Below, one piece after another: positions 1 through 64,000 of a stretch of DNA of 64,000 nucleotides. The notes beneath the pieces were generated by a model. It was not told the origin of the DNA. It saw only the letters and a list, made by a program, of their open reading frames with translations, and searched no databases. Source of the stretch: Apostichopus japonicus (taxonomy: Eukaryota; Echinodermata; Holothuroidea; Aspidochirotida; Stichopodidae); NCBI RefSeq assembly GCF_037975245.1, contig NC_092563.1, forward strand, positions 27,987,960-28,051,959, written 5' to 3'. A program made the position numbers and the translations under genes. The first letter of the stretch is position 1; each line of letters opens with the position of its first letter.

Positions 1-40
1 CTGTTAACATAAATATGAAACGATGTGTTTATGACACTCT

Positions 41-345
41 ATTGACTCTGTAGTGTACTGCATTGCACTGTATTGTATTACATTACACTATATATACTGT
101 ATTGCACTGCCCTGTAATGTTTTGCATTGCACTGTATTGTATTGCATTTCATTGTATTGTACTGTATTGCAATGCACTGCACTGTAATGTATTGCATTGC
201 AATACAGTATAATAGAGTATAATGTAATACAGTACAATATCATGCAATACAGTGCAATGCAATACATTACAATGCAAAATATTGCACTGCACAGTAATGT
301 ATTACATTACATTGTACTGTAATACATTACACTGTATTTTACTGC
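41..345. repeat. Degenerate CATTGCACTGTATTG-type satellite with inverted arms
   Basis: Low-complexity DNA built from short variants of TGCATTGCACTGTATTGTA. From about 60 to 190 the motif reads in one orientation. From about 190 to 290 its reverse complement dominates (AATACAGTGCAATGCAATAC), and the forward form returns near 300. The block can therefore fold into a long imperfect hairpin. It lies in the intron downstream of the coiled-coil gene exon at 385-606, about 40 bp from that exon's splice donor. Confidence 0.8.
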
Positions 346-384
346 ACTATGCAATGTATCACCATTAATACAATCATGATTCAC

Positions 385-606
385 CTCATCTGCCAGAGCA
401 GCACTGGTTACTTGAGCAGAGGACTTAGTATGCTCCAACTGATGCCTAAAGCCATCTTTCTCCTCTGCCAGACGTTTCTTTTCTTCTTCCATTCTATATA
501 AGTCATCTCGATACTTCTGTAAACTCTCTCTGCTCCGGAGTGACTCTCCTCTGGTTTGCTCTAGCTCTCCCTCCAAACTCTGGACTTTGTTATCCTTACG
601 CTGAAT
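385..606 (-). CDS. Coiled-coil gene exon 13 (last in window)
   Basis: 74 codons in phase 0, starting IQRKDNKVQSLEGELEQ and ending SAALADE. Acceptor is TTGCAACAG and donor GTGAAT. The sequence is a strongly charged coiled coil (KYRDDLYRMEEEKKRLAEEK). The transcript must continue left of the window because this exon ends in a donor and not a stop codon. Confidence 0.85.
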
Positions 607-1300
607 CTGTTGCAATGCAATGGTGTGGAACTGGTGGTAATGACATGCTCAAGGAAAAACTCAGCTGCTAACCCTTCAACACAGAAGCACTTCCCATCAG
701 ATTCAATCATTTCCGCACTCGTTCCAGTAAATGTAGGAATTATTCCGCAGAACTTATATATTATTTCTTTTCTCTAAATCTGTGCAATCAGCTGTTAATC
801 ATTTCAATGGAGACAAAAAAATTCTGTCCAAAGAGTTATAAGCAATTTAGTGTTTAGTAAATCACAGAATTTTTAAAAAGAATTATGATCTTCTGTGGCA
901 TGACGGACACAAAACTGACGAAGCATTTTATGCCCATGAAGTGTGAATGACAAGAAAGATTATACTGTAAACAAAGCTGCTGTTTGAAGCAACTGAAGTT
1001 AGAGACAGGAAAAAGGTAGCTACAGGCGGTAGTTGCTAGCAAAGTACAGAAGGGGAGAAACTAGCGAATAAAATCACGATACTGTAAACTACATCATGTC
1101 AACAACTATGACCAAGTATATTGACCAAGGAAATATGGCATGGAAAAGACACCATGAAAAATTAGCAGGTCTCTGATGAGAAAAGAAACTACTCTTTTTG
1201 AAGCATACACATAGTTAAATCTTAGTTTGCATGATAAGAATGCAGCCGAGGTGAAAGCAAGATCAGAAGGGTACATTATTATTAGACATGACTATCTCAC

Positions 1301-1384
1301 CTCCGTCTGGTAGTCATCCAGCCGTTCCTGTAGGCTTAATACTTCTCTTCTTAATTTCTGGTTGGCCTCATCTCTTCTGGTTAA
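1301..1384 (-). CDS. Coiled-coil gene exon 12
   Basis: 84 nt, 28 codons, phase 0 at both ends: LTRRDEANQKLRREVLSLQE and onward to DDYQTE. Acceptor CTTTCAG, donor GTGAGA. Four heptads in exactly one exon. Confidence 0.85.
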
Positions 1385-2306
1385 CTGAAAGAACCAAAAA
1401 AAGCATTTAATGAAGGAGATTTAAGCAATTAAGCATTTCTGAGGTCTTTTCAAGACAGAAAAAATGGACAAATGCATAGTACAAATGTGCCTTAAATCCG
1501 GTTAAGCAGGGCAGGATTGACTTTCAGGAGATGGAGAGGGAGGGGCATGGAACAGGCATATTATAGGCATTATATGGTACCTTACTGGCCATGAGAAAGC
1601 CAAGACAGGTCTTGTGGTTTTTTTAATGCATTTCTAATGGGAATTTCTAATAGGAATAAAATGCATTTCTAATGCAGGTGTGCAATTAATGTGTGTATAT
1701 AGAGTGTAAAAATTTCATTCATAACCTGTAATTAGACAAGTTATATGAAGAGGAAACAAAGAATAAAGATATTCAGTGAAATGCTTCTACTATGTTCATC
1801 CCCCCCCCCACCCCCAAAACTGTTTTTTGGACCTCCTATCTTGAAGACCCCCTAAATATCAGAATCCTGGGCACAGGCCCATCTGAACAAATAGAAAATC
1901 TGACCCCGCTCTTCACTAAGAATTGGAAATATTTGAGGAACTTTATCAAAAAAATGTCTTTCTAACTTTATCCTCCATACAAGGACAAAGTGAAATTAAA
2001 AGTCAGTGAGTATTAAAGAGGTGCGTATGATTGTTTTGTAACTTATGTTATCAAATTTCTAGAGCAAAAGATTCAATCGAATAAGCAGTGTTTTGGTTAG
2101 AATTGAAAAGATTTTCTCTGGCAAAATTTAAATGTAAACTTAGTACAACTATTCATTGACTAAATACTAATTTTAAAATATGTCCACATATTATACTTTC
2201 AGGTAACAGACATGTGGTATCTAATTGATATTCTATGAAAGAAAAAAAAAACTATTGGAGAATTTAAAGTTATTGTTTCATTGTTTAGTACATTCTTGGC
2301 ACTTAC

Positions 2307-2378
2307 TTCTTTCTTCAACAACTGGTTACTATCTTGAGAACTCTGGCTGGATTGAAGTTTTGACTGAAGCCTTCCAAC
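2307..2378 (-). CDS. Coiled-coil gene exon 11
   Basis: 72 nt, 24 codons, phase 0: VGRLQSKLQSSQSSQDSNQL then LKKE. Acceptor CCTTATCAG, donor GTAAGT. Gln/Ser-rich coiled coil. Confidence 0.82.
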
Positions 2379-2862
2379 CTGATAAGGATAGAAAAGAAAT
2401 GAATAAATGAAAGCAAAAAACAAAACAAAACAAAAACTTGCACAATGAATAAGAAAAACGGTTTATAGAAACAAAATATTTATACATCTGTGAGATCAAT
2501 GATGTTGTCAGTGATGAATGAACATCACAAGTGCTAATGGAGATGACAAAAAGTGTAATAAAGTGTGTCTGATGTGCTATAAGGAATGAAGTGTGAGACT
2601 ATACAAATAAAGTCAAGTTTCTTCATTGAAAGAGAAAAACACCTCCTACTACTGCAGGTTTATGAAGGTTTGTGAAATAGTTTCCTCTTTTTCTTGCAGG
2701 GAAACAAAGTTGCAGCTCTTCAGGAAATCTTAACCATATTTGCAGCAAATTGGTTAATAATGCACCTTAAAGTATGAGGCATTCCCCTGTCCTGTAAGAT
2801 CCAAACCTGTAATATTTAAGCCTGAATGGTATAAAATTGGATAAAATCAATGGTGTTTTTAC

Positions 2863-2946
2863 CTCCTCAATCATTCTTCTTCTATGATCTTGGCAGGCAT
2901 TCAACTCACTCTCTAGAGTAGCGACATGAGCCTCACGGTATGAGAG
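2863..2946 (-). CDS. Coiled-coil gene exon 10
   Basis: 84 nt, 28 codons, phase 0: LSYREAHVATLESELNACQD then HRRRMIEE. Acceptor CACCCATAG, donor GTAAAA. Confidence 0.82.
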
Positions 2947-4314
2947 CTATGGGTGAGTAGTGAAATGGTGCAAAATGAAAGTCAATAAGCCTACTCTAAA
3001 CAACAAGAAAGACTGCAATGAAATGAAAAACAACTATGAAAAACATCCCAAAGGATTACACTTGAAATTTAACCTGGAAGGATTAATCATAATTTAATGT
3101 CATCCAATGATTTAGTCAAAAGATGTTACCTTAATTTTTGAGAAAATAAGTTAAGCTCAATGATGACTTTATTGAGATGAAACGTGTATGGTTCAGGATA
3201 ACCATTTTTGATATTAGAGGTGAAAAGTTGTGGTATTCTACAAATGTAGTTGTACGTATTGCGTATGTGGTCATCAGGCATAGAAAACATGGATGACAGG
3301 ATTTGCAGAAGAAAAATGACCTCATTTTAAATTATATTATAATAAATTATAATATATTATAATAAATTATATATTACATGATGCTCTAACTGGATTTCAT
3401 CTGACAAAGCAAAATACTTTTAACACTGGTTTTTAAACATTGAGACCGATGCTACCATTAATTAACTGTGATGAAAGTTACGGATGGAGTTTAGAGTAAC
3501 AGAGTTATGACCCTCTCCCATATGGTAAAAGTACACAAATGTAAGACAATGGTTAGGACTAAGAACAATTACTAATTTACTAGGACAAGTCCTATGGTTA
3601 GTTGTGATGAGAAAGTTAACAGTGCAGGAAAGAGTGAAACAATGAAATATAAGTAAAGCTTTACTCCAGTGTAGAAAAGTATTACTCTCTATACCGTTTG
3701 CAGGGCATTACAAACATGGTTGTCAAAGCTCATCAATATAGCATTTACCTAGTTTTACTGTCAGTCTTAGCATTGAACATAGTTATTGATGAACTTGGAA
3801 CATTGGATGATATAGTCATTGACAGGGCAAATATATTAAGAACATTTTCTGGTTGCCGCTACAGGCATGTCATACTTCTTGGTTGTCCAAACAGCATATT
3901 TGGTTGTCCCAAAAAGTGAGGTAAAATAACAAATGATTACGGATGTGTACACTATAGGAGAAACATGAAGTTTTCGTAAATAGAACACCAGCTTTGGGCT
4001 GGTAAAACTCACCTTGGGTGGATCATCGGGCTACAACTATTTTTGTTTTATTCCAAACTTTCTTAAGTCACAGAGAGATAACAATTTATCATTTGACCTA
4101 TTTGAGTGTACTTCATTAAACAAGGCAAACCTGACTTTGATCTGATCAACTAATCGTCCTTCGGACCACCTGCAAAGCTTTTCCTTGGTTGTCCAAACAG
4201 ACGACGTGGATGATAGTTTTTTGTCCTAATTTTGTCCTGATTGACACATTTACAGGGGCTATAAAACTGAGGAAAGGAGCTGATAATTTGTAAGTCAAAG
4301 TCAAAAGCACTCAC

Positions 4315-4323
4315 TTCAGCCAT
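4315..4323 (-). CDS. Possible 9-nt microexon (MAE) of coiled-coil gene
   Basis: ATGGCTGAA flanked by CACATCTTCAG acceptor and GTGAGT donor. It would add M-A-E in frame between exons 8 and 10. The strong donor is the main reason to list it. A longer version using an upstream AG reads out of frame or unlike a coiled coil. Skipping it also keeps the frame open, so it may be alternative or spurious. Confidence 0.3.
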
Positions 4324-4728
4324 CTGAAGATGTGATGAATTGTCCAGGCTTGCTAGTCAGTTACAATTAATACAATGCAACTTCTTCAACTGATTAACCC
4401 TAAACATTCTCAACTGAATAATCTAGCTGAATTAACAACTTCTTGCTAAACATTGGCATCACAGGTTACAGATTTTACTGTCACTGTTTTAAATTGTACT
4501 TTCTAAAATGCTTAAACATGGTACTGAAATGTAGATATCACTGTTTCTCTTTACTTGTCTATCTCATTGTCACATGTTTATGTGTCACATGTCACATGTC
4601 TATCACATGTTGGAAAAGACTTCTCCTAACGCATGAGGCGAAAGCAATGACAGGTGACCAAATTATATATCACACACTCAGAGTAACAAATACAAACAAA
4701 GATTACCGAGCATAAGTTTGGTACTTAC

Positions 4729-4779
4729 GCCTTTCTGCTTTTCTTGAAGAAGTGAAATGGTTTGTAACTGGTTGGCTTT
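4729..4779 (-). CDS. Coiled-coil gene exon 8
   Basis: 51 nt, 17 codons, phase 0: KANQLQTISLLQEKQKG. Acceptor ATTATACAG, donor GTAAGT. Confidence 0.8.
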
Positions 4780-5225
4780 CTGTATAATGAATGTTTTAAA
4801 ATAAAATATAAAACACTGTGACCAGCCTGAACTAAAACTAAAAAAATCTTCAACTTTTCTGAAAAATGATATTGTATGAAGTATTATGCAAAGATTGGAA
4901 GTAGAAATGAAGATATCATCTGTCTTCTTATTGTTTTATGATCCCACATCTAATCAATAAACAATTGTCTAGTGAATTGTAAAGAGACAAATTCCATTTC
5001 AAAACAATTGTCTCTTCTACTAAATACACTGTACTAGTTAAAGGATAGTGCAAAAAGATACATAGCCTGATATTTTGGGCGACAGAAGCTTATAATTGAA
5101 TGAACAACAATCGTCATTTTAATAAATTTTACAAAGATCTCAAACAAACCTGAAATACAGGTGGGTTTGCTGTGTTGCTGAATAAAGTAAGTTTTTTCGT
5201 GTCACAAAGTTTCAGAGAAGCTTAC

Positions 5226-5309
5226 CTCTGATTCGCTGACACTGAGTTGTTCCTCCAGTTCCGTTACCAAGTCTTGTAATCGCTGAATTGTGTTGCTTTT
5301 ATCTTCAAT
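5226..5309 (-). CDS. Coiled-coil gene exon 7
   Basis: 84 nt, 28 codons, phase 0: IEDKSNTIQRLQDLVTELEE then QLSVSESE. Acceptor ATCCCATAG, donor GTAAGC. Clear heptad pattern. Confidence 0.85.
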
Positions 5310-5562
5310 CTATGGGATAAAAAAAATTGATTGTGATCTTAATGGGTGTTACAAAAATTTCTGAGTTTATTTAGGGTACTTATTTACACACCTTTTAATC
5401 CTGCTTCAATGCGATATAAACGACATTGAATATTTCCATGGATACCTGCAATCTCTGCTCGTCCTCCCAAACTTACATCATTAGTCAACTTTCATACTTT
5501 CTCCTCTCATCATACATGTATCTGATATTATTAATTTTCCTTTGGGTTTCATTAATCCTCAC

Positions 5563-5730
5563 CTCTCTCTTAGCACTGGAATGTTTTTGTTCAGTTTGTC
5601 TGAGATCGTTCTTTAGTTTCATGATGTTGATGTCCTTGTCGGTTTCATTCACCATCCTGACCTGTTCCTTGTCGTGTATTTGAGCAAGGTTGGATTGTGT
5701 TGAACCAAGAACGACATCTCTCTGGGCGAC
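5563..5730 (-). CDS. Coiled-coil gene exon 6
   Basis: 168 nt (two times 84), 56 codons, phase 0. It starts VAQRDVVLGSTQSNLAQIHD and ends QKHSSAKRE. Acceptor ATTTTTAG, donor GTGAGG. Confidence 0.85.
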
Positions 5731-5999
5731 CTAAAAATAAAACATATCAACGTTGGTCACTAAAACCCCGTTTCCAAACTCATTAGTATCTCTGACATAA
5801 CATTGAGAAAGGAGCTGTTTTTCTACAAAACGAAAAAAAAAAAAAATTCCCACCTCGGTAAACCTCACAAATGTGTTCCCTTAGCATTATGCTAGTTCTT
5901 ACCAGACAGTATCAAGCATGTTAAAAACCAACAACTTTTAGTCACTTTTATGAGCTACCTGACCCGTCTTGAAGAAACAGGATATCAATATTTGCATAC

Positions 6000-6203
6000 C
6001 TGACTAGCGGATCCTCTCTGGAACTGCTGAGATCTCTTCAAGTCTTCTTGCAGTTCGTTGATCATATCATCTCGATGTCTCAGTTCTGCTTTCAAATCTT
6101 CAATGTGATCCTTCATGAGGATCTCATGTGATTTAATGTCACTCCTTTCACTGGTAGGAAATTGCGATGGAGAAACTGTCCTCAAATCCAGAGTTGAGAG
6201 ATG
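6000..6203 (-). CDS. Coiled-coil gene exon 5
   Basis: 204 nt, 68 codons, phase 0. It starts HLSTLDLRTVSPSQFPTSER, contains a charged helix (DLKAELRHRDDMINELQEDL) and ends RGSASQ. Acceptor CTGGCACAG, donor GTATGC. Confidence 0.87.
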
Positions 6204-6949
6204 CTGTGCCAGAGATTAAAGTGAATTGCATTAATATGACCAGTCGATTACACGGGGAATCGACCCAAATAATGTAAGCTGTGGCATTCAAAGTAAATGG
6301 GAATTGAATGATCAACACTTACGATGATTTTGGATATCGCAGTATGACAAATCAAATGACAAATCCTTTCAAAGCAAAAGTATAACCGAGTCTTTTTAGC
6401 ATTTTTAGCCCAAGTCAAAGGATGCTATTAAACAAGAACAAGATTATTGTGCCCTAAGCAGGCCTCTAATCCAGCACAACTTTTTGAGCTGGCTAAGGTA
6501 CTGTAGGGGTGGATTAAATGGTGTAAACTCACAGTGACTTTCTGTTATAAATAATGAATAAGTTGAACTTTTAACCTGAGCAGCTTTCTTCTGATGAGAA
6601 CACTTGTTGATTTATTTCAACTAACTATAGGAACTCGGTGCAAATCTATGACCAGAAAGCCAGTTGGCTTTGTGATTCGTTGCCATATAATTTGCCTCAA
6701 AATTCCACATATCTGACTAATGGAGAATTAGTGAGTTAAATTTGTCCAAGAATGAAGTGAGAGCCAGAAAAGATAAAGGGATGTCCATCTCTAATTTGTA
6801 GCACCCCCTTGTGGGCATCAACCAATTAATTCACTGGTAAGGTTTTTTATAGTATAATATGTGTATGTCAAGATGTTTCAATATCTAGAAAGAACAGTCT
6901 TCCTAGGTGAAGTATAGACACATAGATGAATGAACAAGTGGACAGTTTT

Positions 6950-7290
6950 TGAGCAAGTTGACCTCCACCAATTTCAATAAGGTTCTTGTACTTACCAAGC
7001 TGGATCTACATACCAAGTATGAAGTGCAGCAAAGATATACTTTTTGAGTTATTGTGTTTACAAATTTTTCTCTGTTGACCCCAAATGACCATTGAACTTC
7101 ACAGAAAGAATAGAGTTCTTGTACTCAGTAAGACAGATCCACATATCAAGTATGAAGTTAATCCACCATGAACATATTGAGTTACAGTGTTTACAAGCAA
7201 GTGTCACACACTCGCCCCCTCACATACACGCCCACTCACACACACATGCCATCACCATCGTAAAGATTCCTTCTATTGCCGGCAAGGAAT
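6950..7290 (+). repeat. Interspersed repeat family R1, copy 1
   Basis: Two internal subrepeats carrying GTTCTTGTACT, then a GATC(C/T)ACATA(C/T)CAAGTATGAAGT segment, then GAGTTA(T/C)(T/A)GTGTTTACAA, with (T)TGACC between them and a 3' part ending GGCAAGGAATAAAAA. A diverged copy in the same orientation is at about 63346-63675. It lies in the intron between exons 4 and 5 of the coiled-coil gene. No coding capacity is seen. Confidence 0.7.
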
Positions 7291-7353
7291 AAAAACCCTG
7301 CTGGGCTAAAATATTAACAGTGCAGTGGTATAAGACAGCAGACAGCTACATAC

Positions 7354-7485
7354 CTGCCATGTTCCTGTAGCTTGGGACTGGAGTACTGCATTGATAAGAA
7401 TGTGTTGGTCATGCCTGAGGTCATTGCACTCTTCACCAAGCTCCTGGCTTTCCTCTTGCAACCTTTCATATTGATGTTGAATATC
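7354..7485 (-). CDS. Coiled-coil gene exon 4
   Basis: 132 nt, 44 codons, phase 0. It starts DIQHQYERLQEESQELGEEC and ends QATGTWQ. Acceptor GCTTGTCAG, donor GTATGT. Confidence 0.85.
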
Positions 7486-7592
7486 CTGACAAGCAAGCAA
7501 ACAAGCCAACGTTACAAACTGTATGGCTGTACAAACATATACATATATATCTATATTTAATTTTTAATAATAATAATCATAAATAAATATAT

Positions 7593-8310
7593 TTATGATA
7601 TATCTGTCATACCACATTTGCTACTTTACCAAGCTCCTATATATTTCCTATATATATTTTGTTGGTTTGTTGATCTTTAATAAGTTATTATATACCTATC
7701 GTACCACTTGCTACACATTCATGTTATATTTATGGCTTGGCCGGACTCTAAAAGTGGTAATTCTGTGTACATTGTCAGATTCAAAAGCTCCAGAGGTACA
7801 CTCTTTACAATCGAAACACATGCGTAATATGATCTCATTGTCAGTTATAGAAAGCTTATAATACCAATCCACACCAGTAGAATTATTGTGATTTAGTGGT
7901 ACAGATTTAGGTCTGTGACATGAAGGTCCAGGGTTGGATTCATACCTTTGCCTGATGATTCACAAGGGATGAAACCGGTAGTGAAGTGGAATTTCTCTGG
8001 TGTGTCCATCTTTAGTAATTTATTATCTGTCATACCACATGCTACACGTTCATTGTTCGATGCAGGTGGCAAAAGCCTACAGCGGAATGACCCTTCCTTA
8101 CTGGTTTCCAACTGCTGGACCTACAATCAGCGCCCATGACCTAGTTGGTTAGGGTGTCCGCATATGATGCAGAAGGCCCAGGGTTCGAATACTGGTGGAG
8201 GCTGGAAGTTTTTTCACTGTTCTGGATTTCCAACTCAACTATATATACATAAAGGAGCTTGGTGACGTCACACAATTTTATGCAGTATGACAGATATATC
8301 ACATATACAT
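7593..8310. mobile_element. Composite SINE-like element with inverted ends and tRNA-like head
   Basis: The left end (GATATATCTGTCATACCACA, then ACCAAGCTCCT) recurs inverted at the right end (8238-8310, reading AGGAGCTTGGT then GTATGACAGATATATC). ATCTGTCATACCACATGCTAC-like segments also occur near 7602, 7696 and 8027. At about 8127-8200 there is a tRNA-like head with A-box-like TAGTTGGTTAGG and B-box-like GGTTCGAATACT. A second, weaker B-box-like GGTTGGATTC is near 7931. It sits in an intron of the coiled-coil gene. I read it as nested or chimeric non-autonomous elements. Confidence 0.5.
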
Positions 8311-8452
8311 AGGTAAGGTTGTACCTATATTTGATGAACTATTGTCATCAAGTCGCAATTTTGGATCTGGTGAGAGGGGCTCTTGAGTTGTTTAATATTA
8401 GTAGCACACAAGAGCGATAAGGAGAGACCAGAGGAATGTTTTTTTTTTTTAC

Positions 8453-8536
8453 CTGGAGATTTCTGTCCAGCTTCTCTTTCTCTCTAAAGGTTGACCTCAA
8501 GGTTGTTTCTAATGAGTGAATTTTACTTTCAACATC
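8453..8536 (-). CDS. Coiled-coil gene exon 3
   Basis: 84 nt, 28 codons, phase 0: DVESKIHSLETTLRSTFREK then EKLDRNLQ. Acceptor CTTTCAG; the GTAAAAAA donor runs into a T/A homopolymer. Confidence 0.83.
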
Positions 8537-8706
8537 CTGAAAGACGAATAAAATGAAAGATTGCTAGGAAAGGAGGAGGGGGATAACTTGCTTTCAAAAT
8601 CTAATGAAACACAAAACTTTCTTCTCCATTTACTGTACCTAAACTGCGTTGCAAACACTTAGATAATCACAAAATGCTTTTCAATCTTTAAATATATGGC
8701 ACTTAC

Positions 8707-8856
8707 CTTTGAGTTTGAAGTGCTGAGATCAAGTCTACTCTGCAGAGTTGATACTCTTTCACTTGCTTCACTTTCTAGTTCTTCTACTGTTTTTATCAGC
8801 ACATTATTTTGTTGGCTAAGATCATGAATGTACGACTCTAGAATACGGATCTTCTT
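8707..8856 (-). CDS. Coiled-coil gene exon 2
   Basis: 150 nt, 50 codons, phase 0. It starts KKIRILESYIHDLSQQNNVL and continues KTVEELESEASERVSTLQSR to SNSK. Acceptor CTTTTTGTAG, donor GTAAGT. This is the most family-diagnostic segment and the best query for naming the gene. Confidence 0.87.
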
Positions 8857-9592
8857 CTACAAAAAGATGAAGAGAAATTTCAGAAAACATTTGTCAAATT
8901 CTTTGAAACATGTTTTTTTGTTTTTTATTAGAACTTAAAAGATTCCATGATAAGTAATACTTAAGGGAGAAACAAACTGAAAATGTACTTTGCAGTGGGT
9001 TGTAACTTTACACAATTCTGAGAAAGTCATATACTTACAGTACACCCCTAACTCAAAGGAAGATATCAGTGTGGTTACAACAGAATTCCTGCTCAAGTTA
9101 CTGAACATTTTAGTCAATTGATCCAGAACATTTTGTTTATCACAAAGTTAATGTAAGCTTAATTTTTTTTACTTGTAGTCTGGTATATATTATGTAACTG
9201 CTCCCTGGTACAATTTTGGCGGACTAATAGAGGCGACAATTTTTTTTAGGTACAGTTGCATACATGTAGCCTACATTTATGATGTATCCATTGCATTCTA
9301 AGTTTTCTCTTGCTAACAAAAAAGACCATTTGAGAGGAGGCAAGGGGTTCTGTACATACTTACATGTACATCAAAATTTGATTACAATTAAATACTAAGC
9401 CATTGGACTTTCAGTCAAAAGTATTGATCCCAATATTTCTGGTACCTTTCCACTTAACATGCATATACACTCAGGGATATATTTTACCTGCATTGCAAGA
9501 CATCAACAGAGGATACACATGAAAAACAACCACAGTTTTGTAGGTAGAGTATTGCATGATGATGGTTGCTATCCATACTGAGCATTTCAGAC

Positions 9593-10002
9593 TTAAAGGC
9601 ATTGAAGTCTCGCCCCAAACCGCATGCGGCCATCTGAAAAAGTTAACTTTCTGTTGCTTGCAGGTGACATTTTGTTCTTGTCGCTACAAAATGCAGACAG
9701 TAATGAAACGTAATCCTTAATTGTTATCTTTAGCTGGACCTGAGATGTCCATGGCTGTATCGTTTGTATACTGTGCTGTGGGTATTGACCGCAGCTGTAT
9801 GTATATACTGACTGTACACTAGTGTCTAATTACTGACGGTAGCCAGCTGTGTGTGTATTTTCTGGGATCGATGGTGGTGTTTAACCATAGTTGTTATGGA
9901 ACAGCTCCCTGGTTTAACACTTCTGTTACACCTCATTCGAAACTAGGTCAAATTACCGGCATTAGACGTTTCTTTTTGCGCGAGTCTTCACACCCTTTTT
10001 AG
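9593..10002 (+). mobile_element. MITE-like element, copy 1
   Basis: About 410 bp with imperfect terminal inverted repeats: TTAAAGGCATTGAAGTCTCG at the left, and the right end reverse-complements to AAAAGGGTGTGAAGACTCGC. It closely matches an inverted copy at 40831-41198. This copy carries about 34 extra bases (about 9880-9915) bounded by short GTTTAAC-like repeats. No transposase ORF, so non-autonomous. It lies in intron 1 of the coiled-coil gene. Confidence 0.75.
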
Positions 10003-10096
10003 CAGTGACGTTTGGAAAACTCAATGTGAAATGTTTAGTCTAACTTCTGTCATACATTATATAAATTATAAGTTTAAGTTATAAGTATGGATTTAC

Positions 10097-10612
10097 CTTT
10101 GCCACCTTTAATAGATCATCGCCTGGATTACTGTCCAGCTTTTTTAATTTTTCACTGTAAACATCACGAAAATCTTCCATCAAGCTAATGACACTATCGG
10201 TAACACTTCCAACTGAACTAGCAGTAGACATTCTTGATGTGCTTCGACTTGCATTTAGAATTTTTTGGCCAGAGGTAGACCTAATGTCAGTGTTACTTTT
10301 GTTGCTGCTGTTAACATACGACGCATGATGATGTTGAGAATGCCCTCCATAAATTTCACGGCCACTAAGATTAAGAAGGTCGCCGTTACTGCCAGTGGCA
10401 GAAATGCCCCTAGTGCTACTACTAGTAGTAGTTACACCATAGTTAACGCTAGGCCTAGTGCCACTGGAATTCCCATCATCAAGCATAGCACTAAAATTGT
10501 TAGGCTCTACAGCGCTTTTGCTTCGTTTATTCGTATCGCGATTGGTCCAGCTTGTTTCTCCATTCTCGTAATATGATGCTCGGCTGTACTTCGAATGTAT
10601 GTTTCGAGCCAT
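10097..10612 (-). CDS. Coiled-coil gene exon 1, contains start codon
   Basis: 516 nt, 172 codons from MARNIHSKYSRASYYENGET to DDLLKVAK, then donor GTAAATCC. Ser/Thr/Asn/Gly-rich low-complexity N terminus (for example TTTSSSTRGISATGSNG and SRSTSRMSTASSVGSVTDS), then the first helical segment near residue 141. The start is the first ATG downstream of CCAAT/YY1-like promoter motifs about 120-165 bp upstream. Confidence 0.85.
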
Positions 10613-10734
10613 TCTGTAGTCAATGTCAATCGTTTGAGCCTATAATTACAGTAATGCCAAACCTCGAATTGTGATCCGAAGGAAAACTCCTCAGTATTGT
10701 TTACAAATTGGTTAAAATAACAAGACCATGGGAG

Positions 10735-10780
10735 ACGCCATTTTGTACCAACGGACGCTAAATAAAGTTTTCTGATTGGC
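10735..10780 (-). promoter_or_regulatory. Candidate promoter of the coiled-coil gene (CCAAT box and YY1-like motif)
   Basis: On the minus strand GGCCAATCAGA (10771-10781) is a good NF-Y CCAAT box. About 35 bp further along, CAAAATGGCG (10736-10745) fits a YY1 core. YY1 sites of this kind usually sit at or just after transcription starts, giving a 5'UTR of roughly 120 nt before the ATG at 10612. Motif-based inference only. Confidence 0.45.
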
Positions 10781-10983
10781 CAAGAGAAAGAAAATTCCTC
10801 TGACATATGAGTGAGCTAGATTAATAGTTGAACGTTACAATTTAAACGAAAATTCTTGAAATAGAATATTTTCCAACATATATTAATCATATCCAAATTT
10901 AAAGAAAAAAAAATGCTAAAAATGATCATAACAGATATTGCTAATAGTATAAGATGTAATGTCCTCAAGAACGTCTCAAGCAA

Positions 10984-11056
10984 GCCTCGTTGGCGCAGTC
11001 GGCAGCGCGTCAGTCTCATAATCTGAAGGTCGTGAGTTCGAGCCTCACACGTGGCA
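10984..11056 (+). tRNA. tRNA-Met (anticodon CAT, elongator type)
   Basis: A 73-nt cloverleaf with no intron: acceptor 5' GCCTCGT, D arm TGGCGCAGTCGGCAGCGCG, anticodon loop with CAT in TCTCATAAT, T arm GTGAGTTCGAGCCTCAC, discriminator A. The A box (TGGCGCAGTCGG) and B box (GTTCGAGCC) are intact. The acceptor stem has one T-T mismatch at the fourth pair (GCCTCGT against ACGTGGC), which weakens the stem slightly. A TTTTT run follows 11 nt downstream. It closely resembles metazoan elongator tRNA-Met. Confidence 0.95.
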
Positions 11057-11067
11057 GGCATGCAGAA

Positions 11068-11072
11068 TTTTT
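11068..11072 (+). terminator. RNA polymerase III terminator of tRNA-Met
   Basis: A run of five T shortly downstream of the tRNA 3' end, the normal signal for RNA polymerase III release. Confidence 0.75.
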
Positions 11073-11142
11073 AACATCTTTTCTACTACCTCTTTTTCAA
11101 TTTACATCGAAAGGCAGTGACCTACTATGAAATTCTGCGACC

Positions 11143-12058
11143 ATTGAATAATAATAATAATAAGACTTATAATGCGCACACACCACTCAAAGAATGTTCA
11201 TGGCGCAAATGACAATGAGAAATGATACAAATAATACAGAATAATACAAAACAATGACAGAAGAAAAACTTAATGGTATAAGATCATATAAAAGCTTTTG
11301 TCATTAAGTGGGATTTTATGCTCTTCTTAAAGTTAGAGAGAGTAGATGTTTTTCTGATTTTTAAGGGAAGTTGGTTCCATAAGCAAGGGGCAGAAACAAT
11401 AAATGACCTATCCCCCCAAGAATGTTTGGACTTAATTTCAGATAATAAAATTGAGAGCTGGATCTTAGATTACGAGAGGGGACATAAATATGTAATAAGT
11501 CAGAAATATACATTGGACCATGTCCTTTAAGTGATTTATAAACAATAAGGAGAATTTTATACATAATACGATATTTTACAGGTAGCCAGTGCAGGTTTTT
11601 TAAGACAGGTCGGATATGACAATGCTTATGAGAATGAGTTACAATACGTGCAGCTGAGTTTTGGATTAATTGGAGTCTATGAATCTGTTCATGTGGAAGA
11701 CCGAGGAGTAAGGAATTGCCCATATCCAACCTTGAAGTGATAAAAGAATGTACAATTTGTTCAGTTGCCTTATCATTTAAATAGTTTCGTAATTTGTAGA
11801 TTCCTCTGAGATGAAATGCAGCAGAACTTGTTATTTTGGAAATGTGGCGTTTCATAGACATATTGGAATCGAAAATTACACCAAGATTACGCGCATGAGT
11901 GGAAGGGCGAACCTGAACATTACCAATTGATATGAATGGAATATTAATTTTAGCAAGCTGATGACAAGAACCAAAAACTCAGTTTTTTCTTCATTAAGCT
12001 TCAAAAAATTACGTCTCATCCACAAACGGAATAGTGGGTCTGCTAATCAACACCGATC
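11143..12058 (-). pseudogene. CR1-like LINE fragment: 3' end of reverse transcriptase, frameshifted
   Basis: Two reading-frame blocks on the minus strand. The upstream block (about 12058-11980) contains the CR1-typical WMRRNFLKLNEEKTEFL. After a frameshift, the downstream block reads NLGVIFDSNMSMKRHISKIT and continues to 11361 with ARIVTHSHKHCHIRPVLKNL then HWLPVKYRIMYKILLIVYKS. This is the end of the RT domain plus the post-RT region of CR1/L2/Jockey-type elements. The 5' end is truncated, there is no endonuclease, and the 3' end finishes in an (ATT)n tail near 11143-11160. A dead insertion between the tRNA and GFOD. Confidence 0.85.
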
Positions 12059-12059
12059 T

Positions 12060-13332
12060 TCACACTGCCGAACGAGGCATAAAAGTTTCATTTTTATTGT
12101 CAGAAGCTTACCAGTAGTGAGATAGGAGTATAAAATGATATGAGTTTCGTACTTTTCATTTATAAGTAATAACTTGGCTCAAAGGGATTTATATACCTCT
12201 TTCCCTGTTATCTGCCAGCAAAGATGATATTGTCTCCTAAGTCCAGTCCACCAATATACTTGCTTTATTAGTGCTCTTCCCATGCCCCTGGGCTGATTGC
12301 AACTTCCTTGGAGCTTTCAATGTGATTTTGTGTGAAGAAGTGTCAAGTCAAATGTAGGCAGTGATGATGGATAAGTAATCTTGGACAATTTCTTAGAATG
12401 AGACATAAATTTAAACATAGTTAACATTGGACCAGACTATGGGTAAAATTCTTTAATTTTATTTTCTCTTCAGATTATCCAAGTTCAAAGGAACAATCTA
12501 TCACACACGCACCCACTTAAAATCAATTAAATTTCTTTGCAAACTCAAATCTGGGTTTAAAAGACAAATGGCAAATATGGTTTAGATGGTCAAAATGTTA
12601 TCCTTATAAAAACTGAACATATTTGTTGTATGAAGTTTTGACAATGGGCCCAATTTTTAAAGTATAAATTTAATTTAATTATGCATGGGTTTAAACAAAT
12701 TTAAAGACAAAAATACAAAACTTATATTACAGAAAATTTCTGGAACAAGTTTGTAAAGTAATAAATTAATCATATTTGAAAAGTCTATCATATTTTGAAA
12801 CTTATTAACTTGAATAACAAATAAGAAGCATCACATTAAATTATCCTCCAAGCTAAGACTGTAAATTGTTTACTTAGTGGTTAAGTTTCCATCGAACGAG
12901 AATAAAACAAATTGTGTTCATAAAATACATACATTTATGCTCAATTTGACAGTGTACATTTGTTACAAGCATATAACACACAATCAAATTGATTGTGTAT
13001 AGTTCTTAAAAACATATTTCACTAATTAGCATACAGTTTTATTTTTTTCTAAAAATAGCTAAAATTTCTTGGAATATTAAAATATCGACATACTCTCTGT
13101 TGATATTGGAGCTGACTAATAAAAACCAATGCCTGAATACTTTGAACTATCTGCACTTTTTTACCATCCTGTAAGTTTCAATGAACCATCCTACAACCTA
13201 CCTTTCATTCTATAAAATGGATTTTTCTTAAAAATTTATGTCCTCACAGTTTGACTTAATAGGTCTTTTAACAGCTCAAAGTAAAGAGAAGATTTACGAT
13301 GCTACACACTTACTTCCGTAGAATTGAAAGTT
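12060..13332. other. Intergenic / GFOD 3' flank, no gene seen
   Basis: AT-rich DNA with no ORF or repeat I can name. It probably includes the GFOD 3'UTR; a minus-strand AATAAA lies at about 13038-13043, some 290 nt after the stop codon. Confidence 0.5.
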
Positions 13333-14469
13333 TTAAAAAAGAGAAAAATCATCTCCATTTTCTTTATGTAAATCAACGTTTTCCCACTGTCCTGATTTAT
13401 TGGAAACCCTAATGGCGTCTAAGACTGTCTGAATGTACAGAGCATCTTCAAATGTTGCTGCAAATGTGATCGGTTCTGGATCCCAATTTAAACGTTCCTT
13501 CCTCCTTTCAAATGACTCTTTTAAGACATCAATTAACTTTAGAAGACCTTTATGGTATAAGACTGGTAACTCTGGAATAGACTGCAAACTGTATTTTTGT
13601 TTTTCAGGTATATGTTGAATATCTGCAAGCAGGAGCTGTTCTCTGGGCATGGATGCAGTCTGTCCGTGCAGATCGGCATCTCTTATCAATAACCTCCCGT
13701 CTGAACCAATAATTAGGACCTCTTGTCGGAACTGACCGGGCACGTGGGTATTGAGCGTGATGGTGGCTGTGGCACCACGGCTCAGCTCAGCTTGGAAAGT
13801 GCAAAAGTCATCACTTGTGATGTGCCTGATGCCACTTATACAGTCAGTCTGTTTGACAAATGTTTTCAGCATTCCTCTCACCTTAACTATTTTCTCTCCT
13901 GTGAGGAAAGTTATGATGTCGATGATGTGTGGGCCTATAGTGTTCAAAACCCCACCACCCATGTTCTCATCACAGCTCCAGTTGTACTTGTCTCCAAGAA
14001 GGCTCCCACAAGACATCTTAATATCACAAAGGAAAACATCTCCAATCTCTCTGTCCTGAATCATTTTTTTGGTCCTAAGGTAAGACGGTAAGAATCTAAG
14101 CCCCAGGGTCATGACCGACATTAAGGATGGGTAATACTGTGCAGCTGTCACCATCTTAACAGCGTCCTCTTTCTTCAGCCCTGGAGGACGCTCGCAGAGG
14201 ACATGCTTACCAATACTGAGAGCATTCGAAGCCACCTGAGAGTGAAGATGGGGAGGGCAGGTCACCCAAACAAGATCGACTTCTTGATGCAGTAAAACAT
14301 CTTCTATCTTATCTGTGTGGAATGGAATTCGAAAATGTCGAGCTGTCTCGGTTGCTTGTTCCAGAGTTGGTCCCCAGATTGCAACAACTTTGATACCGAC
14401 TGAGTGAAGGGTGGATAACAGGAGATTAGTAAGTGGTCCTGTACCCACAACTCCAACTCCCTCTAGCAT
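13333..14469 (-). CDS. GFOD: Glucose-fructose oxidoreductase domain protein (GFOD1/2-type)
   Basis: 378-residue protein, close to the vertebrate GFOD1/GFOD2 length of about 385-390. The N-terminal Rossmann fold begins at residue 4 (GVGVVGTGPL). DVLLHQEVDL is at 57-66, AAQYYPSLMS at 109-118, KYNWSCDENMGGG at 161-173, then LLKTFVKQ and ITSDDFCTF near 200-225, all matching GFOD signatures. The usual Gfo/Idh/MocA EKP motif is replaced by CERPP (92-96), in line with the atypical active site of GFODs. KYNWSCD looks more GFOD1-like, but invertebrates usually have one GFOD, so I do not assign 1 or 2. The substrate is unknown. The start is the MLEGVG methionine. Forty-four upstream in-frame codons are discounted because an acceptor (TATTTAAACAG) lies 4 nt before this ATG, indicating a non-coding 5' exon. 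Confidence 0.95.
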   Translation of the reverse strand: MLEGVGVVGTGPLTNLLLSTLHSVGIKVVAIWGPTLEQATETARHFRIPFHTDKIEDVLLHQEVDLVWVTCPPHLHSQVASNALSIGKHVLCERPPGLKKEDAVKMVTAAQYYPSLMSVMTLGLRFLPSYLRTKKMIQDREIGDVFLCDIKMSCGSLLGDKYNWSCDENMGGGVLNTIGPHIIDIITFLTGEKIVKVRGMLKTFVKQTDCISGIRHITSDDFCTFQAELSRGATATITLNTHVPGQFRQEVLIIGSDGRLLIRDADLHGQTASMPREQLLLADIQHIPEKQKYSLQSIPELPVLYHKGLLKLIDVLKESFERRKERLNWDPEPITFAATFEDALYIQTVLDAIRVSNKSGQWENVDLHKENGDDFSLF

Positions 14470-14636
14470 GATTCTGTTTAAATACCAAACCAGCCGATAT
14501 GAAAACCTGTGAATAATCAATGTGAGAAAAATGTCAAAAGGCATTCTAAGTTTCTGAGGTAACTCAATTACTTTTACTATAAATTTCTGTTCAGTAAACA
14601 AATTAACACTGAGATGGCAATTTTATCATAAAGAAA

Positions 14637-14665
14637 AAAGGGGGAAGGTGGGGGGGGGGGGAGGT
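14637..14665. repeat. Poly-G rich tract
   Basis: Runs of G, including a 12-base run, just upstream of the GFOD coding exon and inside its presumed first intron. A candidate G-quadruplex or replication-slippage site. Confidence 0.6.
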
Positions 14666-15397
14666 GCTTCATTGAATGTCTTTCACTAGTATTTTCCATT
14701 TGAGGTTAACTCTAACCACTAAATACAAGTGAGGGGAGTGCTATGTACTAGAAAAAGCAGGCTTCTGTTTGCAGACCTAGAAATGTTCATCATGAATACC
14801 AACTACAGAACAGTGGAAAGATCAAAGCATCTGTCTGCAAATAATTTAGAAGGGGCAAAAGGACATCGTCCGGAAACCGTGATTATTTTCCTCCCAACAG
14901 TACCAAGAAGAGAACCCTGGACTTGACTGAAGGTTGAATGCATCAGGCTTTAACTTTTAGTGGGTTTCCATGAATATAGATGATAAAGTGATTCACAGTT
15001 GGAATATGCATCTAAAGGAGAATTGGGCTGAAGGATGCAAAAGGTAAATAGTAGTAGTATCGACTAACAGCAGATACATGTATAAGACTAATACAGATGG
15101 TATATTTCAGTGTCTGCTACACAGGCGTCTCATCCTATGCAAATATGTAATTGATAATCAGTGATCCAATACAATAGAAACGATACGTTTCAGATACCTA
15201 TAGAAATGATACAAGCAATGTTGTTGTGGCTCACTTCCGCGACAAAATTTAATTTCACCGACTGCTGATCGTTATTTCTTATCACACAATGTCGTTAAGA
15301 CTAAGATAAAGTAGATTTCGTTGCGGTAATAAATAACTCAAGGTTAGATAAGCTGTTTATCTAATGAGAAACTGCAATAACTGAAACATGAACTTAC

Positions 15398-15440
15398 ACT
15401 TTTATTCCCAGCTTTATTGCTTACTTCCGGAAACGTCGAT
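15398..15440 (-). promoter_or_regulatory. Candidate GFOD 5' exon / promoter with ETS-type motif
   Basis: A minus-strand donor GTAAGTTC at 15397 could end a non-coding first exon that splices to the acceptor at 14474. About 25 bp upstream, ACTTCCGGAA (15423-15432) is a palindromic ETS/GABP core, and a second CACTTCCGC lies near 15231. Inference from motif and distance only. Confidence 0.35.
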
Positions 15441-15649
15441 GTTGTTATTTTAATCAGCTCTGAACCAGCGTTGATCAAAGCGGTTGACCAGAAGAACGGT
15501 GCTACCTGTTTGCTAGGAAAACTTTCCAGTAATAAATGTTTTGATTTGGTAATAAATGTTTGAGTGGTGCAGGTTATCCTCTTGTGGATATTTTGTCGAG
15601 TTTTTCAAGAAATTCACATTTTAAATCTTTTTAATACAAACACTTAAAT

Positions 15650-18600
15650 CTAAAGTGACGATTTCCAGGGGCAGTCCAAGGATTTCATTTGCATTCCTGG
15701 ATTAAAATTGTCCCCAGAATCGGTCCCAGAGTCTATGAACTGGCCCAGCAAATATCCCCAATTTTGTAAAAAGACACTGAACCAACATCAATCAATCATT
15801 TCTTAGGGTGTAATTCACATGGAAGACATCTGTTCGCACCTAACGGTAAGTAATACGACTCCCACTTACCTGCATTTGTGTTGACATTGGATTTGTAATT
15901 TTGACAAAATACTTGTTTCTATAATATGAGGTGTTCTAAACTCAGTGAGGCATTTGACCATCATCCTTGAAACATAGAACCAACATACTCCACTATTTTA
16001 AACGAAGAACCTGCAAGTAACTCTTGATGTCAATAGGGGGCGGTGGAGAGGGCAACTTTAATATCAAGACCCCAGATTTCCTGCAAAATATGTAGTCACC
16101 TTACAGTAACCACCCTGCACTAACTTGCACTACTTTGTTGCATTGTAATAATTGTAGTTCTTTGGCCATCTTGCTAAAGAGTAGGTGGCATAGTTCGGTG
16201 TGGTGGCAGAGGGAATGGTAGGAATGGGCATTGGGGTACTGGTTATCACCATGGATAAACAAGTTCTGTTCACTATGCAGGTCTACTTGTGATATTTGGC
16301 ACAGGGGATATTATTATTATTATTTTTCCTTTAGCTGAATAAACTGAATAATGGGTCCATGAGGAGGCTGCTTAATTCTGGAAAATCGTTGCCTTAAGTT
16401 AACATCGGTGACCTGCATTGTAAACTAACACGTAATAGCCTAAGCAGAGCAGATATCCAGTATTTGATTGTCAAAAGATAGGTTGGGGAAGGGGGAAGGT
16501 TTGAAGCATGGTAGGTGATGACTCACACATTCCTTCAAATTTGTGTGATCCCCAGGCACCCCTCCCATGGCTCCTGCCCGGTATTCCCTACTCTTTCCTA
16601 CATCCGCATCCCACCCCTCCACCACCTCAACCCCACCCATTTACTGTCTTTTGTATAACTGCCTGGAGAAAAATTCAGCTCTTTTCTCATTTCCAGCTTT
16701 ACAATGACAACAACTGCAAACAAAGGATACATTGCAATGGTCCAAACTTAATTCAGTTCTGATGTTGCATTCCTTTCTAAATAGTTTCCATTTCAACCAT
16801 AGACTATCCAGAGAAATCTCAAAGCTTACATAACTTAATGTGAAAGAATTTGAAGATGGACAAAAGAAATAAATACACCCACAACTTTTGGCATCATTCA
16901 ATATTAATTACAAGTTTATTTAACTCTCTCTGTTTCTCTCTCAGTTACTCATTATTTTTCATCACGTCCCCTTTCCTCCCCAATAAATGAAGACAATTAA
17001 CCCTCATATGCCCATGACAAATTATCGAACAGCTGGTAGCATCCGGTTGGAACGAACACCATTAAGCATAATCAGTGATTTAAGATTTAACTAAAGACAC
17101 GAAATATTTGAATAAAATATACTACAAAATGTGGGTATTTTATGTCAGAGTTATTAACAAGCAAAGAAATCTCCTGGAAAGTCATAAATAATTCCTTTGA
17201 GTGATGTAAACAATCTTTTCCAGAAAATTAATTTGAAGAAATCATAAATCAAATAAAATGGTGGCATGGACAAACATAGGATAAGTCTATTATAATACAC
17301 TTCATATGAATCATGAACCAGCGGAAAGGATGGGGGTATATGTCACAAATGTTAGATCATCTTCACAAAAAAATACCAAAGACTGCTGAAAGAACAATCA
17401 CAGAAACTTCTTTGTACTTTTTTAAACTTGGGTCAAATTCACAATATTGATTATGACAAACTCTTTAGTGTGTTGTATATGATGGAATCTTTTTGAGTAT
17501 TACCCAAGGATAGACAATCAAGTGACAGCGATATTTCAAGGAAATTGAAAGTAAACGAGATATCAACAGGCATAAACTAACTGGCCAAGTCAAGTCTGGT
17601 AAATAAATTCACCAGAGAACTCTGTTATGTTTACCATGGTTGTGGAATTGAAACCGTAATGGTGAACCATGGCTGATAAATTGATTCCTTTGACGGTGAA
17701 CCTATTTTTGAGAAATTAAATTCCACAATGGTAAATGATGCTTTAGGACATGGATCTCTGAAGTTGTAAACATAGGTCAAGGAATTTAACTTCCACAATG
17801 GTGAACCATGGTTTACAGAGTTAAAGTTCATTGTGAACCATGGTTGAGGAATTGCAATCCATGATACATGAACCATGGTCAAGAAAGTTGACTGGTTTAT
17901 AACTATTTCATCAACTTCTTCTGAATTATTTCCTTTTTTTTTCTTTAGAGGTGGGCATTTTCTTATTTGTTTTAATTCCATGGTAGGACATCAGCCTGGC
18001 ATCCTTAAGATCTCAAGTGCCCTCCCTCCATTCATCTATATCTCTAATGCTTAGCAATTGTTAATATCTCTCCACAGAATATTAGCTATTATAAGCTGAT
18101 TTCATCTTCTTCCATACAACAATGTTAATTTATGCTAACTAAATGTAACATAAGGGAAGACCTCCTAACATTTTTATTACAGGTTTTCATCAAATGTATA
18201 GCAGAAGGTTGGAAACTATTTCACACTTTTGATTGCCACCGACTATAGAAAAAAAATGATACTTTTCTGGTAATAGAAACCATTTTTTCAAACTACCAGG
18301 AAGGCCTACATTTTGCATCATTCATCAAGTATTTTATGTTCAATTTTATTCATATCTTATTTGACAGGTTCAAAACAGCTTACGGACTGAATAAACTAAT
18401 TGAATAAGTTCCAACTGTCTTTTTTTTTTAATGTTTATTTTTTTATTTAAATAAGGATTAAATACAATTCTAAATTCTGTCTCCAGTCTTTTACCTTGTT
18501 TTCTTGTAAGAGAAAGGAGCAGTTTCTGAGAAAAGAAAAAAAAGTATACAAAAATGAAAACATCTATATCAATACAAGAATTAATACGACTCCAGACAGA

Positions 18601-20990
18601 CCAAAACAATCCCACTTTTAAACTGTTAACTTGAACAAATTTCAGTTCCAATAGTTGGACTCTTCTGCAAAGTGAAAAACTTTGGTGACTCTGGCATCGC
18701 AAGCCTTTTTTTTTGGCATATCGCAAAAAACAAGTGATATTACTACTTTCAAAAGTCTGCGTTATTTTATTTAATATAGTGAATACAATAGAAATCATGA
18801 TAGAGAATGATAGCAGAAGTCAAGGACAATGCATGTATTGTTCTTGTGAAATGTAATAGGCAGTAAGGAAAAGGAAAAACAAAAAACTCAATACCACTCC
18901 TACTGCTGGTTTGAAACAGACAGAACCTCTTCCAGGAGAAACAGATACAGACACGAGACGGAAAAGATCCCAGGTAAAGAATTCCACAACAGTTTTACCG
19001 ATTGCTATATAAACCCCTTTCAAACCAATTCCTGTTTTTTCATGACCATATTTTTCCACAAACATCACCTTCCAGGAGTTTGTAACGTAACTAACTGGAG
19101 TAATGAGCAACAGGCAGCCTTGGAACTAACAGTATAGAGAATTTGTAGTGTTCCATAATATATAACTATAACAATTAAAAAGTGGATGCCTAAGGTCACT
19201 ACTAAGTCATCCACAAAATGTGTTTCTCATGTTTTAACATGGCACATGGCTCTTGCTCGAAAAGTAACTTTAGTGGCCTAAGATACTTGGGCAATATAGA
19301 TAGCTATTAAACATGTAGGCTGCATAAGACTTATGACATGGAACATGATATTGACACTCGTTCCCCTCGGTGAGTGAAGAGAACGCGCTTAGCAACATGT
19401 TTTAAATTATGTATGCAAATGACACTCTTATGTATAAGCAGGCAGTTAAATCTCTCCATTTCTATGCATATTATATAAATCTGTATCAAACACATATTTC
19501 TGACAGACCTACTTTTAGCAAGTTCCCAGCAGAAACTTTTCCAAAGTTAAGATACCATATGACAACTGCTCCCCCCCCACCCCCCCAAAAAAATTAATAA
19601 TAATAAATAGGTTACACAAAATCACGCTGCATATAATATGAATAACTTGCTTTAGACTTTGTAAGCTGTAATTTGCAATGGGCTGTAACTTTGACCAAAT
19701 ATCACCAAACCATGGAATACTTGCTGGTTATTGGAGACACCTCAATCAAGCTAACAGCTATATACGTTTACAACCAGTCAGAGGCTTCTTGTTTTCAATT
19801 TATTGTTTAATCCAATTCCATATATTATGTGTCCCACCAAATTAAATGCAATGTGTTTTTGTTTTAATTGCAAACCTTTCAGGTTTAAAGCCTGATGTTA
19901 TCATATTTGCTATGACTAAAGTAAACAGACTTGTGTTTCAAGATACCTTTGTCTTACCTTAAATCATCAAAATAGTTAAATGACAGATTGTGACAGAAGT
20001 AAATACAGAGGTGACTGTCTCTACAGCTCCTTCAACTTGCTACTTTGATATCCCAATGTTTGCCTTCTCAATTATACTAGTCTATTCCTGCCAAACATCA
20101 ATACACTTTGTGAGACATTTGACATTTACATAAGTGTCTATAAATACTGGTCATCTGCTGTGTAATTGGATCTCCTTGCTCCTCCTCACCCAAATAATAA
20201 ACCCAGCTAATGAAAGCTACAAGACAGAAAGCACTTGATATACAAATATCTTTTACATCTTACTACTACATTAACCCTAATATACACACCCATCGATATC
20301 AGAAATGCATATTGAAATAATTGCCCAATGTCCTCACATTTCAACCAAATTTCCAACGACTGATTTTCAACTTTACCTTTAATTATACCCATTCCCAGTC
20401 TCTTACCACTCCTCCACTACATGAACGTTTGCCACCAAAATGGAAAAAAAAAAAGGGGGGGGGAGGGTAAAGACCTGTGCTAAAAAACAAATACAAGCAT
20501 ATGGAATTCGTGTGTCGCTGTGGATATAATACTACTTTTATGTCTATGAGAAACTTCTTCGTATTCTTCTGAAAGTCTCCCAAATACAATTTGCTATCGA
20601 CTAAATATGCCGACTTACTTGCCTTGCTCTGTATTACATTAATAACGCTATCAATTCTAAATGAAAGTATGACATCAAATCTTCTCCATGGAATGACAAT
20701 TTGACCTATATTTTGCCTGCATATTAAAACTCAAGAGTTACTGTGGATCAAATCTGTCAATCAACACTATTCCAGCCAGTTGTAACAATCACTTTTTGCC
20801 ATTTTGTTAAATCATGATCATAAGCTGAAGTAAATGAGCAACTGAAATAGGCACAAAAAGATGCATATGCATAACTCAAAAAAAAAAAAAAAAATACTAA
20901 TAATATGCCTTGATGTAACAACTCAAGAATATGCAAAATGTATTCTGAATATACATAAATTCCTGTTGCTTCCGAAAATGCACACACATA
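15650..20990. other. Intergenic region between GFOD promoter side and AP1G1 3' end
   Basis: About 5.3 kb with no convincing exon on either strand. It contains a degenerate tandem repeat at 17630-17885, homopolymer C/G tracts (19570-19590, 20457-20465) and poly-A/T tracts (18415-18450, 20878-20895). The AP1G1 3'UTR must enter it from the right. Confidence 0.6.
17630..17885. repeat. Degenerate tandem repeat around CCACAATGGTGAACCATGG
   Basis: Five to six diverged copies of a 40-60 bp unit with core TTCCACAATGGTGAACCATGG, including palindromic CCATGG sites near 17635, 17668, 17805, 17838 and 17875. No relation to a gene is seen. Confidence 0.6.
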
Positions 20991-20991
20991 T

Positions 20992-20997
20992 TTTATT
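20992..20997 (-). terminator. AP1G1: Candidate poly(A) signal of AP1G1
   Basis: AATAAA on the minus strand, 131 nt downstream of the AP1G1 stop codon. It would give a short 3'UTR; further AATAAA hexamers in this AT-rich DNA may also be used. Confidence 0.4.
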
Positions 20998-21127
20998 ATC
21001 AATATGCCTATATCATAAGAGTCCCGGTATACATATTTTTCGAAGAGAACTGTTACTGAAGCATATTGGACAAGACCATTCCTCTTTTGCTTTTTACACC
21101 TGTCTTGTTGCTGGCTGTTCGGTCACT

Positions 21128-21331
21128 TCAAGAAGTGAAGAGATATGCAGGAAAGTTGTTGATGACTCCGACGTCGTTCACGGGGGCACCATTGACAATG
21201 TAGGTGAGTCGATACCTCATCTTGAGGGATAATCCCTGTGGATTACTGACCTTCATAATCTGGGTCAAGACACCAGAGTTGTTTGGAGGGACGCTGTTGC
21301 CTGAAGGGGTGAGTAGTTTTAACTGAATAGC
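21128..21331 (-). CDS. AP1G1: AP1G1 exon 20 (ear C terminus, stop codon)
   Basis: 67 residues plus TGA (21128-21130). It begins AIQLKLLTPSGNSVPPNNSG, continues VLTQIMKVSNPQGLSLKMRY and ends NDVGVINNFPAYLFTS. Compare the human ear end LRMRIKLTYN...VNNFPPQSWQ. The gamma-ear beta-sandwich binds accessory proteins; the basic KMRYR segment corresponds to the binding-site arginine/lysine cluster. Acceptor CCTTGACAG. Confidence 0.96.
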   Translation of the reverse strand, partial: AIQLKLLTPSGNSVPPNNSGVLTQIMKVSNPQGLSLKMRYRLTYIVNGAPVNDVGVINNFPAYLFTS

Positions 21332-21495
21332 CTGTCAAGGAAAAAATGGAGGGGAAACAAAGTGAATACAGAGTCAAATAACAGCTAGAATTATTGAGAA
21401 GATGGTACCTTATGAAAGACAAAGATAGACAGTCTAAAGGTGACAAACAAACAAACTGAAAGAAGGAAACACAGAAAGCATCAAAAGAAACTTAC

Positions 21496-21668
21496 TTTAG
21501 GTACAGCAGCTTCAAAGAGGAAACTTTCAAATTGAGCTCCAGTGGAATTGGTCGCTTTCATCGTAATGTCAACATTTTTCGTAATGCTATCTCGTTCGAA
21601 AGCAAACTCTATCTTGAGACCATCTTTCTCTAGAGCAGTGATAGGAGGAAAAACCGGGGCTGAGGGAG
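21496..21668 (-). CDS. AP1G1: AP1G1 exon 19 (start of ear domain)
   Basis: 173 nt, entering in phase 1 and leaving in phase 0. It contains ITALEKDGLKIEFAFERDS and ends FLFEAAVPK (human: SKNGLKIEFTFERSN ... FVFQAAVPK). Acceptor CCTCATAG, donor GTAAGT. Confidence 0.96.
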
Positions 21669-22217
21669 CTATGAGGAAACAAGAAAAGAAGAGAAATGTT
21701 AAAAAACAAAAAATTAAAAAACAAAATTTAACTCTGTAAAATAATAGAGTATATTACTTACATACATTTTTTGGGTGCAATGCTATGACTGTTATTTTTA
21801 TCATGAGAGACTGATCTATTGTGAGTGGGTATCGATCTGAACAAACTCAAAAGATATCTTTCATGATAACAACAGAAAGTTCTACAAAGTCAATAAAGAG
21901 GAAACTAAAAGTAAAGTGAATATTCTGTATCATATATTTATGTAGATATCTAGAAGGCTGGCAAGACTCCATTTGTTTCATAATTCAATGTTTGAGCTGA
22001 TCTGGAGATAAATTAAACTTTCATATCTAATCAACACGGAGACATGTGTCGTAGTAAAAACAGTAATAAAGCACATGTCTCTACATATTAGTCATCTCAT
22101 AGCAATGCTATTCAAATTTATATGGCATGACCAACATTGAATGGTGACATACAACATGTAGGGGTTTGGGGTAGGGGGTTATGAGAGGGGGCTGATGACT
22201 GGTCCAGTAATACTTAC

Positions 22218-22376
22218 CAATATTATTGATAAGAGATCCACCCATCAGATCCGGCACAGCAGGCTGTGAGGGCATAGTAGTGGGAGATAAGGCATTCAAA
22301 CCATCTAATAGATTCATAGCAGGGGCAGGTTGTTGCATGGGAGGGATGGGGTTACTCGGTGCACTGAAATCTAAAT
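22218..22376 (-). CDS. AP1G1: AP1G1 exon 18 (hinge)
   Basis: 159 nt, phase 1 in and out. Pro/Gln/Ala-rich hinge: SAPSNPIPPMQQPAPAMNLL then DGLNALSPTTMP and VPDLMGGSLINNI. NLLDGLNAL matches human FLLDGLSS. Acceptor GTGTTCAG, donor GTAAGT. Confidence 0.94.
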
Positions 22377-22589
22377 CTGAACACACAAAGACAAGAAGGA
22401 AAAAATAGCATTTTTAACATTGATCAAATCAAATAATAGGGTGACCTTACAATGAAAAGTACTAACAGAGACACTTACCATCTCAACAACAAACAAAAAC
22501 AGACAGCTAGTTTTGAATACTCTTTTCGATTCGATGCGATTACCTGGAAGATCCTATTCCACAATTTTTCTCTGTAGCCTTTTCATCTC

Positions 22590-22765
22590 TGAAACGGTTT
22601 CATCTCTATTGTTCAGTCTATATTTGTACTCTATCCATTGTTCATTGTTCTAATTTATTTTTAAGTCCATCTGTCTAGTCTAAATGTGTCCATAATCTGT
22701 TTTCATTTCAGTTTGTCTTTGAAAGAGATCCTGCTAGGAACGAAACCTCAGGCCCTCTAACTTAT
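22590..22765 (+). repeat. Interspersed repeat R2, copy 1 (core AGATCCTGCTAGGA)
   Basis: The core TTGAAAGAGATCCTGCTAGG, followed by AACCTCAGGCC and a preceding TTTTCATTTCAGTTT segment, recurs at about 29350-29480 in the same orientation. GATCCTGCTAGGATC in copy 2 is a near-palindrome. Located in the AP1G1 intron 17-18. Such cores are typical of SINE or LINE 3' ends; the class is not settled. Confidence 0.6.
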
Positions 22766-23050
22766 ACTTTTACCTGCACATGCTTCTGGCAGTAGATGAG
22801 CAGTTTGCTAACAGTTTTTTTTTGCTCTCTTGGAATAAACTTCACAAGATACTGGGTAGCCTGCTAGAGAAGGTGCTCCTTTCAAGCCCCAAGTGTACCA
22901 ATGTGTTTGCCTTGACAGTATCAGTCAGAACATTTACAAGGAAACAAGGGGGTGGGGTTGGCAAACAAGCGGGGGTGGAGTTGGCAAACGAGGGGTGGTG
23001 GGGTGGCTTAGTTACCTTTACTTGTATCATGGCATTGTTAATCAACCTAC

Positions 23051-23165
23051 CACTGAGTAAATCTAGAATAGCGCCCCCTCCTGTAGACTGATCCTGATTA
23101 GGCTGCATTGTTGGAATGGAAGGAATTGTTCCACTGTCACCGATCAGGTCCAAAAGACCGTTACT
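23051..23165 (-). CDS. AP1G1: AP1G1 exon 17 (hinge, clathrin-box-like motifs)
   Basis: 115 nt, phase 0 in and 1 out. SNGLLDLIGDSGTIPSIPTM, then PNQDQSTGGGAILDLLS. It contains two LLDLL-type boxes, as in human ANDLLDLLGGN ... GGELLDLLGD, which bind the clathrin terminal domain. Acceptor TTTCCTGCAG, donor GTAGGT. Coding sequence resumes here after the 4.5-kb intron containing the satellite array. Confidence 0.95.
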
Positions 23166-23299
23166 CTGCAGGAAACAACAGATGCATATTCAACGTAAAC
23201 CATAATAATCCATTAAACGTTTCTTACTGTTTACACTGTAGAAAATCAAAGGTACACATTTTAAACATACATAAAGATTTGTAAAAGAGAGATAAATAT

Positions 23300-24020
23300 T
23301 AAGAAGAACCCACTTATTACGGATATAAGTGTATTTATCTTCTTTATTTTGTTTGTCATTTCTTATTTGTTTGTTTTGTTTTTGTTTTGTTCCTTTTTAT
23401 TATTATTATTATTATAATAATGAAACGAAATACTACTTCAGGAAAGAAGCTTCAAAAGCCTAACAATACAGCAAGGTCTTGTATTGAAGGAAATTTAAAT
23501 AGATAAATTAAATAAAATACATGAAAACCTTAATTAGAAAAGTGTTTTAATAAAGTTTAATGTTGTCAAATGTTTGTCATTTAAATATAATCAATTCTAA
23601 TGCTGCAAGCCTTTGCATCTATACTTCACTTATTATGCTATTTTAAGAGACTTGCTTTGTTGGTTATGTACTCAATTGCAGCTTAGTGAACCTTGTTCCA
23701 TTACACAGCTATACTAACTCATGCAATAGTTGTCACTGTTGTCCAAAAGATCTTGCTATTCAAACTTGAGCCCAAAACATCTTTTTCATCTCTCAGTCCA
23801 ACTTAACTCAAATTTCTTTTCTCACATGTTCACAAAAAGTCAAGATAGCATGCTTGGTATACTAAGTGACAGAATGGAAAAATGAAGGATGCCAGAGAAA
23901 AAAGAAGAAAAAAAACAGGTTGTTTACCAAAGATAGCATCCCTTGGTGGGAAAAATTGGGAAGGGTTTGTTCGTTTTATAGTTATTTAGAATACAAATAT
24001 GGCTCAATATGATCATTTAT
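23300..24020. other. AP1G1 intron 16-17, unique part
   Basis: AT-rich intron sequence between exon 17 and the satellite array, with (TTA)n near 23398-23418. No exon or named repeat seen. Confidence 0.5.
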
Positions 24021-24027
24021 ACAGACC

Positions 24028-27000
24028 TAAACCCGAGCTGCTCTTTTTATTGTGTTTTTTTATCGCTGTGTATCTGTGTACGTTTTTTACATATTTGTTG
24101 ATATAAACAATACCTCATGTTGCTGTGCTATGTTGATCATCCTAAACCCCTAGCTTCTCTTTTGATTGTGTTTTTTATCGCTGTGTATGTGTTTTTTACA
24201 TATTTGTTGATATCAACAATACCTCATGTTGCTGTGCTATGTTGATCGTCCTAAACCCCTAGCTTCTCTTTTGATTGTGGTTTTTTATCGCTGTGTATCT
24301 GTGTATGTGTTTTTTACATATTTGTTGATATCAACAATACCTCATGTTGCTGTGCTATGTTGATCGTCCTAAACCCCTAGCTTCTCTTTTGATTGTGGTT
24401 TTTTCCCTGTGTATCTGTGTATGTGTTTTTTACATATTTGTTGATATCAACAATACCTCATGTTGCTGTGCTATGTTGATCGTCCTAAACCCCTAGCTTC
24501 TCTTTTGATTGTGATTTTTTACAGCTGTGTATATGTGTATGTTATATTTACATATTTGTTGATATAAACAATACCTCATGTTGCTGTGCTATGTTGATCG
24601 TCTTTAACCCCTAGCTTCTCTTTTGATTGTGTTTTTTATCGCTGTGTATGTGTTTTTTACATATTTGTTGATATAAACAATACCTCATGTTGCTGTGCTA
24701 TGTTGATCGTCCTAAACCCCTAGCTTCTCTTTTGATTGTGTTTTTTATCGCTGTGTATGTTTTTTACATATTTGTTGATATCAACAATACCTCATGTTGC
24801 TGTGCTATGTTGATCGTCTTTAACCCCTAGCTTCTCTTTTGATTGTGTTTTTTATCGCTGTGTATGTGTTTTTTACATATTTGTTGATATAAACAGTACC
24901 TCATGTTGCTGTGCTATGTTGATCGTCCTAAACCCCTAGCTTCTCTTTTGATTGTGTTTTTTATCGCTGTGTATGTTTTTTACATATTTGTTGATATCAA
25001 CAATACCTCATGTTGCTGTGCTATGTTGATCGTCCTAAACCCCTAGCTTCTCTTTTGATTGTGGTTTTTTATCGCTGTGTATCTGTGTATGTGTTTTTTA
25101 CAAATTTGTTGATATCAACAATACCTCATGTTGCTGTGCTATGTTGATCATCCTAAACCCCTAGCTTCTCTTTTGATTGTGGTTTTTTCCCTGTGTATCT
25201 GTGTATGTGTTTTTACATATTTGTTGATATCAACAATACCTCATGTTGCTGTGCTATGTTGATCATCCTAAACCCCTAGCTTCTCTTTTGATTGTGTTTT
25301 TTTATCGCTGTGTATCTGTGTATGTTATATTTACATATTTGTTGATATCAACAATACCTCATGTTGCTGTGCTATGTTGATCATCCTAAACCCCTAGCTT
25401 CTCTTTTTATTGTGTTTTTTTATCGCCGTGTATCTGTGTATGTTATATTTACATATTTGTTGATATAAACAATACCTCATGTTGCTGTGCTATGTTGATC
25501 ATCCTAAACCCCTGGCTTCTCTTTTTATTGTGTTTTTTTATCGCTGTGTATCTGTGTATGTTATATTTACATATTTGTTGATATAAACAATACCTCATGT
25601 TGCTGTGCTATGTTGATCATCCTAAACCCCTAGCTTCTCTTTTGATTGTGATTTTTTACAGCTGTGTATCTGTGTATGTTATATTTACATATTTGTTGAT
25701 ATCAACAATACCTCATGTTGCTGTGCTATGTGGATCATCCTAAACCCCTAGCTTCTCTTTTGATTGTGGTTTTTTATCGCTGTGTATCTGTGTATGTGTT
25801 TTTTACATATTTGTTGATATCAACAATACCTCATGTTGCTGTGCTATGTTGATCGTCCTAAACCCCTAGCTTCTCTTTTGATTGTGGTTTTTTCCCTGTG
25901 TATCTGTGTATGTGTTTTTTACATATTTGTTGATATCAACAATACCTCATGTTGCTGTGCTATGTTGATCATCCTAAACCCCTAGCTTCTCTTTTGATTG
26001 TGGTTTTTTCCCTGTGTATCTGTGTATGTGTTTTTTACATATTTGTTGATATCAACAATACCTCATGTTGCTGTGCTATGTTGATCATCCTAAACCCCTA
26101 GCTTCTCTTTTGATTGTGATTTTTTACAGCTGTGTATCTGTGTATGTTATATTTACATATTTGTTGATATAAACAATACCTCATGTTGCTGTGCTATGTT
26201 GATCATCCTAAACCCCTGGCTTCTCTTTTGATTGTGTTTTATTATCGCTGTGTATCTGTGTATGTTATATTTACATATTTGTTGATATAAACAATACCTC
26301 ATGTTGCTGTGCTATGTTGATCATCCTAAACCCCTAGCTTCTCTTTTGATTGTGTTTTTTATCGCTGTGTATGTTTTTTACATATTTGTTGATATAAACA
26401 ATACCTCATGTTGCTGTGCTATGTTGATCGTCCTAAACCCCTAGCTTCTCTTTTGATTGTGGTTTTTTCCCTGTGTATCTGTGTATGTGTTTTTTACATA
26501 TTTGTTGATATCAACAATACCTCATATTGCTGTGCTATGTTGATCGTCCTAAACCCCTAGCTTCTCTTTTGATTGTGGTTTTTTCCCTGTGTATCTGTGT
26601 ATGTGTTTTTTACATATTTGTTGATATCAACAATACCTCATGTTGCTGTGCTATGTTGATCATCCTAAACCCCTAGCTTCTCTTTTGATTGTGATTTTTT
26701 ACAGCTGTGTATCTGTGTATGTTATATTTAAATATTTGTTGATATAAACAATACCTCATGTTGCTGTGCTATGTTGATCGTCCTAAACCCCTAGCTTCTC
26801 TTTTGATTGTGTTTTTTATCGCTGTGTATGTTTTTTACATATTTGTTGATATCAACAATACCTCATGTTGCTGTGCTATGTTGATCGTCCTAAACCCCTA
26901 GCTTCTCTTTTGATTGTGTTTTTTATCGCTGTGTATGTGTTTTTTACATATATGTTGATATCAACAATACCTCATGTTGCTGTGCTATGTTGATCGTCTT

Positions 27001-27658
27001 TAACCCCTAGCTTCTCTTTTGATTGTGTTTTTTATCGCTGTGTATGTGTTTTTTACATATTTGTTGATATAAACAATACCTCATGTTGCTGTGCTATGTT
27101 GATCGTCCTAAACCCCTAGCTTCTCTTTTGATTGTGTTTTTTATCGCTGTGTATGTTTTTTACATATTTGTTGATATCAACAATACCTCATGTTGCTGTG
27201 CTATGTTGATCGTCCTAAACCCCTAGCTTCTCTTTTGATTGTGGTTTTTTATCGCTGTGTATGTGTTTTTTACATATTTGTTGATATCAACAATACCTCA
27301 TGTTGCTGTGCTATGTTGATCGTCCTAAACCCCTAGCTTCTCTTTTGATTGTGTTTTTATCGCTGTGTATGTGTTTTTTACATATTTGTTGATATCAACA
27401 ATACCTCATGTTGCTGTGCTATGTTGATTGTCCTAAACCCCTAGCTTCTCTTTTGATTGTGTATTTTATCGCTGTGTATGTGTTTTTTACATATTTGTTG
27501 ATATCAACAATACCTCATGTTGCTGTGCTATGTTGATCGTCCTAAACCCCTAGCTTCTCTTTTGATTGTGTTTTTTATTGCTGTGTATCTGTGTATGTGT
27601 TTTTTACATATTTGTTGATATCAACAATACCTCATGTTGCTGTGCTATGTTGATCATT
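24028..27658 (-). repeat. About 113-bp satellite array whose unit contains the exon 16 end and splice donor
   Basis: Thirty-two tandem units of about 105-121 bp. The conserved plus-strand core is ATACCTCATGTTGCTGTGCT, then ATGTTGATC, CCTAAACCCCTAGCTTCTCT and a T-rich spacer, ending in a near-perfect 16-bp palindrome TTGTTGATATCAACAA. Unit core starts lie near 24114, 24221, 24341, 24457 ... 27514 and 27631. At least three spacer types occur (TTTTTTATCGCTGTGTATG; TTTTTTCCCTGTGTATCTG; ATTTTTTACAGCTGTGTATC). The rightmost unit is AP1G1 exon 16 itself: its last 27 coding bases and GTATTG donor equal the unit core, so all other units are intronic copies of an exon-donor boundary. Confidence 0.97.
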
Positions 27659-27772
27659 TCTCCCTTCTGTGGTGCACTGATTTGATCATCCAGTAATTCT
27701 CCATTGTTCCTAGGTAGATCGTCCTCATCCACTTTCTTCTCTATTGGAGGCATCTTCTCTAAGAGACCGGCT
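27631..27772 (-). CDS. AP1G1: AP1G1 exon 16 (trunk-hinge junction; 3' end is a satellite unit)
   Basis: 142 nt, phase 2 in and 0 out: AGLLEKMPPIEKKVDEDDLP then RNNGELLDDQ and ending MINIAQQHE. LLEKMPPIEK corresponds to human LLERMPVMEK. Acceptor AATTTCAG, donor GTATTG. The last nine codons coincide with the unit of the adjacent intronic satellite. Reading past the donor meets a stop 11 codons later (VLLISTNM then TAA), so use of a more distal copy of the donor would truncate the protein. Confidence 0.93.
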
Positions 27773-28178
27773 CTGAAATTAATAATTAATAATAATAAAT
27801 AAATAATAACACAGAATGATCAGTAAAGCACCTGGGGCATCTGCAATGACCTGTGAACACAAATTTTGAGATTCAAAATGCAAAGTAAATGCTTAAATTG
27901 ACTTTGTTGGAAAGATTGAGACTGTAGATCAAAGTGCATGATGGACTTACAACCGACGCCAAATCTAACAACGTCTTAGAAATTTATCTACGTTCTTTGG
28001 CTTCGACCAATTTATGCATTATGACATACTTTTCACATCTAACAAATCGGTAGGAGTTAAAAACACTCAAGATATATATATATATATATCAAAACCTATC
28101 ATTTTGGTTTGATGATGATGGAATTTCATACAAATTTCAATTGTTCTGTAGTATTTGTCAAGAACTTGTCGGACATAC

Positions 28179-28283
28179 CTCATGTTGTCGTGGTCTCGTA
28201 ATAAAGCCTGGAATTCTACTGAACGCTGCTGTAACTCCATGTCAAGACTCTGCGTGTAGGGCATAACAGCTAACTTGATTTTC
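28179..28283 (-). CDS. AP1G1: AP1G1 exon 15 (trunk)
   Basis: 105 nt, phase 2 in and out: KIKLAVMPYTQSLDMELQQR then SVEFQALLRDHDNM, matching human [22 protein letters not shown]. Acceptor CTCACCAG, donor GTATGT. Its end AACATGAG|GTATGT resembles the exon 16 end. Confidence 0.95.
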
Positions 28284-28977
28284 CTGGTGAGACAAAAGGG
28301 ACAAATCAGTTCAAATCTTAATATGAAGAGATCCGGGCACTAAACAACAGTAATTCATTTCAGTTTTTACCAGGTACCACAAAAACAAGTTGAAAAGGGC
28401 ATGGCAGTAACCGCCATGGGTCAGGAACCCCCAGAAGGCATCAAATCTGATACTGTGTAGTCAGTCCACCTCATGCACATTTGGGGAGATGATCACATTA
28501 ACCGTGATTTGAATGTGACATCTGCGAACACATTAACACACACAGAATCCATTTGATGTGGATTTTGATCCATCTGATATTTTAGAACTTCCAAACAAGG
28601 GTTCATCATAGGCAATAATTTTTTAACTTTCTGTTGTACAGCATCTGGTTTGCTGCTTCCCAGATACAATGAGTTTCATTAACTTGGCCATATTTTATAA
28701 GTACCTCTCAAATAGTTTTCTGCAGAGAGTGGGCTACAATAATAATACCCTGCAGATCGTTCAGACAGATATGACCCCACCTACCCTACCTCCCAAACCC
28801 CCCACCCCCTTCACCCTTTCTCTGTTGATAATGGTCATCCATATATCCAGAAACATACTGTACCACTCACACACATCGTTTAGCCATTCCTTTAACCTTA
28901 CATTTAAAGTAAAACATTCATGGCTTGTGTTTGCCCACTTTGATCATTTATTACATGACTGTCCACACTGTACTTAC

Positions 28978-29105
28978 TCTTGTGACCCTGTGAAGCGTGC
29001 GCTGAGTTTCATGATGGCCAGTAAGGTGTACTCTTTGGTAATTTGAGTGGACGTGGTGGTCATCAGAACAGACTCAAGCAAATTAAGAACCTGGACCTCA
29101 GAGAC
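28978..29105 (-). CDS. AP1G1: AP1G1 exon 14 (trunk)
   Basis: 128 nt, phase 0 in and 2 out: VSEVQVLNLLESVLMTTTST then QITKEYTLLAIMKLSARFTG. Human: VTEDEVLDILESVLISN ... YALTAIMKLSTRF. Acceptor CCTTTTGTAG, donor GTAAGT. Confidence 0.95.
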
Positions 29106-29349
29106 CTACAAAAGGCAAACCATCAGATTTTGTTTTCATGAGCAAAAAAACTATTTCACTCCTACTGGAGACAAAAAGGGTAGTAGTGTTGGAGAATCAA
29201 AAAAGAAAAACGAGAACAGGTTTCTGCAATTACAAAGATGAACTATTGCAACTTTGTTGCAACCTTGGAGGGATTTTTTGTCTCTCAGCCACAAAAGTAA
29301 AATGAGCTGGCAAACTCCCTTCTCAGTTAATAACGATGACTTTCAGCCC

Positions 29350-29480
29350 TGATTCTTATATGTAAATTTAACTGTCTGTATGTCCATCCGTATCTCTTAA
29401 TGTGTTCTTAGTTTGTTTTCGTTTCAGTTTAAAGAAGATCCTGCTAGGATCATAACCTCAGGCCATGTAACTTTTGCATA
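29350..29480 (+). repeat. Interspersed repeat R2, copy 2
   Basis: TTCGTTTCAGTTTAAAGAAG then ATCCTGCTAGGATC and AACCTCAGGCC, the same core as 22590-22765. Located in AP1G1 intron 13-14. Confidence 0.55.
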
Positions 29481-29489
29481 TCTAGCTAC

Positions 29490-31760
29490 AACTGTAAGAA
29501 TTTTTTTTAGAGGTACAAAGTGGGTTTTGATGGGTTTTCTCATAATTTTTATTTATGTTTGTTTCTGTGAAAGCAAACACTCTCTCAAGATCTTCACCAT
29601 CTGCTCTGGAACTTAAATTAGTTCTTGTGGTCACATGAATTTGCTAAGCATGTATAAAGGACACGTTGCAAACTCCATCAGCTGAATTTACATTTCAATT
29701 ACCATGTTTTTAAACTATTAAGACTTTATTCTTGGACATAAGTGATACTTTTCATGGGATGTTCTCTACTTGTCTTCATTATATAGGCTGGTGCTACCTT
29801 GTTACTTAAACAGGGAGATAAATACACCTCATTTAGTTTCATCATTCACTGTCAAATGCAAACCGTCACAAAAACGACACAAAACTAATAATTAAGAGAA
29901 ACAAACTTCATTGCCAAGCAGAGCATTAATTAACCACAACAACTCATAAAATAACTCAAACAAAGGACACACTCTCATTGTCCAATAAAATAAGGTGTAT
30001 CATAATTCAGACAACTTCTTGACCTTTTCTTTCACGATGAAGTTGTTTTATAATTATACTGAGAATGGCAAATTCATCTTCAACTACGAGCAAAGATTTG
30101 TACTACTGTTTCTTAGTAAAAGGATCATATTGTCAACTTCACCCATCCCAAATAGTTTATAAACTTGTAAGGAGAGGGTTCGATGTTGTCTTTGCACATG
30201 ACATACTTTGACGACTTCTAAACAAACTAATAAAAATCATGTGTTCTGTTCATCTCTACCCTGTTTGCCTCTCTTTCATCTACTATGCGTTCTTGGGTTC
30301 TATGCGTTCTTGGGTTTTATCAAGCTTAAATCCTTTCGACTATCTATAATGTCTGTTTCCTAGTTTTTCGGACCTTTCCCTTAAATTATGTCATAAACAT
30401 TATACGTGGGTGATAAACCTGTATGTTTCTTATCTTTCTTGCCATAGTTCAAGAATGGCGACACTTTCCTCTCTCATTCACAACAACATCACAGCATTTC
30501 GTATCTTTAGTAGTTATACTATCTTGACTTGTAGATAGGAAGAAACAACAAGAGTGGGATGGAGTGGGATGATTAGGATAGGTAATATTCTGTAACCATA
30601 GCAACCATAGATTATGAAGGATACAAGAGCAGCAGCAAGATAACAGAGTGCCTTACTTAATGCAGGGTTCGAGTATTGAGGAAAGCACTGGCTGAAAGTG
30701 ATAGGATTGTTGGATAACCAGACAATGTAAACAACACAGCAACATTAATGTCAAGATTAACCCTAACTATGCATTCCTGAATTATTATTTTCCAATTCTG
30801 TCCAAACCCAAAGCCTTGCCAACTCCCTTCCTCCCCCCTTCCAAAGAAAAAATATTAAATTAAACACTTCTCATTGACACGTCCAGTGTTTCATGCAACT
30901 TTCTCACAAAGGAAAATGTTGTCTTTTCGGGTGAAATTCTACACACTCTAATAGTAACCATCATAAACAGGTACAACAAGAGCATTTGTCCAAAGGGAGA
31001 GGGTTTCAATGTTTCACCGCTCCACTGAAGGATTTGTAAATAATATCAAACATGTACTAGTGTGTGCACGTTTGCAATTTATTGGACATAATCATGGGGT
31101 ATTACTGGTTTGACCTTTGAACTTGAATATATATTGAATTATATTGAATGTATGTTAATTGTCAATGATGTGTGTCATCCCTGATGATGATTGTCATATC
31201 TGACTGAGTTTGAGATTATTGATCTCATCAACAAGTAGGACAGTTTATTTTGGTTGTCTAACACAGATTAGTGCATCCTAAAAGTTACATGGTAATGACG
31301 ATTACTTTTATTGAAAAAAAAAACCCTGCCTGTTCCTTTGGAAACCCAAAGGCTACTTCTGGTCTTCCAACAAGATCAGTAACCTTCCATTTTAATGAAG
31401 GGTTAGATGAAGGGTGAAGGGTTATGACCTGAAATACACTGGTTGGCCCCTTGGACAATTCAAAGTATAGCTTTGGCTGTCCGACAAAATTATTGCACAG
31501 TGGAAGGTTCACTTTACTTTAATATGATTTGACTGGAAAAAAAACTGGTGTCCTCTTCCTTGGACAATCCAGAGGATGTTTGTGTTCCCTTATACTACTA
31601 GAAAATCTCGAGAAAAAAATTACCCGGGTAACTAAAGCTTCTTTCTCTAGTAAAAGCAAACAAACAGACAATCAGAAAAATCAAAGGAAAGCCAAACTGT
31701 TTAATGAAATAGCAGCAGCAGGTTTGGGGATTAAGTGACATGTTAGTTAGAATAGAGGTG
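29490..31760. other. AP1G1 intron 13-14, remainder
   Basis: Intronic sequence with no exon I can support. It ends in a short tandem repeat near 31765. Confidence 0.5.
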
Positions 31761-31764
31761 TTAT

Positions 31765-31848
31765 TTGAGGGAGAGGGTGGGTTATGAAGTCAGAGGGTGG
31801 ATTATGAAGTCAGAGGGGGTGGATTATGAAGTCTGAGGGTGACTAGTG
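31765..31848. repeat. Short tandem repeat GTGGATTATGAAGTCAGAGG
   Basis: Three to four copies of a 24-27 bp unit of the form GAGGGTGGATTATGAAGTCA, directly downstream (in transcription direction) of the possible long form of AP1G1 exon 13. Confidence 0.8.
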
Positions 31849-31860
31849 CAGTAAACACAC

Positions 31861-31938
31861 CTCCTCCTCTACATCAACGTGTTCGTAGGGCTGATGATGA
31901 CTGACATCTTCAATAGACTTGACGTAGTAGGTACGTAC
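31861..31938 (-). CDS. AP1G1: Possible alternative 3' extension of AP1G1 exon 13
   Basis: Reading through the GTACGT donor gives 26 open codons ([20 protein letters not shown] then VDVEEE) ending exactly at a second donor GTGTGT, in phase 0. It would insert an acidic 26-residue loop before VSEVQVLNLLE. Possibly chance. Confidence 0.3.
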
Positions 31939-32028
31939 CTGGATGGGCTCTTCCTCGTCAACCACGCCGGCCACCAACAAATCTCCAAATTCCCCGATAC
32001 ACCACGTAGCAACCTGTGCCAGTGGTTG
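31939..32028 (-). CDS. AP1G1: AP1G1 exon 13 (trunk)
   Basis: 90 nt, 30 codons, phase 0: [20 protein letters not shown] then [10 protein letters not shown]. Human: [20 protein letters not shown] ... EEEEPIQ. Acceptor TTTGTTACAG, donor GTACGT. A second in-frame donor lies 78 nt further on (see the extension at 31861-31938). Confidence 0.96.
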
Positions 32029-32694
32029 CTGTAACAAAGTGAGCAAATAATATATATATAAATTCATGTTATTAAAGATAATTGTGCATAAAGGTTACTT
32101 GCAATAGATGGCGAAGTCTGGCAAGCTTTTGTCCAGTAATTTTGTAATTTGTGACATTGCCAGGAGGATTGTGTGCATTTGTACTGTCTTTGTACTATCA
32201 TGTATAAAAATATTTAAAAAAATCAACAGCAAATATGCTACTTTTAATACAAATTTCATACCCACATTTGCTTCTCATTCCATGACAAAGTTAACCTTTT
32301 TTTTTTTGGGGGTGGTAAATTCAAATAACTTTCTCAAAAAGTACTGTTACAATTTCATATAAATAACAGTGCGTGCAAGTTAAAAAAAATTAATACCACT
32401 TGCGATCTCACAATTAACAACCTATTATTACATAATATTGTTTTCAAGGCAGTAAACAGCCTTGACATTGTATTCTAGTATGTGACAATGTATACATGAA
32501 ATCAATGGTGGTATTGATATAGCTTTTTTACTCTTTAATCACATTGTTACATTTTTCTTTTTCATTTTGGGGGGTTGGGGGGGTGGTACGTAGGGGAATG
32601 ACCTGATTATGATTTTGACATGTATTGACTTTGCTTCAAAACACAATTTTCTACATAGCATATACAAATACATCCATAGAAATATAAGTCTAAC

Positions 32695-32872
32695 CTGGTT
32701 TATATCTTCTTTCAAGGCTTTAAATAACTGCTGAACAATATAGGGGTGCAAGGATGAACTCTCGGAGATCATTTGAATCAACATGGACACTGATTCATCG
32801 GGAACGTCATTTCCAGCTGCGGTCAAAACTCTCATCATGGTGTCTATATGCCATCTCTTATTCGGGGAGTAC
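32695..32872 (-). CDS. AP1G1: AP1G1 exon 12 (trunk)
   Basis: 178 nt, phase 2 in and 0 out: YSPNKRWHIDTMMRVLTAAG, then PDESVSMLIQMISESSSLHP and QQLFKALKEDINQ. Human: [20 protein letters not shown]. Donor GTTAGA is weak. Confidence 0.96.
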
Positions 32873-33017
32873 CTGCGCAAAAGACAGATCAAACCAAATA
32901 TCATATTGAAGCACTGATGTTACCTATATCAAAGGTGCACATATATTACTCAAAATAAAAGAATTCATAGAGGTTCACTTGCCACTAGATTCTGAATTGT
33001 ACATTGACAATGGCAGT

Positions 33018-33060
33018 GGTTTGGGGGGGGGGGGGGTAGGGTGAGGAAGGGGGGGCAGTG
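33018..33060. repeat. Poly-G tract in AP1G1 intron 11-12
   Basis: A run of 14 G, then GTAGGGTGAGGAAGGGGGGG. A candidate G-quadruplex on the plus strand (C-rich in the transcript). Confidence 0.6.
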
Positions 33061-33537
33061 AAAACTGACACCAGTTTGTTGGTTAGGTAGACCAGAGTGC
33101 CAATGTGAAGGAGATAGGTAAGGGAAAGATGATGAGGGAGGAATGAGGGAGAAAAGGGAGGAATGAACTTACTGAAGTAACTGCAATAACTGTTTACGTA
33201 GAGTTATCAAACAGTGACAAGAAAGTCTCAAATACATGCAAAAGGTAGGCTAGGCCTGAATACAATTGTTTTTAAAAAAGGGGTTTTACAGCAAGAAATT
33301 CGTCTGTAATCAAAAAGTGAATCACAAACTTCTTCATGACTGTAAGTGCCAGCCAGGAGTTAAAAGCATACCCCCACACCAAGCACCACACCCCAGGGTC
33401 ACTAAGCATAACCTAGACAGTGACAGGAAAAGGTTCTTCTTCTACAGATTTTTTAATATTTTTTTTATTACAAGATGCAGACATTTCTAAGCTCAGAGTT
33501 TATTTTGCCCTCTGCTGTTTGAAGTATAATTACTCAC

Positions 33538-33678
33538 CTCTCACATGCTTGCAGTATGTTTGACGCGACATACGACTTGAAGTCTGGGTCACACTTGTCC
33601 AGATAAAAGATAAGCTCCTTAATCATCGTACGGACATTAGAAGGGTTGATGAGAGCAAAACACAGCTCCACAGCTCGT
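33538..33678 (-). CDS. AP1G1: AP1G1 exon 11 (trunk)
   Basis: 141 nt, phase 2 in and out: RAVELCFALINPSNVRTMIK then ELIFYLDKCDPDFKSYVASN and ILQACE. Human: [20 protein letters not shown]. Acceptor TCTTCCTCAG, donor GTGAGT. Confidence 0.95.
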
Positions 33679-34152
33679 CTGAGGAAGAGACAAACAGAGT
33701 TAAACCGGTTCTCACGATTTCATCATTCGTCCTGTTCAAAATCATTTAACTGACTAACCATTTTGATGGCCGCCCTTCAGGCGCAAGGTGACCGTATTCC
33801 ACTAGGCCAGAAGGACTGATCTACTCAATGTGGAATGTCGAACAATAAGCTTTGACTTGTTTTGTGGTAATTTTGAGACCTGTCAAAAACTTATTTCATG
33901 ATGCTAATTTGCATATTTGCATTACTGAAATTGCCTTACTAATTTCATAAAAAAGAAATTGGATTGGAAGGGTACTTTTGCAAGAGGGATTTGACCCATG
34001 AGAATCATTTCCAGTATTTATAATTTAAAATTTTCATTACTATTATTATTAGTATCATTATTTACTAATGGGAATGGAAAATTCCTTCCATAACCATTTA
34101 AAACCTTGTCCAAACATTACAAAACACAGAAACCAACCAAAGATGAACTCAC

Positions 34153-34266
34153 TTTTGAATGGATATGTCAGGATCTTTCAGACAGTCAATGATTGTACTT
34201 CTGTGCCTCTGTACAGCATTGGTATCTGCTTTTACTGTCCTCAGCAGTGTGTTCAGGGCTACATAC
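34153..34266 (-). CDS. AP1G1: AP1G1 exon 10 (trunk)
   Basis: 114 nt, phase 2 in and out: [20 protein letters not shown] then [17 protein letters not shown]. Human: [20 protein letters not shown]. Acceptor TTATTTGAAG, donor GTGAGT. Confidence 0.95.
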
Positions 34267-34661
34267 CTTCAAATAAAAATAATAATAACTACAACAATAA
34301 CAATAATAGTAAAAATCATGATAAGTTTGTAGACTTTAGACTTATTTTACTAAAGCTTTAATTAACATTTAACAGGGATAACTTTGCTAATGTTAAACAC
34401 TAAACAGCTCTTTTTAAATCCTTAGTGAGTTTCATGTATTACTCAAATATGGAAATTAATTTTTCTGTGCATTCCTTCATGGTTTCATTAACTTTCCTAA
34501 CACTCATATGTCAGAATTACATTTTCATCAAACAATCCCTCTCAACCACAATTTTAGATCCTGCATTGTTTGTTTGAATATGAATCGATTCTTCAAAAGA
34601 TTTGCAAACTCAAATAATTGGTTGTGGCTGATGAAAATGCAGCTACATCTTAAAATATCTG

Positions 34662-35132
34662 TTCCCCCCACTCCCCACCCCTCTCCCCCCACTCCCCACC
34701 CCTCTCCCCCACTCCCCACTCCTCTCCCTACCCCACTCCTCTCCCCCAACCCACTCCTCTCCCCAACCCACTCCTCTCCCCCAACCCACTCCTCTCCCCA
34801 ACCCACTCCTCTCCCCAACCCTCTCCTCTCCCCAACCCACTCCTCTCCCCAACCCACTCCTCTCCCCCAACCCACTCCTCTCCCCAACCCACTTCTCTCC
34901 CCAACCCACTTCTCTCCCCAACCCACTCCTCTCCCCAACCCACTCCTCTCCCCAACCCACTCCTCTCCCCCAACCCACTCCTCTCCCCCAACCCACTCCT
35001 CTCCCCCAACCCACTCCTCTCCCCCAACCCACTCCTCTCCCCCAACCCACTCCTCTCCCCCAACCCACTCCTCTCCCCAACCCACTCCTCTCCCCAACCC
35101 CCACCTCTCCCCAACCCCCACCTCACTCCTAC
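34662..35132. repeat. Minisatellite CCCCAACCCACTCCTCT (17-18 bp units)
   Basis: About 26 near-identical units of CTCCCCAACCCACTCCTCTC with a C-rich flank, within the 1-kb AP1G1 intron 9-10. The strand asymmetry is almost complete: pyrimidine plus A on the plus strand, and GGGG-rich (GGGGAGAGGAGTGGGTT) on the transcript strand, so G-quadruplex or triplex structures are possible. The long ORFs here in several frames (PTHSSP, GEEWVG repeats) are products of the repeat and not genes. Confidence 0.97.
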
Positions 35133-35323
35133 CCAAGCAGATGATTATTAAGAAAAAAGGGGTTTGGTATCTCTAATTATCACCAATGGAAACCATACCC
35201 GAAAACAGTTCAAAACTAAATCCTGTGCAACCACTTTATATACAACCAAGGTCGTCAGTCTAACATTAATCTACGGCCTGGGAGGGAGCCAAGGAATGGA
35301 AATAGCTCTTCATAGTTTCAAAC

Positions 35324-35559
35324 CTTATATTTTTATCTGTGTTCAATAGGAATCTGCCAAGGATATTGACAGCCAGCACTCTCAGGCCGCTCTCTGAATT
35401 TATATCCATGATGGTTAGAACTGTTTCGTAGAGGATGGCGTTGCCAACGTTTTTACTGGTCTCGGTGTTCGTAGCCACTTGGGCCAGAATGTCGTTCATC
35501 GCTTCGCTGCAGTCCACGTCTCCCGACCCTAAGATCCGCAACAATTTGACGATGTTGAC
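35324..35559 (-). CDS. AP1G1: AP1G1 exon 9 (trunk)
   Basis: 236 nt, phase 0 in and 2 out: [20 protein letters not shown], then [20 protein letters not shown] and [20 protein letters not shown], ending NTDKNI. Nearly identical to human in this stretch. Donor GTTTGA is unusual; the frame and homology leave no better choice. Confidence 0.95.
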
Positions 35560-36162
35560 CTAGAACGAGAGATGACGGAGGGTTTGTTGTAAGTTATAGA
35601 ATTCGGGATGGGCCAAATTATTTATACTGTAGGAGACTAGCAAGTAACCAGATAGTTGTCAGCAGGAAGCTATTAATTTGATGGATGAATGAAAACAAAC
35701 CTCCAACTTAATGTCATACAGAAAATAGAAGAATAAAATCAAGATCTTTTGTCTTGCTATATGAGACAAATGGGAACGTATCTCGCTCATGAGAAAAAGA
35801 GACTTCATGAGATGGAGAATTCCTAAAATTTGTGACAGCTGAAAACCATCAATTAATGCAGGTGAGCCTAGATATAACAGGACATTATTGATTATTGGGA
35901 AAATGAATCATACTTACTGGACAGGTCATAATGAAAGAATTGATATTCTACCAGTATTTGCTCTCAAAAAAAATTGAATCCTCTGTACTGTGCTGACTTA
36001 CCCCCTTGAAAAAATCTGCAAATCTAGCTATTCTTCCCTTCCCCCCTCCCTCCTCCCTTTCTTCATTCCAGAAATGTCAGACTCACCTTCACTGCAATAC
36101 TTCCAAATAATTAATGACATATAAATAATTATATTGCATACAAACAACAATTTGAATTATAC

Positions 36163-36258
36163 CTGTAAGAATGGATCGCTGACCCCTGACACATCATGCT
36201 CAGGGGAATACCCTGACATAATCAGATTCTTTAATATCCTCACTAGATTTGGAACAAA
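36163..36258 (-). CDS. AP1G1: AP1G1 exon 8 (trunk)
   Basis: 96 nt, 32 codons, phase 0: [20 protein letters not shown] then [12 protein letters not shown]. Human: [20 protein letters not shown]. Acceptor CTCATTCCAG, donor GTATAA. Confidence 0.96.
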
Positions 36259-39200
36259 CTGGAATGAGAATGAGAGGAGAAACACATAAATGTAATAAAA
36301 AAGAACCATTAATGTACATATACATATATATATATATATCTACATAGAATGTACTGTATAGCACATATAATTGATCTCCAACAGTTAAATTTGACACTAA
36401 AATCGCTGAAAAATACATTATCGGATTCTTTGTTTGACTGATGCAAGACACAAAAGATCAGAATTAACGGTAGAAAAAATGATCACATGCAACCGTTGAA
36501 GATGATAATATTCCGTTTCCCAATGACCGGTAGATTTATACAAAAAATTGGTTTGTTACTTTATATTGTTTCTATTAACATGATGATGACTGTTTGAGAA
36601 ATGACTGGATTTCAAGCATATTCTTCTAATTGAAAATTCCAGTGTAAGACAACATCATAAACCATGCAGTAACTGTACAGTCTTAATGCAACATATACAG
36701 TACAAACAGTGCAGACATGACACATCAAATGAACTTTAACGAAAATGAAACTGACGTATGGACAAGAGACCGTTAATAACATAATTTCCCATATTTTTGG
36801 GGTAGATTTAATTTAATAATCATTGAATCATTTGGTGATTTGGCAGGCAAAGAACTGGATGAATCCCAAGAGTTCTAAAAAGTACAGAGATCAAGATTAT
36901 TAGAAGAAACACAATTACAGAGCAATATCAATTCATTATTGACCAGTGCATGAATTGCTACGTGGCTAACATGAGGTAAAGAACCAGAAAAGAACTTCAT
37001 CCTTCCTTCATGAGACACAATCCTCACAGCCCCCCTCACCATCCCCTCACCCTTTCCTTTTACCACCTTCCTTATCCGCAATCCTCAGTCCCAATCTTTA
37101 ACCTTTAGGAATTTGGAAATCATATCATGTACGCTTTTATTTCATTTTAATCAGAGCTTTTAAGATTGTATTTTAGTTATAAGGAGAGAAAAAGGGTAAA
37201 GAGGGAAAGGGTGAAGATATTACTAATTATTGTCTATTTGCTTCAATTGCAGGACTTTAGGGTAAAGAGTGAAACAGAACTTGAAGAGATTTCAAAGCTG
37301 TGAGTGCATACCAAGTTACCAGAAGCATTTATAATGGTTACTGCAGTAGGGAAGGATATAATTACAGTATCTTAGTGTATTGAATGGAGAATTAAAAACC
37401 GATGTGTTTGACAGAAGACTGTGAGTAGACTGTCTAGATTATATTTTTTCTACCTTAATCCTTTAGTTCATCCTTAGATGTACACTTTAATTAAAAACAC
37501 CTCTAAGACAGATTTTATTCTAAATGTTTATGAATTAGGAATCATATTAGTAAAGAAACTAACAAATCTGTTAGCCTGCCAGACAGCAATTCTTAACAAT
37601 GACGGGCAATTTTGGAATCCTACCAACCACTTACAGGCAATAACCAGGCAAATAGAGAGAGAGGGAGATAGAGTATTGTTAGATTGTTATGTTGTCTGCA
37701 TACAGTGTATTACAATGCCTGATTGCAATACAATTTGCCCTACACATGTACTGTACATGAGACACTTGGGTTCTATGTGGTTTAGCATACGTACTGCTTC
37801 AGCTGTAAGAAGTTTAAATTTCTCTCATTCAGGTTTACTATGTACACTTTACACCCTTGATTAAAATGACTATTTGGGGGCTTACACTATACACAGTTGA
37901 AGTCATCTGTAAGACTGCAAATATATTTGAATGGCAGAACAATACACACAAAAGTTTTGACTTGCTATATAGCTCAGGCTTAGTAGTTAGTAGACGGACT
38001 GGAAAGATGCTTGTTCGCATGCAGTCTTGTGACGATACTATTGTACGATTGCTAGAACTCTGTGTCAACACAACGTACTGTTATGAAATAGAATGCAGAT
38101 ATCCTAAAGGATTCTAGTTGATATTTAAACTGAAACAGCGAGGAGGTGAGGTCAATGGGCATAATATATTCTGACAATATATTCTGACATCACCAAAATT
38201 TTAAAAATTCATCAGTTTTCATTCTATGCAGTGCCTTTGATGCAGCTTTCCTATTATTCTTTATAATTTCTGATTAAGACAGAAATATTAGACTGAAGCT
38301 TGGACACATAATAAAATTTCAAAGATTGCAAAACTGTAGAAAGAGCAAGGCTCAGTAATGTCAGAATATCAATTTTTCAGAGCTACTGTAACTAGTATCC
38401 CCCTCCCCTCCCCCCCCCAACTAATCTTAATAAGATGCAGTGTAGGATTACATGACGGAGTGACACATGCAAAATATTCCTGCCCTTCATTATGACAAAC
38501 ATTCAGACATTCATGTAGCAAACCATACATACAGACAATAAATCTTCTTGTTTTAATTTAGTTTTGTAGACCTGTATCAACCTTATAGCCTATAACATGC
38601 AGCAACAGTGGAAATTGACATCTCAGGGGACCAGGCTGCTGATACTTTCATGCAAAGTTTGATAACTCTCTTCTCCTCTACTTTCCCTTAACCCATTTCC
38701 TCCACTCTCCCCTCACCCCTCACCCCCCACTGCCAATTTGCTTTAAAATATAAATTTCTTCACCCTCCACTGAGCCTCTATCAAGCCGTCACAACCTCTT
38801 TTACTCTCTTGTTACATACATATTATCATTGTGCAATGTAGGCTAAAAGATGTAATTAAGGCTTCGGGCCACATCTGAAGAAGTCATTAGTCCAAATTGG
38901 AAGTGAAACTAGAAGAGAATGAAGTATCTAGATGTGGCTTATTGGTACAAGTTTCCAAGGAGAGGATTTTGTATATACAGATTAATTATATTGAAGACTC
39001 TAGCAGTCAAAACAACAATTCCAGGGAGCAAACATAAATTGACAGAGAGTCATTGGTCAGTTAAAGAGATGACACTTTACCCAACAAAATGCAAACACAA
39101 GATATCAATTGTAACGAATGCAACATAAGGCAGAGTTAAATACATGATAGTCCCTAAAACAATACAATGGCCCATTAGTCAATTCGAGAGAAATTTCATT

Positions 39201-39780
39201 TAAATCTGTAACATAATGGCCTAAATTTATCAAGTTTGTACAACTAAATCACAGCCTGCTATGCTCTTCGGATAAAAGTGAACTTAGTACCAGTGAAAGA
39301 TGGTAACAGACAACAAAAATATGGTACCACATGAATGGGGGGTGGGGGGGGGACTTAAATGTAAACAAAAATACATACAGTGAAAATAATGTATTTATAC
39401 AAACTAAAAGATTTTATAAATGATTTTTTATTCTACATTTCCCATTTTCCTCGCTGAAAAATATGGGTGTGCTCATTGCTGTTGAAGCAGCCAAGAAAAA
39501 AAAAGTTTTGAAAAGTTTTCATTGGAAATAAACTTCCACTTTCTAAAGTTTGGCATTCAGTTCAAAGTATAGAAGACCTATAAAGATTAATTTCAGAAAA
39601 GAAAAACAGGGAAGTCTAATTGGTAACTTAGTATTTAAGGCTGATGGTGCAGACATGTTAACTTATGAGTGATTCTCTAACAGATGCAAATCCTTTGAAT
39701 TTCCACCACAGATAAGACTGAAAGACATGCAGAGAACCTTTCCCAAACCCAGAAGAGAAAAAAAAAAACTGTTTTAAAAT
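36259..39780. other. AP1G1 intron 7-8, main body
   Basis: Intronic DNA with low-complexity parts (TA repeat near 36320-36340, C-rich tract 38399-38420, G tract 39340-39352). Apart from the microexon candidates at 39794 and 40172, no coding signal is seen. Confidence 0.5.
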
Positions 39781-39793
39781 TATTTCTTTTTAC

Positions 39794-39805
39794 CTCAGGT
39801 TCCTG
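39794..39805 (-). CDS. AP1G1: Candidate 12-nt cassette microexon (QEPE) in AP1G1
   Basis: CAGGAACCTGAG between acceptor CCATGTAAAG and donor GTAAAA, following a T/C-rich stretch. It would insert Q-E-P-E in frame at the phase-0 junction FRK|FVPN of exons 7 and 8. Speculative. Confidence 0.2.
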
Positions 39806-40171
39806 CTTTACATGGCAACAGGTAATCAGAAAGGACAGAAAAACATACATTAAAGTGACATATAACATTTGAACAATACCAACAACAACACCATGCACAA
39901 AGGATAAGGGATTCTTTGCCAATATGCTTAACTGGGGAAAAAATTTAAACAGTTAAAAAAATAAACAACCCTGTTGAGGGATTCAAGACTACCTAAACAC
40001 ATAACATTAATCAACCTTGTGGATCTCAACCCCCCTCCCCCTCTATCCTCCCCCCACCCCCCAATGACTAAAAAGGAATAAATATACAACTGTCACTTCA
40101 AAAGCAAAGTACTATCTGATTCTAGATATTATAAAATATGAGATAAACATTTTTTTTTAAACATTTCTTGC

Positions 40172-40210
40172 CTTTAGATCCATCATGTCTTGTAGGAAAT
40201 CCACCATATA
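40172..40210 (-). CDS. AP1G1: Candidate 39-nt cassette exon in AP1G1 (GC donor)
   Basis: Thirteen open codons YMVDFLQDMMDLK, phase 0 on both sides, acceptor TTGTCTTTTGTTAG, donor GCAAGA (a GC-AG intron). It would sit between FRK and [13 protein letters not shown] helix-compatible insertion; possibly chance. Confidence 0.25.
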
Positions 40211-40394
40211 CTAACAAAAGACAATAAAGATTCAAGACTTTATCCAAACCTCCTTTCCACTTCTCAACACCCTCCTCTGTCTCCTCTCCCACCCCCACTA
40301 AGAAATTCTAGGCACTGATTAAAACTACCAGAATAAAGTAGCATGAGAGAATAGGTATCAAATATAATTTTATGAGTTGATTTATAATACGTAC

Positions 40395-40471
40395 CTTTCT
40401 GAAGTGAACTAATGTATCTGGACTCTTTGTGCACATTTCAGTGACGAGAATAACTGCCGTTAACTGAACAC
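40395..40471 (-). CDS. AP1G1: AP1G1 exon 7 (trunk)
   Basis: 77 nt, phase 1 in and 0 out: VQLTAVILVTEMCTKSPDTL then VHFRK. Human: [20 protein letters not shown] AHFRK. Acceptor GATCTCAAAG, donor GTACGT. Confidence 0.94.
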
Positions 40472-40830
40472 CTTTGAGATCAAATGGAAATTAAGAAAAG
40501 CACAGTCAGTGATTATACAGAGCAGTCAATAGACACAGACTAAATACAGAATACAAAATATATTAATGTTTCTACCTTTAAGCCTTCTTTTCCTTTTCGG
40601 TTTATGAAATGTAATTTTCTTTTCAAACTACTTCTACTAATCTTTATTGCTAAATTTTATACCATGTTTTACATTCATAGAAATGAAAGCTTTGCTCCTG
40701 CTTTAGTATAATATCTATGACAACCTTGCAAAAGCATATATGCAGTTTATATTACCATCATCACTGGTCACAATACTACTCAATGACAGGCAAGCTATCT
40801 CTCTCCTAGATCTTCACAATCATCAAAGAC

Positions 40831-41198
40831 TTAAAGGGTGTGAAGACTCGCGCAAAAAGAAACGTCTAATGCCGGTAATCTGACCTAGTTTCGAATGAGG
40901 TGTAACAGAAGTGTTAGACACCACCATCAATCCCAGAAAATGCACACACAGCGAGCTACAGTCCGTAATTAGACACTAGTGTACAGTTAGTAAATACAGC
41001 TGCAGTCAATACTAACAGCACAGTGTACAAAAGATATAGCAATGGACATCTCAGGTCCAGCTAAAGATAACAAGGTATCACGTTTCATTACTGTCTGCAT
41101 TTTGTAGCGACACAAACAAAACGTCACTTGCAAGCAAAAGAAAGTTAACTTTTTTAGATGGCCGCACGCGGTTTGGGGCGAGTCCTTAATGCCTTTAA
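40831..41198 (-). mobile_element. MITE-like element, copy 2 (inverted relative to copy 1)
   Basis: 368 bp, TTAAAGGGTGTGAAGACTCG at the left and a right end of GGGGCGAGTCCTTAATGCCTTTAA. Highly similar to the reverse complement of 9593-10002 but without its 34-bp insertion. The TTAA at both outer edges could be a target duplication. Located in AP1G1 intron 6-7. No ORF. Confidence 0.78.
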
Positions 41199-42054
41199 CA
41201 AGAAAAATTAGCACAAACATCTAGTAATTGAGGCCAAGCCAAAAATGATGTTTCATTTCATCCGTGTAATCTATCGCAGAAGTATCACTTTCATTACTAG
41301 ACCGCTCCAGTAAGCAATTATATCTTCTCAGGTTTAAGCTTCCCCGAATCTATCACAACTCTGAATGTTCGTTTATCTGATCACAGGGAACTGTGACGGA
41401 CATAACCTGCCAATGTATCTGATACAGAATATCCACTTATGATGATGTATTTAATGCCATTCTTGTGACAGCTCTCTGGTTTTCCTCTCAATACCTCAAG
41501 TCCCTATCATGATACCATAACGTCCACACCATTAGCGATCATATACGATATCACAGGTTTCTATTTACTTCTGACACTTACTACATATCAGGTTATTATA
41601 AATTTGTATAGTCTGCAAGGCTACAGGAGTCTAGTCAAAGTTGACACTTCATGTTGTATACATTGCTAATATTGTAACAAGATTTCTTCTTCAGTTTTTT
41701 ATCTGTTTTTACCTTTATTATCATATAGCAGAATTTCAAAGTATTTGCAATTGTATTTTCTTATACCACTAGTTTTGATGAAATACTTACAATAAAGGCT
41801 AGAAAATAAACAGCTACAAAAGATGTACATTTTTACACAAACTAGTCGGACAATTTGAAGGTCAACCAAATATCCTCAGAGAATATTGCAAAGACATTAG
41901 AAGAGAAACTGATAAAATCTATATTTACAATGACAAACCTAGAGCAAATATAAACACACCTAAAGGTGACTCAAGCATGATCTGAAATGCTGAGGCAAAT
42001 ATTTTCAAGGATGAATTTTTTCCGGGGATTTATCCAGAGAAAAAATTAACATAC

Positions 42055-42151
42055 CGTGGTTTTTGTCATTGAGAAGCGAGCGAACGGCTGGGATGAACAT
42101 CTCCAGAAGCTCTGGTACTTTACGTATGATGCGAGTGGCACAGAGGGCAGC
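42055..42151 (-). CDS. AP1G1: AP1G1 exon 6 (trunk)
   Basis: 97 nt, phase 0 in and 1 out: [20 protein letters not shown] then [12 protein letters not shown]. Human: [20 protein letters not shown]. Acceptor TTCTGAAG, donor GTATGT. Confidence 0.94.
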
Positions 42152-42357
42152 CTTCAGAATACCAAAGAAGAAACAAGTGTTGAGTAAGAGAAATATTAAG
42201 CGAAATCCATATGAAAAGCAGTATCAAGGTGTGGAAGCAGTATTCGTTATCTAAAAACAACATATATTAACAAATATCTTTTTTATCAGAGTGTGTTCCT
42301 TGCTTTTAGTTTACTTATTTCTTTAGTTTTTCTTGGGGTAAATTACAATAATCTCAC

Positions 42358-42499
42358 CTTCTTTTTGAGGTAAGTATTGGACACTTTGAGCATCTTCTCA
42401 ACCTCTCCCGCAAGATCACGACTCATCTCTGGAGAACAGATGCTTCCCAAACAGCTGAGAGAAAGACCAGCTATGTACTGAGTGTTATGACCCATGTCA
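42358..42499 (-). CDS. AP1G1: AP1G1 exon 5 (trunk)
   Basis: 142 nt, phase 2 in and 0 out: [20 protein letters not shown] then [20 protein letters not shown] and NTYLKKK. Human: [20 protein letters not shown]. Acceptor TGTTCTTCCAG, donor GTGAGA. Confidence 0.95.
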
Positions 42500-42707
42500 C
42501 TGGAAGAACAAAGACATCGACACAATGAAGTGGAAGTAGAAAGCAGCTTCGTTTCATTTTTAAATGGCAGAGCTACCACCACGGATTACTATTCTTCTCT
42601 GCACCATCAGGCAGAGTTTGGTAAAGCCATAATATTATCGGCAACTTCTGAGGCAATGTCTCTCTCCATTGTTTTGCTTCTTTTGTTTGTATATTACTGT
42701 TGATGGG

Positions 42708-42985
42708 ATGGGGGCAGTGATGGGAGCAGGGATGGGAGCAGGGATGGTCGGATGGGAGCAGGGATGGTCGGATGGGAGCAGGGATGGTCGGATGGGAGCA
42801 GGGATGGTCGGATGGGAGCAGGGATGGTCGGATGGGAGCAGGGATGGTCGGATGGGAGCAGGGATGGTCGGATGGGAGCAGGGATGGTCGGATGGGAGCA
42901 GGGATGGTCGGATGGGAGCAGGGATGGCAGGATGGGAGCAGGAATGGGAGGATTTGAGCAGGGATGGTAGGATGGTAGCAGAGAA
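42708..42985. repeat. Minisatellite GGGATGGTCGGATGGGAGCA (20-bp unit)
   Basis: About ten identical or nearly identical 20-bp units in the centre with degenerate units at both ends (GGGATGGCAGGATGGGAGCA, GGGATGGTAGGATGGTAGCA). Located in AP1G1 intron 4-5. Open frames in this block (MVGWEQGWSDGS repeats) are repeat artefacts. Confidence 0.97.
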
Positions 42986-44093
42986 GGGAGAAACCATTTA
43001 ATTTAATACAAAATAAGACTATGTAACTGAATATTAGAAACTGTTGATCTGCTTTAACAGCTTGGGTAAATTCATAGCCTGTATAAATGTCAGAAGGCCT
43101 GATGTTCCATTTTCAAACAGGATTTTTCCAAATGAAAACTGACAAGGGTAACAAGGGAGCAAGAAGACTGATTAACTTCCAATGGCTTTACGGAACAAGT
43201 CACTGATAGACATTTAAACAGCCAGAAGGCGTCTTTCTTTCAAAACTGTGACAACTTGTTCGAATCATTTATAGACATATGTGCAAGTCATTAGGCTTTG
43301 TGATAAAGAGGCCAAACACTACAGAAAAGAACAGAAGACAGTTCTTAAAATTGATAAGAGCGACAATTTTATGAGGCTAATCAAAAAAGGGCTTTGAATG
43401 GTTACTTTCCAAACTGTCTCGGAATTCTACATGTACAAAACATTGGGGAAGCCAGTATGCATTACTTAGTAGTAAGTGACAGATAATCCCATCATACACC
43501 CTTTCTGAACCAAAATTATGATCATAAATACCCAAGATGAACCACACATTCATAGCTATTTCTCCAAGAAGGAACATTTAACTGACTATACAGATATAGC
43601 AATAGTACAACTACCTTGACACCTCCAATAAACATCATTTTTTACAACTTTTCAATCCCTCCCAAGATCACATCCTGGTTGAAGATTTCAACTCGATCAG
43701 GCAGAAACTTAAGGCAGACACTAATTGCACCGACCTGATGTGACTTTCCATGACTACTTGTTGGGTTGTAGTACATAACAGAATTTGTTTAAATATATCA
43801 CATAAATGTCCTTCATGCTAAATGCCATGAACAACACAAATTAGAGGCGTGAAATTGCTGCCTACCATGAGTGTGTACTCCATGGTGAGAATCATAAAAT
43901 GAAACTTGCAGACCATGGCATAGTGACAACCCAGCTAAATCACTCTTAGAAGAGGGCTGTTTAAAGCTTGTGTCAATTTGGCAAAGGTGCGGTGGAGGGG
44001 GGGAGGAGGTGAAAGGGGAGGTTGGGTCATACTGTCAAGGCAATTGGTAGTTTATCGCTGAACCCTGACCTGTGGATATCTATGCATTCTTAC

Positions 44094-44218
44094 TTTTTCA
44101 TTGAGTTGGTGATTAGTAAGTGGACGTCGTGCCTTTCATCCAATAGTAAGGTAGCACCCAGGTAACCGATACGCTTGTCTGTAAACCTTGGAGATGCAAT
44201 GAGCTTCAAACACTCCAG
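44094..44218 (-). CDS. AP1G1: AP1G1 exon 4 (trunk)
   Basis: 125 nt, phase 0 in and 2 out: [20 protein letters not shown] then [20 protein letters not shown]. Human: [20 protein letters not shown]. The acceptor is preceded by a 17-base T run (poly-A on the plus strand); donor GTAAGA. Confidence 0.96.
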
Positions 44219-44791
44219 CTGAAAAAAAAAAAAAAAAATACAAAACATTACCTTTATAAAGAAAACTGCAAGTGATTCCTTACTAACTTTACTAAAACAG
44301 CATTCCATACAAGGACAAAATATTGCCTACAACTACATATAAAATACTAGATGAACAGGTTAAGCCTTCCACATCATGATCCTGTTACTGTAGTAGAGAA
44401 CAATACACAGATCTGAGATAAACAATACCCTTGAACACATCTATCTTTGATGAAAATTTACATGGATGAAACAAAAACTGAAAATACACAGCTGCCTTAC
44501 AAACACTGTTGAATTTTTGACAACTTAAAATGCCTTTTATATGTAATCCAAAAGACTTTGATGTCCAATCAAGCCATCACAGGATGGATGACTGTTTTGG
44601 ATTTTTCTAAGGAATAACAATAGTCACCCAAATCCCTTCATTTACTACAAAATTTGAACTCTAAAACATTGTCTCTTTTACCACTACAGCTTTCACAGTT
44701 TCCATATCCTCTCCCACTTCCCGACTACTCAGTCAAAAGTCTATGGGCATGTTGTATTTAAATTGTTCAAGTGAATATATTCCGGTCTCAC

Positions 44792-45001
44792 CTGGCCAAA
44801 GTGAGCTTGATAGCCAAGCATGTGAATATAGAGTACTTTAGCGACGTTTCTACAGCGGTAAGTGGAGTCCTCATCTCGAAACATGTTTCTGATCATGGCC
44901 ATCTCCTTCTGGACCACTGACCTCTCGTCTGCTGCCGTTCGGGCCGACCTGATGTTCCTGATCAGGTCTTTCAACCGGATAGGTGCTGGCATCTTAGCAA
45001 G
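44792..45001 (-). CDS. AP1G1: AP1G1 exon 3 (conserved trunk start MPAPIRL)
   Basis: 210 nt, phase 0 in and out. LAK precedes [19 protein letters not shown], then [20 protein letters not shown] and HFGQ. The MPAP methionine (44992) is the human start. Here the exon is preceded by an acceptor (TTGACAG) and stays open upstream, so it joins in frame to two 5' exons. An independent start at 44992 in some transcripts is also possible. Confidence 0.96.
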
Positions 45002-45099
45002 CTGTCAACAAGATCAAGACAAAAGGGAAAAACAATGATGCTTTTGTACGAGCATACTGTAAACACCTACAGTAATGTGACATTTTACCACCTTCTTAA

Positions 45100-48000
45100 G
45101 AAATTTCGAAATATGAAAATTTACACTCATTGAGAGTTCAGTAAATGCGTTCAAAACAAAAATAATCAGGTTGAAATTGATTGCATTGGTTATTCCATAT
45201 TCTTGAAATGTTCCTCTACGTAGCACGGCCACTAGCAGTCTAATACCTTTTACTAGCAACTGTGATGTGAGCACTATTCATCATTACCGTGACGTCGTAA
45301 TGACGAAGCACTCTGACTAAGACAGTCTTCCTTCACCTCGTTTTGCACAGAACCGTATAAAATATTCATTATTAGTGAGGAATTAAAACAGCTTGTATTA
45401 GATTAATTCTCTGCGTTTCAATAAGCAATGTGCATGGCAGTTCAAACTCCAAAGTCGGTCCACAGACTGAGAGACGAGATAAAATATCACATCGAGTTGT
45501 ATGATTGCAACGGTACCCCAAAGCGTTACCTCCTCTCTAACTTTTTGTAAAGTATACTAGTGTGTGTGTTTTTTTTTGGCTAGCCTACTGTACTCAATTT
45601 TACAAGATGATACTAGTAACCCCACCTCCGCCCCCCTCCTTGAGACCACTCACACCCACCTCCGCATCCAATCATAAATATATACTGTACATTCATTAAC
45701 ATTTGAGGGAAACCATTATTGCAAACAGTGTGCATTCTGTAACATATCTCAAGATACAAGTCAATAATACTTTATTGTAAAGTCAACCTGACCACCTGCA
45801 GTGATCTTTATCTTAGAGTCATGAAGGGATTCTCAGTTGAAATCAAATAACTTTGATCTAACATGAGGATCGTCACAGGGATTCTAGAGATGGGGTTCAC
45901 TACTTATATACAGGCTGTCCTTACTAGTCTCACAGTTTGTAAGATTCTAGGCTGTCCATGTTAGATCATAATACAAACATTTTGTGAAGCATAACTTACA
46001 AGTGAGAGCACACTATAGATTAAACCTGAATTGAAGCCTTTAATCCTACACTACTACAGTATATACTGTGATGGCTAAAGCTTCATTATGCATTCAATTA
46101 AGCAAAGGTTTCCTTTTTGAATTTATTAAATTACTGAATATTGGTGTGGACCCTAATTCTTTTGATCAATGTTGTTGTGTATTGTGACACTTCCAAGTTA
46201 GGATTAAATTTATTCCTCATATATCAGAGCTGAGTTTTGTTTGAAAATCAATCCCACTGGCAGTTTGCATAGGCTTGCTTTCATCTAAAGCAAACCACAG
46301 AACCTAGTATACTGTATATGTTATCCTCAACTACAGTACAAAACCATCTGTAGGTTGATTTCAAAACTTACTTCAAACTATGTTATAACTGGTCATGCAT
46401 CAACTGGTAGCTTGCATGAAGCACACATAAGTTCTCAACTCTAAGCCATGATACAAATTTGAAAGAATCCCTCGTTAACAATAATTAGTAATCTGATTCC
46501 ACAGATACTGGTCAGAGATCTTCTGTTATATAGAAACTTAAGATTACCAGTCCTTTGTAGCAGCATCAGACGATGAGTGGATATAAGAACTAGATTACAT
46601 GTGATGATCCAGTTAAACCTCAAACATGGTGATTGAATACATTTAGTAGTGCAGATCTTGAGTCTTATAAGCTAAGTGCACAAATTAAACTGGTATTCCT
46701 GGATTTCTCTTTTTTTCTTCCTTCCATTTTCTTTTTATCCAACTTTTTCTTTTAATGAGTTAAGAAATACATTTAATTAGTAACTGTTCACAAATTTATG
46801 ATAAAAATGTGTGGCTACACTATGTTCTTTTTAATGTTACAATACCACATCGTTATGTTTTTTTTCCCCTTCAAATTCTCAATGCCAGTTATGAAGAAAC
46901 TTAAAAGTGCTGGCAAGCCTTGATTTAATTTTTACATTAACTGTGAGTGACACACTAGAACCTCAAGGTGAATGAATATTCATGAGATTGAGATACCACG
47001 ATGGTGCTTATTATCGCCTTCTTGCTCACTTAAGGAGAAATCCTGTCTCTTCAATGGAAGCAGCTACCCTGTAAATTTAACAAACCTACGTATACAGTAT
47101 TCAATGTCCTCAGTGATATACTGCTGTATTAAAGAATACTTCACATAGTCACTGAAGTCAAGTATTAGAAACTGTTCAATGCCAGAATACGTAGATAAAA
47201 GCTATGTACCGTATTAGTTCTGAGATGCTAGGCAAGTCAGAATTATTAAAAGGCCTACAAATGTAAATGTAATTTTAAGTAATAGGCCTTTTACATAATT
47301 TACAACATGTAAAAGGCCTACAAAATGTAAATTACTGTATGTAAAAGGCCTATAGAATGTAAATTATTTAGGTAAGATTCTCATTTTCACATCAGGTGTT
47401 AAGTACTGCTTGCAGCACATAAGTTTAATCTAACCTAATGTATGTTTAGACAAAATAGGTGAAATTCATTTAACTAACTACAGTATGGTGTGTCAAACAA
47501 GATAACAGATAAGGAGGATGTCTCATGACTCGACAAGATATCTCCATTAATGTAAACTGCTGTTGTATGGGTATCATCTTCTGTGAACAGGTGACCAGTG
47601 TGTGTTGATAGTCCATCAGCTTTACAGAATGAGTATATCATAAATCATGAATCAGGTGCTAGCATTAATTGACATATCATGTCTGGCCACTGTACCACCT
47701 ATTGAATATATTGCACGTAACAGCTGCAGTGTACATACAGTATTTGGAACTAAACTTTTCCCCTTCAGGTTACAACAAAAGTTGTTTGAAAGGTCATAAA
47801 TTACCACCAAATATACAAAAGGGTGGAATGTGAAAAACTTCACAAAGTATGATAAAATCCTGCAGAGTGCTTTCTGTATCATACAGAATGATATGTGTGG
47901 CGAGGGTAATACAGTTTTCGTGGTCAATGTCATTGTACCAAACAGTGCTGGTGTTAAATAACTGACAAAGTACACAAACAACAAAATACCTAACATATCA

Positions 48001-51000
48001 GCTTACACATGTCCATAGATCTTATCACATGCTTCTTACTGTAGCAGACTGAAATTTGTGCATCACTTAAAGCTCACCAAATACAGCACTTGGTGCTCTA
48101 AAGTGTATAATTTATTGTAATTAACTGATTTCTCTCTTGAAGGCTCTGATATACAGTATTCCATCAGGTAATGTATGTATTACAGGAAGTTTCCTTTACC
48201 AATCACTCCACCATCTTGTTTAGTAGTAATTAAACTATCCTTCTAAGTTCTATGTGTGTACATGTAATGTACTTGTCAAACATCAGTATTGTTTCTTTAT
48301 CTTTATTTACATAGAAAATGTTAAAATATGCAATACAACTTGTTCCACAATATTGTGCCCTATGAGCTATTAGATGCAAATTGTAGAATTATAGCTCACA
48401 AATTCACACAATTACTGTGCAGACTGCAGACAATGGCACAAAACTTGAAAGATCAAGTGAATTCCGACACCCATGCTTCAAACCTTTTCAAACTATAATT
48501 TATTCACTTCACATATTATTTGGCTCATGCATACAACATCCCAGGTGACAGTACGCAATGTTACGGCTAGAGTTATTGATCTGCCTTTAAAGTGAAAGTT
48601 ACTGCCAAAGCATGTACATATATAACCCTGCATGCACATATATATAACCCTGTCTACCATCACTTACAACATGCATATTGAATACTTATGCTCTAGTATC
48701 GACACCAGCACCCAAAATATTGTCCCAGGTCCACAAGTCTCTACAATTTCAATGCAAATTTCAGTGCGTATTACTGTTCACCTTGTACCTAAAAAATAGA
48801 TTATCTGTGTCTGCCATGTCACATCACATTCTCCAAAAGAGCTCTTCACGTAGATCAAAGTTCACTAATTCTTTCACATTTACTTTTCAATCATACAGTT
48901 TGTATTTTTCATTGTTAGGGTATCTCAAATGTTACTTTGAGTATTTTTGTTTCATACATATTAGCACATACTGATTGGTTGATAGTCCTCATCCATGTAC
49001 CTATTTTGGCTTGGTACTGTAAAAGGTCAAACAGATCAGTTGTATTTAAACTATCTTGCCAAAGAAGTGAAGTTTCTCCCATTGGGAAGCATGTGCCAAT
49101 CCAAGCCACAGCTGTTAAACCGTGGATACATGCCAACTCAATCACTAGTACACAGACTGGTTAGCACTGTACATTTGTACAATGCATGTTTTAATATAAG
49201 TTAATGACATGTGAACACTGAAAACATTTCCATACCTCCCCTCCATCTTGTCAATTTAAATGCCCGAGCAGAACTGTCTGTAGTCCTGTGATATGTGACT
49301 ACAGCTGCCGTGATAAGAGTCTCGACGATTTAATATTTCAATATGTGGAAAATGAGACAGTGAGCAATACACACATATAGTACAGTAGTTATGGTTCAAA
49401 ATTTCAGGGACCCTGTAACTTTTTTTTTTAAATCTTTCTATGAAGGGTAACAAAAATCATGCCAAAATTATATGAGCATATAGAACTATCATATGCAAGG
49501 TATATAAATGTCAGTTTCAACACAATTATTAAATTTATTATGGTACACAATGTATGAGCTTCTGTACACTGTACACAACCCTTTCAGTGGCTTGGCAACA
49601 TATTACTGTACTATGAACACAGATAACATGTTACTGTAGGCAATCAAATTCATTCATAGATGTTACCATAGTTGAATATAATGTACAGTAAATGCTACAT
49701 TCTAGTCAAATTGCACAGTTGATGACTCAATCTTTGATACCAGAATTCTGTAGACCTAGAATCAACAAACATTTCAGACAAATTCAGAGAAACTAAGTAT
49801 ATTAAGAGAGAACCAACATGATAAAAGAAAGTGCGGAGAAAAGAATGTAGAACTGTCCAACGGTAACAGACTAAGATCACAATCTTGTTGATACAAAGGT
49901 CATAATGGTCCCCTCAAATTTGTTTGTGTTTACCTGCATTATTTTGATCTATTGCTGCTTAATACTGTACAAACATAGGAGAAATTGGTAAGACAAAGGA
50001 TAGTTAATTAACTCGGCACTGTGTACAATACCCGTACAGCATAAAGCAGTATGAAATTATCAACAGTCTCAAAAGTCAAACTGCTGTAGAGACTTCTACT
50101 AAACTCTCAAAATTCTATATCAAAGCCAAAAAGAAATATACTTGTCTTTATGTCCATGAACTGTGTTGTCATAACAAACAGACATAACATATAGAGCATC
50201 TCATAAATCTTGATCAAAGAAACATATATAGCTGATGTCTGACTAAAGACAATCTCTTCCAGCTACTTACTATACAGACTTGACCAGCATTTGAGCTTCA
50301 AGATAAACAAGCTCTCTGATGATATACTATCATACATTAACAAAATATGATCTCTTCCCCCCACCCCCCCCCCCCACCCCCCCTCTTCATCTCTGCAGGT
50401 GGGCAAAAGTACTATGAACAGCTGAGGCTATTTTCAGACAGAGTGTTTATATTTTCCACTAATCACATAATTACCAACTTCAGATTACAAGGTTTGTTTT
50501 TTATTAATTATACACTGGTCAAAATGGCTATAGATTATTTCCTTCGTCCTTCCTAAATATGTTGTGCTATTAAACTAACAAGTGCACACAAACATGCACA
50601 TGTATGTATTATAACCTACAGTAACTTTGACATATCAACATGTACTTAATTCATATAATTATACTCTGGCCAACTACAAAAAGAACCTTTATAAGATGTA
50701 AGACACTTTAAAATAAAAAAATTGTAAAGCAACCACAAATACTGACGGAAGAAAAACACACACACAATTTAATTAAATACAGTTTAGTCCTCTTAAAGTT
50801 ATTAAAGATTTGTATGGACCATACTCTACAGCATAGTAAGTGCAGCCTTCACTTTGTGCTATCACATGATCCCATGCACCTTTCTTCACCCTACCACCTG
50901 TTATCGCACACACTAACCGTAGGAGGAACATCATTCACATACAAATTACAAGACATAATTTTTAAACCTTCATTCAATCTCAAAGATGGCTGAATTCCAT

Positions 51001-51980
51001 ACTGCAGTATATTACATGATGTTTTTTTTTTTTTGTCAGGTTAATAACTTCATTTGCTATGTGCATCATCGGTTTCTTAATGATAATACCAAATTTTCCT
51101 CCCAAACATGAAATGCACCTGATGTAAAGAGAAAGCCTTAAAATAGGACACATTTATCAAACTTTTATCATTAATGTACAACATATACAGTACCTGACGT
51201 TGGCCCCATGATTAAAGCAGCTAAAATACCTCTCAGGATGATTAGGAATGTCCCTTTAAGCAATTTTGCCCTCCCCCCCACTTTTCCTGATGAGGAACGA
51301 AAGCTTCCTCTTTTCTGGTTTGTATGAAATCAAACAATCAATATTCCTGTGAGCTACTTTCGATGGTCGTATTCGGAACCGCAGTGACATTACAACTTCC
51401 TTTGACACATTCAATTCAGATGCAAGACACCTTAACTGTCAGACTACTGTGTATATATATACTCTACATACTGTTCACTATTTTCAACTCTTTAGGGTAA
51501 CTTTCAGCTGTTTTATGCTGAATCAATACTCATCATGTACAGCCTAGAAATGTTGGCTACTGTCTAATGGAAAAATTTAATTCCAAAACATTTTTAAGCC
51601 TCAAATCTCCATATTTACTGTAGGTCTGAAATTAAGAGCTTAAAGCCTACTTCCTGTTTTTTCTTAAATCCGCCTGTAATGCTTACAATTAACAACAGTA
51701 TTTCTACTCACTCTAAATGTCAGTCTGTAAGAGCCTTAACAAATAGTTGAGATTATAAAACAATGACCCTAAATTTATCCCTAAATTGAAGTTCTTTCAT
51801 TAAATTTCCTACAAACAGCTTCTGCAGTGGGCACAGTGAGTATTATATGACAGATAACAAATGTCATAGTACACTTGCAACGGATATGTACCTCTTCATT
51901 GATAAATGTTCTTCTATTGCAAATATTTCCAGAGTTCAGAATAGGAATAAGTCCTTATTAACTAGGTTTTCCCCTGTACA
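45100..51980. other. AP1G1 intron 2-3
   Basis: Seven kb of intron with no supported exon. It contains a short repeat at 47240-47370 (GTAAAAGGCCTACAAAATGT, three direct copies and one inverted) and a C tract at 50358-50390. Confidence 0.5.
47240..47370. repeat. Short repeat GTAAAAGGCCTACAAAATGT with an inverted copy
   Basis: Units at about 47248, 47309 and 47342 in one orientation and one inverted (AATAGGCCTTTTACAT near 47281). AGGCCT is itself palindromic. Confidence 0.6.
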
Positions 51981-52021
51981 TGAGATTCAGTATCCAGGTC
52001 TAGAAAGCAAAGACAACTTAC

Positions 52022-52045
52022 CTTGGACTTAATCTTCTCAGCAGC
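52022..52045 (-). CDS. AP1G1: AP1G1 exon 2 (24-nt microexon)
   Basis: Eight codons AAEKIKSK, phase 0 at both ends, acceptor CATTTTGATAG and strong donor GTAAGT. It joins MSVIQAIEDR (exon 1) to [10 protein letters not shown] (exon 3) without a frame break. Skipping it also keeps the frame, so it could be alternative. The sequence is consistent with a short basic amphipathic helix before the adaptin trunk. Confidence 0.65.
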
Positions 52046-53194
52046 CTATCAAAATGCATTACTACACAACAGAAACACCCAACTACCCCCCCCCCCCAGC
52101 CCACCCCTCCCTCTTTACAAGTCCTGCTAAGGCACTACAGATCATGATCAACTCACTTTAATGCAAGATTTGATAACCTCTGGAATCAATTAAGAGAACT
52201 GAAATTAAAACTGACTTGAAATTAGATTTTTCAAGATTCAACTTAGCAGTCTTCCATGTGTTCCCAGACTGGAAGTCTACAGTGATAGTAACTGAATGCC
52301 AAGCTATTTGGCTGATTGATTGTAACAACACTTCATCTTGAAATATTAAAACTGACTTACGACACACCATTCTCAGCTACACAGTACTTAGTACACTACA
52401 GTACAGTCCAGTATATCCAGATCTGCCTAAGTTTTGCAAATTGAGCAGCAACCTGATAACATGACGAGTCAGATCCCAATCCCGTTGGTTTCTCGCATCA
52501 TTAATGTTCAGGCCAGATGACAGGCATGATTAGTATCCAAAACTTGTTGATTATTTACAATTTAGTTGATACTTGCCCAGAGTCCAGGGAATCATATACT
52601 CCCTTTTACCCATGGCACACAGAAACAAATTGATAACCGCTAATCTTAAGGTACGCTACAACCTTCCCTCTCATAGTTCTCTCCTTACAGACTAGTGTAA
52701 GGTTCCTTCATGTTCTAGCATTTAATACCACGGTACTTACTGAATTTCACCTGCTTTCAAGTAATCTGGAACCTCTCAACGGTAATGTAACAATGCGACT
52801 GGCAACTTAAGGAATGCAGTGGAAAACTTACCCGAAGACAGTCTACAACTTAATTGCATGAAATTATTCCTGTAACAACACAGGAACAGAAAGGGTAGGG
52901 AAAAAAAGTTGCCTAGAGGGATTTTGATAAATGCAAAGAAAGGTAAAACAATAAGACTGCAAGTGATAAACTTGTCTTTACTGAAAACATCTGCATTTAC
53001 CAAGTTGTAATTTTAAGGAGCTCAAGTCATGGAAGTCTCAGAATAATAATAATAATATCTCACATGAGTAATTATATCTAGAAGTTGAAACAGGAAGAAA
53101 ACATGAAATAAGGAACTAACTATACTTTCATTTCTATGATATCTGTATTTAACCACCACTTTAATCACTTTCACAATATTCTTGCTGAAGCTTC

Positions 53195-53575
53195 ATTGGA
53201 GAGAGTGTGGTAGTCAAGTGCTTAAGGCAATGGACTTGCAATCTATGGTTGGCAGGTTCAAGTGCTAACCAGATCATTACCTTGTGTCCTTGGACAAGGA
53301 ACTTAATCTCCATTGCCTCTCTTCACCCAAATGTATAAATGGAGACTTGTGAGGTAACTTGTAAATATAGTTGTGTGCGCTGGTTTGTGGCTGCACCCTA
53401 TGGGTAGTCCCCCGGGGCCCATGGAGATGTGGTGCACGAGGAGGGATTGTCTGAATTGTACACACTTTAGTGTGTGGGTGTGACAAGTTACCAATAACCA
53501 GGGGTAAGTGTTTTTAAGTCCTGTGAGAAGGCCTTGGCCTTGAACAAGACTGTAAACCTTCAACTTTCATCACAC
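53195..53575 (+). mobile_element. tRNA-derived SINE-like element
   Basis: The head GTGGTAGTCAAGTGCTTAAG ... GGCAGGTTCAAGTGC has A- and B-box-like sequences. It is followed by a conserved-looking tail segment CCTTGTGTCCTTGGACAAGG then AACTTAATCTCCATTGCC and ACCCAAATGTATAAATGG, typical of widespread metazoan SINEs. Located in AP1G1 intron 1-2, antisense to the gene. Confidence 0.75.
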
Positions 53576-56321
53576 TAAAATGGAAAAAAAATCTTACATT
53601 AATTCTCAATGCAATCCATTTCTTGCATTCTTTTTCTATTTTCTTTTTGCCTCTATTTTTCCATTTTATTTTTCTTCCTCTTTATTTTTAACAGGGAGAG
53701 AAGCACATCCAGTTGTGTGTTCATTAGCACTGCCAGAGACATATAAACATTTGAAATTGTACCTTGGACCTTCAGTACTGAAGATACATAAAAGTATGCA
53801 GTGCTAGAAATGATTATAACGTCATATGCCGTACGTGCAAATATCTGTATTTTGTGATACTGATGACAATTCCAAATTTTTGATGATTATTATTCTGTTG
53901 TTGAAAATTCATTATCTTTTTAGCAGGAAGCCAAATAGGCTCCTACCATCTGCTGAAGACAGCTGCTACCTTCGATGATTGTAAGAATGCTGAGATTCAG
54001 ATTTTTCAACTTTGGTTTTACAAATTACAATGCACAATGACTCCTATAGACTTAACCAAACCAATGTTGGAATATTCTCAACTATGTACAGTTTTAGGTA
54101 CAACCGTCTTTTTTTTTCTTTCCCAACTTTTCAAACATACATCACTACATCGTATCATAGTATGAAAACTAGACATTTTCAGATACATGCAATAGTAACT
54201 TATAGATAAAAAAAATAGAGTATGATAAATATTTTCCAAACCGCCAAATTCAATGTGATGCCACAATTTACATATTGTAATAAACACAAACCACCCTATA
54301 AAAGCAGTAATAAGAGAGAGGTGCAGTGACACACTTAAACATCAACAGCAAAGCAAGCATGTAAAACATTCCAGTACATTAATAATGTATCTCCTTGTTG
54401 CATGCTTTCTTTTCATTTTATGATTGGTAGTGCATGGGAGATGGTGATAATGAACCTTGCCAAGCAGTGGGGTCAGTCTCTATATAAGCAGAATAGCTGC
54501 TCTTCACATCTCAACCTTACCCTTTGTTACTTAAAAATTTACAGTTAAATTCAACATTTTTAAAATAAAAAATGCTCAAAAGATTTATGGAAAAATTATT
54601 ACTTTAAATGAGGTGGAATTTATTTCAATAACCATCTATCATGTTACAGTACATCAGCAGTACAAATAAAGAGCGAGTTAGTGGGCATGGACAACATCTG
54701 TACTTTGAAAAGTTCTTTTTCACTTCATATTGAGTAATTTCATTGGCCAAACCTAGAAGAGGTTTGCTCAATCTTTGTATTGATCTAGTTTAAGAGACAA
54801 TATGGCATAAATAAACAATTAAGGGACATAAGTTGCTATTGCTCTAATCTTTTTAACAGAGAAACTTGCGATGAAATGTAAGGAAGCTTTTCTGATTTAT
54901 CAAACCACAGAGGGCTCACTTCTTACTTATTCTGTTTCATGGTGTATTGCTCAATTTTACAACTCAATTCTACAGCGATACAGCATAATTTTTATCAAAA
55001 TCTATCCCCAGTTTTTAGGTTCAGAATAAAAAACAAAATTCTATACATGGGAAATAAGTAATAAATTGTGAATTTTATAACCCAGCATGCAGAATAAACG
55101 ACCATTTTGATGGAATGTTAATATGTGTGAACTCCCACAGCAACAGTTAAACCCACATATCCGGCCAATCATGTCACATGGAGATGGACAATGTACCTAC
55201 CTGTGGACCTTCCTTTTGTGTTTAGTTTAACAAATTTGTTGGGATTACTTTGTTTGGTTACAACTTGGAGGAAAGATAAAGGAAGAGAAATGTTACATTT
55301 CAACAACAAGAAACAACAAAAAAGATTAAAATTTGGAAAATACTGACAAAAATGTAACTGGGATATTTTGTAGACATTCCACTGCACACAATGTCAAACT
55401 GTAGGTTACAGTACATGACTTGTAGCTGTAGCACATTTTCTTGTTTATTGTTCAGGAACAATGTAAACCATACAAAAATATGCCCCAAAAATGTCCAGAA
55501 TAACCTGCAACCCATTCCAACTTTTACCCAAATGAAGGCAACAGAGTAGTACATTCCCATGTCAGACAATCACTACTTTAAGCTACTTTGTACTGTTCAA
55601 CTTATGGAGAAGATTATCTCTATAGTGCATTAGTGAGAAGTTTGACTTAATGGATACACTTCTTGAGCAGACGTTAAGACATCTTGTAATAGAGTCATTG
55701 TAGCCCTATTATTATTCTACACCTTGTCATTCGATCATCTATTAGACTGTGTTTTTACAAGGTCTCTCTTATAGAGACATCAACATTGCGACTTTAAGTC
55801 CTCAACACTGTTACTAGAAAGTAAGTCTGATACTCACAAAAAGTGAATCGAATTAACATAAACAGCAATAAAAATATCCAGTATCCCAAATTTGCAAAAT
55901 GCTAAGCAAAATTATTAAAATTACTATACATATGCAAGCCCAACGTTATATAGCAACTCTTTACACACGAAGCATAGCATTTTATAATAGAGACAAAATT
56001 CAGTCTTCAAAAGTGCTACAGAAAGTTTGAACACTAAATTATTCCAGGCTGCATAAAAGTGAGTTACAATAGGTCCATGTCGTCTTGTCCAAATCTATGA
56101 CTAACCTGATCAACTAACGGTAGTTGCCAGCTGACTAAAATAGCCAATACAGCAATCGCAAATCATAAGGGTCCGAGTAAAGGATACAATGTTGGTGGTG
56201 ACATTGGGGTGGGAGAGGCTTTGATAGGGGTGACAAAGAGGTTCATAAGGAAACATGACATGCTACCAGACACTGCACACTGATGTCACAAAAGCTTGAA
56301 AGACTTATCAGAAGTACTTAC

Positions 56322-56374
56322 CCTATCTTCTATGGCTTGTATAACCGACATGATGTCACTCAATTGATTTCAAA
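56322..56374 (-). CDS. AP1G1: AP1G1 exon 1 (start codon; coding 56322-56351)
   Basis: The ATG at 56349-56351 opens MSVIQAIEDR, ending at strong donor GTAAGT in phase 0. An in-frame TGA lies eight codons upstream of the start. The exon begins at a good acceptor (TTTTGTTCCTGAATTCTAG), so at least one non-coding exon lies further 5'. The residue pattern resembles the short amphipathic leaders that precede the trunk in some invertebrate gamma-adaptins; I could not verify this by alignment. Confidence 0.65.
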
Positions 56375-57879
56375 CTAGAATTCAGGAACAAAAGAGACAC
56401 AGAAAGTTTGACAAGTGATCTCACCAGATGCAAATAATTTACCAACACCAACTCTTATCAGACCATAATGTAGTATAGTTTTTAGCCGTAGAATGTTAGA
56501 AGCATTAAAGTTACGGTAAAAGAATTTAATCAGAGATTAATGATCATGATGCTGAAAACCACACATATTGCCTTGGTAATGCCTTATTCATCAAAATCTA
56601 TTTAACTATATAGTAATGAAAAGTCACAACTGAATTATTTTCATCTTGTTAGCTTGAACCATCCAAGGCAATATTTGAAACACAGCATGCATATATGTGA
56701 TAAATTTAAAAGGGGGCAGAGACAGAGCATATGGTAGCCCTGACAATGGAGGGGAGAAAAGGCTAGATGGGATGTTAGATCATTGGTGAATTCTGTTTAT
56801 TTCATTTACTTACTACCCTTTCAATAGTACTGGTTGAATTTCATTTTACCTTATAAAATGCTTCTAACTACAAATACTGCACAAAATAGCTTGTTAACCC
56901 TCTTCTAATAATGTTCACAAAGACAAGCAACAAACAACTTTTTTAAACTGTTAAAGCTGATTGTGTTTCTACTTGCATCATTGCATCCACTATCAAATCA
57001 TTGCCAATATCATGTTTTGAAATGCATGCACGTTACCATAACTTACAGTTATATATTTAGGCTCGCAACAATAATTCATCCACTGCTACCAGTACCACAT
57101 ACAAATAGCTTGTTTTAATTTCTGCTTTTTCTTTTAATGGATGGTAATGATAAAGGCCTAACTTATGCTAGTGCTTAGGCCTAGGATGATCCAAGCATAG
57201 GCATATACAGCCTTTGCCTTTAAGTTTAAGTTAGGCCTTACCAAACAGGACTTGGCAAAAATGCCATAGCTACTGTAATTTAGCCTTGTTTAGCAATGTG
57301 GATTTGTGTCAATAGGGCCTAACATAAGTTAGGCCTACTGCATATGTGTAACAGTATGGACTTATCAATGTACATTGTGCAGCCTATCTCAACCCCACCG
57401 CCCACTTCCGTACGTATGTATACACTCTCAATAACGCTAGGCGTCGAGCTAGTTCTATATGCTGGATGGATTACCGATTTATTTCATACCAAGAAATTTC
57501 TAAGCTCACCTATTAATGGCAGTAAATCATAACAAAATATTGCAACTTCGACGCTTCATAGAATCATTATCACAGCAACTCTTCTGAAGTTACAGATAAA
57601 ATCTTCTACACATGTACGTGGAAATAGCCCAGTAAGAAGATTAGTCGGTGAGGAGTTGGATTTAGACACATTGGTACGTTCTGTTTTTCAAAGGATCAAA
57701 ATAAAATAAGAATTTGTGAATATCTTCTTTATATTTTCAAAGAAGCTATTTGAAGATTCAAACTAATATTCAAAGATGGCATCATATTTTTCTTTACTCA
57801 AAATCAATCAAATATAAACGAAATTAATGATTTATTCTTAAAAGATATTTCTTCAGTTCACTCCATTGTAAATGGCAAA

Positions 57880-57902
57880 TCACCAATCGAATAGATGGCG
57901 GT
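57880..57902. promoter_or_regulatory. CCAAT and YY1-like motifs upstream of AP1G1
   Basis: CACCAATCGA (CCAAT at 57883-57887) and AGATGGCGG (57893-57901), both on the plus strand about 1.5 kb upstream of AP1G1 exon 1. They may mark a promoter, possibly bidirectional. No plus-strand gene is evident downstream. Confidence 0.3.
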
Positions 57903-58388
57903 ATTCATTATTGTTTGTAGAAATCTGGCTGTTTAAGGGAAAAAGTTGTGTTTACGAGAGGTGGGCGAGAAGCAATATCCGCGGTACGGTGCCGGGGAAC
58001 CGCCATAGGCCCCTGGTAGGGGTAAAGGGGCAAATTCCTCTAACACATTGAGGACCCCGACATCTTCCGAACTTACATCAGCTTCAAATCAGCAGATATT
58101 TGGAGATAGATGTGAAAAAATGATAGTCAGTAGAACAATCTGTTTCTTTGCCACATGGCGTATTCGTTTGGGGGGAGCACCGGGTGTGGAGGGGGTCCAA
58201 ACATTTCTGAATCTGAATGTTAAGTCGGCAAAAATCCTACTAGAGAACAAAAACGCCAACCGAGCGCTACAAAATATGAGTTATAAGTTTTTAGATTACA
58301 AAACAAGAGTTAGTTAGTTTATCTTTGTAACATTCTAGACTAGGTGCATGCACAATGTCATGGCAAAGCATTCCAATCTTTTCAAGTG

Positions 58389-58425
58389 CGGGGGGGGGGG
58401 GGGGGGAGGAAGGAAGGAAGGAATA
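58389..58425. repeat. Poly-G run followed by (GGAA)n
   Basis: About 18 consecutive G, then GGAGGAAGGAAGGAAGGAA. Homopurine tract with G-quadruplex or triplex potential. Confidence 0.7.
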
Positions 58426-59024
58426 TTCATATAAATTCTTTTTAGCGTACGAAACTTGGAAGTTAAGTTCATGTTTATTTCTTGTGTTAACAGTTTTTGT
58501 TAGGATTATATTATCTTTATCTTTGTGGGGAGGGGAGAACGTGCACCTTCTCATTTTCCCTTTTGGCGACGCTAATGGGCAATACTGAAGAGGACATCTA
58601 AAAGGAAGAAGCGACTGTAGTCCAGGCTCAAGTTCTCCCCTTCCATCTGTTTTAGGCTCTCAGAGAACGTCGTTCAAGATTGAAAATATTATTACTCACT
58701 GGCTTTCGTATACGAATGTGCAAGTATGCATACACATTTACCACTGTGCAAACTAATACAATTGAATTATTTAATGTAGTGCTTTCCAGCTAGCTTCTTA
58801 ATATAGTGCATCGAAATGGTATTGATGAAGTATTAAAATCATAAAATATATAACCTATAACTTCGCTCAACTTCGCTTTGAAATATTGATTCAGGAGGAC
58901 TAGTTGTGCCATCTTATGGGGTCGATGTGTTCATGTCTGGCTGTGCAAATTGGGAGCACGGGAAAATAAGTTGTGAAGGCTCGGGAAATCTATGGAACAA
59001 GAAGTGTATTCATAATAAACTTAC

Positions 59025-59402
59025 GAAATGATAAAGAATACATAAAGAAGGCTCGCGGAGATGTTATTGTTCCCCGGGGTCCGACTTGGTACTCTGGGTG
59101 TGACCTCCATTTTGATATCATGTAAGCTGCCATTCCAACTTAAGGTCTTCGTTTTTGGTGCATTTTGTACATAAACGAGAAAGGTTAGAATAAAAATTAC
59201 GGAACTCCACCTGCACTGAGAGAGAATGTAGGCTACATATGGGAGAGAACTCCCAAAGTTACGACGGGAATGTTCTGCAATCATTTCAGCAATATGGTTC
59301 GCATATGCCACAAATTTTAATTGAATTTTCATCAGGATCACACCTACTGAATGGGAGATTGGGCGGTTTTAATATATATGCATGGATAGGAGGTCACGTG
59401 AT
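59025..59402 (-). promoter_or_regulatory. AP1G1: Candidate distal AP1G1 promoter and non-coding first exon
   Basis: GTCACGTGAT (59393-59402, an E-box of CLEAR/USF type) and a GC box GGGCGG (59361-59366) precede about 300 nt that end at a strong minus-strand donor (GTTTATC ATTTC|GTAAGTTT, donor at 59024). It could splice to the AP1G1 acceptor at 56374. An open frame within it would run on to a TGA just before the AP1G1 ATG, making it a long uORF at most. Motif-level inference. Confidence 0.3.
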
Positions 59403-59835
59403 GAGGTAAACACCATGTTAAGTGAGAGTTCCTGGAGCAGCATAAGAGCGAAAATTACACGTTTCCTTCAAACAGGTAACTATAAAGGTCACAATTCTGA
59501 AATCTAATATTCATCTATTTTGCCAGGTGTTCCAATCCGCGAGATACTGTATTTAATAAGTTGTAGCTGCATATGTTGTCATTTTATCAATCTGTGAAGT
59601 TACAGTGCCAAGAGAATATGATACCTTCCAATTTTTTATTTTTTTTATTTTCAAGATAGATTGCCATCACTAGGTTATGTTCATGGCTTCAATATTTCAT
59701 ATTAAGCGTTTGCAAAATCCTCCATTACAGAAAAAAGGACATTGTGATAAATAAGGAAACATCTAAAAAGTGGAAGCACTTGTGGCTTGATGATGCCATA
59801 GTTTTGTGTATGTGTGTATGTGTATTTTAGATCCT

Positions 59836-59925
59836 CCTGCAAGCAGGAACTCGCGAAGAAGCCTCATTGGCTTATCAAAGCCGCAAGCTGACCGAAGTCA
59901 GTCTCTTACATTCATATTTAACGAT
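59836..59925 (+). repeat. Candidate repeat segment with CCTGCAAGCAGG palindrome
   Basis: ATCCTCCTGCAAGCAGGAAC, then TCGCGAAGAAGCCTCATTGG and CAAAGCCGCAAGCTGACCGA. GC-richer than its surroundings and looks like part of an interspersed element abutting the LINE fragment at 60020. No second copy is seen in this window. Confidence 0.35.
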
Positions 59926-60019
59926 TTTACGTTTTTTAACGTTTTTAGCCTTTTTTAAGTCCTCTGCCTTGTGTGAGAAAATATCCTGGGATATCTCCGA
60001 AATGAAATGAGGTTTTCCC

Positions 60020-60897
60020 CGAACTCAGAATTCTTGGCTGATAGGTTCTCCCTGCTGTGAAAAGATTTTGGGCGTAAAAATCGACAATGTATTATCTTGG
60101 AATGAACAAGTCGATTCTGTTTGCAAGCTCGTTTCCAGTAGATTGGCTCTTCTTAGACGCATAAAACCATTCATTGATACCAATACTTGTATTCTATTTT
60201 ATAATGGATATATTTTACCGATGGTTGAGTACTGTAGTTTAGTATGGGGAAACAGTAATGCCAGAAATGTTCTCAGACTTAGTCGTTTACAGAAAGCTGC
60301 AGCAAGAATTATTCTCAATGCAACATTTGATGATAGATCTAAAGACCTTTTTAAAACTTTAAACTGGTCCTCACTTGAAAAACGTTTAAAATGTAAAAGA
60401 TTGACAATGGTGTATAGGTCTTTAAATGGTCTGGCTCCACAGTATGTTGTGGAAATGTTCCGCCACACAAATGATATACATAACTACTCTCTAAGGTCCA
60501 CCACACGAAATAATTTATTTTTAGAGGGTGGTAATACCCAGTATCACCAGAAAACGTTTTCATATCTTGCTGCAAAGGAATGGAACAAATTATCAAAGGA
60601 GTGTAAGAATGCCAAGTCTTTAAATACTTTTAAACGTTCTATGCAGGACTTTAACTAATTTATTATGCTCTTAATTTCTTTTAATTGATTGTTCCATGTT
60701 GTATTTTATGTAATGTAAATTTTTATTTTCATTGTCGTCTTATCTTAATTTATTTTATTATTGTTATTTTTATTATTTTATATGTTTATATTTTTTCATT
60801 TCACTATTTGTTATTTTACTTCAGGGCCTCGGGGGAGATTAGCTTTACGCTAACCGAGTTACCCTTTAATGTTAAATAAATATTGATAAACTTTAAG
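60020..60897 (+). pseudogene. L2/CR1-like LINE fragment: 3' end of reverse transcriptase ORF and tail
   Basis: An open frame of about 200 codons ending at 60658 reads EKILGVKIDNVLSWNEQVDS, CSLVWGNSNARNVLRLSRLQ, KAAARIILNA, LTMVYRSLNGLAPQYV and LAAKEWNKLSKECKNAKSLN. This is the post-RT C-terminal region of Jockey/CR1/L2-group elements. It is 5' truncated with no catalytic RT core or endonuclease. The 3' tail has CGGGGGAGATTAGC/GCTAACCG hairpin-like sequence and ends ATGTTAAATAAATATTGATAAA. The frame is intact, so the insertion is probably fairly young. Confidence 0.88.
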
Positions 60898-60899
60898 AT

Positions 60900-62311
60900 G
60901 AAGAGTGAGGGCAGTCATCCAGTACTGTTGGTATTGGGGTGTGGAGGGTGAGGAGGGAAGCTAGTGTATTGAACTAGACACCCACCAGGATTAATAATTC
61001 CTTGTCAATTTTTATAAAACAAGCAAAAACAAAGAAACAAATACAATAAACATTATACCAACGGACATTACACTACTGTGGATCCACATGAAAAAGTGAT
61101 GTTTCCTCCATGGTATATTCAATTCTTATGGTTGCCATGGACAAATTGTACACACGTTAATTTTTGAAATTTCACATTCGTCATAATCGCCATATGTTTC
61201 TTTCACTCACATACAGTGACCCTTAATATTTAGTATGAAGTTCATCTTAACTTGTACATTTGGAGTTGCAACTAAAAATCAATAAGTTTCTATCACTCTG
61301 TTTGACCTAGAAATACAAGTTCGAAGCTTCAATCTTTCAATTAAGATCTTTATTTGGACTTTTATGGCATTTCTTAGCCCCAATGGACCAGAACACTCCT
61401 ACAACTATAAAATGCTAAAGAAATTCGGTGGTTTAATCAATATTATCGAATCACCCAGCTCGTGAAACCCCATCAAGCATGTACACTCTGTTTATGGTTG
61501 CTGGCCACCGTAGCACACATTCAGAACATATTCTGTACTTTGTGTAATTACAAAAACTTGACATAAATCCAATACCAGTTACATATTACACTTGGCTGCA
61601 AAGCAATTAACAGGTTACCTCAGTTTTCATTTTATTTCCCCAATTTTAAAGATCCACTTGAAGGAATCTCAATCTCGTAGTTCTAATGCTACTGAGCTTA
61701 TGTACTCATCCATGCGACTGATATCTCTTCTTGAATACAATTAAAAGACAATTTTCTGTGTTGCACATTCTGCATTGTTATGATCCTTTTGAATCTAATG
61801 ACATTACAACGGTCTTTCTCGTCAACTGTCCCACTTATCGTATCAATTTATTCACATCCTACCGATCCTATCCCTCTGCCTCCAAGATCCTTGCACCTCC
61901 TCCTTACCTAATGTATACTCTCCTGCTCCATCTCCTTTCATACCCATTGAGGTTAATACACTCTTCTCTTTTTATCCTTAGTTCTATTTTCACCTCTGAT
62001 GACATCATGTTGCCTTTGGTCACCTATTTACTTAACTATAATCCGTCACAACTTCACATTTCTGTATCTTCAACCAAACACATCACCCTAACTCTGTAGT
62101 TGTGCAGCATCTCCTTAATGCTTCAATCAGTTCATGTCTAATTTTCTGTCTATCCAACTATTCAATCTTATCTTCACCAACTAGCCCCTTAGATGCTCCT
62201 TAAATCAATGTACTCTTCTCAACTCTGATGACATCTTCCATCTCCCCATCTCCCCCCCCCCCACCCTCGCTCCTCTCATCAGTGATAATCTCCCAACGCA
62301 TCTCCAGCCAA
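60900..62311. other. Intergenic / MTG2 3' flank
   Basis: AT-rich sequence with pyrimidine-rich low complexity at 61900-62300. No exon supported. It probably includes the MTG2 3'UTR. Confidence 0.5.
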
Positions 62312-62739
62312 TCATATCACCCTGTTTTTGTATTGCTCTTTTTTCCTCTTTAATACTTCAACTGTGCTCTCTTTCCTCCTATCCTTCATATCTTCATCGT
62401 ATAACTTCCTCACATGCATTTTCAGTTGGTCTATATTCGTCTTGAACTTTGCTGAGAGGCCTATCACTGGTATATCGACCCTCTCTTGTAACCCTGAGAG
62501 ACTGCTCTGAGATTCGGGCAGGTCTATTTTATTTCCGATGATAGCGTGAGGCCTCTCGGAGAGATGAGGCTGGTATTGTTCAAGTTCATACTGCAGATGT
62601 GTAAACTGGTCCCAAGGGTCCTTCTGGGATAAATCGATGACATAGAGGAGACAGAGGCATCGGTCAATATGACGCAGGAAGGAGTGACCGAGGCCTTTAT
62701 TCAGATGAGCTCCTGGAATCAAGCCAGGAATGTCAGCAA
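62312..62739 (-). CDS. MTG2: Mitochondrial ribosome-associated GTPase 2 (Obg family), last coding exon
   Basis: C-terminal 141 residues plus stop; the exon enters after the first base of a codon (probably V). It starts ADIPGLIPGAHLNKGLGHSF with the G3 motif D-I-P-G, followed by LRHIDRCLCLLYVIDLSQKD, the G4 motif NKID (IIGNKIDLPES) and G5-like LSAK. YELEQYQPHLSERPHAI matches human MTG2 (GTPBP5), which acts in late assembly of the mitochondrial large ribosomal subunit at the inner membrane. The Lys/Arg-rich tail (RRKESTVEVLKRKKEQYKNR) is longer than I recall for vertebrates. Acceptor CATTTCTGACAG. Upstream exons (Obg domain, P-loop) must lie beyond the right edge. Confidence 0.93.
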
Positions 62740-63345
62740 CTGTCAGAAATGAGAAACAGCAAAGTTTTAATATTATTAACTCAGAATTTTTATTTTTTTA
62801 TTATTGTCATCTTTAATGAGGGTAGTCCTGCTCAGTGCAGAAGCACTGCTTCCCAGAGGAGCACTCAATACAAAAATACATATACAATATTATGCAGTAG
62901 AAAAACGTTAAATATCCAAAAGCACCAAAAGGCCGGGAAAAAGATAGACAAACAAATATCAGACATCTAAACAAAATATATAAGTTTTCATATTGCGTTT
63001 AAAAATATTAACATTTGGCAAGCATTTCAAATTTGGGGGAAGACTGTTATATATAATCAAAGGGAGGGGTTAATGGATAAGGTAACTGCCTTCTTTTGGG
63101 GTGGATGGAGAAGGGGTGAGAGGGGTTTAGAAGACTGGCATCACAGCACAAGATCTGCTCCTATATGAAAGCATTGGACCAAACCAGGTTTGTCATCACA
63201 AAGAATCTGAGATGCGACTGGAACCATTTAATCCTTAAGGAAGGAAAGAAATAACCTGGAAGCCGAGAGGCCCTTTGATTCCTTGCCACATTCTGCATTT
63301 TGATTTTTCATCAAATTTTTACTTTTGTGTTATCTTGTTTACAAA

Positions 63346-63675
63346 GTTTTCAGACTTTGACCCTTGCTGACATCCAATGAACTTTGACCTCCATGACAAG
63401 CACTAGCGATTTTGTACTCAATGAGGTAGATCCAAAAACCATGTGTGAAGTAAATATAAGTGGCACTTTTGGAGTTATCACGTTTAAAAGGTTTCAAGAC
63501 CTCTGTTGACCTCACATGACTTTTGACCTCTGCAGAAAACAACAGGGTTCTTGTACTAAATATGGTGAAAACCACATACAAAGTATGAAGTAAATCCAGG
63601 AGAGCATACAAGCCAAGGCACACACATGCACACCATCATCATTGCAAAGATTAATTTGGCCTATGGCAAGGAATC
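63346..63675 (+). repeat. Interspersed repeat family R1, copy 2
   Basis: The same arrangement as 6950-7290: repeated TTGACCTC...TGAC, GGGTTCTTGTACT, ACATACAAAGTATGAAGTAA, GCACACACATGCACACCATC and a final GGCAAGGAATCAAAAA. Located upstream of the MTG2 exon, probably in an intron. Confidence 0.68.
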
Positions 63676-63679
63676 AAAA

Positions 63680-64000
63680 ATCCATTTAATAAAGGCCAGG
63701 ATAAGAATTTTATTACTAAATGAATTCAAAGCTATGAATTTATCTGCTTCAACATGACAAATTGTGAACAGAATTTGAAATATCTCTATAAAAGTTGAAG
63801 TTTTTAGCAGGGTCTATTTCAGCAAAAAATTATGACGAAAATTATCTCCACAAGTCTATCGAAATGTTCTTTCAGCACATACAGTAAAAGTTGTAAGACC
63901 AACTGCTCTATTTGGGATATCATTTCTCAGGTCTGTAAAGCAATATTCACAACATGAAATGTGAAAACCAACATTTCTGTAAACAGTAGTGAAAATGGTC
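63680..64000. other. Right edge, no feature seen
   Basis: AT-rich sequence, presumably MTG2 intron. No exon or repeat recognised. Confidence 0.4.

Follow-up and report, generated by a model that had tools for sequence, protein, structure and literature searches.

The closest described system to the array considered here is in the human CBS gene, where a 31-bp VNTR straddles the junction of exon 13 with intron 13 and is written c.1444_1467+7(16_21) (PMC2630376). We read that notation as 24 coding bases plus seven intronic bases, present in 16 to 21 copies, so that each copy would carry a donor. The donor of one of the later repeats can also be used in splicing CBS mRNA. A larger number of repeats is linked to lower activity (PMC5188458). 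No other array of an exon end and its donor was found in the literature searched, the scope of which excluded most subscription journals.

An array of this form is present in the AP1G1 gene of the sea cucumber Apostichopus japonicus, an echinoderm, within the 64,000 nucleotides of DNA (contig positions 27987960-28051959) that were analysed here and are called the window. A first-pass annotation of this DNA knew of no described case in an adaptin gene. That may hold for the adaptins, but the form itself is known from human CBS (PMC2630376). CBS and AP1G1 share one architecture: a unit made of the last coding bases and the first intron bases, a donor in every copy (expected for CBS from the notation), and base differences between units (PMC2630376, PMC5188458). 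The CBS unit is 31 bp and its array, by arithmetic, about 0.5-0.65 kb in total, whereas the AP1G1 units are 107-118 bp long, the array is 3.6 kb, and its unit apparently combines two parts of a single exon. Length alleles and a link to enzyme activity are described in those same sources for CBS (PMC2630376, PMC5188458) and so far not for the AP1G1 array.

Other systems resemble the locus in part. Intron gain by tandem duplication also involves a duplication across an exon-intron boundary that duplicates the splice signals; there, however, a new intron results, whereas none is seen in AP1G1, where protein comparison makes the junction look ancestral. The VNTRs of ABCA7 (PMC5954066) and TERT (PMC3948165) are likewise intronic tandem arrays with an effect on splicing, but a donor-bearing copy of an exon end is not mentioned in the brief descriptions consulted. 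The Helentron-carried arrays of oyster (PMC7492417) are short, satellite-like and dispersed, in contrast to the AP1G1 array, which was detected at a single place.

The AP1G1 exon and its tandem array

Exon assembly and translation placed 18 AP1G1 coding exons on the minus strand of the window, from 44992 to 21128, running from the MPAPIRL exon through the stop codon. The translated product is contained in P0001, a database entry that may itself be a predicted protein and that NCBI annotates as AP-1 complex subunit gamma-1-like isoform X2 of A. japonicus; P0001 departs from it by 13 extra residues at the N-terminus and, following EEPIQ, by an alternative piece of 26 residues. Isoform X2 in the database runs past a short donor at 31939, so competing donors are seemingly used elsewhere in AP1G1 too. 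Among other features of the window, minus-strand open frames at 13333-14622 and 62312-62797 carry, respectively, GFO/IDH/MocA oxidoreductase domains and a 50S ribosome-binding GTPase domain. The frames at 11361-11978 (minus) and 60011-60658 (plus) look by eye like the ends of retrotransposon reverse transcriptases and have no Pfam match at 0.001. A tRNA-Met (CAT) gene at 10984-11056 is the sole Rfam match, and comparison with viral contigs gave no match to the window sequence.

The exon of interest (27631..27772, minus strand, 142 bp) holds the start of the hinge and reads AGLLEKMPPIEKK...MINIAQQHE, a peptide present in P0001. It was called exon 16 by the first-pass annotation; the exon itself stands, and its number depends on where counting starts, being the 14th of the 18 placed here when counted from the MPAPIRL exon. 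Its acceptor is ttaatttcag and it ends in phase 0 at the donor GAG/GTATTG (the slash marks the exon boundary), its 3' end reading ATGATCAACATAGCACAGCAACATGAG/GTATTG. The intron upstream is 406 bp. The host intron downstream (23166..27630, minus strand, by exon assembly) is 4,465 bp and begins with the first donor, GTATTG, at 27625..27630 on the minus strand. Beyond it lies the next exon (SNGLLDLIGDSG..., 23051..23165, minus strand), identified by exon assembly, and P0001 contains the first donor joined to this exon.

The last 27 coding bases, encoding MINIAQQHE (27631..27657, minus strand), open unit 0 of the array, as was claimed earlier together with 31 further copies, and the count is borne out. 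By TRF and unit alignment the array occupies 24026..27657 on the minus strand and consists of 32 units of 107-118 bp over about 3.6 kb; TRF alone reports 32.0 copies at 24026-27655 with 92% matches. The exonic 27-mer ATGATCAACATAGCACAGCAACATGAG has 32 matches in the window at no more than three mismatches (12 exact, 18 with one and two with two), and 100 shuffles gave none. The repeat unit runs from a coding exon end into an intron start, with no gap between the array and the actual exon. The array has its precise starting point at ATGATC inside the exon and stops at 24026, just behind GGGTTTAGG. A GT donor stands in register with the exon end in every unit (GAG/GTA in 32/32); the donor 9-mer is GAG/GTATTG in 31/32 units and GAG/GTACTG in one. 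The full junction CAACATGAG/GTATTG is kept in 30 of the 32, in agreement with the earlier statement that nearly all copies keep it, and one unit has CAATATGAG.

The 32 units fall into 25 distinct types with a mean pairwise identity of 95.9% over ungapped positions. Some types recur at separated places in the array, and the mean number of differences dips between units that lie 19 apart (6.15, vs 7.42 for neighbours); both are marks of unequal exchange. Best local alignments beyond the distal end were no better than those of shuffles, giving no indication of diverged extra copies there, and the unit has no homology to the sequence further up into the exon's acceptor, since 926 of 1000 shuffles scored as well. 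Three further tandem arrays were detected by TRF in other AP1G1 introns, at 34663-35135, 42705-42981 and 31771-31841, with units of 7-21, 12-20 and 20-22 bp, respectively; none overlaps a placed exon.

Another part of this exon also seems to be present in the unit. Its stretch CAAAAGAGAAGCTAGGGGTTTAGGACGATC resembles an interior segment of the exon, CAATAGAGAAGAAAGTGGATGAGGACGATC (27717..27746, minus strand), found by local alignment and assessed with shuffles: 24 of 30 bases match on the same strand. Over all of its 37 columns the alignment has a score of 34. In sets of 20,000 shuffles this score was reached once with dinucleotide-shuffled exons, once with dinucleotide-shuffled units and never with codon shuffles, for a match picked out among ten region-and-strand tests. 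Among 638 tiles of the window it ranks second, behind a CA-rich match, and nhmmer did not report it. In the simplest reading of the consensus, the founding unit would have been a copy of the second half of the exon, minus 65 bases between two GATC sites, plus 66 intron bases. A different resemblance was set aside. The exon preceding the 142-bp exon also ends CAACATGAG/GTAT (28175-28187), a 13-base match to the array junction in a different frame; there the stretch CAACATGAGGTAT encodes NMR, matches to it at one mismatch or fewer are expected about 0.18 times per window, and it was taken as chance plus a shared donor signal.

Donor choice behind a single acceptor

We consider it highly probable that a local tandem array was born in place, in the A. 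japonicus lineage, out of the last part of an AP1G1 exon (its 3' end) and the opening bases of the intron that follows, that the coding junction is ancestral and older than the array, and that splicing has stayed at copy 0. Unequal exchange would have expanded and homogenised the array to its 32 units, and the exon end and donor carried by each unit would thereby be passive copies.

The first-pass annotation had the spliceosome facing some 32 equivalent donors. They are equivalent as 9-mers, 31 of the 32 being identical, but not in position: the exon is 142 nt long with the first donor and 259 nt with the second, and under exon definition the upstream site is the expected choice. With its exon bases, the first donor matches CAGGTAAGT at five of nine positions, tied lowest among the 15 of 17 AP1G1 donors compared. 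Given a weak donor whose copies are nearly equal in sequence, position should decide, and with an upstream intron of 406 bp and a host intron of 4,465 bp exon definition is expected. In exon-defined minigenes with identical competing donors, only the upstream site was used; when both donors were weakened (GAG/guguca), smaller exons kept the upstream choice and larger ones were mostly skipped (PMC9225289). Those data come from cell transfections with human-derived rules, and genome-wide the same study puts the preference for the upstream site at only 60% where two donors are nearly equal in strength (PMC9225289). The spliceosome would define a 142-nt exon that reaches from its acceptor to copy 0, the closest donor, and copies 1-31 would be intronic decoys. 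The join of the first donor to the next exon in P0001 agrees with this, and it is most likely that AP1G1 is still spliced at the first copy, presumably to the exclusion of the others.

Occasional use of a decoy would be unproductive. Any distal donor would add VLLISTNM and then a stop, which is the same for all of them because all read through the first unit; the earlier claim of a stop within 11 codons holds and can be made exact, the stop being the ninth codon after GAG. For donors 1-5, the five computed, it would lie 90-524 nt before the exon junction, a distance that predicts decay of the distal product, and the mRNA would probably be degraded after encoding eight extra residues. A search for the read-through protein found none at E<=0.001 among 15 candidates, a weak negative, given that decay or clustering would hide the product.

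The same facts can be turned toward a working role for the extra donors, in which they soak up U1, or make unproductive mRNA that tunes the level of AP1G1, or bind U1 that blocks early polyadenylation in a long intron. The identity of 31/32 donor 9-mers, the weakness of the donor (5/9) and the single truncated protein made by all distal products, with its decay signal predicted for five donors, would suit such a device. The comparison of alignment columns does not favor it: with the terminal unit left out, 5/33 exon and donor columns are variable vs 19/85 elsewhere in the unit (Fisher p=0.45), so that stronger conservation of the distal donors was not seen in this comparison, which is compatible with weak constraint. 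The weak negative for the read-through protein counts in the same direction, as do the folds of three stretches (z -1.32, -0.25 and -2.31), which are inconsistent with one another; a hairpin around the donor was rejected on this ground. The extra donors give no indication of being under selection, and we regard a working role for them as unlikely.

Origin of the array

The exon end and its donor were most likely amplified in place. In the 671.58-Mb genome (671,581,487 bases), the junction 25-mer has 32 matches at no more than three mismatches, and all 32 lie in this array; a control pattern had none. Likewise, a 121-base unit query gave 32 matches, all within the array, and the exon's 115 bases before the array occur once in the genome. 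The genome search scores the best candidates only and skips very common words. Within the 64-kb window, nhmmer found no copy of the unit elsewhere at E<=100; the best match of the unit outside the array, 28 bases at 59805-59832, is CA-rich low-complexity sequence and was discarded. Thus, neither the junction 25-mer nor the unit query revealed the copies at other loci expected of a genome-wide satellite family, nor the dispersed copies expected of a transposon-borne array. With every genome match of these two queries inside the array, a genome-wide satellite is not supported, and the term used in the first-pass annotation was too broad: matches are found only in this AP1G1 intron, and the array is local and minisatellite-like.

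Comparison with relatives suggests that the exon end is the older partner. In P0004 of Holothuria leucospilota, the segment from LLEKMP to the junction is of equal length and aligns without gaps, ending ISSIQQRE before SNGL; the alignment of P0004 with A. japonicus reads ...KADHISSIQQRE/SNGLFDLIG against ...KGEMINIAQQHE/SNGLLDLIG, with the junction placed in relatives by protein alignment rather than from their genes. Four of the last nine residues are shared with Holothuria (I, QQ and E), so peptide identity is in itself weak evidence. An E precedes the junction in all 16 of the proteins P0001-P0016, P0001 included, 12 of which are named as echinoderm or hemichordate. The comparison took 22 of the 44 proteins found, and among the six beyond P0001-P0016 five had no match to the pattern; P0018, a more distant match, has D in place of E before SNN at an apparently equivalent position. 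As to whether the intron is new, the E common to these 16 proteins speaks at the protein level only. On this comparison the exon end seems to predate the array.

The first-pass annotation had offered two origins, an amplified exon end or a captured satellite monomer, and it is the first that these results favor. In the second, a pre-existing satellite or transposon-borne array would have been inserted and one monomer taken over as the exon end and donor. Such an event would account for the exact match of the exon to the array from ATGATC onward, and the 9-mer AAATGATCA at both array ends (24010-24018 and 27651-27659, minus strand) could be a target-site duplication, although an equal-length match occurs in 25 of 2,816 random 40-mers of the window (0.9%). 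Capture was set aside on two grounds, the lack of any other genomic copy of the junction 25-mer at up to three mismatches and the conserved exon length in Holothuria. The final E of 16/16 proteins and the unit's confinement to the array within the window also count against it, and we consider it very unlikely. That the array's length or existence is an assembly artefact, tandem arrays being error-prone, is scarcely credible for 3.6 kb with 25 distinct types in 32 units, which the PacBio reads (mean 14.7 kb) of a 671.60-Mb HiFi assembly of A. japonicus (PMC10344927) would span if, as its size suggests, it is the assembly used here.

The exon end as a possible living member of the array

The coding exon end might itself be a living member of the intronic array, homogenised with the decoys by gene conversion and unequal exchange. 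The hinge part MINIAQQHE of AP1G1 would then evolve by satellite dynamics and not as ordinary coding sequence, a proposal that we hold to be possible and rather doubtful. In its favor, 11 intronic copies agree with the exon copy at all 27 bases, whereas drift has left the second piece derived from the exon at 24/30. The terminal distal unit u31 (24026..24140, minus strand) differs from its nearest neighbor in sequence by six changes in gapped alignment, counted as substitutions plus gap runs, and the exon-side unit u0 by three; this sets the exon side apart from the free edge. The other 30 units, however, differ by 0-3 with a median of 1, so that u0 stands at the top of their range. Also against the proposal, the last nine residues of the exon differ from Holothuria at 5/9 positions and the preceding nine at 6/9. 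Purifying selection, or recent growth at the exon-side end, would look like homogenisation.

The AP1G1 array adds an echinoderm case to the one documented human precedent. It provides a natural test of donor choice, in which 32 near-identical donors lie behind one acceptor and differ almost only in position, and reads counted for each copy would give a direct measure of the distance rule. A local array has seemingly been born from the edge of a coding exon, and the exon may in turn be homogenised by its own decoys.
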